NCBI GenBank assembly: GCA_012521815.1
Contig: JAAYLR010000134.1
Coordinates: 1 to 40,644, forward strand
Direction: 5' to 3'
DNA: 40,644 nt
DNA from: Acidobacteriota bacterium
GTDB taxonomy: Bacteria; Acidobacteriota; Thermoanaerobaculia; Multivoradales; JAGPDF01
Made by a program: the position numbers and the translations under genes. The notes beneath the pieces were generated by a model, which was given only the letters and a program-made list of their open reading frames with translations, did not search any database and had not been told where the DNA came from. Within the stretch, counting starts at the first letter, position 1; every line of letters begins with the position of its first letter. This document shows positions 1 to 40,644 of the stretch, in pieces.

Positions 1-46
1 AGCTCGTAGGCCGTCTTCATTCCGCGGGTCCGGTCGTTGCCGCTCA
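1..46 (-). CDS. 5' end of a truncated hypothetical protein (MSGNDRTRGMKTAYEL...)
   Basis: Minus-strand ATG at 46..44 opens a frame with no stop before the window edge; too short to classify. Confidence 0.45.
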
Positions 47-225
47 TGGCCACGGATCCTACCGTGCCGCGGTGCCATCCTGGCGCGTCCGGCGCGCCGA
101 AGTTGCCCGGCCCGGTGTCTCGCGCGCCGGGTGAAACGCCGGAGACCGGGGCGCCTTGCGGCACCGACTTTGCTATTCGTGGAGGGGGCGTCTCCGGGCG
201 CCCGGTTCGCGCGAGAGGAGGCTGG

Positions 226-1203
226 ATGATCGAGGCACACCAACTGACGCGCCGCTACGGCGACTTCACGGCCGTCGAGGGGATCTCCTTCGCGGTGCCG
301 ACCGGCGAGATCGTCGGGATGCTCGGCCCGAACGGCGCCGGCAAGACCACGACGATCCGGATGATGACCGGCTTCCTGCCCCCGTCCGCCGGCCGGGTGA
401 CGGTAGGGGGGCGCGACCTCTTCGCCGACCCGGTCGCCGTCAAGCGGGAGATCGGCTACCTGCCCGAGACGGTGGCGCTCTACCCCGAGATGCGGGTCGA
501 GGAGTACCTCGCCTACCGGGCCCGGCTCGAGGGGCTCGAGCGCGCCGCCGCCCGGCGGGCGATCGAGAGCGCGCTCGCCCGCTGCCTCGTCACGGACGTG
601 CGGCGGCAGGTGATCGGGACGCTCTCGAAGGGGTACCGGCAGCGGGTCGGCCTCGCGGCGGCGATCCTCCACGAGCCGAAGGTGCTGGTGCTCGACGAGC
701 CGACCGTGGGGCTCGACCCGAAGCAGATCGTGGCGATCCGCGAGCTGATCCGCGAGCTCGGCACCCGCCACACCCTGCTCCTCTCGACCCACATCCTCCC
801 GGAAGTGGAGCTCCTCTGCCGGCGGGTGGTGATCATCGACCGGGGCCGGATCGTCGCCGAAGGGAGCCCGGAGGAGCTCCGGGAGCGGTGGCTCGGCACC
901 TCGCTGGTGCGGGTCGGCTTCACCGGCGCCGCGGCCGGCGCCGGGGAGGCGCTCGCGGCGTTGCCGGGGGTGACCGGGGTGCGGGCGGCGGACGCGGCGA
1001 CCTACCGCCTCGACTGCGCGGCCGGCGCCGACCCCCGCCCCGATGCCTTCCGGCTCGCGGTCGAGCGGGGCTGGACACTGCAGGAGCTGACGCTCGAGAA
1101 GGCGTCGCTCGAAGACCTCTTCGTCCGCCTCACGACGCGCGAGGAGGGTGAGGAGACCGGGGAGGGGACGGCCGCCGAGGCGGCAGCGGAGGTGGTGTCG
1201 TGA
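226..1203 (+). CDS. ABC transporter ATP-binding protein (GldA-like)
   Basis: Walker A GPNGAGKTTT, signature LSKGYRQRVGLA, Walker B VLVLDEP; ATG at 226 preceded by a gagaggaggc RBS. Confidence 0.9.
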   Translation: MIEAHQLTRRYGDFTAVEGISFAVPTGEIVGMLGPNGAGKTTTIRMMTGFLPPSAGRVTVGGRDLFADPVAVKREIGYLPETVALYPEMRVEEYLAYRARLEGLERAAARRAIESALARCLVTDVRRQVIGTLSKGYRQRVGLAAAILHEPKVLVLDEPTVGLDPKQIVAIRELIRELGTRHTLLLSTHILPEVELLCRRVVIIDRGRIVAEGSPEELRERWLGTSLVRVGFTGAAAGAGEALAALPGVTGVRAADAATYRLDCAAGADPRPDAFRLAVERGWTLQELTLEKASLEDLFVRLTTREEGEETGEGTAAEAAAEVVS

Positions 1204-1940
1204 GAGGGTTCCTCGCCACGTTCGGACGCGAGCTGCGCGCCTACTTCTTCTCGCCGCTGGCCTACGTCGTCCTGACCTTCTTCCTGCTCGTCAACGGCTA
1301 CGTCTTCTGGCTGATCGTCAGCTACCTGAACGACCCGCGGGCGCAGGCCGGGGCGCCGCTCGAGCTCTTCTTCGGCCAGACGATCTTCTTCTGGCTGGTG
1401 CTGCTCTTCGTCGCCCCGGTGCTCACCATGCGCCTGCTCTCCGAGGAGCGGCGCAGCGGCACGATCGAGATGCTGATGACCGCGCCGGTCACCGAGACGC
1501 AGGTGGTGCTCGGCAAGTACGCCGCGGCGCTGGGCTACTACGCCTTCCTCTGGCTGCCGACGCTCGTCTACGTCTGGGTGGTGGCGCACTTCGGCTCGGT
1601 CGATCCGGGGCCCGTCCTGAGCGGCTACCTCGGGGTGCTCGGCATCGGCGCCCTCTTCCTCGCGGTCGGGCTCTTCGCCTCGAGCCTCACGAGGAACCAG
1701 ATCGTGGCGGCGATGGTCACCTTCGCCTTCCTCGTGGTCCTCTTCACCTTCGGGCTGCTGGAGAACCTGGTGGCGGGCGACCACTCCCGCACGCTCTTCG
1801 GCTACCTGAACCTCTGGCAGCACATGGACGAGTTCTCGAAGGGGATCGTCGATACCCGGCGGCTGGTCTACTACCTGTCGCTGACCGGCTTCTTCCTCTT
1901 CCTGTCGGGCCGCGCGCTCGCGGCGAAGCGGTGGAGGTGA
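1200..1940 (+). CDS. ABC transporter permease, GldF-like (ABC-2 type)
   Basis: Multi-TM protein, GTG start overlapping the upstream stop by 4 nt; ERRSGTIEMLMTAPVTETQVVLGKY is typical of GldF-like permeases. Confidence 0.85.
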   Translation: MRGFLATFGRELRAYFFSPLAYVVLTFFLLVNGYVFWLIVSYLNDPRAQAGAPLELFFGQTIFFWLVLLFVAPVLTMRLLSEERRSGTIEMLMTAPVTETQVVLGKYAAALGYYAFLWLPTLVYVWVVAHFGSVDPGPVLSGYLGVLGIGALFLAVGLFASSLTRNQIVAAMVTFAFLVVLFTFGLLENLVAGDHSRTLFGYLNLWQHMDEFSKGIVDTRRLVYYLSLTGFFLFLSGRALAAKRWR

Positions 1941-3464
1941 GTGATGGCGCGACCCGAGATCCGGCGGCAGCTCCTCTCGACCTCCTCGCTCGGCGCCGGC
2001 GTCCTGCTGGTGGCGGCGCTCGTGGGGTTCGCGAACTACTTCGGCGCGAAGTACTACCACCGTTTCGACTGGACCCGCGACGAGATCTACAGCCTCTCGG
2101 AGAAGAGCCTCGGCGTGCTCGACGGGCTCGACCGCGACGTCGAGGTGGTGATCTTCATGCGTCCGGAGTCGCAGCTCTACGGCCCGGTGCGCGAGCTGCT
2201 CGCCCGCTACGAGGCGCGCACGCCCCGGGTGCGGGTGCGCGCGGTCGATCCGGAGAAGAACCTCGTCGCCGCCCAGCAGCTCGTCGACAAGTACCAGGTG
2301 CGCAACCTCAACGTCGTGGTCTTCGACAGCGGGGACGACCGGCGGGTGATCGAGGAGGCGGATCTGGCCGAGTACGACTACTCCGGGCTCCAGTTCGGCG
2401 CCGCGCCCGAGCTGACCGGCTTCCGGGGGGAGGAGCGGTTCACCGGCGCGCTGCTCGAGCTCGCCGAGGCGCGCAAGCCGCGGATCCTCTTCACCACCGG
2501 CCACGGGGAGCTGTCGCTCGACGACTACTCCGCCCGGGGCCTCTCCTCGGCGCAGGAGCTCCTCGGCCGGGAGAACCTCGACATGCAGCCGTGGGCGACG
2601 CTCGGGGCAAGCGAGGTGCCGGCGGGCACCGACCTCGTGGTGATCGCCGGGCCGACCTCCGGCTTCGTCGCGCCGGAGCTCGCGCTGCTTTCGAAATACC
2701 TCGACGCGGGCGGGCGGCTCCTCCTCCTCCTCGATCCGGCGCTCGGCGAGCGCGACGGGCTGATCGACCTCGGGCTCACCGACTGGCTGGCCGGCTACGG
2801 CGTGCGCCTGGGCGCGGACATCGTCGTCGACCCCGCCAACCCCCTGCCGTTCTTCGGTGCCGAGACGATCTTCGTGCAGGCCACCGGGGAGCATCCGGTC
2901 GTGCGTTCGCTCGCCCAGGCCAGGGTGCCGGTGATCCTGCCGCTCGCCCGCTCGGTCGGCGCCGAGGAGGCGGCCGCCGGGGTCGAGGTGACGACGCTGC
3001 TCGCGACCTCCGCCGAGGGGTGGGGGGAGCGTGATCTCGCCCGTCTCGACGCGGTCGAACGCGGCCCCGGCGACCTTCCGGGGCCCGTACCGGTCGCGGT
3101 CGCCGTCGCGACGGCGAAGAAGGGGACGCCGCACGCGGCAGACGATCTCCTTACTCCGGACGGCGAGGCGGAAGCCGGCACTGCCGAGGATGGCGCCGGC
3201 TGGCGCCTCGTCGTCATCGGCGATTCGGACTTCGCGACGAACGGCCATCTGGCGAGCGTCGGCAACCCGACGCTGCTGGCCAACGCGATGAACTGGCTCG
3301 TGGAGCGCCCGCAGCTGCTCGGCATCGGACCGAAGCGTCCGGAGCAGGTGCGGCTTTCGCTCACCACCGGTCAGCTCCGGGCGGTGACTCTCTGGGTCCT
3401 TCTCGGCCTTCCCGGGCTCGCCGTGGCCGCCGGGGTCTGGATGCACTTCCGCCGCCGGCGTTGA
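1941..3464 (+). CDS. GldG-like auxiliary ABC transport protein (periplasmic domain with N- and C-terminal TM)
   Basis: N-terminal TM, DWTRDEIYSLSEKS motif, C-terminal TM; directly follows the GldF-like gene. Confidence 0.8.
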   Translation: MMARPEIRRQLLSTSSLGAGVLLVAALVGFANYFGAKYYHRFDWTRDEIYSLSEKSLGVLDGLDRDVEVVIFMRPESQLYGPVRELLARYEARTPRVRVRAVDPEKNLVAAQQLVDKYQVRNLNVVVFDSGDDRRVIEEADLAEYDYSGLQFGAAPELTGFRGEERFTGALLELAEARKPRILFTTGHGELSLDDYSARGLSSAQELLGRENLDMQPWATLGASEVPAGTDLVVIAGPTSGFVAPELALLSKYLDAGGRLLLLLDPALGERDGLIDLGLTDWLAGYGVRLGADIVVDPANPLPFFGAETIFVQATGEHPVVRSLAQARVPVILPLARSVGAEEAAAGVEVTTLLATSAEGWGERDLARLDAVERGPGDLPGPVPVAVAVATAKKGTPHAADDLLTPDGEAEAGTAEDGAGWRLVVIGDSDFATNGHLASVGNPTLLANAMNWLVERPQLLGIGPKRPEQVRLSLTTGQLRAVTLWVLLGLPGLAVAAGVWMHFRRRR

Positions 3465-3480
3465 TCGGCCGCGCGTGATC

Positions 3481-3505
3481 GCGCCGCGGGGCCGGCCCGC
3501 GGCGC
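3481..3505. terminator. Terminator-like hairpin GCGCCGCGGG-gccgg-CCCGCGGCGC
   Basis: Perfect 10-bp stem between the GldG-like stop and the OPT gene; no obvious T tract. Confidence 0.5.
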
Positions 3506-3523
3506 GCCTCGCGACGGTTCTCC

Positions 3524-3529
3524 TATAAT
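3524..3529 (+). promoter_or_regulatory. Candidate -10 box TATAAT upstream of the OPT gene
   Basis: Exact TATAAT 44 nt before the ATG; no convincing -35. Confidence 0.4.
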
Positions 3530-3573
3530 CGGCGCATCGTTCAGCCATCCATCAACCTGACCCCGGGGCGAAC

Positions 3574-5565
3574 ATGTCACGACAAGAAGAGCAGCAGAAG
3601 AGGATCGGTCTGCCCGACAACGCCTACCGCGAGCTGAAGCCCGGCGAGGAGTACCAGCCGGTCATGTCGCCTCATCAGGCGGTTCCCGAGGTGAGTCCCT
3701 ACTCGGTGACCTGGGGCCTGATCATGGCCGCGGTCTTCTCGGCCGCGGCCGCCTATCTGGGGTTGAAGATCGGCCAGGTGTTCGAGGCCGCCATCCCGAT
3801 CGCGATCATCGCCATCGGCCTCTCGACCGTCAGCAAGCGGAAGAACGCGCTCGGCGAGAACATCATCATCCAGTCGATCGGCGCCAGCTCGGGGGTGATC
3901 GTGGCGGGAGCGATCTTCACCCTCCCGGCCCTCTACATCCTCAACCTCGAGGCGGAGTTCTACCAGGTCTTCCTCGCCTCGCTGCTCGGCGGTGCGCTCG
4001 GGATCCTCTTCCTCATCCCGTTCCGGAAGTACTTCGTGCAGGAGATGCACGGGAAGCTCCCCTTCCCCGAGGCCACCGCCACCACCGAGGTGCTGATCTC
4101 GGGGGAGAAGGGGGGCAGCCAGGCGCAGATGCTGCTCGTCAGCGGGCTCGTCGGCGGGCTCTACGACTTCGTCATCGCCACCTTCGGCTGGTGGAGCGAG
4201 GTCTTCACCACCCGGGTCTTCGCCTTCGGCGAGCGGCTGGCGAACCAGGCGAAGATGGTGTTCAAGATCAACGTCGGCGCCGCCGTGATCGGCCTCGGCT
4301 ACATCATCGGGCTCAAGTACGCGGCGATCATCTGCGCCGGCTCGTTCGTCGGCTGGTTCGTCCTGATCCCGTTCCTGAACTACTTCGCCGAGGGGATGGC
4401 CACGCCGGTCGGCTCCAACATCACGGCGGTGATCGGCGCGATGAGCGCCGAGGAGATCTTCACCCACTACATCCGCCCCGTCGGGATCGGCGGGATCGCG
4501 ATGGCGGGGATCATCGGCATTATCCGGTCGTGGGGCGTCATCCGGCAGGCGGTGGCGCTGGCGGTCTCGGAGACCACCGGACGCAAGGGCGGGGCGAGCC
4601 GGGAGGAGCTGCGCACCCGCCGCGATCTGCCGATGAAGATCATCGGCGTGGGGTTGCTCGCCGTCGCCCTGCTCATCTTCGTCTTCTTCCAGTTCGGGGT
4701 CGTCCACAACCTCACCCACGCCCTGGTGGGGCTGGTCATCGTGATGGTCATCGCCTTCCTCTTCACCACGGTGGCGGCGAACGCGATCGCGATCGTCGGC
4801 ACCAACCCCGTCTCGGGCATGACCCTGATGACGCTCATCATCGCCTCCCTCATCATGGTTTCGGTCGGGCTCAAGGGGGAGACCGGGATGATCGCCGCGC
4901 TGGTGATCGGCGGCGTGGTCTGTACCGCGCTCTCGATGGCCGGGGGGTTCATCACCGATCTGAAGATCGGCTACTGGCTCGGTTCGTCGCCGTACAAGCA
5001 GGAGTCGTGGAAGTTCCTGGGGACGCTCGTCGCCGCCGCCACGGTGGGCGGGGTCATCCTCCTCCTCAACAAGGCGTACGGCTTCACGGGCGAGAGCGCG
5101 ATGGTGGCGCCGCAGGCGAACGCGATGGCGGCGGTCATCGAACCGATGATGAGCGGCAAGCCGGCCCCCTGGCTCCTCTACGGGGCGGGCGCGATGCTCT
5201 CGCTGATCCTCACCATGATCGGCGTGCCGGCACTCGCCTTCGCGCTCGGGATGTTCATCCCCCTGCAGCTGAACACCCCGCTGCTGATCGGTGGCATCGT
5301 GGCGCATCTCGTCGCCACCCGCAGCCATGACGAGAAGCTCAACCAGGCGCGCCGCGAGCGGGGCACGCTGATCGCCTCGGGGTTCATCGCCGGCGGGGCG
5401 CTCATGGGGGTGGTCAGCGCCATCCTCCGGCTGCTCGAGATCAACTACGTCGACGAGAGCTGGGTCGACTCCAACCCGTCGCAGCTCCTGGCGTTCGGGA
5501 TGATGCTGCTGCTCTGCGGCTTCATCTTCTGGCAGTCGCTCCGGGCCCGGCCCGAATCGGAGTAA
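3574..5565 (+). CDS. OPT family oligopeptide transporter
   Basis: 663 aa, many TM helices; GLKIGQVFEAAIPIAI, KLPFPEATATTEVL and ANAMAAVIEPMMSG are OPT-family-like. Confidence 0.9.
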   Translation: MSRQEEQQKRIGLPDNAYRELKPGEEYQPVMSPHQAVPEVSPYSVTWGLIMAAVFSAAAAYLGLKIGQVFEAAIPIAIIAIGLSTVSKRKNALGENIIIQSIGASSGVIVAGAIFTLPALYILNLEAEFYQVFLASLLGGALGILFLIPFRKYFVQEMHGKLPFPEATATTEVLISGEKGGSQAQMLLVSGLVGGLYDFVIATFGWWSEVFTTRVFAFGERLANQAKMVFKINVGAAVIGLGYIIGLKYAAIICAGSFVGWFVLIPFLNYFAEGMATPVGSNITAVIGAMSAEEIFTHYIRPVGIGGIAMAGIIGIIRSWGVIRQAVALAVSETTGRKGGASREELRTRRDLPMKIIGVGLLAVALLIFVFFQFGVVHNLTHALVGLVIVMVIAFLFTTVAANAIAIVGTNPVSGMTLMTLIIASLIMVSVGLKGETGMIAALVIGGVVCTALSMAGGFITDLKIGYWLGSSPYKQESWKFLGTLVAAATVGGVILLLNKAYGFTGESAMVAPQANAMAAVIEPMMSGKPAPWLLYGAGAMLSLILTMIGVPALAFALGMFIPLQLNTPLLIGGIVAHLVATRSHDEKLNQARRERGTLIASGFIAGGALMGVVSAILRLLEINYVDESWVDSNPSQLLAFGMMLLLCGFIFWQSLRARPESE

Positions 5566-5585
5566 TCGCGGGTCCGGTCGCGCTT

Positions 5586-5624
5586 CCGGGACGGGCCCGC
5601 CCCCTCGGGGCGGGAACGTCCCGG
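5586..5624. terminator. Terminator-like hairpin CCGGGACG...CGTCCCGG with inner GC stem
   Basis: Long inverted repeat between the OPT stop and the DUF4340 gene. Confidence 0.5.
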
Positions 5625-5646
5625 GGTGTCTCATAAGGGAGGAGCC

Positions 5647-7023
5647 ATGCGTCCACGAACTCTTCTCGTCCTCCTCGCCCTGGTCGTCGGGATCGGGGCG
5701 TTCGTCTACTTCTACGAGCGGGAGCTGCCGTCGAGCGACGAGCGGGCCGAGCGGGCGAAACGGGTGCTGCCGGGGCTCGCGGCCGAGGCGGTGACCGGGA
5801 TCGAGATCGAAGGGTCAACCGGGCGGCTGCGGCTCGAGCGGGAAGCGGCGCCGGCGGGGGAGGCCGATACCCTGTCCGGCTGGCGGCTCGTCGAACCGCT
5901 CGTGGCGCGGGCGGACAGGGCGCTCGTCGAGGAGCTGCTCACGACGCTCACCGGGCTCACCCGGGAGCGGACGCTCACCGGGGTCGAGCCCGCGGAGGTG
6001 GGGCTCGACGCTCCCCGCTTCCGCCTGCGCCTCACGACGCCGGCGGGGGAGCGGGTGCTCGCGGTCGGCGCCGCGGTGCCGGTGAGCGGCGACGTGGTCG
6101 TGGCCGAGGGAGAGCAGGGGATACCGCTGGTCGCCCCGGCGGCGTTCGTCGCCGACCTCGAGCGGCCGGCGGCGCAGTGGCGGGCCCGCGATCTCTTCCC
6201 CGGCCGGCGCGAGGCGATCTCACGCCTGGAGGTGAGCGGGCCGGCGGGGCGCACGGAGCTCGAACGGGACGGCGAGGCGTGGCGGCTCGTCGCGCCCGTC
6301 GCCGACCGCGCCGACCGGGACCTCGTGGGCGGGCTCCTCGCCGACCTCACCGGCCTGCGGGCCGAGGCGTTTCTCGACGACGAGGCGGCGAACGAGGTGC
6401 GCCTGAACGGAGAGATCGTTGCTCACCTCGATGGCCGCGAGGAACCGTTTCCGGTCGTGGTGGCCGACGCGGCGGCGGAGTCCGGGCGCCTGCGGGCGCG
6501 GGTCGCGGGGGAGTGGGTGGAGCTCGCCACCGCGAACCTCGCCGCGGCGGTGGCGCGCGCCCCCGGCGCGTGGCGCTCCCGCGCCTGGTCGGCGTTCGAC
6601 AGCTGGCAGGTGGACGCGGTGACGATCGCCGATGCGGCCGGTGCGACCCGGCTCGTGCGTCACGACGGACAGTGGCAGCGTGATGGGGAGGCGGCCGACT
6701 ACGGGAGCGCCGGCGATCTCCTCTACCAGCTGGCCGGAGTGCGCGCCGAGCGGCTCGCCGAGAGCGGCGAGGAGGCGGCGCTCACCGCCGGGGAGCCGGT
6801 GCTCACCTTCGAGATCACCGGCCCCGGGGGCGCGACCGAACGGCTGCTCCTCTACCCGGAGCGCGACGGGTTGCGGCCGGCCCGCACCGAGGGGCGTGCG
6901 GCGGTGCTCCTGCTGCCGGCGGCTGCGGTCGCCGATCTCGAAGCGAAGGTCACGGCAGTGCGCACGGCGCCGGTCGCGAACCCGGTCGCGCCGGCGCCCG
7001 CCGAGAATCCTTCTGAACCGTGA
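5647..7023 (+). CDS. DUF4340 domain-containing protein
   Basis: N-terminal TM anchor, repeated SGWRLVEPL.ARADRALVEELLTTLTGL pattern; ATG at 5647 after an aagggaggagcc RBS. Confidence 0.75.
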   Translation: MRPRTLLVLLALVVGIGAFVYFYERELPSSDERAERAKRVLPGLAAEAVTGIEIEGSTGRLRLEREAAPAGEADTLSGWRLVEPLVARADRALVEELLTTLTGLTRERTLTGVEPAEVGLDAPRFRLRLTTPAGERVLAVGAAVPVSGDVVVAEGEQGIPLVAPAAFVADLERPAAQWRARDLFPGRREAISRLEVSGPAGRTELERDGEAWRLVAPVADRADRDLVGGLLADLTGLRAEAFLDDEAANEVRLNGEIVAHLDGREEPFPVVVADAAAESGRLRARVAGEWVELATANLAAAVARAPGAWRSRAWSAFDSWQVDAVTIADAAGATRLVRHDGQWQRDGEAADYGSAGDLLYQLAGVRAERLAESGEEAALTAGEPVLTFEITGPGGATERLLLYPERDGLRPARTEGRAAVLLLPAAAVADLEAKVTAVRTAPVANPVAPAPAENPSEP

Positions 7024-7032
7024 GGGCGCCGC

Positions 7033-8637
7033 TCAGGAGAGCGTGCTGTCGCGGTGCTCGCCGAACACCTCGCGGAGCGTGTCGGCGATCTCGCCGAGGG
7101 TGAGCTCGGCGCGCACGCAGTCGAGGATCGGCGGCATCAGCTGCCGCTCCTCGGCCGCCGCCTCGCGCAGCGCGGCGCGGGCGGCCCTGGCCCGCTCGGC
7201 GTCGCGCGCCTCGCGCATCGCCCGGACCCGGGCCGCCTGCTCCTCCTCGGCGCGCGGATCGATCCGCAGCGTCTCGGGGACCGGCTCGTGGTCGGTGCCG
7301 AAGCAGTTGACGCCGACCACCTTGCGATCCCCGGCCTCCACCGCCCGCTGCCAGGCGTAGGCCGCCTCGGCGATCTCCTTCTGCACGAACCCCTTCTCGA
7401 CGGCGGCGAGCGCGCCGCCCATCTCGTCGATGCGGCGGATGTACTCCCGCGCCCCGGCGACGATCTGGTCGGTCAGCGACTCGACGAGCCAGGAGCCGCC
7501 GAGCGGATCGGCCACGTCGGCGGCGCCGCTCTCGTGGGCGACGATCTGCTGGGTGCGCACCGCGACCGTGACCGCCTCCTCGGTGGGCAGGCCGAGCGCC
7601 TCGTCGCGCGAGTTCGTGTGCAGCGACTGGGTGCCGCCGCAGGCGGCGGCGAACGCCTGGAGCGCCACGCGCACGACGTTGTTCTCGGGCTGCTGCGCGG
7701 TGAGCGTGGAGCCGGCGGTCTGGGTGTGGAAGCGCAGCCAGCAGGAGCGCTCGTCCTGCGGCGCGAACCGCTCCCGGACGAGCTCGGCCCAGAGGCGGCG
7801 GGCGGCGCGGAACTTCGCGACCTCCTCGAAGAAGTGGTTGTGGGCGTTGAAGAAGAACGAGAGCCGCGCCGCGAAGTGGTCGATGTCGAGACCGCGCGCG
7901 AGCACCTGCTCGACGTAGGCGAGGCCGTTGGCGAGGGTGAAGGCGACCTCCTGCACCGCGGTGGAGCCGGCCTCGCGGATGTGGTAGCCGGAGATCGAGA
8001 TCGGGTTCCAGCGCGGCACCTCGCGGGCGCAGAAGTCGATGATGTCGGCCACCAGCCGCAGCGACGGGCGCGGCGGGTAGATGTAGGTGCCGCGCGCCGC
8101 GTACTCCTTGAGGATGTCGTTCTGCACCGTGCCGCCGACCTTCGTCCAGGCGACCCCCTGCTCCTCGGCCACCGCCAGGTAGAGGGCGAGCAGGGTGGCC
8201 GCGGTGGCGTTGATCGTCATCGAGGTGGTGACGCGGTCGAGCGGGATCCCGTCGAAGAGCCGGCGCATGTCGTGGATCGAGTCGATCGCGACGCCCACGC
8301 GCCCGACCTCCCCCCGGGCCATCGGGTGATCGGAGTCGAAGCCGATCTGGGTCGGCAGGTCGAAGGCCACCGAGAGGCCGGTGGTGCCGCTCGCGAGCAG
8401 GTGGCGGTAGCGCTGGTTCGACTCCTCGGCGCTCGCGTAGCCGGCGTACTGGCGCATCGTCCAGAGGCGGCTGCGGTACATGTCGGGGTAGAGGCCCCGG
8501 CTGAAGGGAAACGCGCCCGGCAGCTCGGCCGCGGCGTCGGCGGGCAGGTCGGCGGGCGTGTAGGTCGGCTTGAGTTCGAGGCCGGACGGCGTGGTGCGGC
8601 CGGGGGCGGGCTTGGCGGACGGATCGGAAGCGCTCAT
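7033..8637 (-). CDS. Methylmalonyl-CoA mutase, large-subunit (catalytic) domain only
   Basis: [63 protein letters not shown]; no C-terminal B12-binding domain in this 534-aa ORF. Confidence 0.9.
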
Positions 8638-8643
8638 GACCGG

Positions 8644-8649
8644 ATTATA
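8644..8649 (-). promoter_or_regulatory. TATAAT -10 box 6 nt upstream of the mutase ATG (candidate leaderless promoter)
   Basis: Minus strand reads TATAAT-CCGGTC-ATG. Confidence 0.55.
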
Positions 8650-8729
8650 GAAAGCGCCGTGCCGGGCTCTCCCGCCCGTCGGGGCAGGGCCGGGCGAGTC
8701 CCACCCATGGTGCCGCTGGGTCAATCCCA

Positions 8730-8745
8730 CCACTAGATATGGTGG
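8730..8745. promoter_or_regulatory. Candidate NrdR box CCACTAGATATGGTGG
   Basis: Resembles the NrdR consensus acaCwAtATaTwGtgt and lies within a CCACCA...TGGTGG inverted repeat, upstream of the class II RNR. Confidence 0.6.
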
Positions 8746-8753
8746 CGAGACGC

Positions 8754-8782
8754 TTGACACGCTCCGAACCGTGGCGTACTTT
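8754..8782 (+). promoter_or_regulatory. Promoter TTGACA-N17-TACTTT upstream of nrdJ
   Basis: Exact -35, 17-nt spacer, near-consensus -10. Confidence 0.6.
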
Positions 8783-8867
8783 CTGACCGTCTCAACGACC
8801 CTGTCGCGTCCCTCCGATTCAGATCCGATGCGGGCGCGGCGTGTCCCTGGAAAGAGGAGCCGAGGCG

Positions 8868-11621
8868 ATGCAGTCGATCCCGTCCCCGAGCCGAAACGAT
8901 GCTTCCGCTGCTCCCGCCGGCGCGCCCGCACCGGCCGCGGCTCCGGGGCTCACGTTCCGCCGCCACTTCACCACCCCCGGCATCGATCCGTTCGCGGCCG
9001 TGGAGTGGGAGACGCGGGATGCGGTGATCGCCAACGACCGGGGCGAGACGATCTTCGAACAGCGCGGGGTGGAGATCCCCCGGGCGTGGTCGCAGACCGC
9101 CACCAACGTGGTGGTGAGCAAGTATTTCCGGGGGCAGCTGGGCACGCCGGAGCGCGAGACCAGCGTGCGTCAGCTCATCGGCCGGGTGGTCGACACGATC
9201 GCCTCCTGGGGGCGCCGGGACGGCTACTTCGCGACCCCCGAGGACGAGGCCGTCTTCACCGACGAGCTCAAGCACATCCTGCTCCACCAGCGCGCCTGCT
9301 TCAACTCGCCGGTCTGGTTCAACGTCGGGATCGAGGAGCGTCCGCAGTGCTCGGCCTGCTTCATCAACTCGGTCGAGGACACGATGGGCTCGATCCTCGA
9401 CCTCGCGAAGACCGAGGGGATGCTCTTCAAGTACGGCTCGGGCGCCGGCAGCAACCTCTCCACCCTCCGCTCCTCGCGCGAGGCGCTGGCCGGGGGTGGC
9501 ACCGCCTCGGGGCCGGTCTCGTTCATGAAGGGGTTCGATGCCTTCGCCGGCGTGATCAAGAGCGGCGGCAAGACGCGGCGGGCGGCGAAGATGGTGATCC
9601 TCGACGCCACCCACCCCGACATCGTCGACTTCATCCGCAGCAAGGAGATCGAGGAGCGGAAGGCGTGGGCGCTGATCGAGGCCGGCTACGACGGCGGCTT
9701 CAACGTGCCCGGCGGGGCGTACGACTCGGTCGCCTACCAGAACGCGAACCACTCGGTGCGGGTCACCGACGAGTTCATGCGCGCGGTGGTCGACGACCGG
9801 GAGTGGACCACGCTCGCGGTGCGCGGCGGCCGGCCGATGGACACCTACCGGGCCCGCGACCTGATGCGGATGATCGCCGAGGCGACCTGGGTCTGCGGCG
9901 ACCCCGGGATGCAGTTCGACACCACGATCAACGGCTGGCACACCTGCGCGGCGACCGGCCGGATCAACGCCAGCAACCCGTGCAGCGAGTACATGTTCCT
10001 CGACGACACGGCGTGCAACCTCGCCTCGCTCAACCTCCTCTCGTTCTTCGACGCCGACCGCGGCTTCGACGTCGAGAGCTTCACGCATACCTGCGAGGTG
10101 GTGATCTCGGCGCAGGAGATCATCGTCGACTCCGCCGCCTACCCGACGCCGGCGATCGCGCACAACTCGCACGAGTTCCGCCCGCTCGGCATCGGCTACG
10201 CCAACCTCGGATCGCTGCTCATGGCGCGGGGGCTGCCGTACGACTCCGACCTCGGCCGCGACTACGCGGCGGCGATCACCGCCCTGATGACCGGCGCCTC
10301 CTACGCGCAGTCGGGGCGGATCGCCGAGCGGCTCGGCCCCTTCCGGAGCTTCGCCCCGAACCGCGAGTCGATGGGGCGGGTGATGCGCCGGCATCGCGAC
10401 GCGGTCAAGCGGATCGACCCGGCGCACGTGCCGCTCGAGCTGCTGCAGGCGGCCAAGAAGAGCTGGGACGAGGTGGTCGAGCACGTCGAGTCGCACGGGC
10501 TGCGCAACAGCCAGGTCTCGGTGCTGGCGCCGACCGGAACCATCGCCTTCATGATGGACTGCGACACCACCGGCATCGAGCCCGAGGTCGCGCTGGTGAA
10601 GTACAAGAAGCTGGTCGGCGGCGGCACGTTCAAGATCGTCAACCGCACCGTGCCGCTCGCCCTCGCGCAGCTCGGCTACGAGAAGGAGGAGATCCGCGCG
10701 ATCGTCGAGTATCTCGACGAGCACGAGACGATCGAGAACGCGCCCCGCCTCGCGCCCGAGCACCTGCCGGTCTTCGACTGCGCCTTCAAGGCCGCGCACG
10801 GCACCCGCTCGATCCACTACCTCGGACACCTGCGGATGCTCGCGGCGGTGCAGCCGTTCCTCTCCGGGGCGATCTCGAAGACGATCAACATGCCCGAGGA
10901 GTCGACGGTCGACGAGATCCAGCAGGCGTACATCGAGGGGTGGCGGCTCGGCCTCAAGGCGGTGGCGATCTATCGCGACAACTGCAAGCGGAGCCAGCCG
11001 CTCTCCACCCGCCGGGAGAAGCAGCCGGCCGCCGCGGCGGCCGCGGCGCCGGTGATCGAATACCGCGCGCGCCGCCGCAAGCTGCCCGACGAGCGGCGGG
11101 CGATCACCCACAAGTTCTCGATCAACGAGCACGAGGGCTACCTGACGGTCGGCCTCTACGAGGACAGCATGCCGGGGGAGATCTTCCTGGTGATGGCCAA
11201 GGAGGGCTCGACGATCTCCGGGCTGATGGACGCCTTCGCCACCTCGGTCTCGATCGCGCTCCAGTACGGCGTGCCGCTCAAGACCCTGATCGACAAGTTC
11301 ACCCACACCCGCTTCGAGCCCTCGGGCTTCACCAAGAACCCCGAGATCCCGATCGCGAAGTCGATCACCGACTACATCTTCCGCTGGCTGGCTTCGAAGT
11401 TCATGAACACCCAGCAGCAGCAGGAGGCCGGGGTGGTGCGGCGCGACGAGGTGGTCGCCGCCGCGCCCGAACCGGAGCCGGAGACCGTGCCGGAGCCGAT
11501 GCGGATCAGCTTCCTCTACCAGCAGGACGCGCCGTCCTGCCACGAGTGCGGCGCGATCATGGTCCGCAACGGCACCTGCTACAAGTGCCTCAACTGCGGC
11601 TCGACGAGCGGCTGCAGCTGA
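8868..11621 (+). CDS. nrdJ: Adenosylcobalamin-dependent (class II) ribonucleoside-diphosphate reductase
   Basis: [55 protein letters not shown]-terminal Cys-rich tail [27 protein letters not shown]. Confidence 0.93.
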
Positions 11622-11645
11622 GGGCTCGCCCGCGGAGCACCGCCC

Positions 11646-14522
11646 TCACGGGCGATAGGCGAGGAAGAGCCAGAACCGGTTGGTGTCCTTCAGCGGCGGG
11701 TCGAAGACGCGGGCGGCGCCCACGCGCAGGCGCAGCCCCGGGATCCTGACGAGCGGGATCGGGCCGCTCAGCAGCTCCAGTTCGAACCCGGCCAGGCGCA
11801 GCCAGTCGCCCCGCTCGCCGCCGGCCGACCAGACCCGGTGGCGCTCGAAGAAGAACGGGATCCCGCCGAGCGCGAGCGTCGCCCGCTGCCCCTCGTGATC
11901 GTCGCCGACGAGCAGCGCGGTGGGGAGCGCCGGCGCTTCGAGCCGCCGGCCGCGCTGCGTGTCGGGCACGAGCGACCCGTCCGCGCCGCCGAGGCGGAGC
12001 CGGTCGAACGGCGACGGGCTGCCGCGCACCGTCTGCCGCTGCCAGGCGATCTCGAGGCCGTGGTTTCCCTGGTAGTAGGCGCCGAGCCCGACCTCGCCGC
12101 CGAAGCGCCGCCACGAGGAGCCGTCGCTCGTGCCGGCGTCGAACGCGGCGTCGAAACGTTCCACCAGCTGCCAAGGCCGGCGCGAAGGCTGGCGTTCGAA
12201 CGCCACGGCGAGCGAGGAGACCCGGCGGTCGAAGCTTCTTCCGGTCTCGGGCGAGACGCGGTCCGCCGCGAGGGCGAGGGCGGTGGCGAGCTGCGTGGCC
12301 CGCCACGCCCGGTCCCACCCCAGCCGGAGCTCGGCACCGCTCTCGCGGGCGTCGAGCGCTTCGCCGAGGGCCGCCGGGGCATCGCGGTACCGGGACGGTT
12401 GCGATTCGAGCGAGAAGAGGTGGAGGCTCATCGCGACCGGCGAGCCCCGCCAGGCCGCGGCGAGCATGCCGCCGTTGGCGCCCTCGTCGCCACCGTACGT
12501 GCCGAGGGCGAGCGTCGAGAAGCGCCCCACCACGTCGGTCGTGTGCACCCCGAGCTCGAGCGATCTCTCGGCGGAGCTGAAGAGCCCGCCGGTCATCACC
12601 CGGAGCTCCTGCCGCCCGAGCCCGTACGCTCGCCCCGGGCTCACGGGATCGAGGCGGAGTGGGCCCAGGTCCGCGGGCGGCACCGGCCGGACGGCGGGGG
12701 CGAAGACGGCCTCGACGGCCTCCGGCGGCAGCGGCGCGAGCGGTTCGAGCGCGGCCAGCCGCAGGTCGAGGCCGTGCGGTTCGAGAGCGAGGAAGAAGAC
12801 CCTGCCGTCGTTCGTCGGCGCCGGCGCGAGCGCCGCGGCGGTCGATCGCGTCACCGGCTCGGGCGGCGCGCTCCCCTCGACGTCGAGGCGGGCGAGGCCG
12901 ATGAGCCCGTCCTGACCCAGGCTCACGAGGAGCGATCGTCCGTCGGGCAGCCAGGCGAGGTGGGACGGGTAGGCGTCCGCCGGGACGGGCAGCTCCCGCT
13001 CCTCGCCGCCGTCGAGAGCGAGGAGGAGCGGACGCCAGCGGCCCTCCCGGTGGCGGAGCGCCGCGATCGTCCTGCCGTCGGGGCGGACCCGGGGCTCCGC
13101 CCAGATCTCCGTGACCGAGGGCGGCGTGAGCTCGGTGACGGCGCCGGTGGCGAGCTCGACGCGCACGAGCTGCGAGGAACCGTGCCGGTGGCGCACCCCC
13201 GCCGCCCAGGTTCCGTCGGGGCCGGGGTCGGCGGCGCGGACGTCGGCGAGCGTGGTCAGGCGCCGCACCTCGCCGGTTTCGAACCGCCAGAGGAAGAGAT
13301 CGGGGTGGAGGAAACCGGCACCATCCGGCTCGAAGCGTTCGAAGAGCAGCGCCTTGCCGTCCGGCAGGAAGCGCAGCGAGGAGGGCTCGGCGCCGTTGCG
13401 GGTCACCAGTTCGAAGAGCGGCTCGCGCGCGAGCGGCTTGGTCCGCACCGGCGCCACGTCCTCGGGGTCCCGGGCGAGCAGCTCGTCCCGCTTCTCCTCC
13501 CATCTCTTCTCGGCTTCGGCGTCGGGCGCGGTGGACCAGACGACGATCCGGGAGGCCTGGCCCTTGCGCTGGCGGACGATCGCCACCTTCGCGCCGTCGG
13601 GCGAGACCGCCGGGGCGCCGGTCGCCCAGCCGAGCTCCTGCCAGAGCTCGCCCTCCTGCCGGGTCGGCGCGAGCTGGCGCTCCACTTCCATCGCCCGCCA
13701 GGTCAGCTCGGCGGTGAAGCGGTCGTAGAGGCGTGCCGGCGACTCTCCGAAGACCCCTTCGAAGGCGGTGTCGAAATCGCGGTTGGTATGCGCGCTCAAC
13801 CGGGCCCAGAGGTGCCGGAGGCTCTCCGGACCGGATCGGTCGACCAGCCATTCGAGATAGGAGGAGCCGACGAGGTAGGCCATGCTCATCCCGAGATAGC
13901 TCTCCCAGTCCTGGGCGAGCGCTCCGTAGGCGGGCAGCCGGCCGGCCACGGCCCAGCGGCGCAGGATCGAGGCCCGCAGGTCGCTGTTGGGGCGCCCCCG
14001 GCCGGTGAGCCGGCCCTCGACGTAGGTCGCGTACCCCTCGTGCACCCAGCGGGGGGCCCGGAGGCTGAGCGGCCCGACCGGCAGCAGCCGCTGCAGGAAT
14101 CGTCGCCACGGGTTGCGCGACGGCCGCAGGAGATGGACGAGGTGGAGGTCCTCGTGGACGACGAGATCCTCCGCCCAGTCGGCGAAGTTGCCGATCGTCG
14201 AGGCGGGCTCCGGAGGGCTCGTCCAGAGCACCATCCGGGGGGTGTCGAGCAGCGGGATCGCCTGGCCGTTGGCCGCGGCGACGGGGTCGGCCACGACGAT
14301 GTCGACGATCTGCTCGGGCGCCCAGCCGACCTCGGCGACGACCCGTTCGCGGATCGCCTCCAGCCGGGCCGCCAGGTGGAGCGTCCACGCTTCCGTCGGG
14401 GCCGGGTAGTGCACCCGGTAGTGCGGGGTGGTGAGCGTGCGCCAGTCGGCCTCGGGACCCTGCGCCAGAGCCGGAGTCGAGAGGAAACAGAGCGCTGCGA
14501 GGGTGCAGACCAGGGATCTCAT
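11646..14522 (-). CDS. Secreted protein: HExxH metallopeptidase-like domain, TolB-like beta-propeller, C-terminal barrel-like domain
   Basis: Signal peptide; VVHEDLHLVHLL and WVHEGYATYVEG (gluzincin-like); repeated propeller motifs (APAVSPDGAKVAIV, EPRVRPDGRTIAAL, HLAWLPDGRSLLV); alternating C-terminal pattern ending FWLFLAYRP. Confidence 0.7.
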   Translation of the reverse strand: MRSLVCTLAALCFLSTPALAQGPEADWRTLTTPHYRVHYPAPTEAWTLHLAARLEAIRERVVAEVGWAPEQIVDIVVADPVAAANGQAIPLLDTPRMVLWTSPPEPASTIGNFADWAEDLVVHEDLHLVHLLRPSRNPWRRFLQRLLPVGPLSLRAPRWVHEGYATYVEGRLTGRGRPNSDLRASILRRWAVAGRLPAYGALAQDWESYLGMSMAYLVGSSYLEWLVDRSGPESLRHLWARLSAHTNRDFDTAFEGVFGESPARLYDRFTAELTWRAMEVERQLAPTRQEGELWQELGWATGAPAVSPDGAKVAIVRQRKGQASRIVVWSTAPDAEAEKRWEEKRDELLARDPEDVAPVRTKPLAREPLFELVTRNGAEPSSLRFLPDGKALLFERFEPDGAGFLHPDLFLWRFETGEVRRLTTLADVRAADPGPDGTWAAGVRHRHGSSQLVRVELATGAVTELTPPSVTEIWAEPRVRPDGRTIAALRHREGRWRPLLLALDGGEERELPVPADAYPSHLAWLPDGRSLLVSLGQDGLIGLARLDVEGSAPPEPVTRSTAAALAPAPTNDGRVFFLALEPHGLDLRLAALEPLAPLPPEAVEAVFAPAVRPVPPADLGPLRLDPVSPGRAYGLGRQELRVMTGGLFSSAERSLELGVHTTDVVGRFSTLALGTYGGDEGANGGMLAAAWRGSPVAMSLHLFSLESQPSRYRDAPAALGEALDARESGAELRLGWDRAWRATQLATALALAADRVSPETGRSFDRRVSSLAVAFERQPSRRPWQLVERFDAAFDAGTSDGSSWRRFGGEVGLGAYYQGNHGLEIAWQRQTVRGSPSPFDRLRLGGADGSLVPDTQRGRRLEAPALPTALLVGDDHEGQRATLALGGIPFFFERHRVWSAGGERGDWLRLAGFELELLSGPIPLVRIPGLRLRVGAARVFDPPLKDTNRFWLFLAYRP

Positions 14523-14602
14523 GAAGGGAGCATACGCTCCGAAGGCGCGCGGAGGGCCGTTCCCTGGCGCCGGCGGCGGCGCGGCGATAAGCTCTCGCCC
14601 TC

Positions 14603-15160
14603 ATGGAAAACGCTGCCCTGCAACCGAATCCGTCCCGCGAGCGCCGGCCGTTGCTGCTGCTGGCCGGCGTCGCTCTGGCCGCCGGCCTCGTCGCCGTCGT
14701 CGGCCTCCTGTTCAGCCTCCGGGGCCCGTCCCGGAGCACGGCGTCCGGGGAGATCGTCCCCCCCTTCCGCCTCGCCGCCCTCGACGGGCGGCAGCTCGGC
14801 CCCGGCGACTACGCCGGCCGGGTCGTCCTGATCGACTTCTGGGCCACCTGGTGCGGGCCGTGTCATCTGCAGGCCGACGTGCTGGCCGAGCTCTATCCGC
14901 GCCTGGCCGGAGAAGGGGTCGCCTTCCTCGCGGTGAGCGTGGGCGAGAAGGAGGCCACCGTGCGGGAGTACGCCGCGAAGAAACCGTACGCCTGGCCGGT
15001 GCTGCTCGATTCGGAGCACACGGTCTCCGACCAGATGCGGGTCTCGGTGCTGCCGACGATCGTCGTGCTCGACGGCGAGGGCCGCGAGGTCTTTCGCCAG
15101 GGCGGGCTCACCGACGCCGCCACCCTCGAGCGGGCGATCCGGCAGGCCGCGCGCGGCTGA
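14603..15160 (+). CDS. TlpA/ResA-type thioredoxin-fold protein, membrane anchored
   Basis: N-terminal TM, FWATWCGPCHLQADVLAELYPRL active site, SVLPTIVVLDGEG. Confidence 0.88.
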   Translation: MENAALQPNPSRERRPLLLLAGVALAAGLVAVVGLLFSLRGPSRSTASGEIVPPFRLAALDGRQLGPGDYAGRVVLIDFWATWCGPCHLQADVLAELYPRLAGEGVAFLAVSVGEKEATVREYAAKKPYAWPVLLDSEHTVSDQMRVSVLPTIVVLDGEGREVFRQGGLTDAATLERAIRQAARG

Positions 15161-15176
15161 GCCCGGACCGAAACGC

Positions 15177-15205
15177 CACCGGCCCGGCAGGGAGCCGGGC
15201 CGGTG
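15177..15205. terminator. Bidirectional terminator-like hairpin CACCGGCCCGGC-aggga-GCCGGGCCGGTG
   Basis: Perfect 12-bp stem between convergent tlpA-like and ompA-like genes. Confidence 0.6.
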
Positions 15206-15250
15206 AGCGGGCGCGGCCGGCGAGCGGCCGCCGGGTGATCCGCGATCGGG

Positions 15251-15868
15251 TTACTGCAGCACGACGAGGACGACGCGCCGGTTCTGGGCGCGTCCGTCCC
15301 GGCTGTTGTTGTCGCCGACCGGCGACATCTCGCCGTAGGAGATGACCGACATCCGGTGGAGCGGGATCCCCTTGAGGCTCAGGTAGCGGCGCACCGCCTC
15401 GGCCCGCGCCTCGCCGAGCTCGTAGTTGTACTTCTCGGCGCCGACGCTGTCGGTGTGCCCCTGGACCTCGACGTAGACGTCCTTGTTCTCGCCCGCGAGC
15501 TTCGCGGCGAACTCGTCGAGCGCCGCCCGCGCCTCGTCGGAGAGCTCGGCCTTGTTGAAGCCGAACTTGATCTTGTCGTCGGAGAGCACGGTCTCGTAGA
15601 GGAGCTTGCCCTCGGCGAGCTTGCCGGCGGCGATCGCCCGGTCGAGAGCCTCCCGCGCGGTCTGCGAGGCGTTCTCGAGGGCCTGGGCGTTGGCGGCGAG
15701 CTGCGCGTCGTGGTCGGTCAGCTTGGTCTGGGTCGCCTCGACCTGCGTCTCGACGGTGTCGACCCGCTCGTTGACCGTCTTGATCTCCTGCTGGACGTAC
15801 GACTTGGTGGCGCAGCCGGCGACGAGCAGCACGGCGGCGCCGAAACTCAGGATCCTGATGACTCGCAT
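15251..15868 (-). CDS. OmpA-family peptidoglycan-binding lipoprotein
   Basis: Lipobox LLVAGC, coiled coil, C-terminal VEVQGHTDSVGAEKYNYELGEARAEAVRRYL..NRRV. Confidence 0.88.
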   Translation of the reverse strand: MRVIRILSFGAAVLLVAGCATKSYVQQEIKTVNERVDTVETQVEATQTKLTDHDAQLAANAQALENASQTAREALDRAIAAGKLAEGKLLYETVLSDDKIKFGFNKAELSDEARAALDEFAAKLAGENKDVYVEVQGHTDSVGAEKYNYELGEARAEAVRRYLSLKGIPLHRMSVISYGEMSPVGDNNSRDGRAQNRRVVLVVLQ

Positions 15869-15908
15869 GACTCCTCCTTCGGTTCGGTTAACTCGGTCCC
15901 CGTGGCGT

Positions 15909-16961
15909 TCAGCGCGCGGGCGGCCGGCCTTCGTAGCCCTTGCGGGCGAGGACACGCAAATGTTCACGGCCGGGCAGGTCGACCTCGATGCGCCGGTAAC
16001 GGGATTCCCCGCGCCCCGTGACCGGGAAGCTGAGCACGTACTGATAGCGCAGCTCTTCGGCGACGGCGGCACTGACGGCGGCGAGATCGCGGCTGCTCCG
16101 GAGCGCATAGTAACGGCCTCCGGTGAAGCTCGCAAGGAGATTGAGGGCGTCGGCAAACCGGAAGAGCTTCTGCCGGTCGATGCCGAGGCGGAACGGATCG
16201 CCGGCGGAGAGACCGAAGACGTAGACCGGCAGCTCGGCCCGGCGGACGAGCTCGCGGGCCTCCGCGGCGGAGATGCTGCTCGCGTTGTCCACGCCGTCGG
16301 TGATCAGGAGCGCGGCGCGGCGCGGGAAGCGGGCGGCGCCGGCGATCTCCGGCAGGCGGGCGATGGCGTCGTGGAGCGCCGTGGTCCCGTACGCCTCCCA
16401 GGTCGCGACCGCTTCGTGGAGGGCGTCGTGATCGGTGGTGAACGGCACCTCGACGCGGGCCGCTTCGCCGGCGAAGGTGGCGAGGGCGATCTCGTCGCCG
16501 GGGCGGGCCAGGGTGATGAGCCGGGAGATGGCGCGCCGGCTCGCGGCGAGCTTGCCGAGCGCCTCCATGCTGCCGGAGACGTCCTGGAGCACGACGAGGC
16601 TGACCGGCGCCTCCGCGCGGCGTTCGAAGTCGCGGATGGCGACCGGCTGGCCGTCCACCCGCAGGCGGAACGCCTCCCGGCGGAGGTTCTCGACGTAGCC
16701 GTTGCGCCCGCGCACGATCACCGGCACCAGGACCCAGCTGACCGAGACCTCGCTGGAGAAAGCGGGCGGAGGTGGCGTCGGGCTGGGGGGAGGCGAGGCC
16801 GGAGGCGGCGCGGCGCCGATCCGGACCGCCGTCAGCAGCGCGAGGAGGAACGCCGCGCCCCGTGCCCGGAAACGGCCCGGGACGGCGGGGCGCGGACAGG
16901 GCCGGAGCGGAGAGCGGTGCGGGAGAGGAGGCATGGGGCGGGGGTGCGCGCGGAGGCGCAA
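15909..16961 (-). CDS. VWA domain protein (VWFA-related, Acidobacteria-type)
   Basis: LVVLQDVSGSMEAL MIDAS motif, AALLITDGVDNAS; TTG start at 16961 supported by TAGAAT 6 nt upstream, alternative ATG at 16934. Confidence 0.8.
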   Translation of the reverse strand: MRLRAHPRPMPPLPHRSPLRPCPRPAVPGRFRARGAAFLLALLTAVRIGAAPPPASPPPSPTPPPPAFSSEVSVSWVLVPVIVRGRNGYVENLRREAFRLRVDGQPVAIRDFERRAEAPVSLVVLQDVSGSMEALGKLAASRRAISRLITLARPGDEIALATFAGEAARVEVPFTTDHDALHEAVATWEAYGTTALHDAIARLPEIAGAARFPRRAALLITDGVDNASSISAAEARELVRRAELPVYVFGLSAGDPFRLGIDRQKLFRFADALNLLASFTGGRYYALRSSRDLAAVSAAVAEELRYQYVLSFPVTGRGESRYRRIEVDLPGREHLRVLARKGYEGRPPAR

Positions 16962-17071
16962 TGCGCCATTCTAACCGGTGGGCGGCTTCGACGGCGGTGA
17001 TGCCGTTGTGTTAGCCTGCTCCCGTCCCGGCAGTAGCCGTTCGACGCTCCCACCCCGTTCTGGAGGGCACC

Positions 17072-18139
17072 ATGAAGAAGACGATCGTCCACATCGTCGG
17101 AACCGGCACCATCGGCGAGCCGCTCATCGGTCTCTTCACCGACTTCAAGCATTACCTCGGCATCGACGAGGTGACCTTCCACAAGCGCACGCCGCTGGCC
17201 AACGATCGGGCGAAGATCAACCACCTGATGTCGCGTGGCGCGGTGCTCGCCACCGACAGCGACCAGCGTGACGCCTTCGAGAAGCTGGGGCACAAGGTGG
17301 CGCTCGAGGCCGAGGAGGCGCTCGCCCGGGCGACGGTGGTGATCGACTGCACTCCGGCCGGCAACGAGAACAAGAAGAAGTTCTACGACCACATCGAGGG
17401 GCCTCGCGGTTATCTCGCCCAGGGGAGCGAGTTCGGCTTCGGCAAGCCGTACGCGCGGGGCGTCAACGACGAGGCGCTGGTGGCCGGCGAGGATCGCTTC
17501 ATCCAGATCGTCTCCTGCAACACCCACAACATCACCACCCTGATCAAGACGCTGGGCCGGGAGCCGGACGGCAGCTACGCGCTCGAGCGAGGCACCTTCG
17601 TCTGCATGCGGCGGGCCAACGACATCTCCCAGACGAAGTCGTTCTGCCCGGCGCCGCAGGCCGGCAAGCACGACGACGCGGATTTCGGCACCCACCACGC
17701 ACACGACGCCCATCACGTCTTCGAAACCCTCGGCCTCGGTTTCGACCTCTTCTCGAGCGCGGTGAAGCTGAACACGCAGTACATGCACTCGATCTGGTTC
17801 AACCTCCGCTTCCGCCGCGACGTGACGCGGGAGGAGATGGTCGCGCGGCTGGCGGACAATCCGCTCGTCGCCCTCACCGACAAGCGGGACGCGAACGAGG
17901 TCTTCAGCTTCGGCCGCGATCACGGCTACTACGGCCGGATCCTGTCGCAGACGGTGGTGGCCACCCCGACGCTCGCGGTGCGGCGCAATCGCGACCTCTT
18001 CGGTTTCTGCTTCACGCCGCAGGACGGCAACTCCCTGCTCTCCTCCATCGCCGCCGCCCTCTGGGCGATCGAGCCCGACTGGGAGAGCGTGGCGAAGCGC
18101 CTCGAGTGGACCAAGCGCTGGCTCTTCCGGGAGATCTGA
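17072..18139 (+). CDS. Archaeal-type (type II) glyceraldehyde-3-phosphate dehydrogenase-like protein
   Basis: Rossmann start VHIVGTGTIGEPL, IDCTPAGNENKKKFYDH, catalytic-like VSCNTHNITTL, LFSSAVKLNTQYMHSIW, EVFSFGRDHGYYGR; same block order as type II GAPDH. Confidence 0.7.
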   Translation: MKKTIVHIVGTGTIGEPLIGLFTDFKHYLGIDEVTFHKRTPLANDRAKINHLMSRGAVLATDSDQRDAFEKLGHKVALEAEEALARATVVIDCTPAGNENKKKFYDHIEGPRGYLAQGSEFGFGKPYARGVNDEALVAGEDRFIQIVSCNTHNITTLIKTLGREPDGSYALERGTFVCMRRANDISQTKSFCPAPQAGKHDDADFGTHHAHDAHHVFETLGLGFDLFSSAVKLNTQYMHSIWFNLRFRRDVTREEMVARLADNPLVALTDKRDANEVFSFGRDHGYYGRILSQTVVATPTLAVRRNRDLFGFCFTPQDGNSLLSSIAAALWAIEPDWESVAKRLEWTKRWLFREI

Positions 18140-18167
18140 GTCCGGGAAAGAGGGGGCGGGTCCGGCG

Positions 18168-19001
18168 ATGAGCCGCCAGCCCGCCACCTTCCGTCTGGGC
18201 GAGCTCGCCATCGAGGGCTGCTCGCGCGCCGGCGAGGAGACCTGGTTCCGGGTCTCCCCGCCGGGCCTCGCCTTCGACGTCGGCCGCGGTCCGCTCACGC
18301 TCGCCGGCGTCCGGGATCTCTTCGTCACCCACGGGCACCTCGACCACGTCCTCGGGCTGCCGTACCTCCTCTCCCGGCGCGCCCTCGATCATCCGTGGGG
18401 GCGGCGGGTCTTCTGCCCGGCCGAGATCGCCGACGACCTGGCGGCGCTCGTGAAGGTGGCCGAGCGCCTCGAGCGGACGCAGTACCCGTTCACCCTCTGT
18501 CCACTCGCTCCCGGAGACCGGGTCGAGGTCGGGCGCGATCTCCAGGTGGAGGCGTTCGCCACCGACCACGTGGTGCCGAGCCTCGGCTATCACCTGCTGC
18601 GCCACCGCTACCGGCTGCGGGAAGAGCTCCGGGAGCTCGCGCCGGAGGAGGTGGTGGCGCGCAAGCGCGCCGGCGAGGCGGTGGAGGAGCGGAGCGAAGA
18701 GCGGTGGCTCACCTTCTGCGGCGACACCGGCCCCTCGATCTTCACGCGGGAGCCGGCGCTCTTCGCCTCGCGGGTCCTGATGCTCGAATGCACCTTCCTC
18801 GACCCCTCCCACCGCGAACGCGCCGGCCGTTTCGGCCATCTCCACCTCGCCGATCTCGCGGCGGTCGAGGAGCGGTTCGAGAACGAAGCGGTGATCCTCT
18901 ACCACCTCAGCCGCCGGCACCGGCCGGCCGACCTGCGCCGGCAGGTCGACGCGCTGCTCCCGCGGCTCGCACCGCGCGTGCACGTGCTGCTCGAGGGCTG
19001 A
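18168..19001 (+). CDS. Metallo-beta-lactamase-fold hydrolase (RNase Z-like)
   Basis: FVTHGHLDHVLGLPYLLSRR, FATDHVVPSLGYHL, CGDTGPS. Confidence 0.82.
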   Translation: MSRQPATFRLGELAIEGCSRAGEETWFRVSPPGLAFDVGRGPLTLAGVRDLFVTHGHLDHVLGLPYLLSRRALDHPWGRRVFCPAEIADDLAALVKVAERLERTQYPFTLCPLAPGDRVEVGRDLQVEAFATDHVVPSLGYHLLRHRYRLREELRELAPEEVVARKRAGEAVEERSEERWLTFCGDTGPSIFTREPALFASRVLMLECTFLDPSHRERAGRFGHLHLADLAAVEERFENEAVILYHLSRRHRPADLRRQVDALLPRLAPRVHVLLEG

Positions 19002-19014
19002 GGGGCGCGATTCC

Positions 19015-20442
19015 GTGAGCCCGCGGCAGCCGTCTGACGAAGGGACGGGGAAGGGCGAGCGCCGGCGACCGGTCGCCGCGCGTCTCGCCGAGCTCGAGGA
19101 GCTCGAGCTGACGATCGACCAGCTCGTGACCGGCGGCGAGGGCCTCGGCCGGTTCGAAGGGATCCCGATCTTCGTGCCGTTCGCGGCTCCGGGGGATCGC
19201 CTCCGGGTCCGGCTCGTGGCACGCCATCCGGGCTACGGACGCGCCGAGATCGTGGCGCTGCTCGCGCCCGGGCCGGGGCGCCGGGAGCCTCCCTGTCCGC
19301 ACTTCGGCCGCTGCGGCGGCTGCGATCTCCAGCACCTCGACGACTCCCTCCAGGTGCGGCTGAAGGTGATGGCGGTGGCCGAGACGCTGCGCCGGATCGG
19401 CGGGCTCCGGTTCCCCGCCGAGCAGATCGAGGTGGTCTCCGGCGAGCCGTGGGGCTGGCGGCTGCGCACCCAGCTCCACACCGCGCCGGCGGCGGCTGGC
19501 GAGGGTGTGCGGGTCGGCTATCACGCCCGGGGGAGTCACGAGCTGGTGGCGATCAGCCGCTGCCCGGTGCTCGTGCCGGCGCTCGAGCGGGAGGCGGTGA
19601 CGCTTGCCCGCCGCCTGCCCGCCGAGGGCGTTCCCCGCCGCCTCGACGTCGCGGCCGGCGATGGCGGTGAGGTGGCGATCGCCCCTCTCGTCGGCGATCT
19701 TCCGCATGGCGAGCTCGCGGTCAGGGTGGGGGAGTTCCGCTATCGGTTCGACGCGCGCTGCTTCTTCCAGGGGCACCGCGGGCTGCTCCCGCAGCTCGTG
19801 GACCGGGTCGTGGGCGACGCGGAGGGGGAGCGGGCGTACGACCTCTACGGTGGAGTCGGGCTCTTTGCCCTGCCGCTCGCCCGGCGCTACCGCGAGGTGG
19901 TGGTGGTCGAGGGGGACCGGATCGCGGCCCGCTACGCGCGGCGCAACCTGCGCGAGCACCGGCTCGGCGGCGAGGTGATCACCCAGGCGGTCGAGAGCTG
20001 GATCCGCACCGGGCTGCCGGACGGGGCGCCGCGGGTGGTCGTCGATCCTCCCCGCACCGGCTTGCCGGTCGCGGTGCGGGCGCTGCTCAGCCTCCGCCGT
20101 CCGGAGCGGCTCACCTACGTCTCCTGCCATCCGGCGGCGCTCGCGCGTGATCTCGCCGCGCTCGCGGAGGCGTTCACGCTCGAGCGGCTCGTCTTCCTCG
20201 ATCTCTTCCCGCAGACCGCGCATCTCGAGGTGGTCGCGCAGCTGGCCGCGAAGGCGCGTCCCGCGGTGGTCGTGCCGCCGCCGGGCCCTCGGCGCGCTGC
20301 CGCCCGGCCCGGGCGACGGTCTCCCGGCCGGACCGGTGACGGCTCGCGACGCCCTCCCGGAAAGGGGCCGGGGGGCGCGCCCCGGCGCGGGAGCCACCCG
20401 CACCCTCCCGGCTCCGGCGGCCGCCGCCGGCCGCCCCGTTAG
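19015..20442 (+). CDS. Class I SAM-dependent RNA m5U methyltransferase (RlmD/TrmA family) with 4Fe-4S cysteines
   Basis: TRAM-like N-term, CPHFGRCGGCDLQHL cluster motif, YDLYGGVGLFALPLA, PPRTGLP, YVSCHPAALARDL. Confidence 0.88.
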   Translation: MSPRQPSDEGTGKGERRRPVAARLAELEELELTIDQLVTGGEGLGRFEGIPIFVPFAAPGDRLRVRLVARHPGYGRAEIVALLAPGPGRREPPCPHFGRCGGCDLQHLDDSLQVRLKVMAVAETLRRIGGLRFPAEQIEVVSGEPWGWRLRTQLHTAPAAAGEGVRVGYHARGSHELVAISRCPVLVPALEREAVTLARRLPAEGVPRRLDVAAGDGGEVAIAPLVGDLPHGELAVRVGEFRYRFDARCFFQGHRGLLPQLVDRVVGDAEGERAYDLYGGVGLFALPLARRYREVVVVEGDRIAARYARRNLREHRLGGEVITQAVESWIRTGLPDGAPRVVVDPPRTGLPVAVRALLSLRRPERLTYVSCHPAALARDLAALAEAFTLERLVFLDLFPQTAHLEVVAQLAAKARPAVVVPPPGPRRAAARPGRRSPGRTGDGSRRPPGKGPGGAPRRGSHPHPPGSGGRRRPPR

Positions 20443-20445
20443 AAT
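20440..20445 (+). promoter_or_regulatory. TAGAAT -10 box overlapping the RlmD-like stop codon, 7 nt before GTG 20453
   Basis: Reads TTAGAATGACCGGCGTG. Confidence 0.45.
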
Positions 20446-20947
20446 GACCGGCGTGACCACTCCCGGCACTTATCGCCTCGAGCTCGGCAAGGAGGATTTC
20501 AAGTTCTCCTGCGCCCACTTCACCCTCTTCCCGGACGGCGGCGCCGAGCCGCTCCATGGCCACAACTACCGGGTACGGGTGACGGTCGAGGGCGACCGGC
20601 TCGACGCCCTCGGCATGCTCGTCGACTTCGCCGCGGTCAAGCGCGCGGTGCGCCGGCTCTGCGCCCGGCTCGACGAGCGGGTGCTCCTCCCGCAGGAGGC
20701 CCCGGATCTCGTCTGGGAGCGCCGCGGCGAGGAGGTCGAGGCGCGCTACGCCGGCCGCCGTTACCTCTGGCCCGCTGCCGAGGTGCTCCTGCTGCCGCTC
20801 GCCAACACCAGCGTCGAGCTGCTCGCGGCCTGGCTCTGGCGCGAGCTCGCCCCGGAGCTCGCCGGCTTCCCGGTGCGGAGCCTCGGGGTCTCGGTCGAGG
20901 AGACGCTCGGGCAGGGCTGCCGCTACTCGGCGCCGCTGCCCGGCTGA
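20444..20947 (+). CDS. 6-pyruvoyl-tetrahydropterin synthase / 6-carboxytetrahydropterin synthase family
   Basis: FSCAHFTLFPDGGAEPLHGHNYRVRVTVEG; LANTSVELLAAWLWREL; start ATG 20444 or GTG 20453. Confidence 0.83.
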   Translation: MTGVTTPGTYRLELGKEDFKFSCAHFTLFPDGGAEPLHGHNYRVRVTVEGDRLDALGMLVDFAAVKRAVRRLCARLDERVLLPQEAPDLVWERRGEEVEARYAGRRYLWPAAEVLLLPLANTSVELLAAWLWRELAPELAGFPVRSLGVSVEETLGQGCRYSAPLPG

Positions 20948-22071
20948 GCCTCGTCACCACCCGCGCCGGGAGGCGGGAGCTCCCGGCCCCGCCACGGGGC
21001 GAGCCGCCCCCGGCGAAAGTCGGCGAGCGCGGTGAGGAGGAGCGCCGCGAAGAGCAGTCCCTCGAGCGGTGCTGCGAGCGCCGGCGCGGCAGGGAAGCGC
21101 GCCGAGGTTCGCAGCACGCCGGAGGCGATCGCCGCGAGCGCCCAGAGCAGGCCGGCGGCCGGCAGCGCTCCCGTCGCGAGCAGCACCGTGACGCCGAGGG
21201 CGGGCAGGGCGGCGAAGCTGGCCACGGCACCCGCGAAACCGGCCCGGGAGCCGTAGAGGAGCGCGAGGTTCCGGCGCCACCCCTGCCAGGCGGCCCGGAA
21301 GCCCGGATACATCTCGACCTCCAGCAGATCGAGGGCGCGGAAGAAGCCGGCCCGGCCGCCGGCGGCGACGAGGCGTCGGGCCAGGGTGACGTCGTCGAGC
21401 GCCACCCGGGCGAGCGGTTCGAGACCGCCGGCCGCCGCCAGGGCCGCCCGGCGCACGAGGAGGAACTGGCCGTTGGCGAGCGGGGGCTCGCCCTCCCCTT
21501 CGGCGTACGGCGCCCAGTCGCCCAGGTCGGCGTCGAGGAGCGCGAAGACCGGCGGCGTGAGGAGGCTCGCCCCCCAGCCGGAAACGCGCTGATGCCCGGC
21601 GATCGAGACGAGGTCGAGCGGCCCGGCGGCCGCCGCGGCGTGGGCGCGGGCGAGCAGCTCCGGATGGTGCCGGGTGTCGGCGTCGGTGAAGAGGAGCCAC
21701 TCCGACTCCGCGCCGGCAGAGCCCCGCGCGAGGGCGTGGACCTTGCCGCTCCAGCCGGCGGGCAGGGGACCGGCGGAGGCGAGCGTGAGGCGTCCGCCCG
21801 CCTTCGCCGCGAGCCCGGCCACGAGCGCCGCGGTCGCGTCCCGGGAGCCGTCGTCGACGACCCGGAGCTCGAGCGGCGCGCTCTGGCCGAGCAGGCTCTC
21901 GACGCAGGCCACGACCTGCGCGGCCTCGTCGCGCACCGGCAGGATCGCGAGGGTGGACGGCGGGGTGGCCGGCGCGGCCGGCGGGAGCGCCGGCGCGGCG
22001 GCCCGGGCGCCCGCCAGACGCGAAGCGAAGGCGAGGAGCGCGACGCCGGCCAGCGCGGCGGCGAGGAGCAA
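20923..22071 (-). CDS. Family 2 glycosyltransferase (HpnB-like)
   Basis: AILPVRDEAAQVVACVESLL, VVDDGSRDAT, GWSGKVHALARG, LLFTDADTRH; TM helices; TTG start 5 nt after the upstream stop. Confidence 0.8.
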   Translation of the reverse strand: MLLAAALAGVALLAFASRLAGARAAAPALPPAAPATPPSTLAILPVRDEAAQVVACVESLLGQSAPLELRVVDDGSRDATAALVAGLAAKAGGRLTLASAGPLPAGWSGKVHALARGSAGAESEWLLFTDADTRHHPELLARAHAAAAAGPLDLVSIAGHQRVSGWGASLLTPPVFALLDADLGDWAPYAEGEGEPPLANGQFLLVRRAALAAAGGLEPLARVALDDVTLARRLVAAGGRAGFFRALDLLEVEMYPGFRAAWQGWRRNLALLYGSRAGFAGAVASFAALPALGVTVLLATGALPAAGLLWALAAIASGVLRTSARFPAAPALAAPLEGLLFAALLLTALADFRRGRLAPWRGRELPPPGAGGDEAQPGSGAE

Positions 22072-22076
22072 CGGCG

Positions 22077-22310
22077 CTACCCTTCGAGGAGGGCGCGCAG
22101 CGCGGCGACGACCTCGCCGGGCTCGGCGTGCCGCCCGCTGTCCCAGCGGGAGAAGACGAGCTGGCCGTCGAGCCGGACGTCGAAGATCCCGTTCCGGCCG
22201 CCGATGAGCTGCGGCTCGAGGCCCGTCTCCCGCATGATCTCGGCCGCCAGACTGACGGCCCGGGGCAGGTGGTTTCAGGCCACGCAGTATTCGATCGTGA
22301 GCTTCGGCAT
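22077..22310 (-). CDS. SelW/Rdx-family selenoprotein candidate; UGA at 22277..22275 read as Sec
   Basis: Manual translation: MPKLTIEYCVAUNHLPRAVSLAAEIMRETGLEPQLIGGRNGIFDVRLDGQLVFSRWDSGRHAEPGEVVAALRALLEG*. CxxU at the redox motif, RBS agaggg, SECIS-like hairpin directly downstream. Confidence 0.85.
22242..22260 (-). promoter_or_regulatory. Bacterial SECIS-like hairpin GGCCGUC-AGUCU-GGCGGCC
   Basis: 7-bp stem (one U.G wobble), 5-nt loop with GU; loop GU is 23-24 nt after the UGA. Confidence 0.75.
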
Positions 22311-22326
22311 TTTCCCTCTCTGGGGG

Positions 22327-23526
22327 TCAGAGCGGCCGGCGTCCGCAGATCGCGCCGGAGTTGAAGAACGGATAGAGGTCGCGGATGCGTTCCAGGTCGG
22401 GCACGAGCTCGACCGGCGCGAGACCGGCGCCGGTGAAGAGGCGCCGCCAGACCTCCGGCGTGAGGAAGCCCGGCTCGGGCCGCCGCTCGGGGTCGAGCTC
22501 GACGCCGACGAACCCCTCCAGCGCGAGAAAGACCATCTCGGCCGCGATCGGCTGGCCGGGGAAGAGGCGGATGCACTCCCCGCCCACCAGCCAGCCGCCC
22601 GGAGCGAGCCGCTCCCGGAGCCGGGCGAGGGCCGCCGGCAGGTCGCGGGCGACGTGCAGGACGTTGACCGCGAAGACGAGGTCGAACTCCCCGGCCGCCG
22701 TCGCGGTGGCGTCGAGCGGGAGGTCGATGTCGAGGGCGGAGAAGGAGAGCGGCACGCCGGGGAAACGGGAGCGCAGCGCCCGCTCCGCCCGCCGCCGGAA
22801 GAAGGTGCTCGGCTCGGTCACCTCGTAGCGGGTGAGGTCGCCGAGCCGGCCGGCCTGCTCGAGCCGGGCGAGGAGCTCCTCGGTGGCGCTGCCCGCGCCG
22901 GCGCCGAGCTCGAGCACCGCGAACCGGCCCGCCGGCGCCCGCGTGAGCGCGGCGACCGCGGCGATCACGTTGTTGATCGCGTAGACCGGATGCCGGTTCG
23001 AGAAGTACTCCCCCCAGAGACCGACGTGCCCGGCGCCGAGGAGCACCTGCTCGCCCCGCACCTCGCCCCGCGCGAGCGGCGGGTAGAGGCCGCCCGCGAG
23101 GTCGAGCAGCTCGAGGCTCGGGGCGATGCCGGGGTCGGTCGCGAGCCCCTGGGCGCGCAGCTCGGCGCGGTGTTCGGAAGGCCACGGTCCGACGGCGCGA
23201 TAGCGCGGCGCGCCGGTCCCGTCCTGCCCCGCGACGGCGAGCACCCCGTCGGCGGCGAGCCGGCGCAGGAGGCCCTGGAGCGCGGGCACGAAGCCCGGCA
23301 CGAAACCGCGCCGCGCCGCGAGCTCGTTGGCCGAGAGTGCGTCCGCGAGCGCCGGCGCGAGGGCGAGCTCGGCGGCGAGCGCGAGCGCCCAGTCGCCGGC
23401 GTACCGTTCGACCAGCTCGACGCAGAGCTGGAAATGCTCGGAGAACGGCTCGGGCGGGAGCTCTCCGAGAACGCCGGCGAGATCGGGGGGAGAGGGCGTG
23501 GCGATGAACGCGGGCATCCCGGTCAT
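22327..23526 (-). CDS. Class I SAM-dependent methyltransferase
   Basis: VLELGAGAGSATEELL, LDIDLPLDAT.AAGEFDLVFAVNVLHVARDL; start may be ATG 23517. Confidence 0.8.
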   Translation of the reverse strand: MTGMPAFIATPSPPDLAGVLGELPPEPFSEHFQLCVELVERYAGDWALALAAELALAPALADALSANELAARRGFVPGFVPALQGLLRRLAADGVLAVAGQDGTGAPRYRAVGPWPSEHRAELRAQGLATDPGIAPSLELLDLAGGLYPPLARGEVRGEQVLLGAGHVGLWGEYFSNRHPVYAINNVIAAVAALTRAPAGRFAVLELGAGAGSATEELLARLEQAGRLGDLTRYEVTEPSTFFRRRAERALRSRFPGVPLSFSALDIDLPLDATATAAGEFDLVFAVNVLHVARDLPAALARLRERLAPGGWLVGGECIRLFPGQPIAAEMVFLALEGFVGVELDPERRPEPGFLTPEVWRRLFTGAGLAPVELVPDLERIRDLYPFFNSGAICGRRPL

Positions 23527-23601
23527 TCTACGCTCCGCCGCGGCCGGAGCCGGGGCTGCGGTGCGCTAAGATCCACGGGCGCCGCCCGCGCTGCCCCGCC
23601 C

Positions 23602-24207
23602 ATGACCGAGATCGAGACGCCCGCTCCCGCCCCGAACGACGCCGACGAGGTGAAGGCCGGGCGGATCGCGAGCCACGTGCGCGCCATCCTCACCGAGCTC
23701 GACCTCGACCTCGACGAGCCAAATCTCCGCGACACCGATCTCCGGGTCGCCAGGCTCTATCTCGAGATGTTCCAGGGCCTGCGCCAGGGCGCCGAGCCCG
23801 CCGTCACCACCTTCCCGAACGACGAGCATTACCGCGCCATGGTCATGGAGCGGCGGATCCCGTTCTACTCCCTCTGCGCCCACCACCTGGTGCCGTTCTA
23901 CGGGCAGGCGCACATCGCCTACATCCCGCGCGACCGGATCATCGGCATCTCGAAGTTCGCGCGGATCCTGGAGTTCTACGCCAAGCGTCCGCAGCTCCAG
24001 GAGCGGCTCACCGAGCAGGTCGCCGACTACCTCCAGGAGGCGCTCCGCCCGCTCGGCGTCATGGTGGTGATCGAGGCGCGCCATCTCTGCGTCGAGATGC
24101 GGGGAGTGAAGAAGCCCGGCGCGGAGACCGTGACCTCCGCGATCCGCGGCGTGTTCCACCAGAAGCAGGTGCGCGAGGAGTTCCTCGACCTCGTGCGCCT
24201 CGACTGA
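23602..24207 (+). CDS. folE: GTP cyclohydrolase I
   Basis: MERRIPFYSLCAHHLVPFYGQAHIAYIP, GISKFARILEFYAKRPQLQERLTEQ, VVIEARHLCVEMRGV. Confidence 0.93.
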   Translation: MTEIETPAPAPNDADEVKAGRIASHVRAILTELDLDLDEPNLRDTDLRVARLYLEMFQGLRQGAEPAVTTFPNDEHYRAMVMERRIPFYSLCAHHLVPFYGQAHIAYIPRDRIIGISKFARILEFYAKRPQLQERLTEQVADYLQEALRPLGVMVVIEARHLCVEMRGVKKPGAETVTSAIRGVFHQKQVREEFLDLVRLD

Positions 24208-24220
24208 TCGGAGAGAGACG

Positions 24221-25291
24221 ATGAACGCCCCTCGCGCCGTGTTCGCCGGTTCCGGGATCGCCGTGCCGCCGCTGGCGATCGACAACGCCACCTTCGCGCG
24301 GGTGCTCGACACCAGCGACGAGTGGATCCGGGAGCGCAGCGGCATCGTCAGCCGCCGCTTCGTCGAGCCCGGGGTCGGCTCCTCGGTCCTCGGCATCGAG
24401 GCGGCGCGCGCCGCGCTCGCCGATGCCGGGATGGAGGCCGGCGAGCTCGACTACATCGTCTGCGCCACGATGACGCCGGATCATTACTTCCCCGGCGTCG
24501 GCACCCTCGTGCAGGAGGGGCTCGGGATCCCGCCGCTCCCGGCGCTCGACATCCGGCAGCAGTGCGCGGGGTTCGCCTACGGGCTCCAGGTGGTCGACGC
24601 GCTGATCCGCAGCGGCCTCGCGCGCAACGTGCTGCTGGTGGGCACCGACGTCCACTCGGCGCTGATGCCGCTCTCGCCGCGGAGCTGGGACGTCCTGCTC
24701 GGCCACGATCCCGGCCCGCTCGACGCCGAGGAGCTCGCCGCCAACTCCCGCTTCCGCCACCTCGTGGTGCTCTTCGGCGACGGGGCGGGCGCGATGGTCT
24801 TCCGCGCCGAGGAGGATTCCGGACGCGGGATCCTCGGCGCCGTGCTCTACGGCGAAGGGGCGCACAAGGAGATCCTCCACGTGCCCGGCGTGGGCTCGGC
24901 GCGGCGTCCGTTCGTCTCGATCGAGCAGATCGCGAACGCCGACGTCGTGCCGGTGATGCACGGCCGGCACGTCTTCCGGCTCGCGGTCACCCGGATGCCG
25001 GAGGCGACCCGCGAGCTGCTCGCCCGCCACGGCTATGGTCTCGACGAGCTCGACCTGCTCGTCATGCACCAGGCGAACCTGCGGATCAACGAGGCGGCGC
25101 AGAAGGCGCTCGGGCTCCCCGACTCGAAGGTCCACCACAACATCTACGAGTACGGCAACACCACCTCGGCGACCCTGCCCCTCTGCTTCCACGAGGCCCG
25201 CGCCGCCGGCAAGGCCCCCCCGGGCTCTCTCGTCGCCTTCACCGCCCTCGGCGCCGGCCTCCACTGGGGAGCGGCGCTGATGCGGGTCTAG
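24221..25291 (+). CDS. fabH: 3-oxoacyl-ACP synthase III family (FabH-like)
   Basis: TSDEWIRERSGI, IRQQCAGFAYGLQVVDALIRSG, LVMHQANLRINEAAQKALGLP, HNIYEYGNTTSATLPL. Confidence 0.88.
   Translation: MNAPRAVFAGSGIAVPPLAIDNATFARVLDTSDEWIRERSGIVSRRFVEPGVGSSVLGIEAARAALADAGMEAGELDYIVCATMTPDHYFPGVGTLVQEGLGIPPLPALDIRQQCAGFAYGLQVVDALIRSGLARNVLLVGTDVHSALMPLSPRSWDVLLGHDPGPLDAEELAANSRFRHLVVLFGDGAGAMVFRAEEDSGRGILGAVLYGEGAHKEILHVPGVGSARRPFVSIEQIANADVVPVMHGRHVFRLAVTRMPEATRELLARHGYGLDELDLLVMHQANLRINEAAQKALGLPDSKVHHNIYEYGNTTSATLPLCFHEARAAGKAPPGSLVAFTALGAGLHWGAALMRV
25251..25291 (+). repeat. Direct repeat copy A (3' end of fabH)
   Basis: gcgccggcctccactggggagcggcgctgatgcgggtctag; 36/41 identical to copy B at 25948..25988. 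Confidence 0.75.
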
Positions 25292-25400
25292 GGCCGGCGC
25301 TCGCCCCGGATCTCGAGCCCGGACTCGCGGCACGTCTCTCCGGGTGACTCGCCGTTCGCGGCGGCTGCCCGAGCGCGGCCGGCGCCCCCTCCGTCGCTCC

Positions 25401-25415
25401 TGACAGCTTCTGTCA
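25401..25415. promoter_or_regulatory. Inverted repeat TGACAG-ctt-CTGTCA, candidate operator
   Basis: Perfect 6-3-6 dyad in the intergenic region upstream of 25485. Confidence 0.45.
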
Positions 25416-25484
25416 CTCCGCCCTGCCATCATCGCCTCGCTCGCGAAAGGAGGCTGCCGTGCGCCGAATCCGTCCCCCCTCGAA

Positions 25485-25865
25485 GTGATCGTCAGAATCG
25501 GAGGTGAAGGAGGCAGCATCGCCCTGCTCGGCGTCCGCGACACGCAGGGCGGCTGGCACTACTGCCTCGGCCGCGACGAGCGCTCGCTCGCCGATTTCCT
25601 CCCGGACGATTTCGACCCCGCCCTGCTTCGCAGCCGCTCGGGCTGGGTCGCGAGCTGGGAGGAGGCGCTCGCGCGCCTCGACCGCTACCCCTGGTACCGC
25701 CTCTACCCGGTCGCGCTCCACGCGGAGTTCCGCGAACGGATCCTCGCCGCCGTCGCCGACTGTGCCGCGAAGGAAAGCCGCGAGCGCGCTGCCGACATCG
25801 CTGAGACTTGGGAGTGGGCCGACCGCGACACCCGCTGGGGTGGGAGCGATTCGGAACGGGAATGA
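25485..25865 (+). CDS. Hypothetical protein
   Basis: 126-aa ORF, GTG start overlapping the stop of a 9-codon ORF; conserved-looking WEEALARLDRYPWYRLYPVALHAEFRERI. Confidence 0.65.
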   Translation: MIVRIGGEGGSIALLGVRDTQGGWHYCLGRDERSLADFLPDDFDPALLRSRSGWVASWEEALARLDRYPWYRLYPVALHAEFRERILAAVADCAAKESRERAADIAETWEWADRDTRWGGSDSERE

Positions 25866-25870
25866 GAAAG

Positions 25871-25891
25871 GGTCGGGGGACGCCCCCGACC
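25871..25891. terminator. Terminator-like hairpin GGTCGGGGG-acg-CCCCCGACC
   Basis: Perfect 9-bp stem 6 nt after the 25865 stop. Confidence 0.6.
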
Positions 25892-25947
25892 GCGCGCCCC
25901 GAGCCCCTGCCGCCGGCCGAGTTCCCCGGGCTCATTCGTTGCCTTCA

Positions 25948-25988
25948 GCGCCGGCCTCCACTGAGGGGCGGTGCGGATGGGGGTCTAG
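25948..25988 (+). repeat. Direct repeat copy B (degenerate fabH 3' end)
   Basis: gcgccggcctccactgaggggcggtgcggatgggggtctag; 36/41 identical to copy A, with a premature tga. Confidence 0.75.
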
Positions 25989-26782
25989 AGTCCCGCTCGC
26001 TCCCGAGTGCTCTCTCCGTCGCCAGGCCGCAGGACGACGGTGGCCGTGAGCTCCTGCTCTGCGGCCACGAGCGAAGACCAGGGCAGGAGCCCCCAGAGAT
26101 AGCAGGTGCGAGCCATGGCCGTGGGGCGGAAGCGGACGGTGACCGGGCGGGGAGCCTCCAGATTCCGGAAGAGGGCCTGCGGGAGCCGGAGGTGCAGCTC
26201 GTTGGCGCCGCGGGCGAGGAGAAGCGCGGGCTGCCACTCCACGCGGATCTCCGGCTCGGCGCCGAAAGCGAGATAGTTGCCGCGGATCCGGACTTCAGCC
26301 GGTTTCCCGTTCAGAGCGAGCTCCTCGGGCGTGACGTAGACCAGGCGCGGCCGCTGCGCGTGGCAGGGTAGCGCGTGGACGGCGTCGTAGGCGAGGATGT
26401 CGGCGTCGCCCACGAGCTGGCGCGCGTCGGCACCGGAGAGGGAGGCGAGGGAGGCGGTAGCGGCCTCGATCCGCTCCGCGAGCACCACGGCATCTGCCAC
26501 CAGCTGGCGTTCGGTGGCGTCGAGCCGGTCGGGTCGCCGCTCGAACTGGCCGGCGAGGCGGGTCTCGATCTCCGCGACGACCGCACCGGCGCTCACCTCC
26601 AGTCTCGCCACCGCGGTCCGGGTCGCCGGAGGGAGCCCTCCCGTGGCAGCCCGCAGTCGCGCGAGCGAGTCGAGGAGGTTCCCATGTACGGCGCCGATCG
26701 TGGGCGCATCGCCGGCGGCCGCCGCCCCGTTCGGGGAGACGAGGACGAAAAGCAGCAGGGAGAGGGAGAGCGGGCGGCGCAT
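25985..26782 (-). CDS. Secreted hypothetical protein
   Basis: Signal peptide MRRPLSLSLLLFVLVSPNGAAAAG; GGAGGA RBS upstream; no recognised domain. Confidence 0.65.
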   Translation of the reverse strand: MRRPLSLSLLLFVLVSPNGAAAAGDAPTIGAVHGNLLDSLARLRAATGGLPPATRTAVARLEVSAGAVVAEIETRLAGQFERRPDRLDATERQLVADAVVLAERIEAATASLASLSGADARQLVGDADILAYDAVHALPCHAQRPRLVYVTPEELALNGKPAEVRIRGNYLAFGAEPEIRVEWQPALLLARGANELHLRLPQALFRNLEAPRPVTVRFRPTAMARTCYLWGLLPWSSLVAAEQELTATVVLRPGDGESTRERAGL

Positions 26783-26873
26783 GGCGTCCTCCGCGGTTCA
26801 CGCGGCCCGTTCGTTCGGGTTCGCATGGCTCTGCAGGGGAAACGCGCGCGGCCGGCGATTCGAACAGTCCGGT

Positions 26874-26902
26874 TTGACCGGACCGGCAGCCGTCGCTAGG
26901 AT
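26874..26902 (+). promoter_or_regulatory. Promoter TTGACC-N17-TAGGAT upstream of the ECF sigma gene
   Basis: Near-consensus -35/-10 with a 17-nt spacer. Confidence 0.6.
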
Positions 26903-26946
26903 CCGCGCCAACAACTCAAGCTGGTCGCGGCTTCGCGAGAGGTGCC

Positions 26947-27588
26947 ATGGCTCCGGGTGACTTCGACGACGGTTCGAGGTGGATGGGCGAGCCGGAGAGG
27001 GTCGTTTCGACCGCCGGCGCGGCCGAACCGAGTGGTGCGAGCTCGCACGCGCTGCTCGTGCGGGCCCGTGCCGGGCATCCGGGCGCCGTCAGCCGCCTCT
27101 TCCGCCGGGCGCTCCCGCCGCTGCGGCGCTGGGCTCGCGGCCGGCTCCCGCGCTGGGCGCGGGGGCGGCTGGATACCGAGGATCTCGTCCAGGAGGCGGC
27201 GGTGAACACCCTGCGGCATCTTTCCGGGATCGAGCCCCGGCGCCGGCACGCCCTCCAGGCGTATCTTCAGGAGGCGATTCGTAACCGGATCCGCGACGAG
27301 GTGCGGCGGGCCGGACGGCTCGAGATCGCGACCGCGGAGGGAACCGAGGTCGTGGACTCCGGTCCCTCGCCCCACGCCCACGCCGTCGGGGCGGAGCGGC
27401 ACGCCCGGTACCGCGCGGCCCTGACCCGGTTGGGCAAGGAGGAGCAGGCGCTTCTCGTGGCCCGGCTGGAGCTCGGCTACTCCTACGAACAGGTGGCGCT
27501 CGCCACCGGCCGGCCGACGCCGGATGCGGCCCGCGTCGCGATCCGGCGCGCCATCCTGAAGCTCGCCGATGAGCTCGATCGCCAGTAG
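26947..27588 (+). CDS. ECF-type sigma-70 family RNA polymerase sigma factor
   Basis: Region 2 DTEDLVQEAAVNTLRHL, region 4 LELGYSYEQVALATGRPTPDAARVAIRRAILKL. Confidence 0.85.
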   Translation: MAPGDFDDGSRWMGEPERVVSTAGAAEPSGASSHALLVRARAGHPGAVSRLFRRALPPLRRWARGRLPRWARGRLDTEDLVQEAAVNTLRHLSGIEPRRRHALQAYLQEAIRNRIRDEVRRAGRLEIATAEGTEVVDSGPSPHAHAVGAERHARYRAALTRLGKEEQALLVARLELGYSYEQVALATGRPTPDAARVAIRRAILKLADELDRQ

Positions 27589-30283
27589 AGAGCGGGCGCT
27601 CCTCGATCGGGTGGCCGGGGCGGTCGGAGACGGCCTGCCGGTCGACTGGGCGCAGGTCGAGCAGCGCCTCTCGCCGCGGAGCGCGAGCAGCACGGCGATC
27701 GGTCTCCGTTACCTGGCGGAGATCGCCCAGCGCCGCTCGCTCTCGGGAACGGAGGGCGAGCGGGCGGCGTTTGGCGGCTGGGCGGTGCGGGCGCTGCTCG
27801 CGCTCGCCGCGGTACAGGTACTCCTCGCCGTGGCCGGCTTCGCGCTCGGCTCCCGCGATCCGGAGGCGATCCCGCGCACCCTCGTCCTCGGAGCGATGCT
27901 GGTCTTCGCCGGCGCCGCCATCGTGCTCCTCGGTGCCGGGGCCCGCGACTCCCGTGCCTGGCCTCTCGCCGGAGTCATGCTGTGCACCGCGGCGGCGATG
28001 GCGCAGCCGCTGCTCGCCCGGCTCGACGCCTCGTTTCCGGGAGCGCCGCTCACCTGGGTCCGAGCGCTCCTGCCGGAGGCCTTCCTGCCGGCCTTCTGCT
28101 GGCGTTTTGCTCGCGACTTTCCGCGGCTCGCCCGCTTCGATCGCTGGTCACGGCGAATCGAGAGGATGGTCTGGTTCAGCCTCGCTGCCGGCGTGCTCTT
28201 CTTCGCGATCAACGCCTGGGCACGGCTCGGAGGCGTGACCCCGGCACCTCTGGAGCCGTGGCTGCGCCATCCCACCGGCTTCTACTGGGGTGCCCTCTCG
28301 ACGCTCACGCTGACCGCGATCCTCGTCCCCCTGCTGCGCCAGCGCCGGGCTCCGGTGGAGGAGCGGCAGCGCGTCAGGGTCTTCCTCGGCGGCCTCGCGC
28401 TCGGAATCGTGCCGATCTGCGTGCAGGTTCTCGCCGAGACGCTGCTGCCGGCCTACGACCGGCTGACCGATCATCCGCGCTGGTACGCCGTGAGCGGCAC
28501 GCTGCTCTACGCGCTCCTCCTCACGGTGCCGCTCTCGAGCAGCTACGCGGTGGCGGCACGGCGCGTGCTCGACCTCCGCTTCGCGGTGGGGCTGGCGGCC
28601 CGCTTCGCGCTGGCCCGGGCCTCGCTCGCCACGCTCGCGCTCACGCCGATCGTCGTTCTCGCCATGTCGGCGTACCGTCACCGGGCGCTCCCCCTCACCG
28701 TGGTCTTCTCGCGCACCGAATCGCGTGCCTGGTTCGCGGCCTCGATCTGCGGCCTCGTCCTGCTGTTGCTGCGCGGGCCGCTCCTGCGCGGCGTCGAGCA
28801 TCGCCTCCTGGGGCGAGCGGTGTCGCCGAGCGACGCCCTCGCCCGCTTCGCCCAGACCGCACGGCAGGCGGCCGACGCCGCACCGCTCCTGGCGGTCGCC
28901 CGCGCCGAAGCCGAGGCCCTGCTGCGCTGCGAGGGGGTCGCGGTGTTGCAACGCGAGGCTGGCAGCGGGCTGCTGCGAGACGGCGGCGGGCGGATCTCCT
29001 CCCTCGCCACGGAGAGTGCGCTGGTGCGCGTGGCGGCGGCCGCTCCGGGGGCGCTGGTGGTCGACCGCGAGTCGCGCGGCTCGCTCTACCGGTGGCTCCC
29101 CGAGGAGGAGCGGGCCTGGATCGATCACGCCGGCCTCTGCCTGATGACGCCGGTGGCGCTCGGCGAGGAGCCGGTCCACGCCCTGCTCGCGGCCGGTTCC
29201 GCGCGTTCGGGCGTTCCGTATTCGGCCGAGGAGATCCGGGCTTTCGAGGCGCTCGCCTCGTCGCTCTCGCTCGCTCTCGAGCGCCTCCCGGAGGAGGTGC
29301 GGGCGGCGGCCGAAGGTCCGGCAGCCGGGGATCTGCCCGCCGGCGAGTGCGCTCGCTGCGGTGCCGTGCGCGCATCGTGGGGTGGTGCCTGCGACTGCGG
29401 CGGTGGTCTCACGCCGGCCTCTCTGCCGCATCTCCTCGGCGGGAAGTTCCGCGTCGAGTGGCTCCTCGGGCGCGGTGGCATGGGGGTGGTCTACCGTGCC
29501 TCGGACCTCGCGCTCGGCCGTTCGGTCGCCCTGAAGACGCTGCCCCGGCTCGAGCTCGGGCCGCTGCGGCGGCTCGAGCAGGAGGCGCGGTCGATGGCGA
29601 GCCTCGCCCATCCGGGCCTCGCCACGATCTACGGGCTCGAGAGCTGGCGAGGCGTCCCCGTGCTGGTGGTGGAGCACCTCCCCGGCGGCACGCTCTCGCA
29701 ACGCCTCCACCCGCCCTGGACGCCTCGCGCGGTCGTCGAGCTCGGCATCGAGCTCGCCACCGCCCTCGAGGCGATGCACCGCCGGGGGCTGCTGCACCGC
29801 GACCTGAAGCCTTCGAACATCGGCTTCACCGCCGAGGGGCGGCCGAAGCTCCTCGACTTCGGCCTCGCGCGCCTCTTCGAAGAGGAGGCAGCGCGAAGTG
29901 GCGACGAACCGCTCCGCAGCCTCCTCGGAGACCGGGCCGGGCAGGGGCGCCTGACCCAGAGCCGGCAGCTGGCCGGTACCCCGCTCTACCTCTCACCCGA
30001 GGCGCTCCTCGGTGCTCCGGCCGCGCCGGCACAGGACCTCTGGGCCCTCTTCATCGTCCTCTGGGAGGCGCTCGCGGGGCAGCACCCGCTCGATCATCTC
30101 TCCTTTGCCGACAGCCTCCGTGCACTGGCGCGCGCCGAGGTGCCGCCGATCGACACCGTTCGCAGCGACGTACCCGAACCGCTCGCCAGGCTCCTCGCCG
30201 CGGCCCTGAGCCTCCGCCCCGACCGCCGCCCGGCGGACGCCGTGGCCGCCCGGAAGGCTCTCGAAGCGGCGCTGCCGGCGTAG
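27569..30283 (+). CDS. Membrane Ser/Thr protein kinase with N-terminal sensor region, GAF-like domain, Cys-rich linker and C-terminal kinase
   Basis: Kinase motifs LLGRGGMGVVYRA, VALKTL, HRDLKPSNIGF, LLDFGLARLF; multi-TM N-terminal half; CARCGAVRASWGGACDCGGG before the kinase. Confidence 0.87.
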   Translation: MSSIASRERALLDRVAGAVGDGLPVDWAQVEQRLSPRSASSTAIGLRYLAEIAQRRSLSGTEGERAAFGGWAVRALLALAAVQVLLAVAGFALGSRDPEAIPRTLVLGAMLVFAGAAIVLLGAGARDSRAWPLAGVMLCTAAAMAQPLLARLDASFPGAPLTWVRALLPEAFLPAFCWRFARDFPRLARFDRWSRRIERMVWFSLAAGVLFFAINAWARLGGVTPAPLEPWLRHPTGFYWGALSTLTLTAILVPLLRQRRAPVEERQRVRVFLGGLALGIVPICVQVLAETLLPAYDRLTDHPRWYAVSGTLLYALLLTVPLSSSYAVAARRVLDLRFAVGLAARFALARASLATLALTPIVVLAMSAYRHRALPLTVVFSRTESRAWFAASICGLVLLLLRGPLLRGVEHRLLGRAVSPSDALARFAQTARQAADAAPLLAVARAEAEALLRCEGVAVLQREAGSGLLRDGGGRISSLATESALVRVAAAAPGALVVDRESRGSLYRWLPEEERAWIDHAGLCLMTPVALGEEPVHALLAAGSARSGVPYSAEEIRAFEALASSLSLALERLPEEVRAAAEGPAAGDLPAGECARCGAVRASWGGACDCGGGLTPASLPHLLGGKFRVEWLLGRGGMGVVYRASDLALGRSVALKTLPRLELGPLRRLEQEARSMASLAHPGLATIYGLESWRGVPVLVVEHLPGGTLSQRLHPPWTPRAVVELGIELATALEAMHRRGLLHRDLKPSNIGFTAEGRPKLLDFGLARLFEEEAARSGDEPLRSLLGDRAGQGRLTQSRQLAGTPLYLSPEALLGAPAAPAQDLWALFIVLWEALAGQHPLDHLSFADSLRALARAEVPPIDTVRSDVPEPLARLLAAALSLRPDRRPADAVAARKALEAALPA

Positions 30284-30423
30284 ACCCGCCGGACACGAAC
30301 GGCCGTTCGAAACCGCCAGGCCGTTCGTTCTCGACTCAGTAGCCATTGACGACATGGTGGCGGACGGGCCGAAACGGCTGGGTCGTACTGAGGCTTCACC
30401 TGGAGCCAGAAAGGAGGGGGAGG

Positions 30424-30894
30424 ATGAGTTGGAGCGTGGACGAGGCCCTGAAGGAGGTCGTGGCCGAGATCGTGAAGGGGGCAGGACCGCTCGCCGTCAG
30501 CAAGTCGATCCAGGCGGACCTGGCGGCGGGCTACCGGCCGGATTTCGAGCGTGAGTACGAAGCGGGTGCCGACTGGCGGGCCGACCGCCCGAAGATCCTG
30601 CCCCTCGCCTACCTGGTCGGCTCTTTAGCCGCCATGCTCACCGTCGCCGGCCACGCCCGGCGCGAGAGCAAGGTGCCGACCAGGGTCGATCGGCAGCAGG
30701 CCCTCGCCGCCGCCTACATCGTGAGCCGTGGTCCCTGTCCGACCTCCGAGATCGTCGTCCAGGGCAAATACTGCCGCGACTTCCCCTTCACCGGCGGACC
30801 CGTCCCCCTGACCCACGATCCAGGCCCTGTCGAGCGCTCCGCAAAGAGCCTCGCACTCGGCCTCGTCAAGTACCTCCGGGCGGAGCGGGAGTGA
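30424..30894 (+). CDS. Hypothetical protein
   Basis: 156 aa, ATG after an aaaggagggggagg RBS. Confidence 0.6.
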   Translation: MSWSVDEALKEVVAEIVKGAGPLAVSKSIQADLAAGYRPDFEREYEAGADWRADRPKILPLAYLVGSLAAMLTVAGHARRESKVPTRVDRQQALAAAYIVSRGPCPTSEIVVQGKYCRDFPFTGGPVPLTHDPGPVERSAKSLALGLVKYLRAERE

Positions 30895-30957
30895 GTCGAG
30901 GGGAGCGTGGTGATCCGAGGAGATGAACGACAGTTGAGAGGAATTCCATGTTCATCA

Positions 30958-31098
30958 GCAGTAAGGGCCTCGATCCGCCTCGACTTCCGCGGCGACCCCG
31001 CCGACGAGATCATCGCCGCCACCAGCCTCGTCCACGGCGTCCACCTCCTCACCCGCGACACCCGCATCCGCGCCTCGAAGATCGTGCCGCTGCCGTAG
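30958..31098 (+). pseudogene. VapC-like PIN-domain toxin remnant (C-terminal fragment)
   Basis: IRLDFRGDPADEIIAATSLVHGVHLLTRDTRIRASKIVPLP* matches the PIN C-terminal motif; the upstream part of the domain is missing. Confidence 0.7.
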
Positions 31099-31243
31099 CC
31101 GAGGAACAGAGAGTCACGTGACGACTCACGGCAGCTTCACAGGTCATCCTTTGGCGCCCTCTGGGTCGACTCGACCGCAGCTGCGAGACGTTCTAAAACC
31201 AAGTGGCAGGTGCCAGATCGGCGGAAGGAAAGGAGAAGCGATC

Positions 31244-31435
31244 ATGACTCGAGCGAAGCGAGTTTTCTTGTTGGCATGCCTGGTTGGTGCGTTTCTCGTG
31301 AGTGTCGCGATCGCCTCGGTGGAGTGTTTCGAGGAGGATTACGGTAACGGGTCGTGCGCGACCGTCTGTGTCTTCTACGACGACCAGACCGGGAATGTCA
31401 TCGGTTGGATGCGTGGTCCCTACCACCAGTGCTGA
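31244..31435 (+). CDS. Small Cys-rich secreted peptide, hypothetical
   Basis: 63 aa: MTRAKRVFLLACLVGAFLVSVAIASVECFEEDYGNGSCATVCVFYDDQTGNVIGWMRGPYHQC; signal peptide; ggaaaggagaag RBS; lower local GC. Confidence 0.65.
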   Translation: MTRAKRVFLLACLVGAFLVSVAIASVECFEEDYGNGSCATVCVFYDDQTGNVIGWMRGPYHQC

Positions 31436-31448
31436 TCGGATCACGCGC

Positions 31449-32558
31449 ATGCCTTCGACTCGGCTGCTCCAGGTTTTCTTTCTCGTGCTCGCGTCTGGCG
31501 CGGCGTTGGCGCGTACTGCCGAAGGAGAGAAGGGCGCGCTGACGCCGATCCCATTCGGCTCGGAAGTCGAGGCCGCTGACGGGCCGCAGTTCGTGGCCGC
31601 GGATGCGAAGAACCGGCCCTATCTGTTCCTCGCGAGCCTTTCTCAGGTTTTCCCGGTTCTTGGGGACGGCTCCTTCGGCGAGCCGATCGCGCTCGCTGCG
31701 ATCCCGGAGCCGGATGCGGTCGTGCGCGCTGCAGCGATGGAGGGGGATGCCCGGATCTGGGTCCTGCTGGCGAGGGGGAGGCTCTGGCGGGCGACGGTAG
31801 ACGAGGTGAAACGGATGCCGGATCTCGCTTTCCGGCCCGACAGCCTCGCCGTCTCGGGTGCCGGGATCGCGGTGGGAGTGCTTCCCTTCGGTACCGGCAA
31901 GGGGGCGCTGGCGGCGCCGCCGCGCGCCGGCCGGAGCGCGCCGCTGCTGTTCGGGCTCTCGGGCGATCGCTGGGAGCCTCGGCTCTTCGGAGAGGCGGTT
32001 CCGGGGCGGGAGGAGGTCGAAGGTGTGAGCTACGTCGAGCTCAACCAGCGCAGCTCGCTCGAGCTCGCCGCCGGTGCAAAGGGCCGGACCTGGGTCGCGA
32101 ACCGCTACTTCTACCTCGCGCGCTCGGTCTCTCCTGCGGGCAAGGTGCTGGTGACCCTGCGCGGCGACGCGACGATCCGCCAGAAGGCTGACGACGAGAG
32201 CCTTGACGAGATTGCCGGGAGGATCGCCGGCGAGCGGGAAAGGGTCGGCCCGCGGATGGCGGCACTGGCGAACACGGGGGTGAACGCGATCCTCGGTCTC
32301 GCCGAGGCGCGCGATGGGCGGCTCTACCTAGTCGGGCAGGAACGCGGTGGCCGTTTCCTCGACCGTTTCGACCCGGTGCGCTTGCGGGTGGAGCGGGTGC
32401 CGCTCGCCCTCGAGTACGCCGGCCGGCTGACCATGGCGGCAGGGCCAGAGGGTCTCTACCTCGCCGGCTTCGGCGCCCAGTCTGGCCGTTGGTGGCTCCC
32501 CTGGGAGACCCTCGAAACTGCCGCCTGGAAGCCCGCCCCTTCGATCGCCATCGAGTAG
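31449..32558 (+). CDS. Secreted hypothetical protein, possible beta-propeller
   Basis: Signal peptide MPSTRLLQVFFLVLASGAALA; repeated short beta-type segments; 13 nt after the peptide gene. Confidence 0.65.
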   Translation: MPSTRLLQVFFLVLASGAALARTAEGEKGALTPIPFGSEVEAADGPQFVAADAKNRPYLFLASLSQVFPVLGDGSFGEPIALAAIPEPDAVVRAAAMEGDARIWVLLARGRLWRATVDEVKRMPDLAFRPDSLAVSGAGIAVGVLPFGTGKGALAAPPRAGRSAPLLFGLSGDRWEPRLFGEAVPGREEVEGVSYVELNQRSSLELAAGAKGRTWVANRYFYLARSVSPAGKVLVTLRGDATIRQKADDESLDEIAGRIAGERERVGPRMAALANTGVNAILGLAEARDGRLYLVGQERGGRFLDRFDPVRLRVERVPLALEYAGRLTMAAGPEGLYLAGFGAQSGRWWLPWETLETAAWKPAPSIAIE

Positions 32559-32786
32559 CCCCAGCTGGAATCTGCGCAAGTCGCCTGGCACCTCGGGGGA
32601 CGGCGCGGGGGGCGGGACCTCCCAGCGCAGGAGGCGCTCGCGGGCCTCGAACCAGGTGCGGGGGAAGTTGCTCTCCTCGCGGTAGCCGGTCATTGAACTG
32701 CTTTGCGAAGAGCGGCGCCTGGCGGATCCGACGCTGCTACCGGCATGTGGCTCGCCTAGCTGCGCCGAGCCCGGTTGCGGTCGTGC

Positions 32787-33788
32787 TCACCGCTCGGCGA
32801 GCGCCAGCTGGCGGGCGACGGTCTGGAAGAACGCTTCGGTGCGGCGCTGCCATTCGGCGGGGGGGAAGGTGGTGGCTGGCGCGGCGAGCTCGACCTCGCC
32901 CTGCCCCGCGTCGTTCGTGCCAACCCGGATGCGGAACTCGCTCCAGAGGAGTGCCCAGTCGGGGGTGGCGTCGACGCGCGGGTCGAACGGGCGGCCGGAG
33001 AGCTGGACGGCGTCGAGCACCGCGCCGAGGAGCTTGCCTTCCGGGCCGTCGTAGCGGCGCGGGTACGCCCGCCGCGCCACCACGTAGTCGGGTGGCGGGA
33101 CCCACCGATCGCTCGCGAGGAGGGTGGGGAAGGGGGGCTGCTCGAGCATCGGTTCGAAGTTCGGGTCGAGGCGGGCGCGGACGCGGGAGCGTTCGTCGAG
33201 GGCGATCGCGTGCTCGAGGGCGCGGGCGGCGAGCGCGGCGTAGCCGGCGAGCGCATAGTTGGCGGCCACGCGGTAGTAGGCGTCGGCCGAGCGGGGCTCG
33301 CGCTCGAGGAAGCTGTTGAAGCGCTGGCTCGCGGCGGCGAGATCGCCCGCCATCAGGTGTATCGCGCCGGCGTTGAGGTCGTTCTCGGCGAGGTCGGGCG
33401 CGAGCTGCTCGGCGCGGGCGAAGGCGGTGAGCGCGTCGCCCCACCGCTGTTCGGCCACCGCCAGCGCGCCGAGGCTCAGCCAGCCCTGCCGCATGGCGGG
33501 GTCGAGCGCCACGGCCCGCTCGTAGTCGGCGCGGCAGGCGGCGGTCTCGCCGTTCATGCAGCGGGCGCTGCCGCGCAGGAAGAGGGCCTTGGGATCGTCG
33601 GGCTGGCGCTTCAGGTGCCCGGCGAGGAGCGCGAGGGCCCCGTCGGGATCGTCGGCGTGCAGCCGCTCCTCGGCCGCCGCGACCGGGGAGGGCGGCGGGG
33701 CGGTGGTCTTCGGAGGCGGGGCGGCCAGGCCGGCGGCAGCGCTCCCGGCGGCGAAGAGGAACAGGACCGTCATCGGCAGTCGGCGCAT
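32787..33788 (-). CDS. TPR-repeat secreted protein
   Basis: Signal peptide; DDPKALFLRGSARCMNGETAACRADYERAVALDP, WGDALTAFARAEQLAPDLAENDLNAGAIHL. Confidence 0.8.
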   Translation of the reverse strand: MRRLPMTVLFLFAAGSAAAGLAAPPPKTTAPPPSPVAAAEERLHADDPDGALALLAGHLKRQPDDPKALFLRGSARCMNGETAACRADYERAVALDPAMRQGWLSLGALAVAEQRWGDALTAFARAEQLAPDLAENDLNAGAIHLMAGDLAAASQRFNSFLEREPRSADAYYRVAANYALAGYAALAARALEHAIALDERSRVRARLDPNFEPMLEQPPFPTLLASDRWVPPPDYVVARRAYPRRYDGPEGKLLGAVLDAVQLSGRPFDPRVDATPDWALLWSEFRIRVGTNDAGQGEVELAAPATTFPPAEWQRRTEAFFQTVARQLALAER

Positions 33789-33794
33789 GCGCCG

Positions 33795-33827
33795 AATCTA
33801 TCGGCTGCCGGCGCCGAACGCTATGAT
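33795..33827. promoter_or_regulatory. Back-to-back -10 boxes (TAGATT on -, TATGAT on +) for divergent genes
   Basis: TAGATT 33800..33795 lies 6 nt before ATG 33788 (-); TATGAT 33822..33827 lies 6 nt before GTG 33834 (+). Confidence 0.5.
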
Positions 33828-33833
33828 TCCGGC

Positions 33834-34907
33834 GTGACCTCCGGGATCCCCTCGCCGCGCGAGATCGCCGCCGCCCTCGGGGCGCGGGTGATCGGGCAGG
33901 GCGACGCGGTGCGCGAGATGGCGATCGCCCTCTCGAAGAAGCTCGCCGGGCTGCGGGTCGGCAACATCCTGATGATCGGCTCGTCGGGAACCGGCAAGAC
34001 GACGCTGATGCGGGCGGTCGAGGGGTACCTCGCCGCGAACCCGGAGCTCGCGGTGCGCTCCACCGTGATCCGCCTGCACGCCAACGTCCTCGGCGAGGAG
34101 GCCGAAAGCGGCCGCCCGGGCGAGGCGGTGCTCCGGCGGCTCCTCGAGCGCGCCCGCGAGCAGCTCGGCCCCGACGCTGCCGTGGATGACCTGCTGGCCC
34201 GCGCCCGCCACGGGCTCGTCTTCGTCGACGAGGTGGACAAGATCCGCTCCCACGTCGGCGGGGAGGCGAACGTCCGCGGCATCCGCGCCCAGGAGGCGCT
34301 CCTCACCCTGATCGAGAACGAGGCGGTGCCGTTCGCGCTGCCCGCGTGGGCCGGGGGCGGCGCGGTCACCGTCGATTCGAGCGGCCTCCTCTTCGTCTGC
34401 GCCGGAGCGTTCGAAGGGCTCTACGACGCGGTCTTCGACCGGGTCACGATCGGGCGCGACAAGGGAGCGCTGCAGCCGGTGACGGTGGTCGAAGGGGGCC
34501 GGGTGCGCGAGGAGCTCCGTTTCGCGCTCCGCGACTGGCTGCGCAACGAGGATCTCTTCGACTACGGGATGAGCCCGCAGTTCCTCTCCCGCTTCGACGC
34601 CGTGGTGCTGCTCGCCGACCTCGCGGAGGACGAGCTGGTGCGGATCTTCCTCGAGACGCCCGACTCGGGCTACCAGATCGCCCGCGACTACTTCGCCAGC
34701 CAGGGCGTCCAGCTCGCCCTCTCGCCGGCCGCGGTGCGGGCGATCGCGCGCGCCGCGGCCCGGCAGCCGCGGCTCGGCGCGCGCGCCCTCAAGGAGGTCT
34801 TCCGGCGGGTGATCCGCGACTACGAGTACGAGCCCGCGCGGGTGGCGGCGGGCGGCGCCCTCCTGATCGACCACGAGCAGGTCGAGCAGGCGCTCGGCGC
34901 GGGCTAG
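33834..34907 (+). CDS. ClpX-like AAA+ ATPase lacking the N-terminal zinc-binding domain
   Basis: Walker A GSSGTGKTTL, Walker B LVFVDEVDKIRS, SPQFLSRFDAVVLL, sensor-2 region LGARALKEVF. Confidence 0.8.
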   Translation: MTSGIPSPREIAAALGARVIGQGDAVREMAIALSKKLAGLRVGNILMIGSSGTGKTTLMRAVEGYLAANPELAVRSTVIRLHANVLGEEAESGRPGEAVLRRLLERAREQLGPDAAVDDLLARARHGLVFVDEVDKIRSHVGGEANVRGIRAQEALLTLIENEAVPFALPAWAGGGAVTVDSSGLLFVCAGAFEGLYDAVFDRVTIGRDKGALQPVTVVEGGRVREELRFALRDWLRNEDLFDYGMSPQFLSRFDAVVLLADLAEDELVRIFLETPDSGYQIARDYFASQGVQLALSPAAVRAIARAAARQPRLGARALKEVFRRVIRDYEYEPARVAAGGALLIDHEQVEQALGAG

Positions 34908-34908
34908 C

Positions 34909-35979
34909 TCAGGGCTCGCGGCGGGTGGCGGCGAGGCGCCGTTCGCGCGCCCGCCGGAAGCTGGCGAGGCGGCGGCGCCGGCGGGCGAGCCGGACCACCG
35001 TGGGGATCATCACCAGCGTGAGGAGGAGCGCGAGCGCGATCGCGAGCTCGCGGGCGAGCCGGGCGCGATCGGCGGCGGCGGAGCGCACGAGGGCCGCGGA
35101 GAAGTAGGTCCAGACCGCGACCGCCGGGGTCAGGCCCACCGCCGAGCTGCCGATGAAGAGCGGGAAGCGGATGCCGGCGACCGCGGCGGCGGCGTTGACG
35201 AACGGAAAGGGGACGGGCAGGAAGCGCAGGCCCACGAGCGCGGTGAAGCCGTGCCGGTGGAGCATCCGCTCGGCGCGGGCGAGCCGGCTGCCACCGAGCC
35301 TCTCGACGGCCTCGCGGCCGAGGCTGCGGGCGACGAGGTAGGTCGTCGTCGCCCCGAGCAGGGTGCCGAGGACGTTCCAGATCGTGCCCAGGACGATGCC
35401 GAAGATCGCACCGCCCACGAAGAGCAGCGGGGTGGCGGGCACGCCGAGCGGACAGAGCACCGCGTAGAGCAGGAGGAGGAGGCCGGGCATCCACCAGTGG
35501 TCGTCCGCCCGCTCGAGGAGCGCGAGCAGCCGTTCGGGCTGGACGAGCTCTCCCGCCGGGGTCCAGCGGAGGATGGCGAAGGTGCCGCCGAGCAACGCCA
35601 CCAGCGCTCCGAGGCGGATCCAGGGGGCGAGCGCGCGCCCGGCTGCGGGCCGGGGGCGGGGGGGCGCGGCGAGCGCGAGATCGCAGGCCTCGGCCTCCCG
35701 CCGGAGGCGGGCGACGTCCACCCCCAGGAGGTTCCGGGGAAGCGTCGCCAGCGCGCTGCGGGCGCGGAGCAGCTCGGCCTCTCCGGCCGCGAAGTCGCGG
35801 ACGGCGGCAGCGGCCCCGGCGCGCGCGAGCGCGGCGAGGGCGGCGAGGAGCTCCCCTTCCGCCTCTCCCGCCACGGCGGCCTCGCCCCAGCGGGTGGCGG
35901 CGAGGGCGTAGTCGTCGCGATCGAACGCTTCGAGTCCGGCAAGGAGCGCGGGAGCGAGCTGCCCGGCGGGCTCCTTCAC
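34909..35979 (-). CDS. TVP38/TMEM64 (DedA-like) membrane protein with N-terminal DUF309-like domain
   Basis: PLGVPATPLLFVGGAIFGIVLGTIWNVLGTLLGATTTYLVARSLGRE, GLRFLPVPFPFVNAAAAVAGI; N-term LLAGLEAFDRDDYALAATRWGEAA and NLLGVDVARLRREAEAC; GTG start. Confidence 0.78.
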   Translation of the reverse strand: MKEPAGQLAPALLAGLEAFDRDDYALAATRWGEAAVAGEAEGELLAALAALARAGAAAAVRDFAAGEAELLRARSALATLPRNLLGVDVARLRREAEACDLALAAPPRPRPAAGRALAPWIRLGALVALLGGTFAILRWTPAGELVQPERLLALLERADDHWWMPGLLLLLYAVLCPLGVPATPLLFVGGAIFGIVLGTIWNVLGTLLGATTTYLVARSLGREAVERLGGSRLARAERMLHRHGFTALVGLRFLPVPFPFVNAAAAVAGIRFPLFIGSSAVGLTPAVAVWTYFSAALVRSAAADRARLARELAIALALLLTLVMIPTVVRLARRRRRLASFRRARERRLAATRREP

Positions 35980-36230
35980 CGCGCCTCGGCGGGGGGATCG
36001 AGGGAGAGGAACTGGCGCAGGTGCGACTCGAGCACCCGCGCCGCCCCCGGATCCATGAAGTTGAGGCGCAGCTCGTTGATCACCATCACCTCGGCGCGCT
36101 CCCACTCCAGCCAGCAGTCGAGGCAGACATGGGCTGCGATCTCGGTGCCGAGGGCACTGCGCATGGGGGGCTTGGTGAGGGCGGGAGCGTCGGCGCGCCC
36201 GCAGCGGACACAGGAGATGACAGCGTTCAT
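35976..36230 (-). CDS. YggX-like (Fe(2+)-trafficking-like) protein with CxxC pairs
   Basis: CVRCGR...CLDCWLEWERAEVMVINELRLNFMDPGAARVLESHLRQFL resembles the YggX core W..WQ....MLINE..LN.M....R..LE..M..FL. Confidence 0.65.
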   Translation of the reverse strand: MNAVISCVRCGRADAPALTKPPMRSALGTEIAAHVCLDCWLEWERAEVMVINELRLNFMDPGAARVLESHLRQFLSLDPPAEAR

Positions 36231-36493
36231 CGGACCTCTCCGGGGAGCAGGATGCGCGAGGTGGCGCGTTCGCCGACCTCGCGCGGGATCTGGACGAGGA
36301 AGAGGTGGTCCCGCTCCGCGGCGGGGCCGCGCAGCTGCTTGACCACCTCGTCGGGTACGGCGAGGGTGACGTAGGCGGCGCGCCGGTCGTTGCGCCGCGC
36401 CGAATCGGTGACGAGCCCGGCGAGGGGAACGATCTCGATCCGGTCCCGGTACTTCTCGAGCGCGAAGGCGAGCAGCTCCTCAGGCCTGGTCAC
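36227..36493 (-). CDS. Hypothetical protein
   Basis: 88 aa, 4-nt overlap with downstream gene, same operon. Confidence 0.6.
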
Positions 36494-37427
36494 GGGCGAG
36501 CACCTCCCGGAAGTAGTCGAGGGTGCGCCGGATCCCCTCGTCGAGGGAGATCCGCGGCTCCCAGCCGAGGACCTCCCGGGCCAGCGAGATGTCCGGCTGC
36601 CGGGTCTTCGGGTCGTCGACGGGCAGCGGCTCGAAGACGATCTCCGAGTCGCCGCCGACCGCGGCGCGGATCGTCTCGGCGAACTCGAGGATCGTCATCT
36701 CGTGCGGGTTGCCGATGTTGACCGGATCGGTCTGGGCGCTCAGGAGCAGGCGATAGATCCCCTCGATCAGGTCGTCCACGTAGCAGAACGAGCGGGTCTG
36801 GCTGCCGTCGCCGAAGACCGTCAGCGGCCGGCCGGTGAGCGCCTGCTGGAGGAACGCCGGCACCACCCGGCCGTCGCGCGGCCGCATCCGCGGCCCGTAG
36901 GTGTTGAAGATCCGCACGATGCGGGTGTCGAGGCCGTGCACCCGGTGGTAGGCCATCACCATCGCCTCGGCGAACCGCTTCGCCTCGTCGTAGACGCCGC
37001 GCGGACCGACCGGGTTCACGTTGCCCCAGTAGCTCTCCGGCTGCGGATGGACGAGCGGGTCGCCGTAGACCTCGGAGGTGGAGGCGAGCAGGAAGCGCGC
37101 TCCCTTCGCCTTGGCGAGGCCGAGGCCGTTGTGGGTGCCGAGCGAGCCGACCTTGAGGGTCTGGATCGGCAGCTCGAGGTAGTCGATCGGCGAGGCGGGG
37201 GAGGCGAAATGGAGCACGTAGTCGACCGGGCCGGCGATCGTGAACGGCCGCGACACGTCGTGGAGCAGGAAGGAGAAGGCCGGCGAGCCGTCGAGCGCGC
37301 GCAGGTTCTCCCGCTTGCCGGTGACGAGGTTGTCGACCGCGACCACCCGCATCCCCTCGGCGACGAGCCGCTCGCAGAGATGGGAGCCGAGGAAGCCGGC
37401 GCCGCCGGTGACGACGGCGGTCTTCAC
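36480..37427 (-). CDS. UDP-glucuronate decarboxylase-like NAD-dependent epimerase (UXS type)
   Basis: [67 protein letters not shown]. Confidence 0.87.
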
Positions 37428-38737
37428 GGAGCGACCTCGGCGCGTCCCACCGAGACGTAGCGCAACCCGGCGGCGGCGACCCGCGCCGGCTCGTAGAGGT
37501 TGCGCAGGTCGACGAGCAGCGGCGTGCCGAGGCGGCTCCGGAGCTCGGCGAGGTTGAGGGCGCGGAACTGGTTCCACTCGGTGGCGATCACCACGCCGTC
37601 GGCGCCGGTGGCGGCGGTGTACGGATCGTCGCAGTATTCGATCGGCGGCAGCAGCGACCGGGCCTCCTGCATCGCCGCGGGGTCGAAGGCACGCACGGTG
37701 GCGCCGCCGGCGACGAGCCCCTCGACGATCGGGATCGCCGGCGACTCGCGCATGTCGTCGGTGTCCCCCTTGAAGGCGAGCCCGAGCAGGGCGATCGTCT
37801 TGCCGTCGAGGCCGCCGAAGGCGCGCTCGATCTTCCCCACCATCCGCTGCTTCGTCCGTTCGTTGGCCGCGAGCACCGCGTCGATGATCGCGAACTCGAG
37901 GCCGCGCTCGCGCGCGATCTGCCCCACCGCCCGGGTGTCTTTCGGGAAGCAGGAGCCGCCGAAGCCGGGGCCCGGCTGGAGGAAGCGCGGTCCGATCCGG
38001 CTGTCGAGCCCCATGCCGCGCGCCACCACCTCGACGTCGGCGCCGACCGCCTCGCAGATCTCGGCGATCTCGTTGACGAAGGTGATCTTCGTCGCGAGGA
38101 AGCCGTTCGAGGCGTACTTGATCATCTCCGCGGACTCCACGTTCGCGACCACGAACGGGACGCCGGCGACCTTGAGCGGGGCGTAGATCTCCAGCATCAC
38201 CTCGACGGCGCGCTGGCTGCGGGCGCCGATGACCACGCGGTCGGGGCGGAGGAAGTCCTCGATCGCCGAGCCCTCGCGCAGGAACTCGGGGTTCGAGACC
38301 ACCGCGAACTCCTGGTTGCCGCCGGAGACGGAGGAGACGATCTCCTCGACCATCTGGCCGGTGCCCACCGGCACCGTGGACTTCGTGATCACGACCTTGA
38401 AGCCGTTGAGGTTCTCGCCGATCGACTGGGCGACCTGGCGGACGAACGAGAGATCGGCCGAGCCGTCGGGCAGCGGCGGGGTGCCCACCGCGATGAAGAC
38501 CGCCTGCGCCTCGCGCACCGCGGGGGCGAGGTCGGTGGTGAAGGCGAGCCGGCCGGCCTTCACGTTCTTCTCGACGATCTCTTCGAGGCCGGGCTCGTAG
38601 ATCGGGATCTCGCCCCGTTCGAGCGCGGCGATCTTCCGCTCGTCCTTGTCGACGCCGGTGACCTCCATGCCGAAATCGGCCAGGCAGGCCCCGGTCACCA
38701 GACCGACGTAACCGCTGCCGACGACGCAGATCTTCAT
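37424..38737 (-). CDS. ugd: UDP-glucose 6-dehydrogenase
   Basis: [78 protein letters not shown]. Confidence 0.93.
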
Positions 38738-38881
38738 GGCTGGACCTCTCGAGGATGAAGTTGGCGCATGCGGATATGGGGACCGGCGGGCCGGGCGCCC
38801 GGGCCGGACCGGAGGAACGGGGGGAGCATATCGCGGGGAGCCGCTCGCCCGGAAGCGTTGCGGGGCGGTTGGCCGCGGCCG

Positions 38882-40156
38882 TCAGCGGCCGGACTCGTCC
38901 TTTTCGACCAGCGCGATCAGGCGCTCGGCCAGCTCGGGATCGAACTGCGTGCCGGCGGCGGCGCGGATCGCCTCGCAGGCGGCCGCGGGGGAGCGGGGCT
39001 GCTGGTAGCTCGCGGCGTTCGTCATGCTGTCGTACGCCTCGGCGAGGCCGATGATCCGCGCCTCGAGCGGGATCGCCTCGCCGGCGAGGCCGTCCGGGTA
39101 GCCGCCGCCGTTCCACCACTCGTGGTGATGGCGGACGATCGGGGCGAGCTCCTCCCAGAGGCGGATCGGCGCGAGCATCTCGGCGCCGAGAGCCGGATGG
39201 AGCCGTACCGTCGCCTGGTTCGTCCGCTGGTCGCGCGCGATCCCGAGCATCCCGAGATCGTGGAGGAGGGCGGCGGTGTGGAGGCGGCGCAGCCGCTCCT
39301 CGTCGAGCCCGAGCGCGCGCCCGAGGCGCGTGGCATGGTGGGCGACGGCGGTGGCATGCGCCCCCTGCGCGCCGATATGGGCGTCGAGAGCGGCGATCAG
39401 CAGGTGGGTCGCGTGGGTGTAGAAGTTGCGCTGGGTCTCCCGCAGCTCGGCGTTGCGCAGGGCGGTGCCGAGCATCCGCGCGAGGGTACCGAGGAAGGCG
39501 GCGGTCCGCTCCGCATCGGCGGCCGCGAGCGGCTGCAGCGCCACGAGGGCACCTCTCGGTCCGTCTCCGGCCCGGCAGGGGAGGGCGGTGGCGAAGAGGC
39601 CGCCGCGCTGCCAGGAGGCGCTGCCGGCGAGCGCTTCGTTCACCACCCGCTCCTCCTCGCAGGCGGCCTGGGCGAGCCGTTCGAGATCGGCGGGCGCGTG
39701 CTGCCGGGCGAGTGCGGCGGCCGGCCCCGTGGCGGCGAGGATCGGGTGGCGGCCGGCGGCGTCGGCCGGGCCGAGCAGCAGGGCGCTGCCCACGAGGCGG
39801 GCGGCGTGGGTGACCGCCGCGCGGTGCACCTCGTCCTCGTGCTCGGCGGCCGCGAGATCCCGCGAGGCGAGCAGCAGGGTCGCGAGCTGCCGGTTGTCGC
39901 GGTCGAGCGTCTCGACCGCCTGGCGCGAGGTGCGGCGCAGCGCGAAGAAGGCGGCGAGGCTCAGGATGCCGAGGCCGGCGAAGGTCGCGAGCAGGACCGG
40001 GCGCGTCTCCGTGCCCGACTGCTGGAGCAGCGCCCGGCCGAGCAGCGCCAGCGCCGCGAGCGGCACCACCGCGCCGAGGAAGTAGGCGATGTAGGCGACC
40101 CGGTCGAGGCGCTGGGAGAAGAGCGAGAGCCGGTGCGGCTTCCTCCGCTCGGTCAC
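38882..40156 (-). CDS. Membrane HD-GYP-type phosphohydrolase with GAF-like region
   Basis: TM pair, [46 protein letters not shown]. Confidence 0.83.
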
Positions 40157-40169
40157 GGTTCCGCGTCCT

Positions 40170-40644
40170 TCAGGCCTTCCGGTCGGCGAGGTACCAGGCG
40201 ACGAAGCGGGCGAGCCCTTCCCGGATCGGGACCTTCGGCGCGTAGCCGAGCAGACGCCCGGCCTTGGTCACGTCGGCGTAGGTGATCGGCACGTCGCCGG
40301 GCTGCTCGGGCAGCGGTTCGACCCGCGGTTCGACGCCGAGCTCGGCGGCGAGCCAGCGGACGAGGTCACCGAGGCGCGTCGTCTCCGCCCCGCCGAGGTT
40401 GAAGATCTCGAAGCCCGGCGCGAGGTCGCGGGCCGCGACGATGCCGTCGACGATGTCGTCCACGTAGGTGTAGTCGCGCCGGGTGCTGCCGTCGCCGTAG
40501 AGCGGGACCGGCTCGCCGCGGGCGATCAGGTCGGTGAACTTGTGGATCGCCATCTCCGGACGCTGGGCCGGGCCGTAGACGGTGAAGAAGCGCAGGCAGG
40601 AGCAGTGGAGGCCGTAGAGGTGGGCGTAGTTGAAGCAGAGCAGC
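40170..40644 (-). CDS. UDP-glucuronate 4-epimerase-like SDR (5' end outside the window)
   Basis: LRFFTVYGPAQRPEMAIHKFTDLI, RRDYTYVDDIVDGI, GDVPITYADVTKAGRLLGYAPKVPIREGLARFVAWY; open at window edge. Confidence 0.82.
   Translation of the reverse strand, partial: LLCFNYAHLYGLHCSCLRFFTVYGPAQRPEMAIHKFTDLIARGEPVPLYGDGSTRRDYTYVDDIVDGIVAARDLAPGFEIFNLGGAETTRLGDLVRWLAAELGVEPRVEPLPEQPGDVPITYADVTKAGRLLGYAPKVPIREGLARFVAWYLADRKA

Follow-up and report, generated by a model that had tools for sequence, protein, structure and literature searches.

Our analysis of a 40,644-nucleotide stretch of DNA (the window) from an uncultured member of the Thermoanaerobaculia, phylum Acidobacteriota, indicates that its minus strand almost certainly carries an intact gene for a SelW-like selenoprotein of the Rdx family at 22077..22310. 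The frame opens with ATG at 22310-22308, just behind a Shine-Dalgarno-like GAGAGGG (22314..22320, read directly from the sequence), and encodes 77 residues before a TAG stop. Read from 22310 to 22077, the product is MPKLTIEYCVAUNHLPRAVSLAAEIMRETGLEPQLIGGRNGIFDVRLDGQLVFSRWDSGRHAEPGEVVAALRALLEG. It contains a single in-frame UGA (22277-22275) at residue 12, the second position of CVAU, which is conserved in relatives and which we read as selenocysteine.

The gene lies in the 255-bp gap between a methyltransferase ORF that ends at 22327 and a glycosyltransferase ORF that starts at 22071. A preliminary description, made from the letters of the window, had proposed a hidden gene in this gap with an in-frame UGA at the second redox position of a CxxU motif. 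The sequence, frame, coordinates, UGA position and gap size all proved correct, and the translation places the motif at Cys9-x-x-Sec12. What is new is the lineage; the SelW/Rdx family itself is already known.

When the UGA is read through, the product matches Pfam Rdx (PF10262), the model suggested in the preliminary description, with E = 2.9e-14 and 53.5 bits (cut-off 22.6). It also matches TIGR02174 CXXU_selWTH with 43.2 bits (cut-off 34.2). The top NCBIfam score, 69.6 bits, is to NF041051 (SelTWH_Campy equivalog), but this falls below the cut-off of 88 for membership, and we therefore place the protein outside the Campylobacter subgroup.

The AlphaFold2 model, for which window and locus proteins were aligned with the UGA entered as Cys, has a mean pLDDT of 94.9. 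It predicts a thioredoxin-like fold with strands at 4-9, 34-38, 43-47 and 50-54 and helices at 15-29 and 64-76, in which C9-x-x-U12 lies between strand 4-9 and helix 15-29. Foldseek returned 23 PDB chains at E <= 0.001; places 1-23 are held by SelW-like or Rdx proteins, followed by thioredoxins, and the SelW-related structure 2fa8 superimposes at TM 0.90 and 1.1 Å. The Rdx-type fold that had been proposed from the sequence pattern is thus the one predicted. Alignment to Cys homologues puts a cysteine opposite the UGA both in the solved structures found by sequence search, SAV_2001 and Atu0228, and in one Acidobacteriota protein with the motif CTQC (L058).

The genome containing the window, a 2.95-Mb fragmented draft that is 98.6% complete, encodes selA (438.8 bits), selB (328.2 bits), selD (323.3 bits) and selC, the tRNA-Sec (71.2 bits; called by ARAGORN as tRNA-SeC with anticodon TCA), all four genes for which a search had been proposed. 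Each of the proposed checks that could be run gave a positive result, and none gave a refuting one. The selD frame (L019, G000:C78) carries a single TGA, in the classical position (CASTGGUAAK), and is itself a selenoprotein gene. It is therefore a second gene of the same genome that points to UGA decoding, in a search for other selenoproteins that covered selD only.

Rdx is present in 147 of 197 relatives. Among the matches listed, almost all have exactly one TGA, and in the 99 distinct genes that we read it always lies within CxxU. The exceptions are the Cys-type gene of G166 (CTQC), partial matches that start past the motif (G185 contig 385 and G122) and G070, whose Rdx match holds a TAG as well as a TGA. 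CxxU is also present in all of another 35 loci, drawn from other genomes (chiefly Gemmatimonadota and Chloroflexi, with one Acidimicrobiia) by search patterns biased toward the HAEPGEVV C-terminus. No relatives were found in the viral contigs scanned, and plasmids yielded only distant rhizobial homologues (35-37% identical).

The orthologue in a relative of the same genus, 'Thermoanaerobaculia bacterium ACI6' (L023, contained in G001:C593), is 77% identical to the SelW-like protein; kinship with this bacterium puts the window in Acidobacteriota. Over the 65 codons past the UGA, 33 are identical, 16 differ synonymously and 16 non-synonymously, with 20 mismatches at third, 11 at first and 8 at second codon positions. 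The UGA and the frame downstream of it are kept in orthologues at every distance, within the genus as well as across the phylum. Given this conservation and the E-value of the Rdx match, the locus is not a chance ORF.

These comparisons also bear on whether a nonsense mutation has left the gene a decaying pseudogene. It does have one in-frame stop, and in the survey of relatives its Rdx score was 45.4 bits against about 57-70 in most of them. However, the frame past the UGA is conserved phylum-wide, third codon positions hold most of the changes relative to the genus-mate, and the fold is predicted with excellent confidence, so that decay of the gene is exceedingly improbable.

Two other kinds of Rdx gene were seen among the relatives. 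Of the genes read from Acidobacteriota, L058 (G166:C75) alone encodes a Cys-type Rdx protein, and this protein resembles the Agrobacterium/Streptomyces type, not a Cys version of the orthologue. Several Acidobacteriota of the same order also have a second, divergent Rdx selenoprotein paralogue (L108:962-1207, L109:1004-1258, L110 on the minus strand and L111:1007-1273), with the motif CVSUGYR or CTSUG... and an insertion ahead of the C-terminal helix; the L108 copy scores above the TIGR02174 cut-off.

The presence of Rdx is associated with that of selA, which occurs in 138 of 147 Rdx-bearing genomes vs 39 of 50 without Rdx (Fisher p = 0.005). Six of the nine genomes with Rdx and no selA have selB above its cut-off, and we read the rest as assembly gaps. 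In the same-genus genome G001 (about 95% complete), no selA was found, and selB was found only as a fragment resembling the C-terminal part; we read these absences, too, as assembly gaps. Another genome, G191, is about 100% complete and combines an Rdx gene containing an in-frame TGA and selB above cut-off with no selA match, which reflects either an assembly gap or an altered Sec pathway.

A SECIS hairpin, absent from the preliminary description, begins 14 nt past the UGA (22242..22260, minus strand). Its 7-bp stem, GGCCGUC/GGCGGCC, encloses the 5-nt loop AGUCU (22253-22249), with GU at 22252-22251. The free energy of the hairpin alone is unremarkable (z about -0.8, range -0.1 to -0.95), as single-sequence folding energy is uninformative in a GC-rich gene, and we set this measure aside in favor of comparative and synonymous-codon tests. 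Since an Ala-rich protein and high GC favor accidental pairing, we redrew synonymous codons from the genes' own codon usage (500 draws; loop of 4-6 nt). Of the 99 distinct genes, 79% have 5 or more base pairs in the stem and GU in the loop, compared with a null mean of 7% and a maximum of 19%. Mean stem pairing is 5.81 of 7, vs 4.70 (sd 0.09) in redrawn genes, and 77% have GGU or AGU at codon +8, vs 8% expected. The stem shows compensatory changes; the pair at position 24-30, for example, is C-G in 71 sequences and G-C in 10.

About a fifth of the orthologues have no perfect GU-loop hairpin under this simple rule; several of these have one stem mismatch, and others have a loop G without GU. 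In Acidobacteriota and Gemmatimonadota the loop GU lies at +26, whereas most Chloroflexi have the hairpin four nt closer to the UGA, with the loop CGUGA and GU at +22 (the shifted orthologues, mostly from Chloroflexi, are L033, L034, L037, L041, L043, L045 and L047-L053). About 100 aligned natural SECIS elements of one gene, in two hairpin positions, offer a testbed for SECIS models and SelB recognition.

If the UGA were a Cys codon (UGC/UGU) misread in sequencing or assembly, the locus would be an ordinary Cys-type Rdx gene. Such proteins exist, as L058 and the solved structures illustrate, and the host genome is a fragmented draft. However, the TGA occupies the same codon in about 100 independently sequenced relatives from several phyla and is followed by the codon-independent SECIS signature. 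An error of this kind is scarcely conceivable, and we retain the reading of the UGA as selenocysteine.

Upstream of the selW-like gene and on the same strand is a class I methyltransferase of 399 residues (22327..23526), which has no specific family match. Downstream, also on the minus strand, a family-2 glycosyltransferase (20923..22071) that is weakly HpnB/CruG-like starts with TTG 5 nt past the selW-like stop. The folE gene for GTP cyclohydrolase I (23602..24207, plus strand) is divergent from the methyltransferase/selW-like pair. Across the order, folE and the selW-like gene point away from each other, either as immediate neighbors about 105-272 bp apart or separated by the methyltransferase, and this synteny supports vertical orthology. 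The methyltransferase is kept in the family and in some other families of the order. The glycosyltransferase follows the selW-like gene within the family; in most relatives outside it, no homologue of the glycosyltransferase was found downstream of the selW-like gene. The neighbors point to no clear pathway. Two further candidates for conserved neighbors, the ORFs 23566-24396(-) and 24059-25543(-), were rejected as antisense shadows rather than genes: opposite the former is folE, and opposite the latter a ketoacyl-ACP-synthase-III-like ORF (24221-25291 +).

Termination at UGA competes with Sec insertion. The UGA could act mostly as a stop that yields an 11-residue peptide. Read-through would then be rare or selenium-regulated, and the main role of the gene would be to switch the glycosyltransferase downstream; the tight spacing before the glycosyltransferase start fits such a role. 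However, most relatives outside the family keep the selW-like gene without the glycosyltransferase, and the full protein sequence is conserved, which makes the switch very unlikely.

For the full-length selenoprotein, strand and spacing suggest cotranscription with the preceding methyltransferase gene and the following glycosyltransferase gene. In standard bacterial Sec insertion, SelB and Sec-tRNA act at a SECIS that immediately follows the UGA (PMC1794560). With the Sec machinery encoded in the host genome, SelB carrying Sec-tRNA(UCA) would bind the SECIS and recognize the GU apical loop, and Sec insertion would replace termination. The predicted 77-residue thioredoxin-like product would present a redox-active Cys9-x-x-Sec12 ending its first strand. 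By analogy with its family, it may act as a thiol/selenol oxidoreductase, forming a selenenyl-sulphide, with a thiol reductant recycling the protein; our best inference for its role is that of a CxxU thiol-selenol oxidoreductase.

The gene shares CxxU, a small Rdx domain, a SECIS directly past the UGA and dominance of the Sec form with the bacterial SelW-like genes of Zhang and Gladyshev (PMC1088965, PMC1794560, PMC2398784), and differs only in lineage, Thermoanaerobaculia/Acidobacteriota, with its methyltransferase/folE/glycosyltransferase neighborhood. In the GOS ocean data, SelW-like proteins with CxxU made up the largest prokaryotic selenoprotein family, with 427 sequences (PMC2398784). 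The part of the 2006 survey by Zhang and Gladyshev that covers Acidobacteria gives three families and four selenoproteins, with no SelW-like one named there. Campylobacter jejuni SelW (CJnc60), an Rdx selenoprotein of about 80 residues likewise missed by annotation, is translated in full past its UGA, as seen by Ribo-seq and proteomics/mass spectrometry (PMC11955535); the gene described here differs from it in falling below the NF041051 cut-off. Agrobacterium Atu0228 (2fa8) and Streptomyces SAV_2001 (3dex) share the fold (TM about 0.9) and are 33-38% identical where they align, but carry Cys instead of Sec and are slightly longer.

SelW genes of Epsilonproteobacteria were completely missed by annotation (PMC4607533), and our analysis corrects such a gap for an Acidobacteriota-wide small selenoprotein that is broken by a standard ORF finder. 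The Sec form of SelW-like proteins has been proposed as ancestral on the grounds that organisms using Sec have few Cys forms or none (PMC1794560), and the near-absence of Cys forms in the relatives here agrees with this proposal. We tentatively suggest, while thinking it somewhat doubtful, that Sec is in effect obligatory for SelW/Rdx in the phylum, with deep retention, very few replacements of the orthologue by a Cys form, and a SECIS that slides four nt in frame (+26/+22) while keeping its five-nt GU loop. If this is true, SelW would be a major reason for these bacteria keeping selenium decoding.
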